Source of the DNA: an uncultured Pelagibacteraceae bacterium
Lineage (GTDB): Bacteria > Pseudomonadota > Alphaproteobacteria > Pelagibacterales > Pelagibacteraceae
Reading direction: 5' to 3'
Assembly: GCA_902519465.1 (NCBI GenBank)
Contig: CABYJW010000001.1
Coordinates: forward strand, 43,162-107,161
DNA: 64,000 nt
Shown here one piece after another: positions 1-64,000 of the stretch; positions within the stretch are counted from its first letter, which is position 1, and every line of letters starts with the position of its first letter. Both the position numbers and the translations under genes were made by a program. Under the pieces are notes generated by a model, which saw only the letters and a program-made list of their open reading frames with translations, made no database searches and was not told where the DNA came from.

Positions 1-1
1 A

Positions 2-1030
2 ATTTGGTTTTCAGGTTTCTTAATTGGTTTTTTATTAATTTTCTTTGTGACGGGTATCGGAATGGGTTCAGCGTTATTAGGTGCAAATAACTTTATAAAT
101 GAAAGTGGTAATAATGTTTCAAATATTTTACCGCCTGATATTTATCCTAGTAATTTTATGTCTCTTGTTCCGAATATTATTAATCTTGTTGGAGAATATT
201 CTTTCATTTTTTTTGGTATTTTAGGTATCTGTGCAATTGCTGCTATACAATCAATGGCTAGTTTAATTTTAACTTCTAGTGCAATTGTTACGAGAGATGT
301 TATTAAAAAATTCTTTGCTAACAACCTGACTAACAAGATGGAAATTTTTTCATCTAGGATTATGATAATGTTGATTTTTATAATTTCTCTTATTTTATCA
401 CTTTTAGTAGGAAAAAATATTTTTGATCTAGCTAGCTTTTCATTAGCGATTGCATGCCAAATGTTTGTGCCTTTGGTGGCAGTATGTTATTTCTCATGGT
501 TTACAAAACAAGGTGTGGCCTTTGGAATTGTTTTAGGAATTACTGCAGTAATTTTCACAGATGGCATTGGACAAAATTTATTTGGACAAATAGTTCCTTG
601 GAATAAATGGCCTCTTACAATTCATTCTGCTGCCTGGGGTTTGATTTTTAACATCATTGGAGCAACGATCATATCTTTTATAACTCAAGAACTAAAAGAA
701 ACTAAAACGAAGAAAAGAATTCATGAGTTTATAAGTGAGTACAAGAACTATTCCTTAACTAGAAGAAGCTTAAAACCAAGCGCGTGGATTATACTGACAG
801 TATGGATATTTTTTTCATTTGGGCCCGGTTTAATGATTGGAAATGAATTATTTGGCAAGCCCATTAACGTAGAAAGTTGGTCTTTTGGTATGCCTTCAAT
901 TTGGGTATGGCAGGCAATTTTTTGGGCAATGGGTATTTTATTAGTATGGTTTTTGGCTGTAAAAATGGAAATGTCAACATCGTTAGAAAAAAACATTATT
1001 CCACAATCAGAAGATATTAATAATACATAG
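2..1030 (+). CDS. Sodium:solute symporter (SSS) family protein, C-terminal part; 5' end lies outside the window
   Basis: Frame is open from base 2 (IWFSGFLIGFLLIFFVTGIGMG...); multiple TM segments with SSS-like features (ITRDVIKKFF, SxSLAIACQMFVPLVAVCYF). Confidence 0.75.
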   Translation: MWFSGFLIGFLLIFFVTGIGMGSALLGANNFINESGNNVSNILPPDIYPSNFMSLVPNIINLVGEYSFIFFGILGICAIAAIQSMASLILTSSAIVTRDVIKKFFANNLTNKMEIFSSRIMIMLIFIISLILSLLVGKNIFDLASFSLAIACQMFVPLVAVCYFSWFTKQGVAFGIVLGITAVIFTDGIGQNLFGQIVPWNKWPLTIHSAAWGLIFNIIGATIISFITQELKETKTKKRIHEFISEYKNYSLTRRSLKPSAWIILTVWIFFSFGPGLMIGNELFGKPINVESWSFGMPSIWVWQAIFWAMGILLVWFLAVKMEMSTSLEKNIIPQSEDINNT

Positions 1031-1084
1031 TAATACTAAAATATTTTTTGACTTATAGTTATTTAAAACTATAAATAATTAGGT

Positions 1085-1747
1085 ATGGCTAGTTCAATCA
1101 AGATATCCCCCTCTATTCTATCGTGTGATTTTAGTAAAATTGGGGAAGAAGTAGAGGCTTTAGAAAAAGCAGGTGCAGACTATATTCATGTAGATGTTAT
1201 GGATGGTCATTTTGTTCCAAACCTTACTATTGGGCCGGAAGTTATTAAAAATATAAGACGTTTCAGTAAAAAAGTTTTTGATGTTCATTTAATGATTTCG
1301 CCAGTTGACAACTATATTAAGCAATTTGCAGAAGCAGGAGCAGATATAATCACCTTCCACCCAGAAGCAACTAAAAACACAAAAAAAACAATTGATTTAA
1401 TTAAAAAGTTTAAAAAAAAAGTTGGTATATCTCTTAAACCTAAAAGTAAAGTTGATCTGATAAAAGATTATCTGCATCAAATTGATTTGGTTTTAGTTAT
1501 GAGTGTTGAGCCAGGTTTTGCTGGTCAAAAGTTTATGCCTGAGGTTTTACCGAAACTAAAAGAATTAAAAGAGATAATTAAAAAAGAAAATTTAAATCTA
1601 GATCTTGAAATTGATGGAGGTATTAATTTTGAGAATTCAAAGGTTGCTAAAGAAGCTGGTGCAAATGTTCTTGTATCTGGCTCCACTATATTTAAAAAAA
1701 ATAATGGGGATCTAAAAAAGAATATCGACTTATTACGACAAAACTAA
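1085..1747 (+). CDS. rpe: Ribulose-phosphate 3-epimerase
   Basis: ISPSILSCDFSKIGEEV, HVDVMDGHFVPNLTIGP, VMSVEPGFAGQKF, EIDGGI motifs. Confidence 0.97.
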   Translation: MASSIKISPSILSCDFSKIGEEVEALEKAGADYIHVDVMDGHFVPNLTIGPEVIKNIRRFSKKVFDVHLMISPVDNYIKQFAEAGADIITFHPEATKNTKKTIDLIKKFKKKVGISLKPKSKVDLIKDYLHQIDLVLVMSVEPGFAGQKFMPEVLPKLKELKEIIKKENLNLDLEIDGGINFENSKVAKEAGANVLVSGSTIFKKNNGDLKKNIDLLRQN

Positions 1748-1750
1748 TTA

Positions 1751-3397
1751 ATGATAACATTAAATAGTATCTACATTTATTTTTTAGCTATTAAAAAAAT
1801 TTTTAATAGATCATTAAAAGAATTTTTTTTTAGTTCAAATTATTATAATAAATTACTGAATACAAAAATACCTTCCAGTTTTTTATTTAATCCCAATCCA
1901 TATTTACTATCTCCTTTCGTAAATCATAATGAAACATTAATAAAAATTTCAAATGAGGATGTAAGAAATTTTAGAATTAATCTTTTTAAAAATAATGAGA
2001 GAGAGAATATACATAATTTTTTATGGCTTAATTTAATTGATAGAAAAAATAAAAATGAAACAATTCAAAAAATTATAAGAGAATGGATTAACAGTTATAG
2101 TAAATATACCAAAGGTGTTTGGGACGAAAGACTTACAAGCCTCAGAATAATTAGCTGGATTTCTAATGCAGATTTAATTTTAAATACTAGTGACAAAGAT
2201 TTTAACAAATCCTTTTATAAAAATATAATAAGACAAATAAATTTTATTAAAAATAATATAAATAGTATAAGTGATGAAAATAAGAAAATATCTTCAATTA
2301 GTTTATTAGTACTATCTGGTTTAGTTTTTAAGGAATATTATATTCATTACAGGCTTGGTTTAAAAGAACTAAAGAAGTTTATAGATAGTAATTTTGATGA
2401 TCATGGTTTCCCGATTAACAGAAATTTTGAGAACCTATTGACATTTGTTCAGTACTTTATTCTTATCAAAGAGTGGGTTAAGAGCGCTCAGGAAGCAGTG
2501 CCGGAATATTTAGAGGATATTATTGAAAAAAATTTAATTTGTCTGAATTCCTTAAATAATCCTTCAAAAAAACTTCCCTTGTTTAATGGGTGTACCGATA
2601 GAAGTTTAGATAATTTCTTTACCTATCTTGAAAAACTTAATTATAGTTTTAAGAAAAATCTTAAATCAGTTGGTCAAGTACAAATAATAAAAAATAAAAA
2701 AACAACTTTATTTTTTGACTCTGGTGAGCCTCCAAACTATAGGGTTTCAAAAGACTATCAGTCAGGGCCATTATCATTTGAATATTCCAGCGATAAGGAT
2801 AAAATCATAACAAACTGTGGTTATGGTAGAAAAATATCAAGCAAAATTCAAATCTTGAGTAAATTTACGTCTGGCCAATCTACACTTTGTATTGATGATA
2901 CCTCTGTAGTAAAATTTAAAAAAAGTAACTTAATAAATAAAGCTTATGGTTCAACAATAAGCAATAGTTTCAAAATTTTCGATGTAGAGAGAAAAGAAGA
3001 TAAGATAAATATTGAAGTTTCTGCAACTCATAATGCCTATCTTGAAAAATTTGGATATCTTCATAAACGAAAAATTAATTTTTCTAAAAAAAATAATGAT
3101 ATTGGTGGAAGTGATTATCTTATTAAAAAACATGGCAATTCAGATGTTAAATTTTCTATTAGATTTCATCTTTACCCGGGCATAAATACAATTAAAACTC
3201 TGAGCGGAAAAAGTATTCTTTTACAAACAAATGGCAATAAATCTTGGGTATTTTCATCTGATGAATTGGCAATTGATTTAGAAAAAAGTCTTTTTTTTGG
3301 TAAAAATAAAGCGTTAAGTAATAAGTGCATTGTAATATATGGAAAAACTATGGACAGAGACGTTAATATAAATTGGAAGTTAAAGAAGGCCAGCTAG
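1751..3397 (+). CDS. Heparinase II/III family protein
   Basis: 548 aa; N-terminal helical region and C-terminal heparinase II/III-like beta region; located between rpe and purH, a common alphaproteobacterial context. Confidence 0.8.
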   Translation: MITLNSIYIYFLAIKKIFNRSLKEFFFSSNYYNKLLNTKIPSSFLFNPNPYLLSPFVNHNETLIKISNEDVRNFRINLFKNNERENIHNFLWLNLIDRKNKNETIQKIIREWINSYSKYTKGVWDERLTSLRIISWISNADLILNTSDKDFNKSFYKNIIRQINFIKNNINSISDENKKISSISLLVLSGLVFKEYYIHYRLGLKELKKFIDSNFDDHGFPINRNFENLLTFVQYFILIKEWVKSAQEAVPEYLEDIIEKNLICLNSLNNPSKKLPLFNGCTDRSLDNFFTYLEKLNYSFKKNLKSVGQVQIIKNKKTTLFFDSGEPPNYRVSKDYQSGPLSFEYSSDKDKIITNCGYGRKISSKIQILSKFTSGQSTLCIDDTSVVKFKKSNLINKAYGSTISNSFKIFDVERKEDKINIEVSATHNAYLEKFGYLHKRKINFSKKNNDIGGSDYLIKKHGNSDVKFSIRFHLYPGINTIKTLSGKSILLQTNGNKSWVFSSDELAIDLEKSLFFGKNKALSNKCIVIYGKTMDRDVNINWKLKKAS

Positions 3398-3400
3398 AGA

Positions 3401-4948
3401 ATGTCGAGTAGAATCAAAAATGCTTTAATCTCACTTTCAGATAAAGGGGAATTAGAAAGATTATTAAAAATACTTAGAAAGTTTAATATAAATATTATTA
3501 GCTCAGGCGGAACTTTTGCTGAAATTAAAAAACTTGGTTACAAATGCACCGAAGTTTCAAAATTTACGAAATTTAAAGAAATGTTAGATGGCAGAGTAAA
3601 AACACTTCATCCAAAAATTCATGCTGGAATTTTGAGTAAAAGATCAAGCAAAAAGCACAGAAGAGAAATGAGCAAAGGTAATTTAAAATATATAGATTTA
3701 GTTGTTGTTAATTTTTATCCTTTTCAGGAAACAATTCAAAAAACTAAGAATTTTCAAACAATTATTGAAAACATTGATATTGGTGGCCCAACTTTAGTGA
3801 GAGCGGCAGCAAAAAATTTTAAAGACGTTACAGTTATAACCGATAAAAAAGATTATAGGTATTTAATTGAGGAACTTAATAAAAATAAGGGTTCTACTGG
3901 TATAAAATTTAGAGAAAAAATGTCCTGTAAGGCTTTTGGATTAACAGCATATTACGATTCTGTTTTGTCAAATTGGTTTAATAAAAAACTAAATATTTTA
4001 TTTCCTGAAAAAAAAACAATGTTTGGAAATAAAATATCTGAGTTACGTTATGGAGAAAATCCACATCAAAAAAGTTCTGTTTATATTAATGATATTTTAA
4101 ATTCAGAAATTGGTCTAAGAAAGATCAAAGGTAAAGCTTTAAGCTACAATAACTATAATGATATATATACTGGCTTAGAAATATTAAATTCTTTTAAAAA
4201 AAAAGGTACTGTCATTATAAAACATGCAAACCCATCGGGTGTATCACTAAACGGATCACCTCTAAAAACTTTCAAAGATTCTTATTTATCAGATCCGGTA
4301 AGTGCATTTGGTGGAATTGTTGCATGTAACTTCAAAATTAATGAAAACATTGCCAAAGAGATGTCCAAGATATTTTTTGAAGTTATATTAGCAAAGAATT
4401 TCGACAAAAGAGCTCTGGAGATTTTTGGAAAAAGGAAGAGTTTAATCCTCATCGATATATCAAAATTTAAAATAAGGAACGATTATGAAATTAAAAATTT
4501 TAGTAATGCATTTTTAATGCAAGAAAAAAATAAAATTATATTTAATAGGAAAAAGTTAAAATTTGTTACTAAACTTAAGCCATCAAAAAAGGAAATTGCG
4601 CAAGCCCAATTTGCCTTTAATGTTTGTAAATATGTTAAATCAAATTCAATCGTAATATCTAATTCATTCTCAACTATTGGAATAGGTGCTGGACAACCAA
4701 GCAGGGTCGATAGTTGTAAAATTGCTGTTCAAAAAGCAAAAAGTTTTCAAAACAAAAAATTAAGAAATTCAGTTGCGGCATCTGACGCATTCTTTCCTTT
4801 TCCAGATGGTGTTAAAAATTTAATTAAGGCTGGGGTTAAGGTTATTGTTCAACCTGGTGGATCTATAAGAGATACCGATTCTATAAAGTTAGCCAATAAG
4901 TCAAAAGTTAAAATGATTTTCACTGGTACAAGACATTTTTACCATTAA
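3401..4948 (+). CDS. purH: Bifunctional AICAR formyltransferase / IMP cyclohydrolase
   Basis: ALISLSDKGELERL, DGRVKTLHPKIHAGIL, LRYGENPHQKSSVY, KHANPSGV, DAFFPFPDGV. Confidence 0.97.
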   Translation: MSSRIKNALISLSDKGELERLLKILRKFNINIISSGGTFAEIKKLGYKCTEVSKFTKFKEMLDGRVKTLHPKIHAGILSKRSSKKHRREMSKGNLKYIDLVVVNFYPFQETIQKTKNFQTIIENIDIGGPTLVRAAAKNFKDVTVITDKKDYRYLIEELNKNKGSTGIKFREKMSCKAFGLTAYYDSVLSNWFNKKLNILFPEKKTMFGNKISELRYGENPHQKSSVYINDILNSEIGLRKIKGKALSYNNYNDIYTGLEILNSFKKKGTVIIKHANPSGVSLNGSPLKTFKDSYLSDPVSAFGGIVACNFKINENIAKEMSKIFFEVILAKNFDKRALEIFGKRKSLILIDISKFKIRNDYEIKNFSNAFLMQEKNKIIFNRKKLKFVTKLKPSKKEIAQAQFAFNVCKYVKSNSIVISNSFSTIGIGAGQPSRVDSCKIAVQKAKSFQNKKLRNSVAASDAFFPFPDGVKNLIKAGVKVIVQPGGSIRDTDSIKLANKSKVKMIFTGTRHFYH

Positions 4949-5283
4949 TTAATCTTATCAACTTTAGCTGCTAAAACAAAATCACTCTCGTGTAGTCCTT
5001 TTATAGCATGAGTGAAAATTTTTATTTTAGCATAGCCCCAACCAAACCAAATATCAGGATGATGTCCTTCTTTTTCAGCTATTGCACCTACTTTGTTTAC
5101 AAAATTTTGACTTTCTATGAAATTTTTAAATTTAAAATTTTTAATTAAATAGTAAATTTTATCCTCGTCAGCCTTAACTTCCCAGCCATCTACCATTTTG
5201 AGATATTTATGAATTTCGGTTATTTCAAAACCTGGAATTCCACCTTCACAAGGAATACACTTTTTGTCAGCTAAATCAGTCAT
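4945..5283 (-). CDS. phhB: Pterin-4a-carbinolamine dehydratase
   Basis: 112 aa; EGHHPDIWFGWGYAKIKIFTHAIKGLHESDFVLAAKVD signature. Confidence 0.92.
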   Translation of the reverse strand: MTDLADKKCIPCEGGIPGFEITEIHKYLKMVDGWEVKADEDKIYYLIKNFKFKNFIESQNFVNKVGAIAEKEGHHPDIWFGWGYAKIKIFTHAIKGLHESDFVLAAKVDKIN

Positions 5284-5300
5284 AAGTTTAATCCTTTACT

Positions 5301-5375
5301 TGGAGCGGGAGAAGGGAATTGAACCCTCGGCCTAAACGTTGGCAACGTTTCGCTCTACCACTGAGCTACTCCCGC
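5301..5375 (-). tRNA. tRNA-Gly (GCC)
   Basis: Minus strand GCGGGAGTAGCTCAGTGGTAGAGCGAAACGTTGCCAACGTTTAGGCCGAGGGTTCAATTCCCTTCTCCCGCTCCA; cloverleaf pairs, 7-nt anticodon loop TTGCCAA, encoded CCA. Confidence 0.96.
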
Positions 5376-5478
5376 ATAAAAAAATAGATTATAAATACTG
5401 CTTTTTTGTAATGCAAGTGATAATAAAAAATAGGTATTCTTTCTAACTCGTCAACGATAGAATAAAAATTTAAAAACT

Positions 5479-7062
5479 ATGAGCAAAGTCCGCAATATTC
5501 TATTTATTATGGCAGATCAATTAAGATGGGATTATTTGTCTTGCTATGGACACCCACATTTAAAAACACCTAATATAGATGGTCTTGCAAAAAAAGGAGT
5601 GTTGTTTGAGTCTGCTTATGTTCAGTCACCTGTTTGTGGTCCATCTAGAGCTTCCTACTATACTGGCCGAACTGTTTTCAGTCATGGCTCTACTTGGAAC
5701 CAAGTTCCCCTTCCTATTGGAGAGTTGACTATAGGTGACTATCTAAGGAAATCAGGGATAAGAACAGGAATTGTTGGTAAGACACACATGAAACCAGATG
5801 CTGAGGGAATGGCACGTTTGGGTATAAACAAAAATACTGAAATTGGATTAGTAGTAAGTGAACCTGGATTTGAGCCATACGAGAGAGATGATGGGCTTCA
5901 TCCAAATAATCATGTAAAAAAATACAAAAAAAAATTATCTTACAACGATTGGCTTAATAAGCTTGGATACGAAGGCGATAATCCTTGGGATAGTTGGGCT
6001 AACTCTGCTGAGGGTAAAAATGGTGAGATACTTAGTGGCTGGAAATTAAGAAACTCAAATAAACCTGCAAGAATTTCTGAAAAACATTCAGAAACTGCTT
6101 TTATGACAAACAGAGCTATGGAATTTATAGAAGAAAGTTCTGAGAAGCCTTGGTTTTTGCATTTATCATATATTAAACCTCATTGGCCTTATATTGCCCC
6201 GTCACCTTATCATAATATGTTTTCTCAAAATCAATTTAGTCCTGTTCAAAGAAGTGAAATTCAAAAGAAAGATATGAACCCTGTTTATAAAGCTTTTGTA
6301 GAAACAAGAGTATCAAAAACTTTTTCTAAAGATGAAGTTCGTAATACTGTCATATCTGGTTATATGGGATTGATAAAACAAATTGATGATAACCTAGGAA
6401 GGCTTTTTGAATTTCTTGATAAAAAAGGAAACATGAAAGACACAATGATAGTATTTACTTCAGATCATGGTGATTATCTTGGAGATCATTGGTTAGGGGA
6501 TAAAGAATTATTTCATGAACAAATAGTTAGGGTCCCAATGATTATTTATGATCCAAGGAAATCAGCTGATAAAACGCGAGGGAAAAAAGAAAAACGCTTC
6601 ATTGAAGCAATTGATCTTTTACCTACTTTTTTAGACGCGGTTGAAAGTAAAGAAAGTAAACATCGGCTTGAGGGAAATTCTTTAAAAGCAATTATAAATG
6701 GCGATAAAATAAATCAATGGAAAGATGGAGTATTTAGTGAGATTGATTATTCATTTAATGAGGCAAGAAAATTACTTAAACTGGGTGCATCAGACGCAAG
6801 AGGGTACATGTTGCGTACCTCGAAATGGAAATATATTTATTTTAAAGGTTTTCCACCGCAATTATTTGATCTAGAAAAAGATCCAGAGGAATTTATAGAC
6901 GTTGGACAATCTGCTGATTACAAAAAAATAAGAGATGAGATGAAAGAATTGCTTTTAAAAAGATTGGTAGGTAGAAAAAATAGAGTGGCAGCAACAGACG
7001 AATTTGTTTTAAAAGACAGGGATTACTCCAAAGAAGACGATATAATGATTGGGGTCTGGTAA
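5479..7062 (+). CDS. Sulfatase-superfamily hydrolase (Cys-type arylsulfatase / phosphonate monoester hydrolase-like)
   Basis: NILFIMADQLRWDYLSCYGHPHLKTPNID plus CGPSRASYYTGR (CxPxR FGly motif), HYSD-type FTSDHGDYLGDHWLGDKE. Confidence 0.92.
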   Translation: MSKVRNILFIMADQLRWDYLSCYGHPHLKTPNIDGLAKKGVLFESAYVQSPVCGPSRASYYTGRTVFSHGSTWNQVPLPIGELTIGDYLRKSGIRTGIVGKTHMKPDAEGMARLGINKNTEIGLVVSEPGFEPYERDDGLHPNNHVKKYKKKLSYNDWLNKLGYEGDNPWDSWANSAEGKNGEILSGWKLRNSNKPARISEKHSETAFMTNRAMEFIEESSEKPWFLHLSYIKPHWPYIAPSPYHNMFSQNQFSPVQRSEIQKKDMNPVYKAFVETRVSKTFSKDEVRNTVISGYMGLIKQIDDNLGRLFEFLDKKGNMKDTMIVFTSDHGDYLGDHWLGDKELFHEQIVRVPMIIYDPRKSADKTRGKKEKRFIEAIDLLPTFLDAVESKESKHRLEGNSLKAIINGDKINQWKDGVFSEIDYSFNEARKLLKLGASDARGYMLRTSKWKYIYFKGFPPQLFDLEKDPEEFIDVGQSADYKKIRDEMKELLLKRLVGRKNRVAATDEFVLKDRDYSKEDDIMIGVW

Positions 7063-7127
7063 TATAATTTTATTCTGCGGCCTATTATCTTATATAGTTT
7101 TTGCAAATATTATTTTAATTTAAATAT

Positions 7128-7970
7128 ATGAAAAATACTGAAATTGAAAAAATAATTCAGCCTATATCAGCGTCTGATGGTGCTGGAGTTAAATTAAAAA
7201 GAAGCATCGGTGTTGAACCAAACTACTTTGACCCTTTCTTAATGCTTGATGAATTTGGATCAGAAAATAAAGAAGATTATGTTGCTGGTTTTCCTGCGCA
7301 TCCACATCGTGGTATTGAGACGGTAACCTACATGTTAGCTGGAGAGTTTGAGCATAAGGACAGCACTGGCGGTAAAGGACGAATGACAGCAGGTGATGTC
7401 CAATGGATGAAAACAGGGAGCGGAATAATTCATTCTGAAATGCCCGCAATGAAAGAAGGTAAATTACACGGTTTTCAACTTTGGATAAATATGCCAGCTA
7501 AATATAAGATGAATAAGCCAGAGTACATTTATATAGACTCAAAAAAAATGAGTGTTCATAAAGATCATGATAAGCAAGTAAAAGTTATTGCTGGTAAATT
7601 TGAAAAAGCAGAAGGCCCAGTTAAGAAACATAATGTTAATCCAATTTATTTTGATGTAGAGCTAGGTAAAAAGAAAAATTTTAACTTTAAACTTCCTAAA
7701 ACTCATAATTCATTTATTTATTTAATTGAAGGAGAAATTAAAATTGGGAAAAATAAACATAACCAAATTAAAGGCTCGAATTTAATATTATTAAACAATG
7801 GCGAAGAATTAAATATTTGTGCGGTAACCAAAGCTAAATTTTTACTAATTTCAGGAAAACCAATTGGCGAACAGATTGCAAGAGGTGGTCCGTTTGTGAT
7901 GAATACAAAAGAAGAAATTACTCAAGCAATTAGTGATTACCAAAGTGGGAAATTTGTTAAACAAAACTAA
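7128..7970 (+). CDS. Pirin family protein (cupin)
   Basis: FPAHPHRGIETVTYMLAGEFEHKDSTGGKGRMTAGDVQWMKTGSGIIHSEMP is a pirin signature. Confidence 0.95.
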   Translation: MKNTEIEKIIQPISASDGAGVKLKRSIGVEPNYFDPFLMLDEFGSENKEDYVAGFPAHPHRGIETVTYMLAGEFEHKDSTGGKGRMTAGDVQWMKTGSGIIHSEMPAMKEGKLHGFQLWINMPAKYKMNKPEYIYIDSKKMSVHKDHDKQVKVIAGKFEKAEGPVKKHNVNPIYFDVELGKKKNFNFKLPKTHNSFIYLIEGEIKIGKNKHNQIKGSNLILLNNGEELNICAVTKAKFLLISGKPIGEQIARGGPFVMNTKEEITQAISDYQSGKFVKQN

Positions 7971-7974
7971 TATA

Positions 7975-9285
7975 TTAGCGCATCAATAAACCAGGTAGAT
8001 ATAGGCATATCGCTGGAAAGGCAATTATTAGTACAAGTCTAATTACATCTGTTATCAGAAAAGGAACAGTGCCAAACCAAATTGTTTGAAGTGGTGTTCT
8101 CTGCATTACACCCTTAATTACGAATAAGTTCATGCCAATAGGTGGTGAGATCAATCCAAATTCTACAACGATTACAGCAAAAATTCCAAACCATATTGGA
8201 TCTATCCCAGCATCAGCAATGACTGGATAAAATACAGGGATTGTTAAAAATAACATTGCGAGCGAGTCCATAACAGTTCCGAGAATTAGATAAATTACAC
8301 AGATAACTAAAATAATGCCAATCTGAGTAAGTTGTAAGTCGTTGATAAAATCAACAACTGTAAAAGGTAGTTGTGTAACAGTAATTAAAACATTAAATAC
8401 TGCAGCCCCAACAACAATAAGATACAAAGCGCCAACCGTTTTTATGGTATCCCAAACAGAATTTTTTAACATTTCCAATGTAAGTTGACGTCTTAAAAAA
8501 ATAAAAATTAATACTAATATTACTCCAACGGCTGCACTTTCTGTTGCGGTGAAAAAACCTAAATAAAGGCCTCCCATAATAATTGCGAAAATAAGAAATA
8601 TTGGAAATACCTTCCAAATTGCAGCTAATCTTTCATTCAATGGCATTTTCTCTCCATAACCACCTTGTTTTGGAAATATTAAAAGATAAACACGAATTGC
8701 AATCATATACAGGACTACTGCAATTATTCCTGGAATTAATGCAGCAAAAAAAAGTTTTTGTACAGATTGCTCAGTTAAGTATGCATAAATTACTAAAATA
8801 ACACTTGGTGGAATTATAATTCCTAATGTCCCTCCTGATGCAATTGAGCCGCTGATTAATGCATCACTATAACCGTGCCTTCTCATTTCTGGAGCGGCCA
8901 TTTGAGACATGGTAGCTGCTGTTGCAATAGAAGAACCACATATCATTCCAAACCCAGCACAAGCCCCAACTGTGGACATGGCAAGTCCACCCTTATAGTG
9001 CCCAACAATTGCGTAAGCTGCATCATATAAATTCCTTGAAAGATTTGCTCTATTAGCAAGGTTTCCCATAAGAACAAAAAAAGGTAATACGGAGAGACTG
9101 TATTTTGAAACTGCCTCATAAGGTGCTGTGCCTAAAATAAAAAATGCTTGTTCAAATCCTACAATTAATCCAAATCCAGTAAATCCAACTATAAGCATAG
9201 ATATACCAATAGGAATATTAAGCGCCATCAAAACTAAAACAGCAAGAAATGCTAAAGCTCCACTGGTGATAGGGTCAAATGTCAT
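7975..9285 (-). CDS. TRAP transporter large permease subunit (DctM type)
   Basis: 436 aa; AMSTVGACAGFGMICGSSIATAATMSQMAAPEMRRHGY and GTLGIIIPPSVILVIYA motifs. Confidence 0.95.
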   Translation of the reverse strand: MTFDPITSGALAFLAVLVLMALNIPIGISMLIVGFTGFGLIVGFEQAFFILGTAPYEAVSKYSLSVLPFFVLMGNLANRANLSRNLYDAAYAIVGHYKGGLAMSTVGACAGFGMICGSSIATAATMSQMAAPEMRRHGYSDALISGSIASGGTLGIIIPPSVILVIYAYLTEQSVQKLFFAALIPGIIAVVLYMIAIRVYLLIFPKQGGYGEKMPLNERLAAIWKVFPIFLIFAIIMGGLYLGFFTATESAAVGVILVLIFIFLRRQLTLEMLKNSVWDTIKTVGALYLIVVGAAVFNVLITVTQLPFTVVDFINDLQLTQIGIILVICVIYLILGTVMDSLAMLFLTIPVFYPVIADAGIDPIWFGIFAVIVVEFGLISPPIGMNLFVIKGVMQRTPLQTIWFGTVPFLITDVIRLVLIIAFPAICLYLPGLLMR

Positions 9286-9288
9286 AAT

Positions 9289-9807
9289 TTATTCTTTTTC
9301 AAAAATTGTTTTTAAAAACCAAAGTATTATTGCTATTACGCTTAACCACATGGCAAATGCAGATGCAAAGTAAAATGGATAAAAACTTAATTCCAAATCA
9401 ATGGTTACTCTTCCATTTTTAAAAAAAGCAAATGCCTCTTTAGTAGTTCCATATGCTACGAAACACATGACTATTAACATTAATAAAAATCTAAAAAATG
9501 TTATAAACTTTTGCAGTGTCTTGTTATCTATATTCTTAATAAAATCAGCTGAAACATGAGCGTTTAAAAAAAAAGCCCTAGGCATAGCTAAAAAAGCCAC
9601 CAGGGCAATGCCGAACTCAACAATCTCAATTGTGCCTGCAACAGGAGAATTAAAAAATCTTCGACCAAAAACATCACAAAAAGTTAATATAGCAAGTGAA
9701 AACAAAATTAAGCCAGATGCTATGGCCGCATAATCAAATATTTTATTTATTTTAATTTGCATAAGAATATTGTAGCCTAACAGAGTTTTATAGATAAAGG
9801 CACTCAA
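9289..9807 (-). CDS. TRAP transporter small permease subunit (DctQ type); start could be the internal Met near 9762
   Basis: Four TM segments, FCDVFGRRFFNSPVAGTIEIVEFGIALVAFLAMPRA; adjacent to DctM. Confidence 0.9.
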   Translation of the reverse strand: MSAFIYKTLLGYNILMQIKINKIFDYAAIASGLILFSLAILTFCDVFGRRFFNSPVAGTIEIVEFGIALVAFLAMPRAFFLNAHVSADFIKNIDNKTLQKFITFFRFLLMLIVMCFVAYGTTKEAFAFFKNGRVTIDLELSFYPFYFASAFAMWLSVIAIILWFLKTIFEKE

Positions 9808-9815
9808 AATAGATT

Positions 9816-10667
9816 ATGAAATTTGTTTCTTTTTTACAAAATAACCAAGCTAAATTTGGAATTTCTGATGGAAAAAACATCACAGATCTGACTGGAAAAA
9901 TCAGAGGAGCAAATACTTTAAAAGAATTGATTGCTAATAAATTAATTCTAGAAGCAAAAGAATTTTTAAAAAAAAATCCAGGAAAAATAAATCTTGATGA
10001 AATTGAATATCTGCCTGTGATTCCAAATCCAGGCAAAATTGTTTGCGTTGGTCTAAATTATAGTGAGCATGTGAAAGAGACCGGTAGAACAGTAGAGCAA
10101 AATCCGGTAATTTTTCTTAGAGTGCCCGAGAGCCAAACTGCACATAAGCAACCAATACAAAGACCTCAAGTTTCGGAAAGTCTAGATTATGAATGTGAGA
10201 TGGCTGTTATAATGGGTGATGCAGGGAAACATATTAAACCTGAGGACGCTCTCAAACATATAGTTGGTTATTCTTGTTATAATGAGTGCACCGTTAGAGA
10301 ATGGCAACAGCATACTAGACAATTTGGAATGGGTAAAAATTTTGAGAAGACTGGAAGCTTTGGACCCCACATGGTCTTGGCTGAAAATATTTCTGATTAC
10401 ACAAAATTATCAATTCAAACACGTTTAAATGGCAAAGTTATGCAAAGTGCTAGTTTAAGCCAGCTTATTTTCGATATCCCAAGTTTAATTTCATACGTTT
10501 CTAAAGCCATACCATGGAGAGCTGGCGATGTATTGGTTACAGGTACACCAGGGGGTGTCGGCTTCAAAAGAAAACCTCCAATATTTATGAAAGAAGGGGA
10601 CCAGGTAGAGGTAGAGATATCAGAAATTGGTATACTTTCGAACATAATTAAGGATGAAAAAATCTAA
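9816..10667 (+). CDS. Fumarylacetoacetate hydrolase (FAH) family protein
   Basis: KIVCVGLNYSEHVKETG, LDYECEMAVIMGDAGKHI, DVLVTGTPGGVGFKRKPP. Confidence 0.93.
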   Translation: MKFVSFLQNNQAKFGISDGKNITDLTGKIRGANTLKELIANKLILEAKEFLKKNPGKINLDEIEYLPVIPNPGKIVCVGLNYSEHVKETGRTVEQNPVIFLRVPESQTAHKQPIQRPQVSESLDYECEMAVIMGDAGKHIKPEDALKHIVGYSCYNECTVREWQQHTRQFGMGKNFEKTGSFGPHMVLAENISDYTKLSIQTRLNGKVMQSASLSQLIFDIPSLISYVSKAIPWRAGDVLVTGTPGGVGFKRKPPIFMKEGDQVEVEISEIGILSNIIKDEKI

Positions 10668-10714
10668 AATTAAAGCTAAGCTTAAATAATAAATTAATTT
10701 ATTTGGGGGAAAAA

Positions 10715-11731
10715 ATGATTAAGAAAAAACTGATTGGTTTTTTGTTTGGAGTTTTCTCTTTAAGTTTAATCAGTTCAGCATCTGCTACTGAGCTTAAATT
10801 GGCAACTTTCGAACCACCAAAAGCTTTCATCGCTAGTAAAATTCTAGGAGCGTGGGCTGAAAAAGTTAATAAATGTGCAAATGGTAAATTGAATGTAAAG
10901 ATGTATGCCGGTGGAGTTCTGGGTAGTCCGCCTAAGCAATATGACATAGTTACAAAAGGCGTTGCTGATATCTCGTGGACTGTTTTAGGTTACATTGGGG
11001 GTCAGTTTCCTTTAAGTTCAGTAATTGAGTTACCATTTTTAACAAGAACATCTGCTGCAGGTTCAACTGCTTTAAATACTTTATATGATGAAGGATATCT
11101 TGATAAAGAAATGTCGGGAATTCATTTAATTGGATTACACTCAAATCCTGGTTACCAAATTCATATGAAAGATACTAAGGTTATGGATCCAGCTGATTTT
11201 AAAGGAAAAAAAATGAGAGTTCCTAGCAAAATAGCAGGAACAATTCTTAAGACCTTAGGAGCTACTGGAGTAAAGGTTCCAGCTCCTGGTACTTACGAAG
11301 CTCTTAACAAAGGTGTGTTAGACGGAACGCCTTTTCCTTACACAGCTGTAGGTTCATTTAAATTATTTGAAGTAACAAAATATCACACAGAAGTTAATAT
11401 CACGAATGCTACTTTTGGTTTGATTATGAATAAAGACAAATACAAAAGTTTAGACTCAGTGCAAAAAAAATGTATTGATAAGTTCAGTGGTCATGCTTTT
11501 AGTGGTTGGGCTTCGAATTTAATTGATAGACAAAATGCTAAAATGAAAGAAGTTGTTGCAAACACTCCAGGTCATGAGATTGCGGTTGCTTCTCCTGCTG
11601 TCCTTGCTAAGTATAAAAAAATACTAAAACCTATTGAGAAAGATTGGTTAGCGGAAATGAAGGGCAAAGGTCTTGATGGTGATGGTGTGTTAAAAAGAGC
11701 CAGACAAATCATTAAGAAAATTGACGGTTAA
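10715..11731 (+). CDS. TRAP transporter substrate-binding protein (DctP type), with signal peptide
   Basis: MIKKKLIGFLFGVFSLSLISSASATELKLATFEPP; GKKMRVPSK and GVLDGTPFPY regions; ATG at 10715 follows a GGGGGA Shine-Dalgarno (ORF track uses a TTG at 10703). Confidence 0.93.
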   Translation: MIKKKLIGFLFGVFSLSLISSASATELKLATFEPPKAFIASKILGAWAEKVNKCANGKLNVKMYAGGVLGSPPKQYDIVTKGVADISWTVLGYIGGQFPLSSVIELPFLTRTSAAGSTALNTLYDEGYLDKEMSGIHLIGLHSNPGYQIHMKDTKVMDPADFKGKKMRVPSKIAGTILKTLGATGVKVPAPGTYEALNKGVLDGTPFPYTAVGSFKLFEVTKYHTEVNITNATFGLIMNKDKYKSLDSVQKKCIDKFSGHAFSGWASNLIDRQNAKMKEVVANTPGHEIAVASPAVLAKYKKILKPIEKDWLAEMKGKGLDGDGVLKRARQIIKKIDG

Positions 11732-11746
11732 TAATAATTAAATATT

Positions 11747-11784
11747 TTGAGCCCGCGTTATGTATAGCGGGCTCAAACTTTTTC
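11747..11784 (+). terminator. Rho-independent terminator after the TRAP substrate-binding gene
   Basis: 10-bp stem TTGAGCCCGC / GCGGGCTCAA, 10-nt loop, followed by ACTTTTTCT. Confidence 0.85.
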
Positions 11785-11799
11785 TAGTATATTAAATTC

Positions 11800-12774
11800 A
11801 TGGCAGTAAAAGCACTAAGCTACATTGGGGTAAACTCTGATAAACTCGAAGATTGGTCTGACTATTCAGAAAAATGTTTAGGTATGCAAAGAGTTGATAG
11901 AGGTAAGGGTGCTCTTTCATTTCGAATGGATGATCACAAACAAAGGTTAGCTATAACCGGAGATACTGGGGACAGCTTGGCATTTGTGGGTTTTGAGGTA
12001 GATAATAAAGATGATCTTCAAACTTACGCAGCAAAACTTGAAGCTAATGGTATAAAAGTAAATATTGGCAACTCATCTTATTCTGATAAACGATTTGTCG
12101 AAGAATTAATTCATTTTAATGATCCTCAGGGTAACAGGGTTGAAATGGTTTATAATCCAATGAAAGATACAGAACCTTTCAAACCTTCTCGGCCTATTTC
12201 TGGATTTAAAACTGGAGCTTTGGGTATGGGCCACGTAGTTTTACATGTTAAAGATTTTAATAAGGTAGTTCCTTTTTATAAAGATATATTAGGTTTTAAA
12301 ATAAGTGATTATAGTAATACACCAATCTCATTATGTTTTTTTCATATTAATGGACGTCACCACAGTTTAGCTTTGTTTGGTTCAGGAAAAGTTGGTTTTC
12401 ACCATTTCATGGTTGAGTACAACAGTCTGGATGATGTTGGACAAGGTTATGATTTAGTACAATACAAAGACAATGCTATTGCATATACAATGGGTCGGCA
12501 TACAAATGATTATATGACGTCTTTTTACTCTATTACACCTTCTGGTTTTTTTGTAGAGAACGGTTGGGGGGGAAGAATAATTGATCCAAGTACTTGGAAA
12601 TCTCATGAAACTTTTGAGGGACCAAGTTTTTGGGGCCATGAGAGACTTTATCTCCCAGAGAATGAGAGGATGAAGTTTAGAAACAAAAGATTAGATACAG
12701 CTTCGAAAGGGAAACAAGCTCCATTATTAGTTGATTGCCCTTGGCTATATTCAAAAATTAATAGTAAAAAATAA
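11800..12774 (+). CDS. VOC-superfamily extradiol ring-cleavage dioxygenase (BphC/MhpB-like type I)
   Basis: Two-domain VOC fold; GHVVLHVKDFNKVVPFYKDILGF, GFHHFMVE, MGRHTNDYMTSFYSITPSGFFVENGWGG, with putative H-H-E metal ligands. Confidence 0.85.
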   Translation: MAVKALSYIGVNSDKLEDWSDYSEKCLGMQRVDRGKGALSFRMDDHKQRLAITGDTGDSLAFVGFEVDNKDDLQTYAAKLEANGIKVNIGNSSYSDKRFVEELIHFNDPQGNRVEMVYNPMKDTEPFKPSRPISGFKTGALGMGHVVLHVKDFNKVVPFYKDILGFKISDYSNTPISLCFFHINGRHHSLALFGSGKVGFHHFMVEYNSLDDVGQGYDLVQYKDNAIAYTMGRHTNDYMTSFYSITPSGFFVENGWGGRIIDPSTWKSHETFEGPSFWGHERLYLPENERMKFRNKRLDTASKGKQAPLLVDCPWLYSKINSKK

Positions 12775-12794
12775 AATCAGTTTAATTTAAATTA

Positions 12795-14240
12795 ATGAAA
12801 CAATACGATGTTATAATTGTGGGTTTGGGTCCAACTGGAGGCACCCTCGCAAATTTATTAGCTCTTAATGGATTTTCAATACTAATTTTGGAAAGAGAGA
12901 AAAACTTATACGCTTTGCCTAGAGCAGTTCATTTTGATGATGAAATCATGAGGGTTTTTCAAACAATAGGAATTACAAAAAAGTTTCTAAAAAACACTAT
13001 AATCAACAAAGGTACAAAGTTTGTAAATTCTGATGGTAAAGTTTTACTTGATTGGCCACGTCCTAAGTCAATTACTAAAAATGGATGGTATCCAAGTTAC
13101 AGGTTTCACCAGCCAGATTTAGAGAGGAATCTTCGAAATCGACTTAAAAAATTTAAAAAAGTAAAATTGATGCAAAACACAGAAGTAATAGAAATTAAAA
13201 ACAATAGAGATTCGGTTAATTTATTATTTAAGAGTAAAAATAAACTGCAAAAAGTTCACTCAAAGTACGTAGTTGGCTGTGATGGAGCACGATCTACAAC
13301 TAGAGAGCAGATGGGTTCAGTTTTGGATAACTTGGGCTTTACTCAAAAGTGGGCTGTGGTTGACTTAATATTAAGAAAAAATAAAAATAAATTGCCAGAT
13401 AGAACAATTCAATACTCAAACTCAGAAAGACCAGCTACTTATTGTAGAAATGTTGGTAAAAGGAGACGATGGGAATTTGCTATTCAAGATAATGAAGATG
13501 AAAAAGAGATATTATCGGATGAATACATTTGGAATTTTCTCAAGCCTTGGCTTAAACCAAAAGATGCATATTTAGAGAGAAAAGCAATTTATATTTTTCA
13601 ATCAGCTATTGCAAGAAAGTGGAGAAAGGGTAGGATTTTTATTGCCGGGGATGCTGCTCATCTCATGCCACCATTTATGGGTCAAGGAATGTGTGCTGGT
13701 ATAAGAGATGCGTCTAACCTGGCTTGGAAAATTAGTTGGTGTATTAAAAAAAATCATAATGAGAAATTTTTAGATACTTATCAAACCGAAAGATTCTCAA
13801 ATGCAAAAGAGTATATCGAGACAACAATGCGAATGGGAGAATTTGTTAATGCCGTAGGATCAGAGAATATTACTGATAATATTTCGTCTGGTCCGGACGG
13901 TACAAAGAGTATGCAATCTATTAAGCCAAAGCTAGGAGTTGGGCTTGGTAGTAATAAAGATAAAAATAGGGGTAAAATTTTCCCGCAACTTAAAATGAAA
14001 GATGGCAAAACTTTAGATGAGAAGTTTTCAAGGTCACCCTTATTGCTTACTTCATCTAAATTGAGTAAAAAGTTATCTTTAAATAAAATTCAGTCTATTA
14101 CAGACAAAGACATTAGAGGTCTAAGCAACATATTAAAATCTTATAATGCAAAAGCAATTATTGTTCGACCAGACAGATATATTCTAAAAACATTTAAGAA
14201 AGTTAAAGATTTTAACCAAATAGAAACTTTACCGCTTTAA
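12795..14240 (+). CDS. FAD-dependent aromatic monooxygenase (MhpA / 3-(3-hydroxyphenyl)propionate hydroxylase-like)
   Basis: YDVIIVGLGPTGGTLANLLA, GCDGARSTTREQMG, RIFIAGDAAHLMPPFMGQGMCAGIRDASNLAWK. Confidence 0.87.
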   Translation: MKQYDVIIVGLGPTGGTLANLLALNGFSILILEREKNLYALPRAVHFDDEIMRVFQTIGITKKFLKNTIINKGTKFVNSDGKVLLDWPRPKSITKNGWYPSYRFHQPDLERNLRNRLKKFKKVKLMQNTEVIEIKNNRDSVNLLFKSKNKLQKVHSKYVVGCDGARSTTREQMGSVLDNLGFTQKWAVVDLILRKNKNKLPDRTIQYSNSERPATYCRNVGKRRRWEFAIQDNEDEKEILSDEYIWNFLKPWLKPKDAYLERKAIYIFQSAIARKWRKGRIFIAGDAAHLMPPFMGQGMCAGIRDASNLAWKISWCIKKNHNEKFLDTYQTERFSNAKEYIETTMRMGEFVNAVGSENITDNISSGPDGTKSMQSIKPKLGVGLGSNKDKNRGKIFPQLKMKDGKTLDEKFSRSPLLLTSSKLSKKLSLNKIQSITDKDIRGLSNILKSYNAKAIIVRPDRYILKTFKKVKDFNQIETLPL

Positions 14241-14991
14241 CTTTAGTTTCGTTATTTGGAGCTATACTTCCATCTGGCATTAAAAGAGAATTTTCAAAAC
14301 CAACTCTGATTTTACCACCAAGTTTAATTGCAGTTTTGAGACAAGACATTTCTTCTTTTGAAAAAGCGCATACAGCCCAATCTGCAATTAAATTGTGGTC
14401 TTTAAGTTTTTGTATAAATAATGGAATTTTTTCAGGGTTACTAACTTTGCCTGAATAATGTCCTATAGTGAACATACACCAAACTCTTGTTTCTAAAAGT
14501 TTTGCTTTTTTTAAAACGTCTGAGAGCAGATCTAAATCGTCTGGTTCATAACATATATGTTGAACTTTTGTACCTTCTTCATATAGTTTTTGATAAACTT
14601 TGATATCTTCTAATTCAGGTTTTCTTGATGGTATCATTTCCCTTACGGCAATTGAAATACCTGGTGGCAATACCTCATAAGCTAATTTTCGCATTTCGGG
14701 TGGGGAATATTTTCCAACAGCCTCTGTTGTTATTTGCAAATGCATTTTAGGAACTTTTTGATGAAGTTCGCTTAATGCTTCTTTGCATAAGCCAGAGTCT
14801 AAAATATGTTGGCCGTTTTCATTTCTAATGTGAAAGTGAATAGCGTCTGCACCAGAATGATAACAAGCTTGACCTGTTTTTACAATTTCTGGAATTGTCA
14901 TTGGAACTTCAGGGTGATCTTTTTTCATTGGCCTTGCTCCGTTCGGAGCTACCATTAGGTTGGGTAAATGTATTGGTTTAGAATAATCCAA
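14212..14991 (-). CDS. Beta-keto acid cleavage enzyme (BKACE / DUF849)
   Basis: VAPNGARPMKKDHPEVPMT, DAIHFHIRNENGQHILD, LGGKIRVGFENSLLMPDGSIAPNN. Confidence 0.9.
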   Translation of the reverse strand: MDYSKPIHLPNLMVAPNGARPMKKDHPEVPMTIPEIVKTGQACYHSGADAIHFHIRNENGQHILDSGLCKEALSELHQKVPKMHLQITTEAVGKYSPPEMRKLAYEVLPPGISIAVREMIPSRKPELEDIKVYQKLYEEGTKVQHICYEPDDLDLLSDVLKKAKLLETRVWCMFTIGHYSGKVSNPEKIPLFIQKLKDHNLIADWAVCAFSKEEMSCLKTAIKLGGKIRVGFENSLLMPDGSIAPNNETKVKAVKFLFG

Positions 14992-14992
14992 T

Positions 14993-16123
14993 TTAAAATA
15001 TTCCTTTGTTAGAAACCCTCAAACTAACATCTTTTAAAATATTAAGTTTATTAATATCTTTTAATATAACTTTTTTTATAGGCTCTGTAATTTTATTAAA
15101 TTTAAAAAAGTTATTTAAAAAATTTATTCCTAAACCGAAGAGAAGGTTTTCTGGTTTCCTTTGTCTTAAATATTCGTCTATAAATAATGAATCTTTGATT
15201 TGAATGCCATTTTTTACGTATTCTTTAATTTTACTATTTAAATACAAAACATCTCTAATAATTAAGTTAAAACCCTGTCCAGCGACTGGATGAACATTGT
15301 ACGATCCTTCTCCGAGTACTAAAGTATTTTTCTTGTTAAAATTTGACCTAAATTTAAATGATATTGGGAAACAGTCTATTTTAGAGATTGCGAAATTACT
15401 TTTTAATTTAAGAATTTCTTTTAGTTTTTTTGTCACAAGTGGGGTTGGGTTTTGGTTTTTAAATTTATCACTTACGCTCCAGACGAAAGAGAATTTGTTT
15501 TTGTTTAAAGGTAGAATGGCCATTGGCCCCTCTTTTAAGAAAAACTGCTTGGCAGTATCTATATTTAAATTGTGATTTACAATGGACGTGAATGCAATAT
15601 CATTTGTTTTGCTCTCAATAAATCTATCGCCAAATATATTTTTAACAATTTCTGATTTGCTACCTGTACAAACAAATATAGCATCATAATCGATTTTCTT
15701 ATTTGCGAAAAAAACCTTGTTCTTTTCAACATCTATTTTACTTACTTTTTTGTAGTATGTTTTTAAATTTTTATATGTATTTATTTTCTTTTGAATTATT
15801 TTTTTTAAAATTTCGTTTTGGAATAAAAACATTAAATTTTCATCTTTTTTTGAAAGATTCATAAAATGCTTGATTTCTCCAGAATACTCTTTGTAAAGAT
15901 CTATTTCTTTGGATTGAAAAAAAATTTTCTTATATTTTTTACCAATTAAATCAATCAGACTTTTATAGTTACTATCAGAAATAGCTGTAGTTCTTACATC
16001 TTTTCTTTTTTCTCCTTCGGGCGTCGCGATTAAGTGAACTTCTAAATTAAGCCTACCCAGAATTAATGCAGTTGTAAGACCTGTCAATCCATTTCCAATT
16101 ATACAAATTTTTTGTTTAATCAT
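14993..16123 (-). CDS. UbiH/UbiF/COQ6-family FAD-dependent hydroxylase
   Basis: ICIIGNGLTGLTTALILGRLN, RTTAIS, GEGSYNVHPVAGQGFNLIIRDV. Confidence 0.85.
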   Translation of the reverse strand: MIKQKICIIGNGLTGLTTALILGRLNLEVHLIATPEGEKRKDVRTTAISDSNYKSLIDLIGKKYKKIFFQSKEIDLYKEYSGEIKHFMNLSKKDENLMFLFQNEILKKIIQKKINTYKNLKTYYKKVSKIDVEKNKVFFANKKIDYDAIFVCTGSKSEIVKNIFGDRFIESKTNDIAFTSIVNHNLNIDTAKQFFLKEGPMAILPLNKNKFSFVWSVSDKFKNQNPTPLVTKKLKEILKLKSNFAISKIDCFPISFKFRSNFNKKNTLVLGEGSYNVHPVAGQGFNLIIRDVLYLNSKIKEYVKNGIQIKDSLFIDEYLRQRKPENLLFGLGINFLNNFFKFNKITEPIKKVILKDINKLNILKDVSLRVSNKGIF

Positions 16124-17126
16124 TTTTTTTTCTTATGAACTTAACAATAAAATCTATTGTCTCTGGTTTTGTCTCTGGAAGGACCCCATGTCCTAAGTTG
16201 AAAATATACGGATAATTTGAAAAAGTTGAGATGTATTTCATAATATTTTTTTGTAAATCTTCTAATGACCCAAGTAGAATTTTAGGATCTAAACCGCCCT
16301 GTATTGGTATTCCACCAGCCTTTTTCAAGATCCATGATGGTTCAATATCGTAATCTATGCTTATGCAATCTGGTTTAACTGTTTTGCAAAATTCTTCATA
16401 TTTTTTACTTATGCCTCTTGGAAAACAAATAATTGGCTTGCTTAGTTTCTTTAATCTTTCGACAATTCTTTTGGTTGGATCAAAACAAAAGTTTTTTATT
16501 TTATTTTCTGGAAGTAATCCTGCCCATGAATCGAATATTTGAACTATATCTGCTCCTGATTCTATTTGTTTTTTAAGGTGCAGGTATATTAAATCTTCAA
16601 TTTTATACATTAATTTTTCTATTTTTTCTTCTTCTTTAAAAAAGCTTTTAATATTAAAATTTTTCTTTGGTGACTCTTTGTTAATCATATAGACTAAAAG
16701 AGTCCATGGTGCCCCGGCAAAACCAATCAGATTTGTATTTTTTAGTTTTTCTTTTGTTTTTTTTATTCCTTCATAAACTGGAGATACCCGATCAATAAAA
16801 TCATCTTCTTTAAAATTTATTATTTTATCAAAATCTATTTCCCCTAGAATAGGCCCGTATCCTTTTTTAAATTCTACTTTTTGGTTTAAACCATAAGGTA
16901 TTATTAAAATATCAGAAAAAATTATAGCTGCATCTAATTTAAATCTATTTATGGGTTGTAATGTGATTTCTCTTACCAAATCAGGATTTAAGCATAGTCT
17001 TATAAAATCTTTATTTTCACTTCTAATTTTTCTAAATTCAGGAAGGTATCTACCAGCTTGTCTCATAAACCAAATAGGTTTAATAGAAACATCTTTATTA
17101 ATTATACAGTCTGTTATTTTATTCAT
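16116..17126 (-). CDS. hemE: Uroporphyrinogen decarboxylase
   Basis: KPIWFMRQAGRYLPEFRKIR, IIFSDILIIPYGL, GFAGAPWTLLVYM, FNLGHGVLPET. Confidence 0.97.
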   Translation of the reverse strand: MNKITDCIINKDVSIKPIWFMRQAGRYLPEFRKIRSENKDFIRLCLNPDLVREITLQPINRFKLDAAIIFSDILIIPYGLNQKVEFKKGYGPILGEIDFDKIINFKEDDFIDRVSPVYEGIKKTKEKLKNTNLIGFAGAPWTLLVYMINKESPKKNFNIKSFFKEEEKIEKLMYKIEDLIYLHLKKQIESGADIVQIFDSWAGLLPENKIKNFCFDPTKRIVERLKKLSKPIICFPRGISKKYEEFCKTVKPDCISIDYDIEPSWILKKAGGIPIQGGLDPKILLGSLEDLQKNIMKYISTFSNYPYIFNLGHGVLPETKPETIDFIVKFIRKKND

Positions 17127-17399
17127 ATTATATATTATAGTTTTAAATTATAATTGATGTAATAGGGTATGTTGGTTGGTATAATTTGAATAATTATTCA
17201 TTTATCTACATTTTTATACATTTTAAATGACATTATTTACTGAGAACTAGGTATTTATGCACAAAGTCTAATATAAGTTATAAAATTATAAACATAGGAT
17301 AAAATGTTCGTAATTTGTTAATCTCGTATGAATAAAAAAAATATTTCTATTAATCTATATGTATAACTATTAATTGTTATAATTTAATTAACAAAATTA
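17127..17399. other. Candidate chromosomal replication origin region (hemE/DUF299 intergenic)
   Basis: Longest intergenic space in the window (273 bp), very AT-rich; TTATGCACA at 17255-17263 matches TTATNCACA; TTATCTACA (17202-17210) and TTATAAACA (17286-17294) are near matches in the same orientation; flanked by hemE and DUF299, the Caulobacter Cori neighbourhood. Confidence 0.65.
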
Positions 17400-18221
17400 A
17401 TGACAGGAAAATACCAAATAGTTCTAATTTCGGATTCAACCGGCGAAACCCTTGGAAGAATCTTTCTTGCTATACAATCTCAGTTTGCAAGCTTTGAATA
17501 TGATAAAAAAGAATATGTTTTTATTAGAACAGAACAGCAAATAGATAAAATAATAAATGAGCACAAAGAAAAGAAAAATACAATTATTTTATACACAATA
17601 GTAGATACAAAATTAGCCAAATACCTTGCTAGTCAAAGCATTAAAAAAACTATTCCCTGCTTTGGGGTTCTTGGAAACTTAATACTTAGTTTTTCCAAAT
17701 TACTAAATCAAAAAGCCATACATAAACCAAGCGCTCAACATGTCTTAGACGAAGATTACTATAAAAGGATAGAGGCAATACAATTTACAATGTCACATGA
17801 CGATGGAAAGAAAACAGAGGACCTAAACCAAGCAGATATAATTTTGCTTGGCGTAAGTAGAACTAGCAAAACACCTACTTCAATTTATTTAGCAAATCGA
17901 GGCTACAAAACCCTAAATATACCACTAGTTCTTGATCAAGCAATTCCAGAAACACTTAGAGAAAATTTTTCTAACTTTTGCGTTATTGGTTTAATAGCAG
18001 ATCCTGAAAGATTATCTGAAATTAGAAAAACACGCGCAAGTGTAAACCAGGCAATAGATTTAAAAACTTACACCGATGCAGAGGCTATAAAGGTTGAGGT
18101 AGAAAATTCAAAGAAAATGATGAAACAGTATAGTTGGCCAACAATTGATGTAACACGAAGGTCAGTGGAGGAAACTGCAGCTTCGATAATTAAAATATTT
18201 GAAATTAAGAAAAATAAATGA
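17400..18221 (+). CDS. DUF299 / pyruvate,water dikinase (PPDK) regulatory protein
   Basis: ISDSTGETLGRIFLAI, LDEDYYKRIEAIQFTMSHDDG, DIILLGVSRTSKTPTSIYLANRGYKTLNIPL. Confidence 0.95.
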   Translation: MTGKYQIVLISDSTGETLGRIFLAIQSQFASFEYDKKEYVFIRTEQQIDKIINEHKEKKNTIILYTIVDTKLAKYLASQSIKKTIPCFGVLGNLILSFSKLLNQKAIHKPSAQHVLDEDYYKRIEAIQFTMSHDDGKKTEDLNQADIILLGVSRTSKTPTSIYLANRGYKTLNIPLVLDQAIPETLRENFSNFCVIGLIADPERLSEIRKTRASVNQAIDLKTYTDAEAIKVEVENSKKMMKQYSWPTIDVTRRSVEETAASIIKIFEIKKNK

Positions 18222-18802
18222 AAATAATTTTAGCTTCTAAAAGCGGTGTAAGAAAAAAAATTTTAGATCAAAATAATATTGAAAGCCAGGTCGTTGGATC
18301 AAATGTAAACGAAGACGAAGTAAAGGTTTCTTTGCTAGCAGAGGGCGCCAGCCCAATGTTGATATCTAAAAATCTAGCAGAACTTAAGGCAAATAAAGTA
18401 AGCTCTAAAACACCCGACCAAATTGTTCTTGGAGCAGACAGTGTTATTGATATAGGTGGAGAGCTAATATCAAAACCAAAATCAAGAGACGAAGCATTTG
18501 AAATTTTACAAAAATTAAATGGAAAAAAACATCAATTGATAAGTTCGGTATGTATATCTAAAAATGGATCAATGATTTGGAACTATACAGATGCCTCCAC
18601 TTTAACAATGAAAAAACTTAATTTAGACGAAATCAAAGTTTATTTAAAAAAAGTAGATGACAAAAATTTATATGCCTACGGAGTCTATCAGATCGAAGCT
18701 GGTGGAAAGGATTTGTTCTCAAAAATTGAAGGAGACGAAGATTCAATCATGGGACTTCCTGTGAAAAAAATAAAGGAGTATTTAAGTAGTTTGAAATGCT
18801 AA
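18218..18802 (+). CDS. maf: Maf-family nucleotide pyrophosphatase
   Basis: IILASKSGVRKKIL, LGADSVIDIGGELISKPKSRDEAFEIL, DEDSIMGLP. Confidence 0.93.
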   Translation: MKIILASKSGVRKKILDQNNIESQVVGSNVNEDEVKVSLLAEGASPMLISKNLAELKANKVSSKTPDQIVLGADSVIDIGGELISKPKSRDEAFEILQKLNGKKHQLISSVCISKNGSMIWNYTDASTLTMKKLNLDEIKVYLKKVDDKNLYAYGVYQIEAGGKDLFSKIEGDEDSIMGLPVKKIKEYLSSLKC

Positions 18803-18948
18803 TTTTAATTTGGGTTGTAGTTTGTATTATTTTTTATTTAGTCCAAAAAGTTCTTGGTAATTCTGGACATGCATTAGAATTATTCGCTTTATTCACAGCA
18901 TTAGCATTATTTTTTATTGATAGATTAAGCAGAAAAACAAAAAAATGA
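18796..18948 (+). CDS. Small membrane protein, 50 aa (not in the supplied ORF track)
   Basis: ATG at 18796 overlaps the maf stop and the TGA overlaps the aroE ATG (ATGA); MLILIWVVVCIIFYLVQKVLGNSGHALELFALFTALALFFIDRLSRKTKK, two predicted hydrophobic segments. Confidence 0.6.
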   Translation: MLILIWVVVCIIFYLVQKVLGNSGHALELFALFTALALFFIDRLSRKTKK

Positions 18949-19736
18949 AAAAATTTTTAGTGATTGGTAATCCAATAAAGCATTCTTTGTCGCCAAAATT
19001 ACATAATTATTGGTTTAAGAAAAATAATATTGATGCTGTTTATGAAAAAAAACAAATTGAGGAAGAAGATATAAAGCATATAGTTTCAGAAATTAGAAAT
19101 GGAATTTTGGAAGGTATGAATGTTACGGTTCCATTTAAAAAATCAGTTATAAAGTTTTTGGACGAACTAAGTCCTCATGCAAGCGAAACACAGTCTGTAA
19201 ACACCATTTATAAAGAAGAAAATAAAATAGTAGGTGGAAATACTGACATAGGGGGTTTTGGTGCTTCATTAAAATATATTAATTACAATTTGAAAGGAAA
19301 AACAGTTTTTATTTTAGGGGCAGGCGGTGTTGTGCCGTCACTTATCGTTGCCCTTAATCATATGAGGGTATCTAAAATTATTTTAAGTAATAGATCAAAT
19401 GATAAAGCAACATATTTAAAAAAAAAATTTCCTTTTATAAATTTAGTAAACTGGGGTCAATTACAAGATTTTGATATGATTATTAACGCTACAAGCATCG
19501 GCCTTAATAAAAATGATAAAATCCCAATAAATTTTAATAATACAAAACCAGGTAGACTTTTTTACGATATTATTTACAACCCAAAAGAGACAAATTTTTT
19601 AATCGAGGCGAAAAAAAAAGGGAACCTCATTGAAAATGGAAAAATGATGTTTTTATATCAAGCACAATTGGCATTTGAATTGTGGTTTAATATTAAACCT
19701 GAGATCAACGAGGAAGTAATCAAGTTGGTAGAATGA
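18945..19736 (+). CDS. aroE: Shikimate dehydrogenase
   Basis: VIGNPIKHSLSPKLHNYWF, GMNVTVPFKKSV, GGNTDIGGF, ILGAGGVVPSLIVAL, INATSIGL. Confidence 0.96.
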   Translation: MKKFLVIGNPIKHSLSPKLHNYWFKKNNIDAVYEKKQIEEEDIKHIVSEIRNGILEGMNVTVPFKKSVIKFLDELSPHASETQSVNTIYKEENKIVGGNTDIGGFGASLKYINYNLKGKTVFILGAGGVVPSLIVALNHMRVSKIILSNRSNDKATYLKKKFPFINLVNWGQLQDFDMIINATSIGLNKNDKIPINFNNTKPGRLFYDIIYNPKETNFLIEAKKKGNLIENGKMMFLYQAQLAFELWFNIKPEINEEVIKLVE

Positions 19737-20296
19737 TTAAAATTGGAATCACAGGATCTTTGGCATCTGGCAAAACAACTGTTGCGAAAATAATCTCATC
19801 AAAAAAAAATCCACTTTTTGACGCCGATAAATCTGTTAAAAGAATTTATCAGTCCAATACCTTTAAATCTAAAGTTTTCAAAAAATTTAAATTAAAAAAC
19901 AGAAGTAATATTAAAGATGACCTCAAACAAATAATACTTAAAAATAGTAAATCTTTATTTGAATTAGAAAAAATTATTCATCCTCTAGTTAGGAAAGAAA
20001 TAAGAAGTTTTTCAAAAAAAAATAAAAAAAAACGTTTTTTATTTTTTGAAATACCATTACTCATCGAAAGTAAATTAATGAAAAATTATGATAAGATTAT
20101 ATTTGTTAATTCAAAGAAAAATCTAAGGTTAAAAAGATTTCTGAAAAGAGGCAAAAACAAGAAAATTTTTAATATATTAGATAGAAGACAACTCCTGCCT
20201 GCAAAAAAAATTAAGTATTGTGATTATGTTATTAACAACAATGGATCATTAAATAAATTGAAAAGAAAAATTAAATCTATAAAAAATAAACTATGA
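19733..20296 (+). CDS. coaE: Dephospho-CoA kinase
   Basis: KIGITGSLASGKTTVAKII, FDADKSVKRIY, IFFEIPLLIES-like region. Confidence 0.93.
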   Translation: MIKIGITGSLASGKTTVAKIISSKKNPLFDADKSVKRIYQSNTFKSKVFKKFKLKNRSNIKDDLKQIILKNSKSLFELEKIIHPLVRKEIRSFSKKNKKKRFLFFEIPLLIESKLMKNYDKIIFVNSKKNLRLKRFLKRGKNKKIFNILDRRQLLPAKKIKYCDYVINNNGSLNKLKRKIKSIKNKL

Positions 20297-20961
20297 GCGA
20301 AATAATACTCGACACAGAGACCACTGGTCTTTCCGTAAAAGACGATCACAGGATAATAGAAATTGCTTGTATTGAAACTGAAAATTTGATCCCAACAAAA
20401 AGGGTCTTTTACAAACTCATTAATCCTGAAAGAGAGATTTCAGCTGATGCATCAAGAATTCATGGTTATACATATGAGATTTTAAAAAATAAAGAAAAAT
20501 TCGCTGATATTGCAAAAGAGTTTAAGGATTTTATTGCTGATAAAAAACTCATTATTCATAATGCACCTTTCGATATTTCATTTATTAATTCTGAATTAAC
20601 AAGATTAAATTTAGAAAAGATAAATATTAAAAAAAATGTAATTGATAGCCTAGAAATTGCGAGATCCAAATTTCCCGGCTCTTCTAATTCTTTAGATAAT
20701 CTTTGTAAAAAATTTAACATTGATCTGTCAAAAAGGACGAAGCATAACGCTTTATTGGATTGTGAATTGCTAAGACAAGTGTATATAAACCTTGTTGGAG
20801 AAAAAGAACCATCCTTACAGTTTAAGCAAGAAGAAGTGGCAAATCATGCTAATGAAAATTCAATAAAGCAATATTCAAAAAAAACAATTTCACCTTCAAA
20901 ATCAGAAATTAGTTCGCATTCAGCGTATTTGAAAAAAGAAATAAAAAAAAATTATTTTTGA
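20293..20961 (+). CDS. dnaQ: DNA polymerase III epsilon subunit
   Basis: IILDTETTGLSVKDDHRIIEIACIE, IIHNAPFDISFIN, HNALLDCELLRQVYINL. Confidence 0.95.
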   Translation: MSEIILDTETTGLSVKDDHRIIEIACIETENLIPTKRVFYKLINPEREISADASRIHGYTYEILKNKEKFADIAKEFKDFIADKKLIIHNAPFDISFINSELTRLNLEKINIKKNVIDSLEIARSKFPGSSNSLDNLCKKFNIDLSKRTKHNALLDCELLRQVYINLVGEKEPSLQFKQEEVANHANENSIKQYSKKTISPSKSEISSHSAYLKKEIKKNYF

Positions 20962-21374
20962 AGCTGTCTATTATCGTAAAGTTTCTGAAAATCAATTTTT
21001 TCAGGTATATTTATTTCATTAAACCCAGAACTTTTAAATAAAAATAATATTATTTCCCTTATGCTTGGATATATTTCTTCTGGTACTTTAATTAGTATAA
21101 TTTTTTCCATTTCATCTTTATTATCAATTTTGTCAAACTGAATTATTGATGTTAGCTCAACCTTTACATCTAAGTTTCTATTTGATGTTTTATTTACAGG
21201 AACTAATCGCAAATTTACATCAGCTTGAACAATTTTTTCTTTGAGTTTTTTACTCTTTATATCACACACAAAACTATAATTTTTAATATCTTTTTCTAAA
21301 AGAAAATAAGATTTTGCATCATTTATTTTAAAGCTTAAATCTTTTACATATTTTGTTACAATTTCATAATTCAT
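20952..21374 (-). CDS. secB: Protein-export chaperone SecB
   Basis: 140 aa; SecB-like C-terminal LFKSSGFNEINIPEKIDFQKLY; position next to dnaQ as in other alphaproteobacteria. Confidence 0.82.
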   Translation of the reverse strand: MNYEIVTKYVKDLSFKINDAKSYFLLEKDIKNYSFVCDIKSKKLKEKIVQADVNLRLVPVNKTSNRNLDVKVELTSIIQFDKIDNKDEMEKIILIKVPEEIYPSIREIILFLFKSSGFNEINIPEKIDFQKLYDNRQLQK

Positions 21375-21780
21375 CTTTTTTATCTCTATCTAAAATTTCT
21401 CCTTCAATATAATCTTTTTTATCTGCTAATGGTCTTTTTTTCTTCATAAATAAGTTGATTATTTTTTTTCTTGTAAATGGAATAAGCAAAAGGAAGCCAA
21501 AAAAATCAGTCATAAAACCAGGTGTTATTAATAACAAAGCCGCAAATGCAATAGATGCACCAGACATCATTTCATAAATTGGTATTTTATTTTTGTATAG
21601 GTTATTAATTCCTGATCTCAAAGTATTGAGACCTTCAAGCTTTGCAAAATATATACCTATTACCGCAGTTGAAAATATTAGACCTATTGTACTCAAAGCA
21701 CCAATATTTTGGCCAATTTTAATCATTAAAAATATCTCTACCGCTGGTATTGCGATTATTAGTAATAGCACTGTGTTCAT
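21364..21780 (-). CDS. fxsA: FxsA family membrane protein
   Basis: AIPAVEIFLMIKIGQNIGALSTIGLIFSTAVIGIYFAKLEGLNTL, LLITPGFMTDFFGFLLLIPFTR. Confidence 0.92.
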   Translation of the reverse strand: MNTVLLLIIAIPAVEIFLMIKIGQNIGALSTIGLIFSTAVIGIYFAKLEGLNTLRSGINNLYKNKIPIYEMMSGASIAFAALLLITPGFMTDFFGFLLLIPFTRKKIINLFMKKKRPLADKKDYIEGEILDRDKKDEL

Positions 21781-21824
21781 TTGACGGTTTCCAAATTATA
21801 TTATTAATGTATATTTATCAAATA

Positions 21825-22430
21825 ATGAGTAATAATTTTGGATATCTAGACATAATATTACTAGCCATGATTGCTGGTTTTATAATATTAAGATTAAGAA
21901 ACATTCTAGGCAGAAAAACCGGACACCAAGAAAAAGCCTTCTCTGATTTTACAGATAAAAAATTTGAGCAATTCAAAAAAGCTGCTACCGCGAGAGACAT
22001 TAAACCAAAAAACGAATTTGATGCTAAAGATAAGAAGAAATTTTTGAAAGGTGCAGAAATAGCATATGAAACAATTCTGACATCTTTTTCGAAAGGTGAT
22101 AAAGAAAATTTAAAAACTCTTCTGACAGAAAAAATGCAAAATAATTTTTCGTCAGCCATTGAAGATAGAAACGCAAAAAAAATTAAGTCAGAATTAACTT
22201 TTGTGGGAATTAAATCTTCTGCAATTGAAAAATTTGAAAAGACAGCAGAAGCTTTATATTTTACTGTAAAATTTGTGAGCGAGATAATTTCAGTTAAAAA
22301 AGACAAATACGACAAAGTAGTCGAAGGGGATCCAAATAAAATTACAACAGTAATAGATCACTGGAAATTTACAAAAAAAATATCTAGCTCTAGCCCAAAT
22401 TGGTATCTTGCTGAAATCAAAAATTCTTGA
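21825..22430 (+). CDS. Tim44/TimA-domain protein
   Basis: N-terminal TM then Tim44-like domain; MSNNFGYLDIILLAMIAGFIILRLRNILGRKTGHQ; ATG at 21825. Confidence 0.85.
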   Translation: MSNNFGYLDIILLAMIAGFIILRLRNILGRKTGHQEKAFSDFTDKKFEQFKKAATARDIKPKNEFDAKDKKKFLKGAEIAYETILTSFSKGDKENLKTLLTEKMQNNFSSAIEDRNAKKIKSELTFVGIKSSAIEKFEKTAEALYFTVKFVSEIISVKKDKYDKVVEGDPNKITTVIDHWKFTKKISSSSPNWYLAEIKNS

Positions 22431-22852
22431 TTAAAAATTTAGAAAAAAAAAATTCAGACCTAAAAGACTGGGAGAAATTTTTAGAAGACTCGGGTAGAAT
22501 ACATAACAAAGACAATGATGAAGAAGCAGATTTAAATTTAAATAAAAAATTTAGATTTGATCTTCATGGTTATTCAATCGAAAAAGCGAACTCAACAATA
22601 GATCAAATCATTTCGAAGTGTTATAAAAATGGTGTTCACCAAATCCTGGTAATAACAGGAAAAGGAATTCATTCTAAAAACGAAAGTAACGTATTTGCAT
22701 CTAGCGAATATAATAAGCTTAAAAACACAATACCGTTATTTATAAAAAATAAACCAGAGTTAGCTTCCAAAATTAAAAATATTACTACTGCGCCAACTGA
22801 GCAAGGCGGTGAAGGGGCTTTGATAATTAATCTTAAAAAACCTACAAAATAA
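22427..22852 (+). CDS. Smr domain protein (TTG start overlapping the upstream stop)
   Basis: [48 protein letters not shown]. Confidence 0.88.
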
Positions 22853-24218
22853 ATTTTGATAGATCGGTATCTTTAACTAGGTTGCCTAAATTTTTCTTTA
22901 CGTAATCTTTGTTAATTATAACTTTTTGTCCCGATTTGTCCGAGGCTGTAAAGCTAATTTCATCCAAAACTTTTTCTATAATTGTATGTAGTCTTCTCGC
23001 ACCAATATTTTCTACGGTAGAATTTATTTCTGTAGATAAATTAGCAAGCATATCTATACCATCATCAGAAAAATCAAGGTCAACATTTTCTGTTTTTAGT
23101 AAGGCCTTGTATTGTTTTATTAGACTATTGTCTGGTTCTTTTAAAATTCTTTTAAAATCTTCCTCTGTAAGTGCCTTTAATTCTACTCTTATAGGAAGAC
23201 GACCTTGTAACTCTGGTAAAAGATCTGAAGGTTTTGCAAGTTGGAAAGCTCCTGAGGCAATAAATAAAACATGATCTGTTTTTACTGGCCCGTACTTTGT
23301 ATTAACAGTTGTTCCTTCTATTAAAGGCAGCAAGTCTCTTTGAACCCCTTCTCTAGACACATCCCCGCCTGCCCTATCTGTTCTTCCAGACACTTTGTCA
23401 ATTTCATCTAAAAATACTATCCCGTTATTTTCTGTAGACTCAATAGCCTCCTTGATTATTTTATCTTGTTCAATCATTTTATCAGACTCTTGAGCTATTA
23501 AAATTTCATGAGATTCTTTTACACTCATTTTTTTCTTTTTTCCCTTTTGGCCCATAGATTTACCAAGCATTTCACCCAAGTTCACCATTCCTATATTTGC
23601 ACCTGGCATACCTGGTATTTCAAAGCTTGGCATACCAGACTTAGTTTCATTAACCTCTATCTCAATCTCATTTTTATCTAAATCACCAGAACGAAGTCGT
23701 TTTCTAAAGCTTTCTCTTGTAGCTAAGCTCGCTTTTTTTCCAACAAGAGCATCTAGAACTTTTTCTTCTGCTAACTGCTGTGCTTTTGCGTAAACTTCTT
23801 TTCTCTTCTTTTCTTTTTCCATCGCAATTGCTATTTCAATCAGGTCTCTTATAATCTGCTCAACATCCCTACCTACATACCCAACTTCTGTAAATCTAGT
23901 TGCTTCAACCTTAATAAATGGAGCTTGAGCCAATCTCGAAAGTCTTCTAGAAATTTCTGTTTTTCCAACACCAGTTGGGCCAATCATTAAAATATTTTTT
24001 GGTAGTACTTCTTGCTTCATTTCGTCTGAAAGAGCCTGTCTTCTCCATCTATTCCTTAATGCTACTGCAACAGCTCTTTTAGCTTCAGTTTGTCCAATTA
24101 CGTATCTGTCTAATTCAGAAACTATTTCTCTAGGTGAGAGAGCGCTAGTTTTTGATGATTTTTTACCATCATTATCTTTAACGACTTTTAAATTTGGTGC
24201 CTTTTGATTCATGTTCAA
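22842..24218 (-). CDS. hslU: ATP-dependent protease ATPase subunit HslU
   Basis: [64 protein letters not shown]. Confidence 0.97.
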
Positions 24219-24754
24219 ATTTTTTCTGTAGTTATATTATTGTTTGTAAATACACAAATTTCTGATGCAACTTTTAATGACTTTTTAGCAATCTCCTCGG
24301 CTGTCATTTTTGTTTCGAGTAAAACTTTGGCAGCTGCTAAGGCGTAATTTCCCCCAGAACCAATTCCAATTAATCCATCTTCCGGTTCAAGGACATCACC
24401 TGTTCCAGAAATTATAAAGCTTTTTTCTTTGTCAGCTACAGCCATTAAAGCCTCAAGTCTTCTCAAATATTTATCTGTTCTCCAATCTTTAGCAAGTTCA
24501 ACAGCTGCCCGCGTTAAATTTCCCGCATGCTTTTCTAATTTTGCTTCTAGCCTTTCAAAGAGAGTCAAAGCATCCGCAGTTGATCCTGCAAATCCAGCAA
24601 TCACATTTCTTTTCTCAATCTTTCTTACTTTTTTTGCTTTACTCTTTAATACTGTATTTCCCAAACTAACCTGCCCATCACCGGCAACAATGGTTTGTCC
24701 ATCTTTTCTAATTAAAACTATAGTAGTTCCGTGCCAATTTTTGTTTGTATCCAT
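24215..24754 (-). CDS. hslV: ATP-dependent protease peptidase subunit HslV
   Basis: [54 protein letters not shown]. Confidence 0.97.
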
Positions 24755-24760
24755 AACTTA

Positions 24761-24789
24761 TATGTGGAGATTTAATTTCAATCTTCAAG
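24761..24789 (-). promoter_or_regulatory. Candidate heat-shock (RpoH-type) promoter for hslVU
   Basis: Minus strand CTTGAAG-N13-CTCCACATA resembles CTTGAAA-N13-CCCCATTTA; 6 bp upstream of the hslV ATG. Confidence 0.4.
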
Positions 24790-24855
24790 AGGTGAGCTGG
24801 ATTTATTGCCAAAATCATAATTTAGCTATATATCTTAGTTTTAATCTTGGAAGAT

Positions 24856-25446
24856 ATGAGCAGAAAAGCTAAAATTTTAAGAAAAACTAAAGAAACAAAC
24901 ATCGTAGCTGAAGTTAATTTAGATGGTAAAGGAAAATACCAAATAAAGACAAAAATAGGTTTTTTAGATCATATGCTAGAACAGTTATCAAAACATTCTC
25001 TTATTGACATTAAATTAATGGCAAAAGGGGATACTCATATTGATTTACACCATACCACAGAGGATTCGGGTATTGTACTTGGAGAAGCAATAAAAAAAGC
25101 CGCAGGAAGCCGAAAAGGCATACGGAGATACGCAAGTGCTGTTATTCCAATGGACGAAACTTTAACCAGGGTTTCGATTGATATTTCCAACAGACCTTAC
25201 TTAATATGGAAAGTTGATCTTAAAGTAGAGAAATTAGGTGAAATGGATACTGAACTTTTTAAAGAATGGTTTCAAGCTTTTTCACAGTCAGCAGGTATAA
25301 CATTACATGTTGAAAATATTTACGGTGAAAACAGCCATCACAAAATTGAGTCCTGTTTTAAAGCACTAGCGCGATCTTTAAGAGAAGCTTTAGAGCTCGA
25401 TAAACGAGTCAAAAATATTCTTCCTTCGACAAAAGGAAAACTTTAA
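24856..25446 (+). CDS. hisB: Imidazoleglycerol-phosphate dehydratase
   Basis: [56 protein letters not shown] at 24856 preferred over the TTG at 24847. Confidence 0.96.
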
Positions 25447-25453
25447 AACAAAG

Positions 25454-26176
25454 ATGAAAATATTTCCTGCTATAGATATTAGAGGGGGGAAGTGTGTTCG
25501 GCTTTTAAAAGGGGATTTTGAAAAATCCACTGAATATAACAAATCTCCTACAGATCAAGCAAAAGAGTTCTTAGACTTAGGTTTTAAAGATTTACACATC
25601 GTTGATTTAGATGGTGCTTTAAAAGGCAAGACAATTAACTTAGACATAATTCATGAAATAATAAGCAATTATAATTTAAAAATTGAAGTAGGAGGAGGCA
25701 TAAGATCTCTTGATAGTATTAAGCAGTATATTGATGCAGGCGTAGAGAAAGTTATTTTAGGGAGTGGAGCAGTTAAAAATAAAGAATTCTTAAAAGATGC
25801 CTGTATAATGTTTAAAAATAAAATTGCCTTGGGATTAGACTCTAAGGACGGTTATTTATCTATTTCAGGCTGGAAAGAAAATTCGAATATTAAAACTATA
25901 GATTACCTAAAAGAGGTAAATAATTTTGGTATTAGCAGAATTATTTATACAGATATCAATAAAGATGGAATGAAAATTGGGCCTAATTTTGGGGAGACAA
26001 TAAAAATTACTGAAATTTCTAATTGTCCAGTAGTAATTTCAGGTGGAGTTTCTACGATAAACGATATTATAAAATGTAAAAAATTAAATAATAAAAAAAT
26101 TGAAGGCATAATAGTCGGCAAAGCTATTTATGATGGTGACATTAAACTTGAAGAGTTGGTAAAAGAAATAAATTAA
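25454..26176 (+). CDS. hisA: 1-(5-phosphoribosyl)-5-[(5-phosphoribosylamino)methylideneamino]imidazole-4-carboxamide isomerase
   Basis: IFPAIDIRGGKCVRLLKGDF, LHIVDLDGALKG, IEVGGGIRSLDSI. Confidence 0.96.
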   Translation: MKIFPAIDIRGGKCVRLLKGDFEKSTEYNKSPTDQAKEFLDLGFKDLHIVDLDGALKGKTINLDIIHEIISNYNLKIEVGGGIRSLDSIKQYIDAGVEKVILGSGAVKNKEFLKDACIMFKNKIALGLDSKDGYLSISGWKENSNIKTIDYLKEVNNFGISRIIYTDINKDGMKIGPNFGETIKITEISNCPVVISGGVSTINDIIKCKKLNNKKIEGIIVGKAIYDGDIKLEELVKEIN

Positions 26177-26179
26177 ATT

Positions 26180-26314
26180 ATGGTTGCAAGACTATCTACG
26201 ATAAGGAGAAAAATAAAAAATGGAGATAAACTTGGTTTCTCTGAAAGAGCTAGAGCTGTGAATAAGGGGATACTACCTAATAAAGTAAAAAAAAAGAAAA
26301 ATGCAAAAAAATAG
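26180..26314 (+). CDS. Small, highly basic hypothetical protein (44 aa) between hisA and hisF
   Basis: ATG at 26180, TAG at 26312-26314 overlapping the hisF start; [44 protein letters not shown]. Confidence 0.45.
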
Positions 26315-27059
26315 AATTATACCTTGTTTGGATGTTAAAAACGGAAGGGTTGTTAAAGGAATTAATTTTGTTGAATTAAAAGATGCTGGCGATCCAGTTG
26401 AGCAAGCAAAAATTTACAGTGAAAGTGGAGCAGATGAGATTTGTTTTTTAGATATAACAGCATCCAACGAAAATAGAGACACTATTTTAGATGTAGTTAA
26501 AAAAACATCTCAAGAGTGTTTTGTACCTTTGACAGTCGGGGGAGGAGTAAGGAATATTGTGGATATTTCTAATTTACTAAAATCGGGAGCAGATAAAGTA
26601 TCTATTAATACAGCAGCGGTGAACAACAAAAATATTATAAAAGAATCAGCGGAAAATTTTGGGTCACAGTGCATTGTTATAGCAATAGATGCTAAGAAAA
26701 TAACTGAAAAAAAATGGGAAGTATTTACTCATGGAGGCAGAGACTCTACTGGCCTAGATGTTCTTAATTATGCAAAAGAAGTTGAAAAACTTGGAGCAGG
26801 AGAAATTTTATTAACTTCAATGGATAGGGATGGAACAAAAAAAGGTTATGATTTAGAGCTAACTAAGATGGTTTCTAATTCTGTGAATATTCCAGTTATT
26901 GCATCTGGCGGTGTTGGAAAACTCGACCACCTATATGATGGTCTCAAAAAAGGTAAAGCAAGCGCTGTATTGGCTGCATCTATATTTCACTTTGGCGAAT
27001 TTTCTATAAATGATGCAAAAAAATATTTAGACTCGAAGGGAATTCCTGTAAGAATTTAG
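26301..27059 (+). CDS. hisF: Imidazole glycerol phosphate synthase cyclase subunit
   Basis: [59 protein letters not shown]. Confidence 0.97.
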
Positions 27060-27061
27060 CA

Positions 27062-27337
27062 ATGCTTGAAACTTTAGAAGAATTAATAAATATTATTCGT
27101 CAAAGGAAAAACTCATCCAATGAGAAATCTTATACAAATAAATTATTAGGCGATAAAAAATTAAGCGTTAATAAGGTAAAAGAGGAAATTTCAGAGCTTC
27201 TTGAAGCTATCGAAACCAATTCAAATAAAGTACACGAAACAGCTGATGTCTTATATCATTTAATGGTTCTTTTAGAGTCAAATAATATTAAAATTGAAGA
27301 TGTTATGGACGAATTAAAAAAAAGGCAAAAAAAATAA
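27062..27337 (+). CDS. hisE: Phosphoribosyl-ATP pyrophosphatase
   Basis: 91 aa; VKEEISELLEAIETNSNKVHETADVLYHLMVLL; follows hisF. Confidence 0.93.
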   Translation: MLETLEELINIIRQRKNSSNEKSYTNKLLGDKKLSVNKVKEEISELLEAIETNSNKVHETADVLYHLMVLLESNNIKIEDVMDELKKRQKK

Positions 27338-27338
27338 T

Positions 27339-27704
27339 ATGAAATACGATAAAAATAATGTATTTGCTAAAATTTTAAGGGGAGAAATACCTTGTAAAAA
27401 AATTTTTGAAAATGAATTTGTACTATCTTTTTACGATATAAACCCTCAAAAAAAAGTTCATGCTTTAATCATTCCCAAAGGATCGTACATTGATTTAGAC
27501 GATTTCATTGAAAATGCTAAAGAAAAAGAAATTTTAGAATTTTTTAAGGCAATATCGCGTATCGCTAAATTATTGAAAATATCAAATATTGAAGGTGGGT
27601 ATAGAACTCTATCTAACATAGGTAAAAATGGCGGACAAGAAGTTCCACACCTTCACTTCCATTTATTTGGAGGAGAACATGTTGGTAAAATGGTGTCTAG
27701 CTAG
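27339..27704 (+). CDS. HIT family (Hint-like) protein
   Basis: FAKILRGEIPCKKIFENE, GGQEVPHLHFHLFGG (HxHxH). Confidence 0.95.
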   Translation: MKYDKNNVFAKILRGEIPCKKIFENEFVLSFYDINPQKKVHALIIPKGSYIDLDDFIENAKEKEILEFFKAISRIAKLLKISNIEGGYRTLSNIGKNGGQEVPHLHFHLFGGEHVGKMVSS

Positions 27705-28263
27705 CATTTGGTATTTGAAATAACTTTTTATCAATTTCTTGATTTTTAAAAATATTTTTCAATATAAAAGTTGTTTTGCTTCCATCTAAATTTACAATTT
27801 CCCATCCCTTTAAATCAAAACTAATCAAATCAAAAAAAAATACTATTTCACCTTTATTTTTATCTGAATATATAATTTCAACATGATTGTTATTTTGAGT
27901 TATTGATCCAGATAAAATTAAGTTTTCAAATTTTTTTTTTTCTAAAATGTCCAAAAAATAAGATTTTTTTGTTGGATAAAAATAGCTCTTGTCATACCTT
28001 GCATGATAAATAATTAAGGTATTTTTATTTACTATTAATTCTTTCTGATTTTTATCCTCGTAAATGCATCTTAAAAAATGAGGTCTTTTTAAAAAACATT
28101 TACCAGATTCTTTTTTATCAAAAGAAATCTGGTTAAACTCGAATTTTAAAGTGTTAATACTATTTAAATTTTCTGTTATTTTCTGTTTCTCATTAGCAAT
28201 CAGAGTTTTATTAAATATAAATAGTAAAATAATTGTTAAAATTAAGGTAGATTTTCTTATCAA
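27697..28263 (-). CDS. lolA: Outer-membrane lipoprotein carrier protein LolA
   Basis: Signal peptide, LolA-like fold (LNSINTLKFEFNQISFDKKESGKCFLKRPHFLRCIYEDKNQKELIVNKNTLIIY); next to ftsK as in other alphaproteobacteria. Confidence 0.85.
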   Translation of the reverse strand: MIRKSTLILTIILLFIFNKTLIANEKQKITENLNSINTLKFEFNQISFDKKESGKCFLKRPHFLRCIYEDKNQKELIVNKNTLIIYHARYDKSYFYPTKKSYFLDILEKKKFENLILSGSITQNNNHVEIIYSDKNKGEIVFFFDLISFDLKGWEIVNLDGSKTTFILKNIFKNQEIDKKLFQIPNAS

Positions 28264-28266
28264 AAA

Positions 28267-30339
28267 CTACAGAACCTCTCTTTTACCAGTATGATTGGCT
28301 TTACTAACGATCCCACTTTCTTCCATTTGGTCAATCATTCTAGCCGCTCTATTATATCCAATTTGCAATTTCCTTTGTAAAAAGCTTGTAGATGCTTTCT
28401 TCTCGTTTTTTACAATTTGAATTGCTGTTTGATATAATTCATCATCTGATTCATTTAAGTTTCCTTCATTAGTCCCACTTTTCTTTTGTTGTGTAATTTC
28501 TTCAATATAATCGGGATTTCCCTGTGCTCTTAGAAAACTAGTAATTTTTTCTATCTCATTTTCTGACATGTATGGACCGTGTATTCTAAATATCTTATTT
28601 GCAGATGACATAAATAGCATGTCACCTTTACCAAGAAGCTGCTCTGCACCCTGTTCCCCCAAAATAGTTTTACTGTCTATCTTCGAACTTACTTGAAATG
28701 AAATCCTAGTAGGGAAATTTGCTTTAATAGTTCCAGTTATGACGTCCACACTCGGTCTTTGGGTTGCCATTATTATATGAATTCCTGCAGCTCTTGCCAT
28801 AGCAGATAGTTTTTGAACACAACTTTCAATTTCCTTTCCAGAAATAAGCATTAAATCCGACATCTCATCTACTACTACAACTATATAAGGCATTTTAATT
28901 TTATGTTTATGATTGTAGCCATCAATATTTCTAACCCCAACCGAACTCATTAGTTTATATCTATTTTCCATTTCCCGTACGGTCCAACTCAAAGCTGCAG
29001 TCGCTTTTTTTGCATCAGTTATAACTGGAGTTAAAAGATGGGGTATTCCCTCATAAGAAGACAATTCTAACATTTTTGGATCAATTAAGATAAATTTGCA
29101 AATATCTGGATTATGTTTAAACAGCAAAGATGAAATAATGGTGTTAATACAGACTGATTTTCCAGATCCAGTTGTTCCAGCAATAAGCAAATGAGGCATA
29201 GATGTTAAATCAGCAATTATTGGAGATCCTGATATACTTTTTCCAAGAGCTATAGGAAGCTTTATATCATTTTTATTAAAATTATCAGATTGTAAAATTT
29301 CTGACAGAACTACTCCATCTCTTTTTTCATTAGGTATTTCTATACCAACAGTATTTTTCCCAGGTATTATTGCGACTCTGGCTGATAAAGAGCTTGTATT
29401 TCTTGCAATATCCTCTGACAAATTTATTATTTTAGATACTTTAATACCAGCGGCAGGTTCAAATTCATATAAACTTACAACAGGACCATTACTTACTTTT
29501 TTAATTTTTCCTTTAATTCCAAAGTCCAAAAGGATTTTTTCAATAAATTCAGTACTTGGGTTTTTAGAATTTAAATTTTTTGATGGTTGTTTTTTTTCTA
29601 ATAATTTAATAGATGGTATTTCAAAAATATTTTTTTTAACATTTGTTGTTTCTGTGCTATTTTTAAATAAAAAAGACTGTTGTTTTGACTCAATATTATT
29701 AGACTCTTTTTCTAAATCAGTTTCAGTAAGAATACTTTTTTCCTCGACAACTCTCTTTTTTTTTAAGGTTTTAATTAAAATATATTTAATATTTATATTT
29801 GAAGCCAAAATAAAGAAAGCTAAAGTGAGAAATAGAAGAAAAATTTTTGATAAATTACTCTCAATGATATGTTCAAATCCATCAAGTAATAAGTAACTTC
29901 TCTCACCAACAAAACCTGAATTTCCATTATCAATCAACCAAAATGAGTTGTTATTTGTAATATACACAAATAAGCATCCAAAAATTATATAGGCAATGGT
30001 ATAAAATAATTTACTTAAAAAGTTATCAATTTTCTTATTAAAGATTAAACTGATCCCCCATGAAAAAATACTTAATGCAATTAAAAACGATATAAGACCA
30101 AAGGATTGAAGAAAAAAATCAGCTGAAATATTTGAGTAAATTTCGAACAAACCTCCTGTGACTTCTTCGTCAATTTTATAAATGAGCGTCTCATTATTTG
30201 GCGAGTAATTAATCAAAGAATATGAAAAAACCCCAAAAACACTGACTAATATGAGACCACATACCTCAACGATCCTTTTTTTAAAAAAGTCTAAAGTATT
30301 GTAATAAATGTCTTTATTCATTTTAAGTATACGAATCAT
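28267..30339 (-). CDS. ftsK: DNA translocase FtsK
   Basis: N-terminal TM domain; PHLLIAGTTGSGKSVCINTIISSLL, FILIDPKMLELSSYEGIPHLL; C-terminal gamma winged helix SFLQRKLQIGYNRAARMIDQMEESGIV. Confidence 0.97.
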   Translation of the reverse strand: MIRILKMNKDIYYNTLDFFKKRIVEVCGLILVSVFGVFSYSLINYSPNNETLIYKIDEEVTGGLFEIYSNISADFFLQSFGLISFLIALSIFSWGISLIFNKKIDNFLSKLFYTIAYIIFGCLFVYITNNNSFWLIDNGNSGFVGERSYLLLDGFEHIIESNLSKIFLLFLTLAFFILASNINIKYILIKTLKKKRVVEEKSILTETDLEKESNNIESKQQSFLFKNSTETTNVKKNIFEIPSIKLLEKKQPSKNLNSKNPSTEFIEKILLDFGIKGKIKKVSNGPVVSLYEFEPAAGIKVSKIINLSEDIARNTSSLSARVAIIPGKNTVGIEIPNEKRDGVVLSEILQSDNFNKNDIKLPIALGKSISGSPIIADLTSMPHLLIAGTTGSGKSVCINTIISSLLFKHNPDICKFILIDPKMLELSSYEGIPHLLTPVITDAKKATAALSWTVREMENRYKLMSSVGVRNIDGYNHKHKIKMPYIVVVVDEMSDLMLISGKEIESCVQKLSAMARAAGIHIIMATQRPSVDVITGTIKANFPTRISFQVSSKIDSKTILGEQGAEQLLGKGDMLFMSSANKIFRIHGPYMSENEIEKITSFLRAQGNPDYIEEITQQKKSGTNEGNLNESDDELYQTAIQIVKNEKKASTSFLQRKLQIGYNRAARMIDQMEESGIVSKANHTGKREVL

Positions 30340-30400
30340 TTTCTTTACTTTGTATCATTATTAAAAAATTGATAAAGTTTTTAAAAAAGATGAAAAAATC

Positions 30401-31408
30401 ATGGAAAAAAACCATCCAAAAGTAAATTTCGGAAAAACAGGTATTTTACTAATAAATTTAGGCACCCCTGACTCAACAAGCTGGTTTGATATTCGAAAAT
30501 ATTTGAAAGAATTCTTGTCTGATAGAAGAGTAATAGAAGTAAATCCATTAATTTGGAAAATAATTCTAAATACGTTCATTTTAACTTTCAGACCTTCAAA
30601 AACGGCAAAAGCGTATAAAAAAATTTGGATGCAAAAAGAAAATATGTCACCATTGAGACATTATACAATCATGCAGACAAAAAAACTTGAAAATAAAATT
30701 GGTAATAAAAATATTATAATAGATTACGCAATGCGCTATGGAAATCCCAGCATCAAAGATAAAATTATAAATTTGCAAAAAAATGGATGTGAAAATTTAA
30801 TAATTTTACCTCTATACCCACAATATGCTGCAGCTACTACAGCAACAGTCTGTGATGAGGTTTACAGATGTTTGATAAAAATGCGATGGCAACCAAGTTT
30901 GCAGATCATACCACACTATGAATCTGAGCCGTTGTATATAAAAGCGTTGGTAAAAACTCTTGATGAAAAAATTTCTAAGTTAAGTTGGAAACCAGATTTA
31001 ATTATAGCCTCTTATCATGGTATACCAAAAAAATATTTTGAAAAGGGAGATCCATATCATTGTTATTGTCAAAAAACTTCTCGCTTAATCAAGGAGAGTT
31101 TTAGCAGCAACATACCAATTCTAACAACTTTCCAATCCAGGTTTGGACCACAGGAATGGTTGACACCTTACACTGATAAAACATTTGAAAAGTTACCTGG
31201 AGAAGGAAAGAAAAATATATTAGTTATTTGCCCAGGTTTTTCCTCAGACTGCGTGGAAACATTGGAAGAAATTTCTATACAAGGCAAGGAGACTTTTTTG
31301 GAAAAGGGTGGAAAAAATTTTGAAACTGTATCTTGTTTAAATGACAACGAAGACCATATTAATCTGCTACAACACCTAATAAATAAATTTCTTATTGAAA
31401 TAAAATGA
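30401..31408 (+). CDS. hemH: Ferrochelatase
   Basis: GILLINLGTPDSTSWFDIRKYLKEFLSDRRVIE, LPLYPQYAAATTATVCDEV, CPGFSSDCVETLEEI. Confidence 0.97.
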   Translation: MEKNHPKVNFGKTGILLINLGTPDSTSWFDIRKYLKEFLSDRRVIEVNPLIWKIILNTFILTFRPSKTAKAYKKIWMQKENMSPLRHYTIMQTKKLENKIGNKNIIIDYAMRYGNPSIKDKIINLQKNGCENLIILPLYPQYAAATTATVCDEVYRCLIKMRWQPSLQIIPHYESEPLYIKALVKTLDEKISKLSWKPDLIIASYHGIPKKYFEKGDPYHCYCQKTSRLIKESFSSNIPILTTFQSRFGPQEWLTPYTDKTFEKLPGEGKKNILVICPGFSSDCVETLEEISIQGKETFLEKGGKNFETVSCLNDNEDHINLLQHLINKFLIEIK

Positions 31409-31839
31409 ATACGTATCTTTTATTTAAGTCATTACATCTGATCGCAGTCATATCTTGGATGGCCGGACTTTTGTATTTGCCAAGAATTTTTGTCTATCAT
31501 GCCGAAACGGTAAATAATAAAGATAAATACGATACGTTTCTAGTAATGGAAAGAAGGTTGCTTATATACATAATGAATCCCTCGATGATCCTTTCATGGA
31601 TATTTGGTTTACTGCTTATACATTCCATTGGCATAAAGAGCTTTGGGGAGTTATGGATGATTGTTAAAATAATTCTAGTGCTGGCTTTAACTTTTTACCA
31701 TTTTTACCTCTTCAATTGTCATAAAAGTTTTTCTGAAAACACCAACTCTCATTCATCTAAGTTTTACAGATTTATTAATGAGGTACCAACTATATTGTTA
31801 ATATTTATAATATTTATTGTGGTTTTTAAGCCTATTTAG
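31405..31839 (+). CDS. hemJ: Protoporphyrinogen oxidase HemJ family (CopD-like membrane protein)
   Basis: [49 protein letters not shown]. Confidence 0.93.
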
Positions 31840-31901
31840 GCTTGAATAATAATTTTAAATCATTATATTTAAATTACTTACCTAATCAAAAACAAATCAT
31901 T

Positions 31902-33173
31902 ATGAATTTACAAGAACTTAAGCAAAAATCGCCGTCAGAGTTAATTTCTCAAGCAGAAAAACTAGGAATTGAAAACCCTAGCACTTTAAGAAAACAAGAA
32001 ATTCTGTTTTCCATATTAAAGAAATTGGCAGATAAAAAAGAGCAAATTACTGGAGGTGGAGTTTTAGAAGTTTTACAAGATGGCTTTGGCTTTTTAAGAG
32101 CAATAGAGTCTAACTATCTTCCTGGACCCGATGATATTTACGTAAGTCCAAGTCAGATAAGAAAATTTGGATTGAGAACTGGCGACTCCGTAGAGGGTGA
32201 GATAAGAGCGCCTAAAGATGCAGAAAGATATTTTGCTCTTTTAAAAGTAAGCCAAATTAATTTTGAAGACTCTGATAAGGGAAGAAATAAAATTGCATTT
32301 GACAATTTGACCCCGCTATATCCTGATCAACAACTAAAAATGGAAGTTGAAAAAAATACTACAGAAAAAAAACCTGACCAAACAGCAAGATTGATTGATT
32401 TAGTTAGTCCAATTGGAAAGGGTCAAAGATCATTGATTATTTCCCCGCCAAAGGCAGGAAAGACTATAATTTTACAAAATATTGCGAATTCCTTAGAATT
32501 AAATCATCCAGAGTGTTATCTGATGGTTTTATTGATTGATGAAAGACCAGAAGAAGTAACTGATATGCAGAGGACAGTTAAAGGAGAGGTTATAAGTTCT
32601 ACATTTGACGAACCTGCATCGAGGCACGTTGCTGTGGCAGAGATGGTAATAGAAAAAGCCAAAAGGCTAGTTGAACACAAAAAAGATGTGGTCATTCTAT
32701 TAGACTCAATAACACGACTTGGCAGGGCTTATAATGCTGTAGTACCGAGTTCTGGTAAAGTTTTAACTGGAGGTGTAGATGCCAATGCTCTACAGCGTCC
32801 AAAAAGATTTTTTGGAGCAGCTAGAAATGTTGAGCAAGGGGGATCCCTAACAATTATATCGACCGCTCTTGTTGATACAGGTAGTAGAATGGATGAAGTA
32901 ATATTCGAGGAATTTAAAGGCACAGGTAACTCAGAGTTAATACTTGATAGAAAGATTGCAGATAAAAGAATTTACCCAGCTATAGATATAACAAGGTCAG
33001 GCACAAGAAGAGAAGAATTATTATTTAAAAAAGAAGATTTGACCAAAGTGAATGTACTAAGGAGAATTATTAGTCCAATGGGAACTATGGATGGAATAGA
33101 ATTTTTAATGTCGAAATTAAAAAATACAAAAAATAACGCAGATTTTTTTATTTCAATGAACAAACCGGGATAG
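31902..33173 (+). CDS. rho: Transcription termination factor Rho
   Basis: [60 protein letters not shown] at 31902 preferred over upstream TTG. Confidence 0.97.
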
Positions 33174-33195
33174 CTGCTATTAATTAATTAAGATT

Positions 33196-33885
33196 ATGAT
33201 TTTAAGTATTATAATTCCCGTATATAACGAAGAAAAAACAGTACTTAAATCACTACAATCAGTCAAAGATTTAAATAAAAATTTGTTTCAACATGAAGTA
33301 ATTGTTGTAAACGATGGCTCACAAGATAGCACAAGCAAAATTTTAAACGAGAACAAAAATTTGTATGACAAACTTTTAACAAATGAGACAAATAAGGGTA
33401 AAGGTTTTTCAATTAAAAGAGGAATAATTGAGGCAAAAGGCACACATATAATCTGTCATGATGCAGATTTGGAATATAATCCAAAAGATATTTCAAAATT
33501 TGAAAAAATTTTTGCAGATTTTGATGCCGATGGAGTTTTAGGTTCTAGATTTAATTATTCTGATTATACAAGATCCCATAATATACTAAATAAATTCGCC
33601 AACCACTTAATTACCTTAACTTTTAATCTTTTGTACAACACAACTTTCACTGATATTTATTCATGCTATTTTGCATTTAAAAAAGAACTCATAGATCCCA
33701 ATTTACTTCAAACATCTGGATTCGAACAACACGCAGAAATACTTTGCAAAGTTGTAAAAAGTGGAAAAAAATTTTATGAAGTTCCAATAAATTACAGTGG
33801 TAGATCATACTCCGAAGGAAAGAAAATCAGGCCTTACCACTTTTTTTCTGTTATATATCAAATTTTTTTAAGACGTTTTATTTAA
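33196..33885 (+). CDS. Glycosyltransferase family 2 protein
   Basis: LSIIIPVYNEEKTVLKSLQSV, EVIVVNDGSQDSTSKIL, HDADLEYNP. Confidence 0.93.
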   Translation: MILSIIIPVYNEEKTVLKSLQSVKDLNKNLFQHEVIVVNDGSQDSTSKILNENKNLYDKLLTNETNKGKGFSIKRGIIEAKGTHIICHDADLEYNPKDISKFEKIFADFDADGVLGSRFNYSDYTRSHNILNKFANHLITLTFNLLYNTTFTDIYSCYFAFKKELIDPNLLQTSGFEQHAEILCKVVKSGKKFYEVPINYSGRSYSEGKKIRPYHFFSVIYQIFLRRFI

Positions 33886-35061
33886 AATATTTAAATTATA
33901 TAATGAAAAGAAACCCAGAAGAAGATTGAGAGACTCCACAACTCTATTGGCACTTGTTTCTAAATGATAATTTATATCATACGGTGTTGAGAAATAAATT
34001 ATCAGTAATAAAGCTAAATATGAGCTAAATAATAAAATTACAAAATAAAATAATTTCTTATTAAAATTAAAATAAAATGAAAAAGCAAAGAATAGTAAAG
34101 CAATAATTACTTTTTCATTTGATACTATTAGATATTGAAAGAAAAGTAAAAAATTTTCTAAAACAAATAATCTTTCAAATAAATTTTCATTTAATAAACT
34201 AAAAGTAAAGTCTGTATTTGAAATACCGTTTTTGTAACAAAATATTTTCCAAACTATGAAAGGTATAAAAGAAAAACAAAGTATTAATAGTCTACTTAAA
34301 TTAAAAAGTAATTTTTTTTCAAAAAGACTTACAAATGAAGCAGTAAGTAAGATTAATACCAATAATGCAAATCCTTCATTTTTTAATAATGAAAGACAAA
34401 CGCAAAACAAAAATGTTGAAAAAATAAAAATCGGATTATTATTTTCATTTTTTCTAGAAAAAAATATTTCATATATACAATATGCTGAAGTAATAAAATA
34501 AATAGCTACCAACCCATCAATTCCACCATCATACAAATGTGTGCCTAAAAAAAATATTATTAAAGATAATAAAATTAAGTATTTCTTTTTATCAATATGG
34601 CTAGATAAAAAAATTAGTGGGGCGAGATAAAAAAATGTATAGGCACTTTTGGGGAATACTTCATGCCAATAACCACTTAAAAAAGCAAAAGAGGCTGAAA
34701 AAGCATGAGGAAATAATGGATAATCGTTATGGCTAAAAACTGCATAGTTATCTGCCACAGAATAAAGTGATTGATCGAAAAAAATTCTTTTTGCATGAAA
34801 TAAGTATAAACTTCTAAGATCCCAACCTTCTGCAGCAGTACCCAAACAAATTAAAACTATTAATAAAAAATAAATTTTTAGTGATAAATTATTTTTAAAA
34901 TTTTTTGTGTAAAAATATATAATTGATATAAAAAATAAAATTATATTAATTTTTAAAATTAAATTAAAAAAACCCAAACTCATAAAAAAATAATTACTAA
35001 GAATTAGCAACAAAAGGATTATTGAGATTTTATTATTAAAACTTTTTAATTCTATGGGCAT
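33868..35061 (-). CDS. Polytopic membrane protein, possible GT-C-type glycosyltransferase
   Basis: 397 aa, many TM helices; extracytoplasmic-loop-like GWDLRSLYLFHAKRIFFDQ...SHNDYPLFPHAF. Confidence 0.6.
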   Translation of the reverse strand: MPIELKSFNNKISIILLLLILSNYFFMSLGFFNLILKINIILFFISIIYFYTKNFKNNLSLKIYFLLIVLICLGTAAEGWDLRSLYLFHAKRIFFDQSLYSVADNYAVFSHNDYPLFPHAFSASFAFLSGYWHEVFPKSAYTFFYLAPLIFLSSHIDKKKYLILLSLIIFFLGTHLYDGGIDGLVAIYFITSAYCIYEIFFSRKNENNNPIFIFSTFLFCVCLSLLKNEGFALLVLILLTASFVSLFEKKLLFNLSRLLILCFSFIPFIVWKIFCYKNGISNTDFTFSLLNENLFERLFVLENFLLFFQYLIVSNEKVIIALLFFAFSFYFNFNKKLFYFVILLFSSYLALLLIIYFSTPYDINYHLETSANRVVESLNLLLGFFSLYNLNILNKTS

Positions 35062-35432
35062 TTTTGTAGTTCTATGTATTGTCCTTTAAATATACTTTCA
35101 CAATTTTGATTTTCTTCTAAAGACACCAAGATATATTTTGATTTAGGATCAAATCTGATTGGATAATTTAATTCAATAACTCTTTGAAAAAAATACATTT
35201 CATTTCTTAATTTTGTACTTAAGTTAAATTTATTTATATTGTTTAAAATTAGTATTTTTCTAGTTTCAATTATTCTCTCAGGCAAAATATAGGACAAATA
35301 AGAATTTTTTTTAAAGGGATTACTTAGTATCTGAAGCTTAAAATTGCTTCTTTCACTCCAATAATAAAGAATTTGGAGAATTCCTAGTATAAAAAAAAAA
35401 ATTATTAATTTGTTTTTTTTTAAATAAGTCAT
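35052..35432 (-). CDS. Hypothetical protein with N-terminal TM helix
   Basis: 126-aa ORF overlapping the start of the downstream membrane-protein gene. Confidence 0.6.
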   Translation of the reverse strand: MTYLKKNKLIIFFFILGILQILYYWSERSNFKLQILSNPFKKNSYLSYILPERIIETRKILILNNINKFNLSTKLRNEMYFFQRVIELNYPIRFDPKSKYILVSLEENQNCESIFKGQYIELQKCP

Positions 35433-35481
35433 CTAAAAACTTATATATTATATGATATCAATAATATAAAACCTAGTTAAT

Positions 35482-36816
35482 ATGAATATTTTTGCATTAT
35501 CCTCTGGAAAAGGCCCAAGCGGTATAGCTATAGTTAGAATATCTGGTCCGCAGACGCTCAATATTTGCAAAGCCCTAACAAATGAAAAAAATATTAAATC
35601 AAATGAGATAAATTTATGTAAATTTATAGATCCAAAAAATAAAAAAATCATTGATCCTGAAGCACTACTTTTATGGTTTCCAAAGCCGCACAGTTTCACA
35701 GGAGATGATTTAGCTGAACTACACATACATGGGAGTAATGCAGTAATAACTTATCTTTTAAAGGTCTTATCTGATCAAAAAAATTGTAGATTAGCTGAGC
35801 CTGGTGAATTCACTAAAATTGCCTTTCAAAATAATAAGATTGATTTAGTTAAGGCAGAAAGTATTGGGGATTTAATACATTCCGAAACAGAATTACAGAG
35901 GGAACAAGCAGCAAATTTAGTTCAAGGACATGCATCCAAATATTATGAAAACTTAAGAGAAAAATTAGTTAAATCATTATCGTATATAGAGGCTAAAATA
36001 GACTTTGCAGAAGATGATCTTCCCGGAAGTGTTTTAAAGGAAGTTCAGAAATCAATTAAACAAGTTCACACTGATATTAAACAGATTCTAGAGGACCAAA
36101 AAGTTGGGGAAAAAATAAGAGATGGTTTTAGAATATCTATCATAGGAGACGTTAACGCTGGCAAGTCATCTTTATTAAATCTTCTTTCAAAAAGAGATGC
36201 TGCAATCGTCTCGGAGGAGGAAGGTACCACAAGAGACGTGGTTGAAACCTATTTAAATATAGATGGATATCCTGTTATTTTGGCTGATACTGCGGGTATA
36301 AGAAAAGCTAAAAACAAGGTTGAAAAAGAGGGTATTAAAAGAGCTATTAAAAAAGCAAAAGAAGCTGATTTAACTTTAGTCATGATCGATGTATCAAAAA
36401 AAACAATCAATAGTGACGTTAAAAAATTAATTAATAAAGACTGTATATTAGTTTTTAATAAATCCGATTTAAGTAAAAAAACTCCAAAAAATGAATTTAA
36501 GAATAATGATCAAATTTTAATATCCGTTAAAAATAGTAAAAACATCGATAGGCTCATAAAGACTATAAAAGAGAAGCTAAGTAAAAAATTTATGAAAGCG
36601 AACAATATTTTAGTTACAAGAGAGAGGCATCGAGCAAAACTTAATGCAGCGTTAAAGGAAATAGAAAAATTTTTAAAGAAAGATCAAAAAAAAGAGATAG
36701 AGACAGCTGCAGAAGACCTTAGACTTGCCACAAGACATCTTGGAAGCATAGTAGGTAAGGTTGATGTAGAAGAAATACTGGGATCTATATTCCAGGACTT
36801 TTGTATCGGCAAATAA
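35482..36816 (+). CDS. mnmE: tRNA uridine-5-carboxymethylaminomethyl(34) synthesis GTPase
   Basis: SSGKGPSGIAIVRISGP, GDVNAGKSSLLNLLSKRDAAIVSEEEGTTRDVVE, C-terminal FCIGK. Confidence 0.97.
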   Translation: MNIFALSSGKGPSGIAIVRISGPQTLNICKALTNEKNIKSNEINLCKFIDPKNKKIIDPEALLLWFPKPHSFTGDDLAELHIHGSNAVITYLLKVLSDQKNCRLAEPGEFTKIAFQNNKIDLVKAESIGDLIHSETELQREQAANLVQGHASKYYENLREKLVKSLSYIEAKIDFAEDDLPGSVLKEVQKSIKQVHTDIKQILEDQKVGEKIRDGFRISIIGDVNAGKSSLLNLLSKRDAAIVSEEEGTTRDVVETYLNIDGYPVILADTAGIRKAKNKVEKEGIKRAIKKAKEADLTLVMIDVSKKTINSDVKKLINKDCILVFNKSDLSKKTPKNEFKNNDQILISVKNSKNIDRLIKTIKEKLSKKFMKANNILVTRERHRAKLNAALKEIEKFLKKDQKKEIETAAEDLRLATRHLGSIVGKVDVEEILGSIFQDFCIGK

Positions 36817-36863
36817 CTCATCTTTGAGCTTGTAAAATCATATTTCATCGATACATTCTCTAA

Positions 36864-38735
36864 ATGAACAATAAAATGACCTTTGATGTGGCTGTAATAG
36901 GCGGTGGACACGCTGGATGTGAAGCAGCAGCAGCATCGGCCAGAATGGGCGTAAATACTGGTCTTTTTACACATAAAATAGAGACTATAGGTGAAATGTC
37001 GTGCAATCCGGCCATCGGAGGACTAGGCAAGGGTCACTTGGTTCGAGAAATTGATGCCTTAGATGGTGTCATGGGCGATGTAGCTGACAAATCAGGTATT
37101 CAGTTTAGATTGTTGAATAGAAGTAGAGGTCCTGCAGTTCGAGGACCACGAACTCAATCAGACAGAAAGCTTTACAAGAAATATATGCAGGAGCTATTGT
37201 TCAATTACGAAAATTTAGAGGTGATAGCTGATCCCGTTGTGAAATTCATCTTTGAGAAAGACAAAATTAAAGGCTTCATTTGTCAAAGCGGAAAAGAGGT
37301 AGAGTGTAGTCAGCTAATTCTTACCACAGGAACTTTTTTAAATGGCTTAATACACATAGGGGAAAAACAGATACCAGCTGGCAGATATGATGAAAAACCC
37401 TCTACAGGATTAAGTGAACAATTGGAAAAATTTAACATCAAAATTGGAAGACTTAAAACTGGCACACCTCCACGGTTAGACGGTAGAACTATTAATTATA
37501 AAAATCTTGAAATGCAGCCAGCCGATGAGGAACCGTATTTTTTTTCATTTCTAACTACCAGAGCTATCAATAAACAAATTAGTTGTGGTATGACTTATAC
37601 TAACGACACCGTACATAAAATTATAAGTGATAACATTTCAAGAAGCGCTATGTACTCTGGTAACATCAAAGGGGTAGGTCCGAGATACTGCCCGTCCATT
37701 GAAGACAAAATTGTTAAATTTAAGGAAAAACAAAAACATCAAATTTTCTTAGAACCCGAAGGATTAGATGATCATACAGTTTATCCTAATGGGATTTCGA
37801 CCTCACTACCAGAGGACGTTCAGCTCAAAATATTGGCCAAAATTAAGGGTCTAGAAGACGTTAAAATGGTGAGATCTGGATACGCTATAGAGTACGATTA
37901 TGTCGATCCAAGGGAGCTAAAAGCGAGTCTAGAAGCCAAAAAAATAGACTCTCTTTTTCTTGCGGGTCAAATTAATGGCACAACAGGTTATGAGGAAGCA
38001 GCAGCTCAAGGATTGATAGCAGGAGTTAATGCTGCTCTAAAAATTAAAAAAGGTGAGGAATTTATCTTAGACAGATCTAGTTCATATATTGGAGTTATGA
38101 TAGATGATCTTATCACGAAGGGTGTAACCGAACCTTATAGGATGTTTACCTCAAGGGCTGAATACCGACTTTCATTGAGGGCAGATAATGCAGATCAAAG
38201 GCTCACATCCTTAGGTATAAAAATAAATCTGGTCAAAGATAAACGAAAAAAATTATTTAATGAGAAAAGAAAAAAAATTAATACTCTTGAAATGTCTTTA
38301 TCTAAAAAATTTATAACACCAAATGCTGCCGCGAAGCATTCTATTAAAATTGCAATGGATGGTGTCAAACGATCTGGACTAGATATCTTAGCAATAAAAA
38401 ACGTCACTTTAGATAAGTTAAGAGAAATATGGGCAGAAATACCCCATTATGGACATCATATTGAAGAGCAGGTTGAAATAAACGCTCATTACTCTGGTTA
38501 TCTACCTAGACAAGAGAGTGATATTAAAACTTTTAAAAAAGATGAGAGTTTGTTAATACCAAACGAGATTGATTATGACTCCTTTAGTGGACTGTCTAAT
38601 GAGGTGAAGTCCAAATTGAAACTAATTAGACCAAAGACTTTGGGACAAGCTCTAAGGATCGATGGAATCACTCCTGCAGCTGCAATAATATTGTTGGGAG
38701 CAATAAAAAAGGCAAAAAGCAGAATATCAGCCTAG
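36864..38735 (+). CDS. mnmG: tRNA uridine-5-carboxymethylaminomethyl(34) synthesis enzyme
   Basis: [62 protein letters not shown]. Confidence 0.98.
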
Positions 38736-38742
38736 AATCCTT

Positions 38743-39381
38743 ATGAATTCTAGTGAATTTAATTCTAAATCAAAGTTATTTTTGTCTAAAAGTCTCAATT
38801 TCAGCGATAATAAAATTAAACTCATTGAAATCTACGTTAAAGAAGTTCTAAATTATAATAAAAAGTACAATTTGATCTCAAAAAGTTCAGAAAAAGATAT
38901 TTGGAACAGGCACGTCCTGGATTCTGCTCAGCTTGTTAATTATATAGACCATAAAAATTTTAATAGTTTATCTGACCTTGGTACAGGTGGGGGGTTTCCT
39001 GGAATTATATTATCTATCTTTTTTAATGATATTCTCAAGTTTCACGTGAAACTTTATGATAAATCAAAGGTTAAAGTAAAATTTATTAAATATATTATAA
39101 ACAAAATAAATTTGAGAAATGTTGATATATACGATAATGATTATCAATCTCATATAATAGATACAGAATATATTGTTTGTCGCGCCTTTAAAAAATTGCC
39201 TGAAATACTGAGAATTTCACGTGAAACTCATAAAAAACCTCACAAACTTATCGTGATGCTTGGAAAGAGTGCACAGGACGAGATAAATAAAGCTTCAAAG
39301 GGTTTAATTTATAAGTATAAACTAGTTAATAGCATTACTAGTAGTGATTCTAAAATTTTACTGGTGGATGTACAAAAATAA
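38743..39381 (+). CDS. rsmG: 16S rRNA (guanine(527)-N(7))-methyltransferase
   Basis: KYNLISKSSEKDIWNRHVLDSAQLVNYI, LSDLGTGGGFPGIILSIFF. Confidence 0.95.
   Translation: MNSSEFNSKSKLFLSKSLNFSDNKIKLIEIYVKEVLNYNKKYNLISKSSEKDIWNRHVLDSAQLVNYIDHKNFNSLSDLGTGGGFPGIILSIFFNDILKFHVKLYDKSKVKVKFIKYIINKINLRNVDIYDNDYQSHIIDTEYIVCRAFKKLPEILRISRETHKKPHKLIVMLGKSAQDEINKASKGLIYKYKLVNSITSSDSKILLVDVQK
39039..39052. promoter_or_regulatory. parS site 1 (inside rsmG)
   Basis: GTTTCACGTGAAAC is an exact match to the core of the consensus parS TGTTTCACGTGAAACA; upstream of parAB. Confidence 0.9.
39214..39227. promoter_or_regulatory. parS site 2 (inside rsmG)
   Basis: ATTTCACGTGAAAC with the full 12-bp palindrome TTTCACGTGAAA (39215-39226), 175 bp centre-to-centre from site 1. 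Confidence 0.85.
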
Positions 39382-39384
39382 ATT

Positions 39385-40185
39385 GTGGCTAGATCTGTAA
39401 TATCAGTGATAAATCAAAAAGGCGGGGTCGGAAAGACAACGACTGTAATAAATCTTGCTAGTGCTTTAGCCCAAAAAGGCAAAAGGATTTTAGTGGTAGA
39501 CCTAGACCCGCAAGGGAACGCTACTACTGGTTTAGGCAAATCTAACAATGATGAGTCTAAAAGTATTTACAACGTGCTAATCGGTAAAACTTCAGTTCAA
39601 AATGCAATTCAGGAAAGTAACATAAAAAATTTAGACTTAATCGGATCCAACGTGAATCTATCCGGCCTGGAAGTTGAAACAGCTAATGATGCAAATAGAG
39701 CTTTTCTTTTAAAGAAGATTTTATTAGAGGAAAATAAATCATTAATAAGAAGATACGAGAACATCTTTATTGACTGCCCACCCTCACTGAGCCTCTTAAC
39801 AATTATGTCATTAGTCTTAGCCGATGACTTATTAATACCGCTGCAAACAGAATTTTTCGCTTTAGAGGGAATTTCACAATTAGTTAAAACTATCGACAGA
39901 ATTAAGATTAACCTTAATCCTGAACTTGGAATTAGAGGCGTGCTACTTACTATGTATGACAAGCGAAATAAGCTGTCATCCCAAGTTGATATGGAAGCAA
40001 GAAAACATTTTGAGGAGAAAGTATATAAAACAGTTGTTCCAAGAAATGTCAGGTTGTCAGAAGCACCTTCACATGGGATGCCATGTATTGTTTATGACAA
40101 AAGTTGTTCCGGAAGCAAATCCTACATCAAACTTGCAGAAGAATTCCTCGAACAAAATAATCAAAAAATAGGAAGTGCTGCGTGA
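39385..40185 (+). CDS. parA: Chromosome partitioning ATPase ParA (GTG start)
   Basis: SVINQKGGVGKTTTVINLASALAQKGKRILVVDLDPQGNATTGLG. Confidence 0.97.
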   Translation: MARSVISVINQKGGVGKTTTVINLASALAQKGKRILVVDLDPQGNATTGLGKSNNDESKSIYNVLIGKTSVQNAIQESNIKNLDLIGSNVNLSGLEVETANDANRAFLLKKILLEENKSLIRRYENIFIDCPPSLSLLTIMSLVLADDLLIPLQTEFFALEGISQLVKTIDRIKINLNPELGIRGVLLTMYDKRNKLSSQVDMEARKHFEEKVYKTVVPRNVRLSEAPSHGMPCIVYDKSCSGSKSYIKLAEEFLEQNNQKIGSAA

Positions 40186-41027
40186 GTGTTCAAAAAAAGG
40201 GACTAGGAAAAGGATTGTCAGCATTATTTGGCGATATAGAAAAAAAAATTGATGATGAACAAATTAAAAAAAATACACTCGCAATTTCAGATCTTCAAAG
40301 AAATAAATATCAACCAAGGACAATTTTTGATCAAGATAAGATGGAAGAGCTAAGCATGTCCATAAAAGAAAATGGCATCATTCAACCAATAGCAGTGAGA
40401 CCAAACAAATATGAAGCTGGTAAATATGAAATAATTGCAGGCGAACGTAGATGGCTTGCTGCTCAGAAAGCAGGATTGAATGAGGTCCCAGTTATCATTT
40501 TGGATATAGATGATCAGAAGAGTTTAGAAATTGCTATAGTTGAGAATGTTCAAAGACAAGATCTAAATATTGTAGAAGAGGCAAAAGGGTATCAAAGGCT
40601 TAACGAGGAGTTCGGATATGATCATGATAAAATTTCAAAGTTCATGTCCAAAAGCCGAAGCCATATAAGTAATACTATTAGATTATTGAGCTTACCGAAT
40701 GATGTAATTGGTCTTTTAGAAGAAGGCAAGTTAACGGCTGGACAAGCGCGGCCTTTAATTGGAATGCTAAATGCCTCAGAAGTCGCAGAAAACATAGTAA
40801 AAAAGAAGGTAGCTGCAAGACAGGTCGAAGCTCTGGCAAAGCAAAAAAAGAACAAAATTTCTGAAAAAATTGAAGATCCAAATATTTCTTTTGTCCAAAA
40901 CGAAATAGAGAGTAAACTCGGATTGAATGTTGAAATATTAAATAAAAAAAATAATTCAGGAAAAATAGTTATTAAATATAAAACATTGGAACAGTTCGAG
41001 CTGATCTCCAAATTGCTCAGGAAGTAG
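40182..41027 (+). CDS. parB: Chromosome partitioning protein ParB (GTG start)
   Basis: KGLGKGLSALFGD, NKYQPRTIFDQDKMEELSMSIKENGIIQPIAVRP, GERRWLAAQKAG. Confidence 0.97.
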   Translation: MSVQKKGLGKGLSALFGDIEKKIDDEQIKKNTLAISDLQRNKYQPRTIFDQDKMEELSMSIKENGIIQPIAVRPNKYEAGKYEIIAGERRWLAAQKAGLNEVPVIILDIDDQKSLEIAIVENVQRQDLNIVEEAKGYQRLNEEFGYDHDKISKFMSKSRSHISNTIRLLSLPNDVIGLLEEGKLTAGQARPLIGMLNASEVAENIVKKKVAARQVEALAKQKKNKISEKIEDPNISFVQNEIESKLGLNVEILNKKNNSGKIVIKYKTLEQFELISKLLRK

Positions 41028-42021
41028 AATTAGCAATATTAAAAATTCTCACCAACAAATTCTTAAGTATAATTGGGTTGTGAGTATTCATTTTAGTTTT
41101 CATATTTATCTCTGTATCTAAAATGATATCTTTCACTTTTTCTAATTTAAGATAATCCCATCTTTTTATTTGTCTTAGCATCACTGGTTTATCTTTCCAG
41201 AATACTTTTGGCTTCAAATTGTCTAAAGCGTAAGCAATATTTTTGTCCTTTTTATTTTGTTTGATCAGCATCGATAATTTTTGAACTCTTTGATTAAGAT
41301 TATTTAGGTATAAATAAATATTATCACTATTTATTGAAATAGAACCTAAATTTTTATTTAACTTTTCAGCATTTCCTTCCAAACAAGAGTCTCTAAGGTC
41401 CTCAAAATTTAAGTTATTCTCCTCATTCAAAAGGTTTAGTATCTTTTCTTCATTAATTTTTTTATCTTGAAATAGTGATTTAATTTTTTCAATTTCACTA
41501 AATAGAACTTTTCTGTCTAAACCTGAATTACTTATCAATAAATTTATTATGTTTTGACTTATTCCGGAATAATCTTTCAATTTGTCTCTCACATATTCCG
41601 AAAGAGTTCTCTGATTGTCCTGGTAACATGGAACTATCCCTCCTTTTTTGTCTTTCTCTAAATAGGATCTAATTTTTGATTTTTTTTCAAGGTTTTGCGC
41701 AAAAAGAATTAATAAAATATGATTTGGAAGTTTTTCAAGTAAAACCTCTATTTTTGGAAATAATTTATCGGATACTTCATTTATAATTATGAGTTTACTA
41801 TCATTAAACATTGATACGTTATTAATTTGTTCATAAAGCAATTTTTCATTTTTAATTATTTCGTCCTGTATAAACGTTATTTGTTCGAAACTACTGTGCT
41901 TTTTTTTAAGCTTAGATTTGATCTCATCTTTTAAACCGATATTTTCACCGTAAAACAATAGTAAATTGCAATTATCAGTAAGAGATAAATCTTTTTCGAC
42001 TAAAAAACTTTTTATAATCAT
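41017..42021 (-). CDS. holA: DNA polymerase III delta subunit
   Basis: LLFYGENIGLKDEI, ISNSGLDRKVLFSEIEKI; between parB and lptE. Confidence 0.88.
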   Translation of the reverse strand: MIIKSFLVEKDLSLTDNCNLLLFYGENIGLKDEIKSKLKKKHSSFEQITFIQDEIIKNEKLLYEQINNVSMFNDSKLIIINEVSDKLFPKIEVLLEKLPNHILLILFAQNLEKKSKIRSYLEKDKKGGIVPCYQDNQRTLSEYVRDKLKDYSGISQNIINLLISNSGLDRKVLFSEIEKIKSLFQDKKINEEKILNLLNEENNLNFEDLRDSCLEGNAEKLNKNLGSISINSDNIYLYLNNLNQRVQKLSMLIKQNKKDKNIAYALDNLKPKVFWKDKPVMLRQIKRWDYLKLEKVKDIILDTEINMKTKMNTHNPIILKNLLVRIFNIANSTS

Positions 42022-42023
42022 TT

Positions 42024-42500
42024 TTAACTAAAAATAACACTTAGCCTTTTTGATATCTGTTCAGCTATATTTTTTATACTATTATCCACAATTTTATTCT
42101 CCCGCCTTAGAGTGTCTAAATGCACTTTTGAAGTTTTAAAAGAGTTAATGCTAGTGAAATTTTGTGTAAAAACCACATTATTATTTGTTTCAGATATCAC
42201 TTTTACGTTAAAGTTGATAGTCACGGTATATTCAGAAGTGGCGCCTATGGAAGTTCTGTTTGAAACCAACTTCTTTTTATCCGCTATGATTTCAAGAATT
42301 AAATTGTTATCTGCATTTTCTATTTCTGTAAAATAATTTGCCAAAGATCGCGCCAATTTTTTGTCCCCATATATGTTTACATTAACTACGCTAAACTTCT
42401 GATTTTTACTTGATAACAAAGGCTGATAACCGCAACTTTGCAAAAAACTTAAAAATAAAATAACAAAAAATATTCTTTTAAAGATTTTCATTTTCATCAA
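42024..42500 (-). CDS. lptE: LPS-assembly lipoprotein LptE
   Basis: Lipobox [11 protein letters not shown]; LptE-like; between leuS and holA. Confidence 0.87.
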
Positions 42501-45034
42501 TTAATTATTAAATTTATTATTTTATTTTTAACGAAAATATTTTTTATAATCTTTTTACCTTTAAGATTTTTTTTAATATTTTCTATTTTTTTTGCCTCAG
42601 CCAATACGTCTTTCTCAGAAAGGTCCTTTTTTGTGACAATTAAGCCTCTTTTTTTACCATTAATTTGAATAACTAATGTAACTTCTTGTTTTCCCAACAA
42701 TGATTTGTCGACTTTGGGCCACTGAATTTCTTCATAGAAATTTTTTCCTTCAAGTTTAGACAAACATTCACATGATAAATGTGGAGTAAAAGGAAGTAAA
42801 ATTTTCATAAATTTATTTTGCAAAATAAATAGATTTTCATTTTTGATTTTTTTTTCTAAATTAGTTTCCATTAGTGATGCTATTTCATAAATTTTGGCTA
42901 CAGCTACGTTTAGTTGAAAATTTTCAATTAAATCTGTAATTTTGAAAATGTACTCATTAAATTTTAATTCAAGTTTTTTTTCGTCAGCAGATCTTATATC
43001 CCCTTGTTTTCTATTCAAAACCTTCTGATTAAGACTCCATATTCTTTGAATAAATTTATGGGATGCAGAAACCCCAGCAGTTGACCATTGTACATCTCTT
43101 TCTGGAGGGCTATCCGAAAGAATAAACCATCTAACTGCATCAGCCCCAAAAATTTTGATCATACTTTCAGGATCAACTATATTTTTTTTTGATTTTGACA
43201 TTGCTTCTGAAGGGCCCACTTTTATTTTAGACCCATCAATTTTTGATCTCATACCAAGTTTTGTATTTTCAACTTGATCTGGACTTAACCACTTACCCTT
43301 CTCGCTCTTGTATGTTTCGTGACAAACCATACCTTGTGTAAATAATCCCTTGAATGGTTCTTTAATTTTAATCTCTTTTTTGCAAAACTTTATTGCTCTC
43401 ATAAAAAATCTTGAATAAAGCAAATGCAAAATAGCATGCTCTATACCACCTATATATTGATCTACAGGCATCCAGTATTTAAATGCTTCTTCATCAAAAG
43501 GCTTAGATTTCAGTTTTGGAGAGCAAAACCTCAAAAAATACCATGAAGAGTCCACGAATGTGTCCAATGTGTCTGTTTCTCTTGTGGCTTCCTCACCTGT
43601 TTTTTTGCATCTAGTTTTTTTCCATGTTGGATGATTATCAAGAGGATTGCCTTTAGAATTAATATCAATATCATCTGGTAATCTTATTGGAAGTTCACTT
43701 TTATCAACTGGTATAACATTACCATTTTTTAAATATATCATTGGGATCGGACAACCCCAATATCTTTGCCTTGATACACCCCAATCTTTAAGTCTATATG
43801 TGATCTTTTTTTTCCCGATTCTCTTTTTTTCAATTTCTCTTACAATTTTTTCTTTAGCTTCAGAAATTGTTAAATTATTTAAAAAATTTGAATTAATTAT
43901 TGATCCTTCACCTGTGTAAGCCACATTATGTATTTTTTCATTATTTATATCTTTAGGTTTGACTACTTGTATTACTTCAATTTTGTATTTAGTTGCAAAA
44001 TCAAGATCTCTTTGGTCGTGAGCAGGACATCCAAATATTGCGCCAGTTCCATAGTCCATAAGTATAAAATTCGAAACATAAATTGGAATTTTTTTCCCCA
44101 TAACAAATGGATGCTCAGCTTCTAAATCTGTTTTAAAACCAATCTTTTCAGCATTGGCAATAGCCTCCTCAGTGGTTCCGACCTGAGAGCATTTTTTTTT
44201 GAAATCTAAGAAATCCGAGCGCTTTAAGTAATCTTTACACAAAGGATGGTCAACAGATATAGCTAAAAAAGTTGCACCAAATATTGTATCAGGACGAGTA
44301 GTAAAAACTTTAACTGATTTATCATTTTTATATATTTTAAAATCTATTTCGCACCCCACGGATTTACCTATCCAATTTTTTTGCATTAATTTTACTCTTT
44401 CTGGCCATTCCTTTAAGGCACTTAAATCCTCAAGTAATTCATCTGAAAATTTAGAAATATTAAAAAACCATTGAAACAATTTTTTTCTTTCAACTACTGC
44501 ATTTGAACGCCAACCTTTACCGTCAATAACTTGTTCATTGGCTAGAACAGTTTTTTCTACTGGATCCCAGTTCACATATGTTTCTTTTCTTACAACTAAG
44601 CCCTTATTATAAAAATCAATAAATAATTCTTGTTGATGCTTGTAATACTCCTCATCACAAGTGGATATTTCTAAATCCCAGTCTATAGAAAGACCTAATA
44701 ATTGAAGTTGATGCTTCATTGTGGATATATTTTTTTTTGTCCAGTCTTTTGGATTTAAATTATTTTCTTTCGCAGCATTCTCAGCTGGAAGACCAAAAGC
44801 GTCCCACCCCATTGGATGTAGAACATTAAATCCATTTATCATTTTGTATCTTGCCAGTACATCACCAATTGCGTAGTTTCTAACATGTCCCATATGAATT
44901 TTTCCAGAAGGATAAGGAAACATCTCAAGACAGTAAAATTTTTTTTCTTTATTTGTATGCTTGAATTTATTTTTTTTCTGAGCCCAAAAAGATTGCCATT
45001 TTTTATCTATGTCAGAGGTATTGATTTTATCCAT
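42497..45034 (-). CDS. leuS: Leucyl-tRNA synthetase
   Basis: [39 protein letters not shown]. Confidence 0.98.
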
Positions 45035-45066
45035 AGAAATAAAATTTTCTAAAATTTTGTTTTAAA

Positions 45067-45606
45067 TTAACTCTTCTTCTTCTTTTTTGAGTCTGCATCT
45101 AATATAGCTGCTTTTTTAATGATATCTGACCTGATAGTGTCCTCTAGTCTATTCGAAGTTATTTTTGTAATTATACAATTTGATTGTGTCTTACAGGTTT
45201 TTTTATGAATAATTATTTTCAAACTGTCAGCTCTTATATCATTAGAAAGAAATCTAATAGTAAATTTAAGCGAGTCATTTGTAGTATTGGAATCTGTGTA
45301 CCAATCCGTGATTATCATACCACCAGAATAATCCACAGTTACTAAAGGCATAAAATCTATTACATCAAACGTTGCTCTCCAAAGTGGATTTGAAGAACTA
45401 AATTCATAATTTGTAGACTTATTACCCCCAAAAAGATCTCCTGCACTTACTCCTCGGCCTTCTTCAATATTCTTTCTAGCTCTCTCCCTACCGTCAGATG
45501 GAATATTTCTAGCATCACCTGGTTTTGGAAGTTTAAATCCTCCTCCGCAAGAGATTAAAAATAAAGGAATAAAAAAAATTAATAAAATTCTGTTTAAAGT
45601 CTTCAT
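45067..45606 (-). CDS. DUF3576 domain lipoprotein
   Basis: Lipobox LFLISCGGG; NPLWRATFDVIDFMPLVTVDYSGGMIITDWY. Confidence 0.88.
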   Translation of the reverse strand: MKTLNRILLIFFIPLFLISCGGGFKLPKPGDARNIPSDGRERARKNIEEGRGVSAGDLFGGNKSTNYEFSSSNPLWRATFDVIDFMPLVTVDYSGGMIITDWYTDSNTTNDSLKFTIRFLSNDIRADSLKIIIHKKTCKTQSNCIITKITSNRLEDTIRSDIIKKAAILDADSKKKKKS

Positions 45607-45792
45607 AGCTTGATAATTTTTTATAATCTCAAAGGTTGTAGAATAACACCAAAAAACATATATTTTTGTGTGCTATTTATACAACACTACTGTAAAAAAA
45701 ACCAATAAATATCAATAAATTATGAATAATTCATCAATTTTAGGTAATTTCCTCTCAGTTTATTTAAATAAACAAACAATATGGAGATAAAC

Positions 45793-46803
45793 ATGAAAAA
45801 CATAACAAAAGTAGGTCTATCTGCATTAGCTGGAGCTCTTGCATTTACATCTGTTAACGCAGGTGAAATGTCAATTTCTGGTTCAATGGAAGGTAGCTTT
45901 ACAAAAAAAGGTGGAATGAATACTTCTTCACAGCCACTTGGTATGGACAAAGAACTTTCAATTACTGGTTCAGGAGAATTAGATAATGGAGTTGGTGTTG
46001 CATACAAACAAACTACGACAGACGCTTTAGCTTTTAGCGACTCGGAACTTGTGTTCACGGGCGTTCCATTCTTAGGCGATGCTTCAATTGCGTTAACATC
46101 AACTGGTTCACCAATCAGTGCGATCGATGACGTAACTCCAACAGCTTTCGAAGAAGCGAACGCTACAGTTGGATCAATTGACGATGTTAATGGTTCAGAT
46201 GGTACTTATGGTATCAGATACACATTAGCTGACGCTTTTGGTACTGGAGTAAAAGTTGACGCTATGTACTTCTACCAACACGGTGCTGGAGATGCTAACG
46301 CCGACAACGGTACAGCTTCTGCTGACAACGGGAACGAAGAAGGTTACGAAATTACCTTACAAGGTTCAGTTCCTATGGTTGATGGACTAAGTCTTGGAGC
46401 TGGTTATGCAATGCTTGCTAATAGTGCGCAAGCTACAGCAAACTCTGATGATGAGGACGATCACGAAGGTACTATATACGCCAAATATAGCGTTGGTGCT
46501 TTAAGTGTAGGTGCTCAAAGAGGTGTAGTTTCACAACCAGGCGCTAATGACATTTCATATGACAGTACATACTTAGGTATTTCATATGCTGTTAGTGATA
46601 ATCTTTCAGTTTCTTACAACGAAATTGAATCAGAAAAGTCACAAGAAGGTACGTTTGTAGAACAAGACATGGATTCAATAAGCATTTCATACACAATGGG
46701 TGGAATGACTATTGGTTTCGTAGATGCTGAAGCGGACAATGCTTCTTACACAGTTGGTAAGACGCAATCTGCAAGATCAGTTTCTTTATCAGTTGCGTTC
46801 TAA
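45793..46803 (+). CDS. Outer-membrane porin
   Basis: MKNITKVGLSALAGALAFTSVNAGEMSISGSMEGSF, repeated amphipathic beta-strands, terminal SVSLSVAF ending in Phe; SD GGAG before ATG at 45793. Confidence 0.88.
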   Translation: MKNITKVGLSALAGALAFTSVNAGEMSISGSMEGSFTKKGGMNTSSQPLGMDKELSITGSGELDNGVGVAYKQTTTDALAFSDSELVFTGVPFLGDASIALTSTGSPISAIDDVTPTAFEEANATVGSIDDVNGSDGTYGIRYTLADAFGTGVKVDAMYFYQHGAGDANADNGTASADNGNEEGYEITLQGSVPMVDGLSLGAGYAMLANSAQATANSDDEDDHEGTIYAKYSVGALSVGAQRGVVSQPGANDISYDSTYLGISYAVSDNLSVSYNEIESEKSQEGTFVEQDMDSISISYTMGGMTIGFVDAEADNASYTVGKTQSARSVSLSVAF

Positions 46804-46806
46804 AGA

Positions 46807-47382
46807 CTAATAAGTTTTTTTAAAAAAAGCCGGTATGTATTTACCGGCTTTTTTTTTATCTGAGGACATAGCGAAACCGATGATATTTAAATTTTTTATT
46901 TGATTAAAATTTTTGATATTTATACCTCCAAGAGCTATAAAATTTATTCTAAACCTTCGAGTTATTAAGTTAAACTTAGTCACGCCCAAAAATCCTTTTT
47001 TAAATCTGTATTTCGTTTCAAAAATTCTGGACAGGAAAATCTGAGAACAACCTTGTTCAATTTTTTCCTTAATTTCCTTAACATTATGGGCGCTACCGAC
47101 TATTTCAATGTTGTTGTTAAATTTTCTAAGATTTTTGTAATATTTTTTGTTCCAAGCAGATATATAAAATCTATTAGTTTTAAGCAAAGATAGAAGTTTT
47201 AAGCTGTTGGCTACAAATAAATCAATCCTTTTACTTTTACAATTTGAAGTAAATTTCATCAAACTTTTATGACTAATATTTTTTGATCCCCTTAAGATTA
47301 AAATAGCACCTGTCTTTTTTACTTGATCTAGGTTAATCTCATCAATTTTATCAATAAAGAAATATATTTTTTTTGATACCAT
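46807..47382 (-). CDS. Thiamine phosphate synthase-like (TMP-TENI family) protein
   Basis: 191 aa; EIVGSAHNVKEIKEKIEQGCSQIFLSRIFET, FIALGGINIKNFNQIKNLNIIGFAMSSD. Confidence 0.75.
   Translation of the reverse strand: MVSKKIYFFIDKIDEINLDQVKKTGAILILRGSKNISHKSLMKFTSNCKSKRIDLFVANSLKLLSLLKTNRFYISAWNKKYYKNLRKFNNNIEIVGSAHNVKEIKEKIEQGCSQIFLSRIFETKYRFKKGFLGVTKFNLITRRFRINFIALGGINIKNFNQIKNLNIIGFAMSSDKKKAGKYIPAFFKKTY
46822..46858 (+). terminator. Rho-independent, potentially bidirectional terminator of the porin gene, inside the convergent ThiE-like ORF
   Basis: AAAAAAAGCCGGTA-TGTATT-TACCGGCTTTTTTT: 7-bp GC-containing stem extended by A-tract/T-tract. Confidence 0.92.
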
Positions 47383-48046
47383 GAGCGATAAAACTATAAA
47401 TAAATTAATTTTAATACAAGAAAATATAAAAAAACTTAATATTAAAAATGAGACTCTTCCACAAATAATTTGTATTTCAAAAACATTTGGATTATCCCAA
47501 ATATCTCCCCTAATAGATTATGGCCATATACATTTTGGTGAAAACAAAGTGCAAGAGGCAGAACAAAAGTGGCTTGATGCAAAAAATAAAAATAAAAATA
47601 TTAAGTTACATATGGTTGGAAGACTCCAGACCAATAAAGTTAAAAAAGCAGTTCAAATATTTGATTTTATACATTCTGTAGATAGTAAAAAATTAGCAGA
47701 AACTTTAAAAAAGAGAGAAGACGAAATTAATAAAAAACTCTCTTATTTTATTCAAATAAATCTCGGTAATGAGAGTCAAAAGGGAGGTATTAATAAAAAT
47801 GAAACTAAAGATTTTCTAATTTATTGCAAGAATGACTTAAAAATAAATGTATTAGGTTTGATGGCAATACCACCCTTTAATCAAAGTCCAGAAAAGTATT
47901 TTAGTGAAATTTCAGATTTAAATTCAAAATTAGGTCTTAAACATTTAAGCTTGGGCATGTCAAACGATTATACTATTGCGCTTAAGTACCAATCTACCTT
48001 TATTAGAATTGGTTCCGCTATATTTGGAGAAAGAAAATTTAATTAA
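47381..48046 (+). CDS. YggS/PROSC family PLP-binding protein
   Basis: IICISKTFGLSQISPLIDYGHIHFGENKVQEAEQKW, LHMVGRLQTNKVKKAVQIFDFIHSVDS, RIGSAIFGER. Confidence 0.95.
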   Translation: MSDKTINKLILIQENIKKLNIKNETLPQIICISKTFGLSQISPLIDYGHIHFGENKVQEAEQKWLDAKNKNKNIKLHMVGRLQTNKVKKAVQIFDFIHSVDSKKLAETLKKREDEINKKLSYFIQINLGNESQKGGINKNETKDFLIYCKNDLKINVLGLMAIPPFNQSPEKYFSEISDLNSKLGLKHLSLGMSNDYTIALKYQSTFIRIGSAIFGERKFN

Positions 48047-48530
48047 TTATTAAACTTGTTGTTTTTGTAATTTTTTTTAAAATCTTTAAAAAGTCACTCT
48101 TTTTAACAGCAATACATCCTTTGGTAGTTTTAAAATTCCTATCTGAAATATGTAAAAAAATTGCACTTCCCAATCCTTTTTTTATTGGTTTTCTATTAAA
48201 ATCCAAAACTAAAATTAAATCATAAATATTTTTTTTTAAATATAACTTTTCAGCACTAAAGTTAAATGGAAACTTTATTAACTTATTATAATTATTTGAT
48301 TTTGGATCATCACACCATCCCATATTTTTTTTTATAATTTTTTTTTTTATTTTTGAATGAAAATGATTAACCCTGTCTTTTCGATAAAGTAACAATATAA
48401 ATTTAAATTTACCCCTAGGCGTTCTTTGGTCACCCTCTCTTTTCATGGAGGTCAAACCGTTTTTTCCTATTGAGCATTTTATTTTATAGTTATAAAAGTA
48501 AAGATAATTCTTGTTTAAGATTATATGCAT
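48039..48530 (-). CDS. L,D-transpeptidase (YkuD) family protein
   Basis: CSIGKNGLTSMKREGDQRTPRGKFKF, IFLHISDRNFKTTKGCIAVKKSDF. Confidence 0.88.
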   Translation of the reverse strand: MHIILNKNYLYFYNYKIKCSIGKNGLTSMKREGDQRTPRGKFKFILLLYRKDRVNHFHSKIKKKIIKKNMGWCDDPKSNNYNKLIKFPFNFSAEKLYLKKNIYDLILVLDFNRKPIKKGLGSAIFLHISDRNFKTTKGCIAVKKSDFLKILKKITKTTSLIIN

Positions 48531-49154
48531 AATAATTATTCAGTTAATATTGCGTGTTTGTGTGACAAAAACTTTAACAAGTATTTAGAAGAAGTAAAAT
48601 CTTTTTTTACATTTCAAATGTCAATAATTGATCTAAACTTCAAAAACCACCAAAACTTAAATTTCGATGCAATAATAACAGATCATGAAATGTTAAATAA
48701 AATTCCAAATAGCCTAATGAGTTTACCAAAAATTTTAATAAATAATAAAAAAAGTTTTAAGAATATAAATAGCCAAGCTAAAATAATATTTAAACTACCA
48801 TTAAATATTATTAAGTTTAACAAGGAGATTATTGAATTTTGTAAAAAAAATGAGTTTCAAAAAAATTCCTTAATTAAAATAAAAGACTATATCCTTGATA
48901 AAAATAAAAGAATTTTAAAAAAAGGAGATAAAACTCTTAAAATTACTGAAAAAGAAATTAATTTTCTATGCACTTTGAAGAATTCAAAATCTCCTTTAAG
49001 TAAAAAATATATTTTAGAAAAAATTTGGTTTTACTCATCTGGAACGGAAACTCATACGATTGAGACTCATATATATCGATTAAGACATAAAGTTAACAAA
49101 ATATTTGAAGATCAAAATTTTATCAAAAATACTAAACTTGGCTATTCCCTTTGA
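48525..49154 (+). CDS. OmpR-type winged-helix DNA-binding regulator with a divergent receiver-like N-terminal domain
   Basis: C-terminal LKITEKEINFLCTLKNSKSPLSKKYILEKIWFYSSGTETHTIETHIYRLRHKVNKI; N-terminal FDAIITDHEM. Confidence 0.82.
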   Translation: MHNNYSVNIACLCDKNFNKYLEEVKSFFTFQMSIIDLNFKNHQNLNFDAIITDHEMLNKIPNSLMSLPKILINNKKSFKNINSQAKIIFKLPLNIIKFNKEIIEFCKKNEFQKNSLIKIKDYILDKNKRILKKGDKTLKITEKEINFLCTLKNSKSPLSKKYILEKIWFYSSGTETHTIETHIYRLRHKVNKIFEDQNFIKNTKLGYSL

Positions 49155-49267
49155 AAAAAAGAAATATCATTGCCAAAGATTTATTTTCAGTAAAGTATAA
49201 AAAAAGAGTTGTTAAACCAAAAAAAGGAAAAGGAAGTTATAATCGAAAAAAATTTAAGAAAGTCTAG
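49151..49267 (+). CDS. ArfA-like alternative ribosome-rescue factor candidate, 38 aa (not in the supplied ORF track)
   Basis: TTG at 49151 overlaps the upstream TGA (TTGA); MKKRNIIAKDLFSVKYKKRVVKPKKGKGSYNRKKFKKV contains the LF...RV..KKGKGSYxRK pattern recalled from ArfA proteins. Confidence 0.7.
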   Translation: MKKRNIIAKDLFSVKYKKRVVKPKKGKGSYNRKKFKKV

Positions 49268-50183
49268 CTCCTATTTTTTGAATAATTTTTGAAGACATCT
49301 CCGTGCCTTTTTGCAAACTTTCTTTAATTGATAGATTATTAATAAGTCCGTGGAGAAAACCAGCTGCAAATAAATCTCCTGCACCTGTTAAGTCTACGAT
49401 TTTTAAATTCTTCTGAATTCCAAATTGAACAATCTCATCACCTTTAACAGCTATACTGCCTTTCTCACCCCGTGTAATAACAATTAACTTTTTCAGACTT
49501 TTTCCAAACGAAATAACTTCATCAAAAGTTTTTGCATTAATTAATGACAAAACTTCTTGCTCGTTTGCAAATATTATATCCAAAGAATTTTTTACCAAAT
49601 CTAAAAAATTTTGTTTGTGTCTATCAACACAAAATTTATCAGAAAGTGACATGGCAGTTTTTTTAGAGTTTTTTATTGCTTTTTCAAATGCTTTTTTCGG
49701 ATGTCCCTCATCCCAAAGATAACCTTCGAAAAAAGTAATTTCACTTTTTCTTATTGCTTCAATATCAATATCAGTCTCATTTATTTTTCCTGCAATACCT
49801 AAAAAAGTACACATTGTTCTCTCAGAGTCTGGAGTTATTAAAATTAAACACGTTCCAGTCGGGGTTTCTTCGTTTTTTTTAGAATAAAAAAATTTTACTT
49901 TCTCTTTTTTTAATCCCTCTTCATATTTGTTGCCAAACTCGTCGTTATTTATTTTTCCAATAAAACCAACCTCATTATTTAATTGTGAGAGCCCAACAAT
50001 TGAATTTGCAACTGACCCACCTGAAACTGTATTTTCAATTTTTAAATTTGATGTAATAGCTTTAAATTCATTTTCGTCGACTAATTTCATTGTACTTTTT
50101 GTTAGTTTGTTTTTAATTAAAAAATTATCCTCTACTTTGCAGATAACATCCACTATTGCATTTCCTATTCCTAGAACTTTCAT
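49254..50183 (-). CDS. PfkB-family carbohydrate/adenosine kinase
   Basis: VLGIGNAIVDVICKVED, TVSGGSVANSIVGLSQL, DLTGAGDLFAAGFLHGL. Confidence 0.93.
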   Translation of the reverse strand: MKVLGIGNAIVDVICKVEDNFLIKNKLTKSTMKLVDENEFKAITSNLKIENTVSGGSVANSIVGLSQLNNEVGFIGKINNDEFGNKYEEGLKKEKVKFFYSKKNEETPTGTCLILITPDSERTMCTFLGIAGKINETDIDIEAIRKSEITFFEGYLWDEGHPKKAFEKAIKNSKKTAMSLSDKFCVDRHKQNFLDLVKNSLDIIFANEQEVLSLINAKTFDEVISFGKSLKKLIVITRGEKGSIAVKGDEIVQFGIQKNLKIVDLTGAGDLFAAGFLHGLINNLSIKESLQKGTEMSSKIIQKIGARLS

Positions 50184-50184
50184 A

Positions 50185-50838
50185 TTATGCCTTTTTGGTT
50201 TTTATGGGTTTCTTTCTAGCAGGATAACAAGTGGTACAAATTTTACAAGTGACACCATAGCATTCTCTTGCCTTACAATATTCTCTACCGTAGTAAATGA
50301 TTTGAAGATGCAACTTAGTCCATGTCTTTTTAGGGAAAAGCCTTTTAAGATCTTTTTCAGTTTGAATAACATTTTTTCCATTTGTTAAACCCCATCTTTG
50401 TGCTAATCGATGAATATGTGTATCAACTGGAAATGCAGGTACCCCAAATTTTTGTGACATAAGTACACTAGCAGTCTTATGACCTACACCGTGCAAATTT
50501 TCTAAATCTTTAAAGTTTTTTGGGACTTTGCCATTATGTTTTTCAATTAATTGTTTTGATAACAAGTAAACACTTTTAGCTTTATTTCTAAAGAGTCCAA
50601 TTCTTTTAATTAGTACTTCAATTCTTTTTCTACCCAGTTTTACAAAATGAATTGGCTTGTAATATTTTTTATAAATATTCTTTGTAACATTATTAACATT
50701 AAGATCTGTTGTTTGAGCAGATAATGCTACTGAAACTAATAGAGTAAAAGTATTTTTGTGCTTTAGAGGTATTGGTGTTTCAGGATAAATTTTATTTAAA
50801 ATTTTTAAAATTATTTGAGCTCTTTTTATTTGGTCCAT
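50185..50838 (-). CDS. nth: Endonuclease III
   Basis: TLLVSVALSAQTTDLNVNNVT, LHGVGHKTASVLMSQKFGVPAFPVDTHIHRLAQRWGL, C-terminal Cys cluster. Confidence 0.97.
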   Translation of the reverse strand: MDQIKRAQIILKILNKIYPETPIPLKHKNTFTLLVSVALSAQTTDLNVNNVTKNIYKKYYKPIHFVKLGRKRIEVLIKRIGLFRNKAKSVYLLSKQLIEKHNGKVPKNFKDLENLHGVGHKTASVLMSQKFGVPAFPVDTHIHRLAQRWGLTNGKNVIQTEKDLKRLFPKKTWTKLHLQIIYYGREYCKARECYGVTCKICTTCYPARKKPIKTKKA

Positions 50839-50848
50839 TGTTTTAAAT

Positions 50849-51625
50849 TTATTTAAAATTTAAAACATTTTTCATAGAGTATAAACCTGGTTTTTTATTA
50901 ACCAACCATTTTGCAGCTGCTAAAGCACCCTCAGAGTATAATGCTCGGTCAAATGACTCATGGTTTAAAGTGACTATTTCTTTTCCGCTGGAGAACTTTA
51001 CCTCATGTTCACCAACAACTTTGCCTTTTCTAAGAGAATTAAAATTAGTTTTTTTGCTAAAAGGAAATGATTTTTTGTTTAAATATTTTTTTCCCATTAT
51101 TCTACTTAGATTTAATTTTTTACCTGCCGCTATACCTTTGCCAAGCATCAGAGCTGTGCCTGATGGATGGTCTTTTTTATATTTATGGTGCACCTCGTAA
51201 ACTTTACTTAAAAAATTATTACCAAGCGATTTAGACGCAATTTCAGTTAAATAAACTAATAAATTAACTCCAAGGCTCATGTTCCCAGCTTTTAAAATAG
51301 GTATTTTCCTTGAATATTTTTTTATTAATTTTTCTTCTTTGTTTGAAAAGCCTGTTGTTCCAATAACGACTTTTTTTTTCAATACCGATGCAATTTTCAA
51401 AATTTCTAAAGTACATTTAGGCGTTGAAAAATCTATAATAACTTGTGCATTTTTAAATACATTTTTTGAATTAATCTGCAGTTTAAAACCTGAAATTTTT
51501 TTGTTTAAAATTTTGCTTTCGGTTACAGAAATAATTTTAAATTTTCTATCCTTTTTTGAAGAATTGATAATTTGTTGGCCCATTCTTCCAAGACCTCCAG
51601 TTATAGCTAAATTAATTTTTTTCAT
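50849..51625 (-). CDS. dapB: 4-hydroxy-tetrahydrodipicolinate reductase
   Basis: LAITGGLGRMGQQIIN, VIDFSTPKCTLEIL, EVHHKYKKDHPSGTALMLG. Confidence 0.97.
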   Translation of the reverse strand: MKKINLAITGGLGRMGQQIINSSKKDRKFKIISVTESKILNKKISGFKLQINSKNVFKNAQVIIDFSTPKCTLEILKIASVLKKKVVIGTTGFSNKEEKLIKKYSRKIPILKAGNMSLGVNLLVYLTEIASKSLGNNFLSKVYEVHHKYKKDHPSGTALMLGKGIAAGKKLNLSRIMGKKYLNKKSFPFSKKTNFNSLRKGKVVGEHEVKFSSGKEIVTLNHESFDRALYSEGALAAAKWLVNKKPGLYSMKNVLNFK

Positions 51626-52759
51626 CTAATTTCTCCAAAATCTTTTTGCTTTTTCAAAAAAATTTTTAATTAGCGGATTAGATTTAGTATCTTCTAAAGT
51701 TTTAAATTCAACAAGTAATTCTTTCTGTTTCTTGGTTAAAGATGTTGGTACTTCTGTAACAATTCTTATATAAAGGTCACCCGTTATATTTCTTCTTAAT
51801 ATTGGCATTCCTTTCCCTTTCAGTCTGAGTTGTTTGCCACTTTGAGTTCCTGATGGAATTTTAATTTTTGTTCTGCCACCGTCAATTGAAGGCACTTCAA
51901 CAGTTGTTCCTAAAGCTGCATCAGCTATGGAAATTGGTAATTCATAATAAAGATTTTCTTCTGATCTTTTAAAAATATTATGAGGTTCAACTGAAATAAA
52001 TAAATATAAGTCACCATTTGAACCACCTTTGGTGCCAGCCTCACCCTTTCCAGCAAGTCTAATTCTGGTACCATCATCAACCCCTTTTGGAATTTTAACA
52101 GAAACTGACTCACTAGATTGATTTTTGCCGATACCTGTGCAACTCGAACATGGGTTTGAAATTTTTTCACCTTCACCACTACACTCAGGACAAGTTTGTT
52201 GAATTGTGAAAAATCCTTGGCTAGATCTTACCTTACCTTGCCCATTACAATAGCTGCAAGAAGTTGGTTTGGAACCTGGTTTGGCACCGCTGCCAGAACA
52301 CGTTTTGCATTTTTTGTAAGTCGTATAACTAATATTTTTTTCTGTACCTGCGAAAGCATCATGAAGCTCAATAGAAATATCATATCTTAGATCACTACCT
52401 CTGTTGATGGTTCTACCTCTTCCAGATCTCGCACCACCGAAACCAAAATCTCCGAAGTCACCAAAGACATCTTCAAAAATGTCGGAAAACGATGAAGAAA
52501 AATCAAAATTACCAAATCCTCCTTGCCCACCACCTTGGAAGGCTGCATGACCGAATTGATCATAATTTGCTTTCCTTTTTTCGTCTGACAAGACATGGTA
52601 GGCCTCACTTGCTTCTTTAAATTTTTCTTCAGCAGCTTTATCCCCTTTATTTTTATCGGGGTGAAATTTAAGAGCTAATTTTCTATATGCTTTTTTGATT
52701 TCTTCTTTTTTCGCGGATTTATTTACACCTAAGACCTCGTAATAATCTCTTTTTGACAT
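51626..52759 (-). CDS. dnaJ: Molecular chaperone DnaJ
   Basis: J domain with [22 protein letters not shown]; CxxCxGxG zinc-finger repeats. Confidence 0.98.
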
Positions 52760-52786
52760 AAGAAACTTTGCCCCTATTATTTAGTC

Positions 52787-54721
52787 TTAAGCTCTTTTTT
52801 CTTTATCTTCTTTTGAATCTACAACTTCAGCATCAACAACATTGTCTTTTTCCTTTTCATCACTACCCTTATTGACTTTATTGTTCTGATCTTTACCTGA
52901 TTTTTCATTAGCTTTTTGCTGATCTTTGTAAACTGCTTCGCCCAGTTTCATTGACGCCTGGATCAAAGATTGGGTTTTTTTCTTCACATCTTCAGTATCA
53001 GTGCCTTTTAATGAGTTTCTTAAATCTGAAACTGCTGTTTCTATAGCTTTCTTTTCGGCTTCGCTTATTTTAGAACCATGTTCTTTAAGGTTTTTTTCTG
53101 TTGAGTGAATCATTGTATCTGCTTGATTTCTTGCATCAACAGACTCTCTCTTTTTTTTGTCAGTTTCTTTATTTGCCTCAGCATCTTTTACCATATTTTT
53201 TATTTCATCTTCTGATAGGCCGCCGGAAGCTTGAATTTGTATTTTTTGCTCTTTTCCTGTGCCTTTATCTTTCGCAGAAACATTAACTATACCGTTTGCA
53301 TCTATATCAAAAGTTACCTCAATCTGTGGAACGCCTCTTGGTGCGGGAGCAATACCCACAAGTTCAAAATTACCCAAAACTTTATTGTCCGCAGCCATTT
53401 CCCTTTCACCTTGAAGAACTCTAATAGAGACTGCCGGCTGATTATCTTCAGCAGTAGAAAAGGTTTGGCTTTTTTTTGTAGGAATAGTTGTATTTTTATC
53501 TATTAATTTTGTAGAAACACCTCCTAAAGTTTCAATACCAAGAGACAATGGAGTTACATCCAATAACAAGACATCTTTTACATCACCCTGTAAAACTCCT
53601 GCTTGAATAGCTGCTCCCATTGCAACAACTTCATCGGGGTTGACACTTTTGTTCGGATCTTTACCAAAGAAATTTTTTACAGTTTCAACTATTTTTGGCA
53701 TTCTTGTCATTCCACCAACAAGAACAACTTCATTTATCTCTGCTGCTGAAAAACCAGAGTCTTTAAGAGCTGTTTTACAAGGCTCTAAAGTTCTTTCGAC
53801 CAAACTTTCAACTAAAGCCTCGAGTTTAGCTCTTGTAAACTTTAAATTTATGTGTTTTGGACCTGTTTTATCAGCCGTAATAAAGGGCAAATTAATTTCA
53901 GTTTGAGTTGCAGATGATAACTCAATTTTGGCCTTTTCTGCCGCTTCCTTCAATCTTTGTAATGCAAGCTTATCTGTTTTTAAATCAATACCGCTGTCTT
54001 TTTTAAATTCTGAAACTAAATAGTCTACAATTGTATCGTCAAAATCTTCTCCACCTAAAAAAGTGTCCCCATTAGTAGATTTTACTTCAAATACACCATC
54101 GCCTATTTCTAAAACGGAAACATCAAAAGTACCGCCACCTAAATCATAAACAGCAATTTTCTGTCCACCTTTTTTATCTAAACCATAAGCCAATGAGGCT
54201 GCAGTTGGCTCATTGATAATTCTTAAAACTTCAAGACCTGCAATTTTACCAGCATCTTTGGTAGCTTGTCTTTGAGCATCATTGAAATAAGCTGGAACTG
54301 TTATTACTGCTTTTGTTACTGGTTGTCCCAAATATTTTTCAGCTGTTTCTTTCATTTTCTGAAGAATAAAAGCTGATATTTGCGATGGGGAATATTTTTT
54401 ACCTTTAGCTTCTATCCAGGCGTCATTTTTATCAGATTTAACTATTTTAAAAGGAACTTTAGCTATATCTTTTTTAACTGATTGATCATCAAAGGTTCTA
54501 CCTATAAGTCTTTTAGCAGCAAAAACTGTATCGTTCGGATTAGTTACTGCTTGCCTCTTCGCAGGCTGACCAACTAATTTTTCATCTTTTTCAAGAAAAG
54601 CAACTACCGAAGGAGTTGTTCTTTGACCTTCGGCATTTTCAATAACTTTAGCTTGCTTGCCGTCCATTATTGCGACGCACGAATTTGTTGTTCCTAAATC
54701 TATTCCTATTACTCTACTCAT
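52787..54721 (-). CDS. dnaK: Molecular chaperone DnaK
   Basis: [54 protein letters not shown]. Confidence 0.99.
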
Positions 54722-54730
54722 TATGATTGA

Positions 54731-54759
54731 TATATGGTGCTAGATTTATTTTATACAAG
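54731..54759 (-). promoter_or_regulatory. Candidate heat-shock (RpoH-type) promoter for dnaKJ
   Basis: Minus strand CTTGTAT-N13-CACCATATA vs CTTGAAA-N13-CCCCATTTA; 9 bp upstream of the dnaK ATG. Confidence 0.4.
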
Positions 54760-54801
54760 GGATTGTGCTAAGTCTTTTTTTCGTTATTTTCCTCATTTTT
54801 T

Positions 54802-55335
54802 TCATCTTTTTGTGCAGTTTTTTTTTGAAACAGCCACCAAAGAGGGTCTAAGCAACCTCTCTCCATACATATATCCAGCCTGTATTTCTTGAATTATCCT
54901 CCCAGGCTCAACTTTGTCGTTTTCGATTTCGGTCATTGCTTGATGAAAATTTGGGTCAAACTTTTTGTTGTTGGTGTCAATTTTCTCTATTTTATTTTTT
55001 TTGAAAATTGAGAGAATATCTTTTTCAATAATTTCTATATTTTTTAAAAACTTATCTAAATCTTTATTATTTTTAAACGTCTGATCATTTTTTATAGAAT
55101 TGTGTGCTCTTCTAAGATTGTCTAGTATAGCCAAACTTTCTCTCGCAAAATTAAAACTTCCAAAATCAATTGCCTCTTTAATTTCCTTCTCAAATCTATT
55201 TCTTTGATTTTCAATTTCTGCCAGAGATCTTAATAATTTATCTTCTGAATTTTTTAATTTTTCCTCAATAGATAATTTATCATCTTTTTTCTCTTCACTT
55301 TTGTCTAATTTTCTCTCATCGTTCAGATCATTCAT
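54802..55335 (-). CDS. grpE: Nucleotide exchange factor GrpE
   Basis: EKLKNSEDKLLRSLAEIENQRNRFEKEI, FDPNFHQAMTEI, GYMYGERLLRPSLVAVSK. Confidence 0.96.
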   Translation of the reverse strand: MNDLNDERKLDKSEEKKDDKLSIEEKLKNSEDKLLRSLAEIENQRNRFEKEIKEAIDFGSFNFARESLAILDNLRRAHNSIKNDQTFKNNKDLDKFLKNIEIIEKDILSIFKKNKIEKIDTNNKKFDPNFHQAMTEIENDKVEPGRIIQEIQAGYMYGERLLRPSLVAVSKKNCTKR

Positions 55336-55374
55336 ACTTGCTATATAGTTACAATTTATTTAATTTCTAGATAA

Positions 55375-55965
55375 ATGTTCAAAATAGACAAAATTTTAAT
55401 TGGCACCCACAATAAGGGTAAATTTAGAGAGATTTCAGACTTATTGCCCAAAAAAATACTTAAAATTTCACCAAATAGTTTAAATATTAAAAGTCCGGAT
55501 GAAACTGGGAAAACCTTTGCCGCCAATTCTTTGCTCAAAGCCAAATATTTCTATGAAAAGTCAAAATTAGTTACATTATCAGATGACTCTGGGTTAGAAA
55601 TCGAATGCTTAAATAATCAACCAGGTATTTACTCGGCAAGATGGGCAAAAGATTTTGGTGGTTTTGATAACGCAATGACAGAAATTTTGAAAAAAGTTAA
55701 AAAAGCAAACAATGGTACTAAAGCAAGATTTATTAGCAGCCTGACAATTTATTGGGAAAATAAGAAATTTATAACTGAGGTTGGAAAGATCGAAGGCAAT
55801 ATATCTGAAAAAAGAGGTTTAAACGGTTTTGGTTATGATCCAATATTTGTTCCTAATGGATACTCAAAAACATTTGCTGAAATGGATTATAAAAAAAAAC
55901 TTCTTATAGACCACAGGTATATAGCTTATAAAAAATTAGAAGGAAAAATTAAAAATTATATTTAG
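55375..55965 (+). CDS. rdgB: XTP/dITP diphosphatase (RdgB/HAM1)
   Basis: ILIGTHNKGKFREISDLL, TLSDDSGLEIECLNNQPGIYSARWA, GFGYDPIFVPNGYSKTFAEM. Confidence 0.96.
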   Translation: MFKIDKILIGTHNKGKFREISDLLPKKILKISPNSLNIKSPDETGKTFAANSLLKAKYFYEKSKLVTLSDDSGLEIECLNNQPGIYSARWAKDFGGFDNAMTEILKKVKKANNGTKARFISSLTIYWENKKFITEVGKIEGNISEKRGLNGFGYDPIFVPNGYSKTFAEMDYKKKLLIDHRYIAYKKLEGKIKNYI

Positions 55966-57112
55966 TAAAATTACCATCTTTAATATTGTAAACATTTAAT
56001 TTTTGAATTACTTTATTATCTGAAATATTGAATTTTCCAACTTTGCCCTTGATATCCTTTTTAAAATTAAAATCATTTACAGATTTTATTTCACCAGACT
56101 TTTTCCAGGCGTAATAAATCAATCCAACAGCATCATAACCCAATATAGATATTTCAGTTGGATTATATTTATAAATTTTAAAGAAATTTTCTTTAAAAAT
56201 TCTAAAATTTTTAAAATTTATTGATGGAAAGTAAAGATTTTTAATTGACGTTTCAACTAAAAGACTTTGATCAAACCATTGATTACTTGTTACAATTAAT
56301 ATTTCTTCACCTGACACATCCGTATAAGCTAATGAAGTAAGAACACTTTTAAGACTATCACCAAAATCTAGAATTATAATTGAGTCAAATTTTATTTTTC
56401 CAAGAGTATATTTTTGTTTTAACTTATTTAATTCTTTCAAATCTTTTGGCTGATCTGATCCCTCCAGTTTTTTAATTCTTGTTTCTAAATTTATTTTTCT
56501 TTGTTTGTAGTTTGTAAGTTTCTCAATTTGTTTGGTTAATTTTTCTGGATCTTGGTCATATTTAAATATTTTTGAATTAGTAAAATTAACCTCTGAAATA
56601 TTTTTTTCTATATGTTTTGTATAATTATTCTTAGGAAATAGTATTAATGTTTTATTTCTCTTTTTCTTTTCTATAAAATTTTTTATTGATAATAACTGTG
56701 ATTCAAGATTAATGCCTAACATTATGATATTTTTACCTACATCCGAACTCATGTTAGACAAAGATAGAAAGATTATATTATTACACGCGCTAAGTTTATT
56801 CGCTTGTTTTGATTGAACAGGACCAATTACAATTTTTATTTCATTATTTTGAAACTTGCCACAAGCATCAAGTATTTTTTCGTTTTGAGATCCTGAGTCG
56901 TGAGGAAAAATTTTAATATTTGGATTTCTTAAGTCGTGCAAAGCTATGTTAATTGAATAGAGTATTTCTTCTCCTAAATCTTTTAGCTCACCAGAAAAAG
57001 GTGCCAAAACCCCAATTTTTAATAAATTTCCATTTTTATCCTCAGCCGAAAAAACATAAGTATTAAAACTTATCAGTAGATAAGTTAAAATTAATGAAAT
57101 TATTTTTTTCAT
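55949..57112 (-). CDS. Penicillin-binding protein activator / periplasmic leucine-binding-fold protein (LpoA-like); ORF open to 57145
   Basis: Signal peptide MKKIISLILTYLLISFNTYVFSA; LKIGVLAPFSGELKDLGEEILYSINIALHDL, IVIGPVQSKQANKL. Confidence 0.78.
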   Translation of the reverse strand: MKKIISLILTYLLISFNTYVFSAEDKNGNLLKIGVLAPFSGELKDLGEEILYSINIALHDLRNPNIKIFPHDSGSQNEKILDACGKFQNNEIKIVIGPVQSKQANKLSACNNIIFLSLSNMSSDVGKNIIMLGINLESQLLSIKNFIEKKKRNKTLILFPKNNYTKHIEKNISEVNFTNSKIFKYDQDPEKLTKQIEKLTNYKQRKINLETRIKKLEGSDQPKDLKELNKLKQKYTLGKIKFDSIIILDFGDSLKSVLTSLAYTDVSGEEILIVTSNQWFDQSLLVETSIKNLYFPSINFKNFRIFKENFFKIYKYNPTEISILGYDAVGLIYYAWKKSGEIKSVNDFNFKKDIKGKVGKFNISDNKVIQKLNVYNIKDGNFTKYNF

Positions 57113-57116
57113 AAAT

Positions 57117-57956
57117 ATGAACAATTTCTTACCAGGTTTATACATTGTTTCAACACCAATAGGTAACCTTGAAGATATTACATTAAGAGCTTTGAATGTG
57201 CTTAAAAATTCAGATAAAATTTTGTGTGAGGATACACGAAGATCAATAAAATTATTAAATCATTATAAAATTAAAAAAAAACTTGTCTCTTATCACAAAT
57301 TTAATGAAAAAAAATTATTGCCGTTTGCAATTAGTTCAATTGTAAGGGGTGAAAAAATTGCTTTGATCTCAGATGCTGGTACACCTATTTTATCTGACCC
57401 CGGTTTACTTCTTTTAAGAGAATGTATAAAAAAAAATCTTAAAATATTTCCAGTACCTGGTGTTTCAGCAATAACAACAGCGACCAGCATGTCAGGTTTT
57501 GATGATAAATATATTTTTTATGGTTTTTTACCCAAAAAGGAAAAAGAAACTGAAAAAATATTAATTAATTTAAAAAATTATAATTTTTGTATTATTTTTT
57601 TTATACCATCAATAAGAATAAATTATTATATAAAATTCTTTAAAAAATATTTTGGTGAAAGGGATATATTTATTGCAAAAGAAATGACAAAGATACATGA
57701 GAATTTTTTTAGAGCAAATTTAAAAAATCTCAACAGTTTTAAGACTAAGTTAAAGGGTGAATTGACAGTTATAATATCAAATATAGGAAAAAAAAATGTT
57801 TTAAAAGACAAAAATGTTGATAAAAAAAACCTAAAATTAGAAATTAGCAAATATTTAAAAAGATATTCTGTACGTGATGTAGTAAATTTGATCTCGGAAA
57901 AAAATAAATTGCCGAAAAAAGAAATTTATAAATTATGTTTGCAAATAAAAAAATAA
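57117..57956 (+). CDS. rsmI: 16S rRNA (cytidine(1402)-2'-O)-methyltransferase
   Basis: LYIVSTPIGNLEDITLRALNVLKNSDKILCEDTRRS, LISDAGTPILSDPG. Confidence 0.97.
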   Translation: MNNFLPGLYIVSTPIGNLEDITLRALNVLKNSDKILCEDTRRSIKLLNHYKIKKKLVSYHKFNEKKLLPFAISSIVRGEKIALISDAGTPILSDPGLLLLRECIKKNLKIFPVPGVSAITTATSMSGFDDKYIFYGFLPKKEKETEKILINLKNYNFCIIFFIPSIRINYYIKFFKKYFGERDIFIAKEMTKIHENFFRANLKNLNSFKTKLKGELTVIISNIGKKNVLKDKNVDKKNLKLEISKYLKRYSVRDVVNLISEKNKLPKKEIYKLCLQIKK

Positions 57957-58546
57957 TCTCCATTTTATTTAAATTAATTTTAATCAATTTGTTATTAAAT
58001 TCTTGTGTAGGGAGCTCATCAGTTGGAGTATTCGGTTCAGGTGTAAGTGTAGCTTTTGATCCAAGGACAGTTGGAATGCAAATTGACGATTCTATTATGC
58101 AGAAAAATTTAATAGGAAGACTTGCGTTGACTGAAAAAAAATATCTTATTTCATTAGGGGTTAAGGTTTTAGATGGAAATATTTTTTTATCAGGCAAAGT
58201 AGACGAGCCTGAGGAGAAACTTAAAATTACTAAATTAGCGTGGGAAACAAAAGGTGCTAGATCTGTGAAAAGTGCAATAAATATAAAAGGACAGACTAAC
58301 TTTAAAAATACTGCCAAAGATATTTTAATAACTTCACAGTTAAGAACTGCAATGATTTTTAATAAATCGATCAAAGCCTCAAACTATAATATTGATACAA
58401 TTAATGGAAAAACCTATATATTTGGAATTGCAATCACTAAAGATGAAAAAAAAGCAGTCATCAATGAAACTAAAAATATTTATGGTTTGAAAGAGATAAT
58501 GCCAAGTATCATTTTAGTTGAAGATTTAAGCAGAAATAAAAACTAA
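57935..58546 (+). CDS. BON-domain lipoprotein (DolP/YraP-like)
   Basis: Lipobox LLLNSCVGSS; two BON-like repeats; partner of rsmI. Confidence 0.85.
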   Translation: MFANKKIISILFKLILINLLLNSCVGSSSVGVFGSGVSVAFDPRTVGMQIDDSIMQKNLIGRLALTEKKYLISLGVKVLDGNIFLSGKVDEPEEKLKITKLAWETKGARSVKSAINIKGQTNFKNTAKDILITSQLRTAMIFNKSIKASNYNIDTINGKTYIFGIAITKDEKKAVINETKNIYGLKEIMPSIILVEDLSRNKN

Positions 58547-60837
58547 TTCTTTTTTTTATTCTTATAATCTATAACTTCAGAGGAGAAAGCAGCGACTGAT
58601 GCCAAGTTCAAAATATCATTTGAAGACGACCTCAAAGGAGCTATTTCAATTGGTAAACCGAGTCCAATTAAAAGCGGACCAATTGTTTTAGCTCCGCCAA
58701 TAGTTCTCATAAGTTTAGTTGATATTGCAGCACTGTGAAGAGCAGGCATAATTAGAATGTTTGCATTACCTACTATTTTAGAAAAAGGATACGTTTCCTT
58801 ATATTTAGGATTTAAGGCCACATCTGGCTGCATCTCTCCGTCAAAATCAAAATCAACCTCCTTTTTCTTTAGAATTTCAATAGCCTCTCTAACATGCTTT
58901 GTATTTCTAGATGACGGTTTTCCAAATGTGGAATGAGATAAAAAAGCTACTTTTGGATCAAAACCAAATAATCTTGCTACCCTAACACTAGACATTGCAA
59001 TCTTTATTAAATCGTCCGCAGATGGAAAATCATTTACTTGCGTGTCTGCAACAAATACAGTTTTTTTGGGTGTTATAAGCAAATTAAGACCAAATAAAAT
59101 CTCACCAGCTCTAGCATCAACAACTTTTTTTAAACTTTCAATAGATGCAGCATAATGTCTAATATTTCCTGTCACCATTGCATCTGCATCTCCACATTCT
59201 ACCATTGAAGATCCCCAAATAATTCTATCGTTCCTTATAAGCCGATCGACATCCCTTTCTAGAAGTCCTTGTCTCTGTAATTTTGCATACAATTTTTTTG
59301 TATACATTTCTCTTTTTTCTTTATCAGTCGAATTCACAATTTTAATTTTGTAATTTTCATCTAATCCTATTTCTTTTAACTGCTCTTGAACTCTCTTCTC
59401 ATTCCCAATTACAATTGGTGTTCCCAATCGACTATTTTTATAAGCGACTGCTGCCTTAAGCATACTCTGGTCTTCTCCCTCAGCAAAAACAACAGTTTTT
59501 GGACTTTTTTTTACCTGAGCATTAATACCTTGCATGATACTCATGGATGGATCAAGTCTGTTTGTTAATTGATCTTTGTATGTTTCAATATCTGTAATTT
59601 TTTTTCTTGCAACTCCACTATCCATTGCAGCTTGCGCGACTGCAGCAGGTATTCGACTAATTAATCTTGGGTCAAAAGTTGAAGGAATAATATATTCCTT
59701 TCCATAATGGGGTCTCTCTCCACCATAAGCATTAACCACTTCATCTGGAACTTCCTCGCGAGCAAGTGTAGCTATAGCCTTGGCCGCTGCTATTTTCATT
59801 TCTTCATTTATTTCTTTTGCTCTTACATCTAGCGCACCACGAAATATATATGGAAACCCAATCAAATTATTAACTTGATTAGGGTAATCAGATCTACCAG
59901 TTGCTACTATTGCATCTGATCTCACTTCATCAACTAATTCAGGTTTAATCTCTGGATCTGGATTTGCGCATGCAAATATAATTGGATTTTTAGCCATAGA
60001 TTTTACCATATCTTTATCTAAAACATTTTTCGCTGATAAACCTAAAAATACATCAGCACCTTTCATTGCATCTTTAAGTGTTCTTAATTTTGTTTCAACC
60101 GCATATGTAGATTTAAACTGGTCGACATTATCTCTGCCTTTATAAATTACTCCTTTTCTGTCGAGCATAATTATATTCTTAGTTTTTATACCAATACTTT
60201 TAAATAGATTTGCACAAGCCAATGCCGAAGCACCTGCACCATTTATCACAATTTTAACATCACTCGGTTTTTTTTTTGATAAATCTAATGCATTTATTAG
60301 AGCAGCAGAAGTTATAATCGCTGTACCATGCTGGTCGTCATGGAAAATTGGAATATCCAAACTTTCTCTTAACTTTTTCTCAATTACAAAACAATCTGGT
60401 GCAGCTATATCTTCCAAATTTATTCCACCAAAACTATTTCCAATATTTTTTATACATTTAATTATCTCATCAGAATTCTTATTGTCTATTTCAATATCTA
60501 TTGCATCAATATCGGCAAATCTTTTAAATAATACAGCTTTTCCTTCCATTACAGGTTTTGATGCTAATGCACCCAAATTTCCTAATCCAAGAATAGCCGA
60601 ACCATTACTTATCACAGCCACCAAGTTTCCTTTACTTGTGTACTCATATGCAGCGTCAGGGTTTTTTGAAATTTCTAAAACAGGAACTGCTACACCAGGA
60701 GAGTAAGCAAGAGAAAGATCTCTTTTAGTAGTTAAAGATTTAGAAGAAATTATCTCAATTTTGCCAGACTTTCCTTTATTATGAAACTCAAGTGCTTCTT
60801 TATCAGTATAATGGTCAATTTTTGATTTTTTTGTCAT
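58543..60837 (-). CDS. maeB: NADP-dependent malic enzyme with C-terminal phosphotransacetylase-like domain
   Basis: LSLAYSPGVAVPVLEI, PIFHDDQHGTAII, C-terminal PTA-like domain (ALHSAAISTKLMRTIGGAKTIGPLLIGL). Confidence 0.95.
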   Translation of the reverse strand: MTKKSKIDHYTDKEALEFHNKGKSGKIEIISSKSLTTKRDLSLAYSPGVAVPVLEISKNPDAAYEYTSKGNLVAVISNGSAILGLGNLGALASKPVMEGKAVLFKRFADIDAIDIEIDNKNSDEIIKCIKNIGNSFGGINLEDIAAPDCFVIEKKLRESLDIPIFHDDQHGTAIITSAALINALDLSKKKPSDVKIVINGAGASALACANLFKSIGIKTKNIIMLDRKGVIYKGRDNVDQFKSTYAVETKLRTLKDAMKGADVFLGLSAKNVLDKDMVKSMAKNPIIFACANPDPEIKPELVDEVRSDAIVATGRSDYPNQVNNLIGFPYIFRGALDVRAKEINEEMKIAAAKAIATLAREEVPDEVVNAYGGERPHYGKEYIIPSTFDPRLISRIPAAVAQAAMDSGVARKKITDIETYKDQLTNRLDPSMSIMQGINAQVKKSPKTVVFAEGEDQSMLKAAVAYKNSRLGTPIVIGNEKRVQEQLKEIGLDENYKIKIVNSTDKEKREMYTKKLYAKLQRQGLLERDVDRLIRNDRIIWGSSMVECGDADAMVTGNIRHYAASIESLKKVVDARAGEILFGLNLLITPKKTVFVADTQVNDFPSADDLIKIAMSSVRVARLFGFDPKVAFLSHSTFGKPSSRNTKHVREAIEILKKKEVDFDFDGEMQPDVALNPKYKETYPFSKIVGNANILIMPALHSAAISTKLMRTIGGAKTIGPLLIGLGLPIEIAPLRSSSNDILNLASVAAFSSEVIDYKNKKKN

Positions 60838-60895
60838 TAAAATTTAATTATGTAATATAAATGATATTAAATCACTATATTAATTTGTCTTAAAT

Positions 60896-62422
60896 ATGAA
60901 TTTATTGTCTTCTACATCACTTTTTGGGTTTTACACTTTAGTAAGTAGAGTTTTAGGGTATTTAAGGGATATTTTAATAGCAATTTTTTTAGGAACAAGT
61001 ATTTACGCCGATGCCTTTTTTGTTGCATTTAGACTACCAAACACTTTCAGAAGATTGTTCGCTGAAGGTACTTTTAATGCCGCATTCATACCAAGTTATA
61101 CGCAACAAAAAATTAGAGGGAAAAAGCAAGGAAAAGAATTTGCAGATGAAGTCTTTAGCTTGATCTCAATTTTTCTTATATTCTTAATAGTAATAATTGA
61201 AATTTTTACTCCATTTATTGTTTATATTATAGCTCCAGGGTTTTACGATAACCTTGAAAAATTTAATTTAGCAGTAGAATTTACTAGGATCACATTTCCA
61301 TTTTTACTTTTTGTTAGTTTGTCCTCTTTATTATCAGGAATTTTAAATACTAATAATAAGTTTGCCGTAGCAGCAGCAGCACCAATAATTTTAAATATAG
61401 TTTTAATTGCATCACTTTTTATCTCTTTTTTTTATGAACTTAATATTGCAAAAAATCTATCAATCGGAGTAACACTTGCTGGAATATTTCAATTTATTAT
61501 TCTAATTTTTTTTACTCGTAAATTTTATTTACCTTCAATTAAGTTTGTTAAAAAATTTAGCAATAACATAAAGCTTTTTTTTAGAAAATTATTACCCAGT
61601 ATTTTTTCATCTGGAATAACCCAGATTAATATTTTAATTGGAACTATAATAGCTTCGTTTCAATCTGGCGCTGTATCATATTTATATTATGCAGATAGGA
61701 TATACCAAATAAATTTGGCAATTGCTGGTATTGCTATTGGTACTGTGGCTTTACCTAACTTAGCGAGGAGTATTAAATTAAAAAAACAAAATTTAGTTGA
61801 TAAGTTACAGATTAAATCGATCGAACTATGTTTGCTGTTATCGATTCCTGCGGCATTGGGATTACTAATAGCATCAGAGCAAATAGTTAACTCATTGTTT
61901 GGTTATGGATCTTTTAATGAAGAAGATATTTATTACACTTCATTAGCATTGATATATTTTTCAATGGGTGTGCCAGCTTTTGCATTAATAAAGGTTTTAT
62001 CAAATTTTTACTTTGCACGAAATAACACTAAATTACCGTTTTATATATCTTTTATAACCATGCTTATAAATATTATAATTAGTTTATCCTTATTTAAAAA
62101 ATACGGCTTCATTATCATACCAATCGCAACTTCTATATCTACTTGGTTAGCAGTTGTAATTTATTTGGTTTATCTAAAGAAAAATAAAATTTTATTTTTA
62201 AATAACGTGTTTAACTCAAATTTTTTAAAAATTTTGTTTTCAACATTTTTAATGTCGGTTTTTCTTTATTATGGTCTTAATAATTTTGAGGATAAGTTTG
62301 AATATGCAAATAAATTTAAATTAATTTATTTGTTAATTGTGATAGGCTTATCATCAGCTTTATACCTTATGTTTACTAAGATTTTTGGAATTTTAAATCT
62401 ACAAAGTTATAAGATAAAATGA
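60896..62422 (+). CDS. murJ: Lipid II flippase MurJ
   Basis: FGFYTLVSRVLGYLRDILIAIFLGTSIYADAFFVAFRLPNTFRRLFAEGTFNAAFIPSY. Confidence 0.97.
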   Translation: MNLLSSTSLFGFYTLVSRVLGYLRDILIAIFLGTSIYADAFFVAFRLPNTFRRLFAEGTFNAAFIPSYTQQKIRGKKQGKEFADEVFSLISIFLIFLIVIIEIFTPFIVYIIAPGFYDNLEKFNLAVEFTRITFPFLLFVSLSSLLSGILNTNNKFAVAAAAPIILNIVLIASLFISFFYELNIAKNLSIGVTLAGIFQFIILIFFTRKFYLPSIKFVKKFSNNIKLFFRKLLPSIFSSGITQINILIGTIIASFQSGAVSYLYYADRIYQINLAIAGIAIGTVALPNLARSIKLKKQNLVDKLQIKSIELCLLLSIPAALGLLIASEQIVNSLFGYGSFNEEDIYYTSLALIYFSMGVPAFALIKVLSNFYFARNNTKLPFYISFITMLINIIISLSLFKKYGFIIIPIATSISTWLAVVIYLVYLKKNKILFLNNVFNSNFLKILFSTFLMSVFLYYGLNNFEDKFEYANKFKLIYLLIVIGLSSALYLMFTKIFGILNLQSYKIK

Positions 62423-63429
62423 ATAAAAAAGTAAAAAATTTAGTTTTCTCAGGCGTTCAACCTTCTGGAAATCTTCATTTAGGGAACTACCTAGGAGCTA
62501 TGAGAAATTTTGTTGAACTTCAAAAAAAAATGGATTGTGTTTATTCTATAGTAGATCTTCACGCTATAACAGTATTTCAAGACCCAAAAAAACTCGAAAA
62601 AAGTATAATGGAGACTGTTTCAAGTTTTATTGCTTGTGGATTAGATTTTAAAAAAAGTATAATTTTCAATCAGTCCTCGGTCAGTGCACATGCTGAGCTT
62701 GCTTGGATTTTTAATTGTGTTTCAAGATTAGGATGGCTTAATAGAATGACACAATTTAAAGAAAAGGCAGGATCAAACAGAGAAAACGCGAGTGTTGGGT
62801 TATATGTTTATCCAAACTTGATGGCAGCAGATATACTTTTATATAAAGCAACTCATGTCCCAGTCGGGGACGACCAAAAACAACACTTAGAACTTTGTAG
62901 AGATATTGCAAATAAGTTTAATAATGATTTCAATAATTCTGAATTTTTTCCTCTGCCAGAACCTTTAATACAAAAAAATTTCTCACGCGTAATGAGTTTA
63001 AGAGATGGAAAAAAGAAAATGAGTAAATCAGAAGATTCAGATTTTTCAAGGATCAATCTTCAAGATAGCGAAGACGATATTGAAAAAAAAATTAAAAAAG
63101 CGAAAACCGACTCTCACCTAATAACAGCAAATAAGAAAGATTTAGAAAACCGACCCGAGGCGCTGAATCTTCTTAATATATATTCATCAGTAACTAAAAC
63201 ATCATTAGAAACAACTTTAAAAGAAATGGAAGGCAAGGATTTTTCAAAATTTAAAAAAAAACTCGCCGACGCATTAATTGCATCAATTTGTCCCATTGGG
63301 AAAAAGATAAAAGAATTAAACAAAGATAAGCATCAATTGTTGACTATTTTGAGAGATGGAACTGAAAAAGCAAAAGTAATTGCAGATAAAAATTTAAAAG
63401 AAATCAAACAAATTGTTGGATTTATTTAA
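62419..63429 (+). CDS. trpS: Tryptophanyl-tRNA synthetase
   Basis: FSGVQPSGNLHLGNYLGAMRNF, PVGDDQKQHLELCRDIA, KKMSKSEDSDFSRI. Confidence 0.98.
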   Translation: MNKKVKNLVFSGVQPSGNLHLGNYLGAMRNFVELQKKMDCVYSIVDLHAITVFQDPKKLEKSIMETVSSFIACGLDFKKSIIFNQSSVSAHAELAWIFNCVSRLGWLNRMTQFKEKAGSNRENASVGLYVYPNLMAADILLYKATHVPVGDDQKQHLELCRDIANKFNNDFNNSEFFPLPEPLIQKNFSRVMSLRDGKKKMSKSEDSDFSRINLQDSEDDIEKKIKKAKTDSHLITANKKDLENRPEALNLLNIYSSVTKTSLETTLKEMEGKDFSKFKKKLADALIASICPIGKKIKELNKDKHQLLTILRDGTEKAKVIADKNLKEIKQIVGFI

Positions 63430-63455
63430 CAATTTAAATATGTTATAAATTTTTA

Positions 63456-64000
63456 ATGATACAAACCGAAACAACACCGAATCCGAATGCGTTGAAATTT
63501 ATTTCAAAAAATAAATTTTCTGAAATTGGAGCAAAGGAATTTCAGAAGAAAGATATCAAACCTAATACTAATAATTTAATTAAAAATTTACTAGAATTTG
63601 ACGGAGTAGAATTAGTTTTAGTGTCAGACAACTTCATAAGTGTTAAAAAATTTGATAATGCTAAATGGGACAGTCTTAGACCCTCAATAATATCAGAAAT
63701 AAATGATCATTTAGTAAAAAACAAAAAACCAATCTTTTTAAAAGATTCAGAAATTTTAGAAAAACCAAAAAAAGAAAGCAATTTAATAGTAGAGGAAATT
63801 AAAAAAGTCCTTGATAGTAAAATCAGGCCAGCTGTTGCCAAAGATGGCGGTGATATAAAGTTTGTATCTTTTCAGGAAGGAACGGTTAAGGTAGAATTAA
63901 AAGGAAGTTGTTCGGGCTGCCCAAGTTCAATTGTTACTTTAAAAAATGGAGTTCAAAATCTTTTACGTCACTATATAAAAGAAGTAAAAAACGTAGAAGC
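63456..64000 (+). CDS. NifU-family Fe-S scaffold (NfuA-like); truncated by window end
   Basis: ATG at 63456; IQTETTPNPNALKFI N-terminal Nfu domain; GSCSGCPSSIVTLKNGVQNLLRHYIKEV (CxxC); no stop before the window end. Confidence 0.92.
   Translation, partial: MIQTETTPNPNALKFISKNKFSEIGAKEFQKKDIKPNTNNLIKNLLEFDGVELVLVSDNFISVKKFDNAKWDSLRPSIISEINDHLVKNKKPIFLKDSEILEKPKKESNLIVEEIKKVLDSKIRPAVAKDGGDIKFVSFQEGTVKVELKGSCSGCPSSIVTLKNGVQNLLRHYIKEVKNVE

Follow-up and report, generated by a model that had tools for sequence, protein, structure and literature searches.

We report that a 38-amino-acid protein encoded by a small open reading frame in the window (the whole 64,000-nucleotide stretch of SAR11 DNA that was analysed; ORF at 49151-49267, forward strand) is very likely a minimal, RF2-dependent ArfA. 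Its ArfA identity is supported by a significant match to the Pfam ArfA model and by a reading frame that is intact in relatives. A review limits ArfA to the beta- and gammaproteobacteria (PMC8012679), and in a 2024 survey of 15,259 genomes arfA was recorded in none of the 2,376 Alphaproteobacteria (PMC11633108). One case in a pelagiphage, HTVC027P, had already been described. The 38-aa gene is too short for usual annotation, and standard annotation misses it.

The ORF starts with TTG and ends with TAG (49265-49267). Its translation gives exactly the 38 aa given in a preliminary description of this DNA, which had also claimed an overlap with the stop codon of the upstream regulator gene; this overlap is present as the sequence TTGA at 49151-49154 (forward strand), where the arfA start shares the regulator's TGA. 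The same 4-nt overlap was observed in 26 of 26 measured loci of the genus, and it probably reflects translational coupling. The regulator (48525-49154, forward strand), a conserved upstream neighbour, has a C-terminal winged-helix DNA-binding domain (Trans_reg_C) and no recognised receiver domain; it evolves much faster than its neighbours, with mostly 33-55% identity in relatives vs mostly 70-90% for pfkB. On the other side a conserved pfkB-family kinase gene (49254-50183, reverse strand) converges with arfA, and the two overlap tail to tail by 14 nt (49254-49267), as they do in 25 of 26 genus loci. The conserved neighbourhood further includes genes for a YkuD L,D-transpeptidase-domain protein (48039-48530, reverse strand) and an endonuclease III-like HhH-GPD DNA glycosylase (50185-50838, reverse strand), and nearly all loci of the family share the arrangement YkuD gene, regulator, arfA, pfkB, endonuclease III-like gene; in genus g2 the arfA-like gene has another location. 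E. coli arfA (L159:1432-1650) is also convergent with, and overlaps, its neighbour, there mscL and in SAR11 pfkB, a resemblance that may be a coincidence.

The gene was matched in 27 of the 31 genomes of the genus, in 23 of them above the Pfam ArfA cut-off, and the best-matching named relatives are single-cell genomes of Pelagibacteraceae such as AG-430-F10 (97% identity). The frame is intact in these close relatives, free of breakage by frameshifts or stops, and in 25 of the 27 genus sequences a TTG, GTG or ATG start codon occupies the same position. The 29-codon core has a pN/pS of 0.17 in the genus (27 sequences) and of 0.25 in SAR11 (55 sequences). In the two shifted frames the genus sequences give 1.23 and 2.25, and stops interrupt 18 and 27 of the 27, respectively. 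The ORF is under purifying selection in the genus. Where the gene is missing from genomes of family f1 (L119-L130), the regulator stop adjoins the pfkB stop, and this clean empty site indicates that the gene is a discrete unit that is either present or absent. Matches to the Pfam model in family f2 were discarded since they covered another part of the profile and lay inside frames of 366-371 aa; the true f2 relatives came from the profiles A1 and A2 (see below).

The assignment to ArfA, proposed in the preliminary description from the letters of the sequence, was borne out by HMMER, which gave a match to PF03889 with an E value of 5.7e-7 and 29.3 bits, above the gathering score of 25.5; the NCBIfam models gave no match to the window ORF. 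Over-cut-off matches to PF03889 were obtained in only one of 14 control genomes (E. coli) and in nine of 385 genomes of the class, three of these nine being SAR11, showing that the model seldom fires by chance. All 40 SAR11 sequences aligned to build profile A1 match Pfam ArfA and no other Pfam family. A search of the complete set of PDB chains with A1 (177,635 sequences, E values of up to 10) returned the six ArfA sequences and nothing else (E 6.8e-7 to 1.9e-6), and with the single peptide as phmmer query ArfA ranked first (E 0.009).

The alignment between A1 and ArfA is gapless across profile positions 3-35, and the conserved core N5-K33 (49163-49249, forward strand) corresponds without gaps to N14-K42 of E. 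coli ArfA (YhdL). Shared with the E. coli protein are N14, L20, F25 (as Y), R28, V29, K31 and the KKGKGSYxRK run; the match is therefore more than the KGKGS motif alone, as residues beyond the tail align gaplessly. In the window the run reads KKGKGSYNRK (residues 24-33; 49220-49249, forward strand), and in E. coli this tail fills the empty mRNA channel (PMC5378476). Among the 40 aligned relatives K25, G26, K27, G28, S29 and R32 are invariant, and N5, A8, L11, K15, Y16 and R19 show that the N-terminal half is conserved as well. Within the minidomain Y16 stands at F25 and L11 at L20, and R19/V20 are kept as counterparts of E. coli R28/V29, whereas A18, L19 and L24 correspond to K9, D10 and K15 and are not kept. 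In E. coli, L19, L24 and F25 together make the hydrophobic surface that lies on W319 of RF2, and A18 takes part in packing the minidomain (PMC5378476). The term minimal, as used in the preliminary description, also proved apt: the SAR11 gene encodes 38 aa vs 72 aa in E. coli, and the entire C-terminal extension of the E. coli protein is missing together with approximately nine of its N-terminal residues, some of which in E. coli fold back to contact h44 and S12.

In E. coli, the end of arfA encodes a hydrophobic extension and carries a stem-loop at which transcription terminates or which is cut by RNase III. As a result, most of the protein comes from non-stop mRNA and is controlled by tmRNA (PMC8012679). 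The SAR11 gene lacks an RNase III-type hairpin, as had been suggested from the sequence: in the folding test its z-score is 0.14 vs -2.34 for the E. coli positive control, where the best 50-nt window reaches -28.1 kcal/mol, and over 55 SAR11 loci the best 50-nt window has a median of -6.5 and at its most stable -12.1 kcal/mol. No terminator-like site was found in or after the SAR11 ORF, which ends five codons past the core and has no hydrophobic tail. Since hairpin and terminator are absent and the stop follows shortly after the core, the mature form is probably made directly, perhaps through coupling to translation of the regulator. With hairpin, terminator and tail all missing, the gene may lack the tmRNA-linked control. 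The truncation-prone mRNA and the extension are typical of the arfA genes studied and lie outside the active protein; we treat their absence as a regulatory difference and not as a criterion for family membership.

With respect to other rescue factors, an alpha-type tmRNA is present in 100 of 117 genomes of the order; tmRNA and RF2 were not found in the window genome, which we ascribe to its assembly being only 63% complete. Genes for RF-1-domain proteins (PF00472, approximately 350 aa), in SAR11 only those of RF1 and RF2, number exactly two in 20 of 22 SAR11 genomes and one in the other two, and as a third was never seen (0/22) the SAR11 genomes tested have no ArfB. Elsewhere ArfB is present in 2,022 of 2,376 Alphaproteobacteria and backs up trans-translation in members such as Caulobacter (PMC11633108). 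As a backup to trans-translation ArfB (YaeJ) resembles the role suggested here, but it is a catalytic RF-1-domain protein with GGQ, while the window ORF encodes 38 aa without GGQ. The simplest reading of these gene contents is that SAR11 uses ArfA, not ArfB, as its backup. Consistent with E. coli, a single small gene exists beside tmRNA and the RF2 partner residues are kept: the SAR11 RF2s that were read have IGWG (E. coli W319), SPF, HTSF (F217) and G[VI]HRLVR (V198), and SAR11 RF1 lacks the Trp and the Phe (for the roles of W319, V198 and F217 see PMC5378476). Exchange of RF2 between ArfA and BrfA is known not to work (PMC8012679). Several near-complete SAR11 genomes (L119, L121-L123, L128) have neither type of ArfA described here and, where tested, no ArfB, which leaves tmRNA alone.

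By homology to ArfA we predict how the protein would bind, depend on RF2, serve as a backup and be regulated. Its substrate would be the ribosome stalled at the 3' end of a non-stop mRNA, where the basic tail KPKKGKGSYNRKK would enter the vacant mRNA channel. The N-terminal half (NxxAKDLFSxKYxxRVV) would sit in the decoding centre and meet the switch loop and beta-sheet of RF2, enabling RF2 to hydrolyse peptidyl-tRNA although no stop codon is present. The peptide is expected to adopt its fold only when bound to the ribosome. In SAR11 the protein would act as a backup to trans-translation in place of the missing ArfB, with its short mature form made directly as the second cistron of the regulator operon, so that truncation of a longer gene by RNase III or at a terminator would not be needed.

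Relatives are also found in phages. The gp30 protein of pelagiphage HTVC027P, MKKEKWDGRSRPATDKYKEEWNRIFNPVAKEVRTPKYKSQIIKPKKGRGSFKRDNGIT, has already been called ArfA by Pfam (PMC12753301), although in our hands it scored 20.2 bits against PF03889, below the cut-off of 25.5. It contains NPVAKEVRTPKYKSQIIKPKKGRGSFKR, with the motif order of the SAR11 peptide, and differs in being a 58-aa phage protein that has an N-terminal extension and KGRGS and whose gene adjoins the small terminase gene. A tblastn search of phage records with the SAR11 peptide gave no match, but HTVC027P with its relative is in that collection, and we attribute the negative result to filtering or low sensitivity of the search and not to a true absence. 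A scan of IMG/VR with A1 gave at least 199 confirmed relatives, some on short contigs that may be host DNA; KGKGS-type relatives are present in many marine viral contigs (L185-L264; L134:15768-15944), and in two of them (L209 and L211) the peptide gene lies directly behind a phage clamp-loader gene. Marine phages are known to carry tmRNA (PMC9004378), and phage-borne ribosome rescue fits this pattern.

Three other explanations were weighed against a minimal, RF2-dependent ArfA. The peptide might bind the empty mRNA channel as ArfA does but also recruit RF1, like ArfT of Francisella, or block or protect idle ribosomes without release. The unmatched A18, L19 and L24 of the E. coli minidomain (PMC5378476) speak for this, and ArfT provides a precedent, being a short RF-recruiting peptide of 40 aa that has a basic C-terminal tail, is apparently free of control by RNase III cleavage and can use RF1 or RF2 (PMC6299226). 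ArfT, however, has a KKGGSTNKK tail and lacks a hydrophobic residue where E. coli ArfA has F25 (PMC6299226), and these hallmarks are absent from the window ORF, which has KKGKGS and, at the RF2-contacting F25 position, Y16. Moreover, the N-terminal half is conserved along with the tail and aligns gaplessly with ArfA, and the residues that contact it are kept in RF2 and not in RF1. We therefore consider RF1 recruitment or mere blocking improbable.

Still less probable, in our judgement, is that the gene was recently acquired from phages or is decaying, with little role in the cell. The many marine viral contigs with relatives, the related gp30 of HTVC027P and the fact that the gene is present in some genomes and cleanly missing from its site in others would agree with such a history. 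A pN/pS of 0.17, intact frames, a location that is the same in several genera and the exact 4-nt overlap in all 26 genus loci measured would not. The low-complexity composition, the length of 38 aa and the TTG start could also suggest a chance lysine-rich ORF in AT-rich DNA that resembles KGKGS by composition, to which we assign next to no probability. Conservation in 27 of 31 genomes of the genus, synteny, selection and the PDB search, in which the profile retrieved ArfA alone, led us to reject it, and the scarcity of over-cut-off Pfam matches in the class and control genomes points the same way. A minimal, RF2-dependent ArfA thus remains the preferred reading.

The SAR11 peptides may be part of a wider set. 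Across 197 genomes of the order, A1 gave approximately 119 strong matches, regarded as canonical, followed by weaker ones that include 35-48-aa peptides such as MSKKRKKLKKKNPMAKLLSSPMLRNKIVKNKKKIYNRKKFKLENE in which the N-terminal half is kept and KGKGS is missing. Profile A2, built from KGKGS-less peptides of the SAR11 order, matched approximately 55 genomes, of which 40 belong to the order's second family. SAR11 genomes without the canonical gene usually carry the KGKGS-less variant (L098-L115), at loci other than the regulator-pfkB site, and no genome has both types. In the largest SAR11 genus sampled (g3), 94 genomes have the canonical gene, 13 the variant, nine neither and none both (Fisher p 9e-12, a value that ignores shared ancestry); the nine that have neither are well covered, which shows that the gene is dispensable. 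The best PDB matches of A2 are ArfA, at a weak E value of 0.04, and hhalign relates A1 and A2 with 95% probability.

The KGKGS-less type also touches DUF7230 (PF23876), a family of short RNPxAKxLRxxxxRPKVV...YxRK peptides that, in contrast to ArfA, have no KGKGS. One KGKGS-less SAR11 relative just reaches the DUF7230 cut-off (27.0 vs 27 bits), and the window ORF gives no match to this model. Some alphaproteobacterial peptides from outside SAR11 have weak matches to both families, for example MTAKRNAIAKDLRSPKYRPRVVKSKKAYLRRPKHP, with E 3e-4 for DUF7230 and E 0.04 for ArfA. With the joint profile A3, 25 of 289 class genomes match, 22 of them outside SAR11, while a wider DUF7230 search gave one of 349 genomes of the phylum. 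ArfA/DUF7230-like peptides are patchy in other Alphaproteobacteria (L170-L184, L116-L118, L061-L067), and a longer C-terminal extension is present in those of L062, L064-L066 and L177. Profile A4, from 13 non-SAR11 KGKGS-less peptides, had ArfA as its sole PDB match (E 6e-5), the alignment leaving a three-residue gap at the KGKGS segment; this result is supportive and partly circular, because most members were gathered with an ArfA-containing profile. The four peptides found with DUF7230 gave no relative when searched alone against the PDB, and the link between DUF7230 and ArfA is thus not independently proven. The window ORF, the SAR11 variant and the MTAKRNAIAKDLRSPKYRPRVVKSKKAYLRRPKHP peptide all match PHROG family 20887 (E 2e-6 to 6e-6), which was built independently.

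These observations raise the plausible, still tentative idea, which we regard as the more interesting lead, that RF2-recruiting peptides form a larger superfamily across Alphaproteobacteria and marine phages, with ArfA as one of its branches. A second, KGKGS-less branch (KK---YxRK), grading into DUF7230, would do the same job, hence one type or the other per SAR11 genome, and phages would carry their own copies that keep ribosomes free, even in hosts without the gene.

SAR11 is among the ocean's most abundant bacterial groups, and most of the SAR11 genomes sampled carry an ArfA-type gene, in a class where surveys recorded none and in a lineage without ArfB. The gene also provides a naturally minimal ArfA, free of the truncation circuit, with which to ask what residues RF2 activation needs. 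Finally, our data suggest that marine phages have genes for ribosome rescue in their repertoire.
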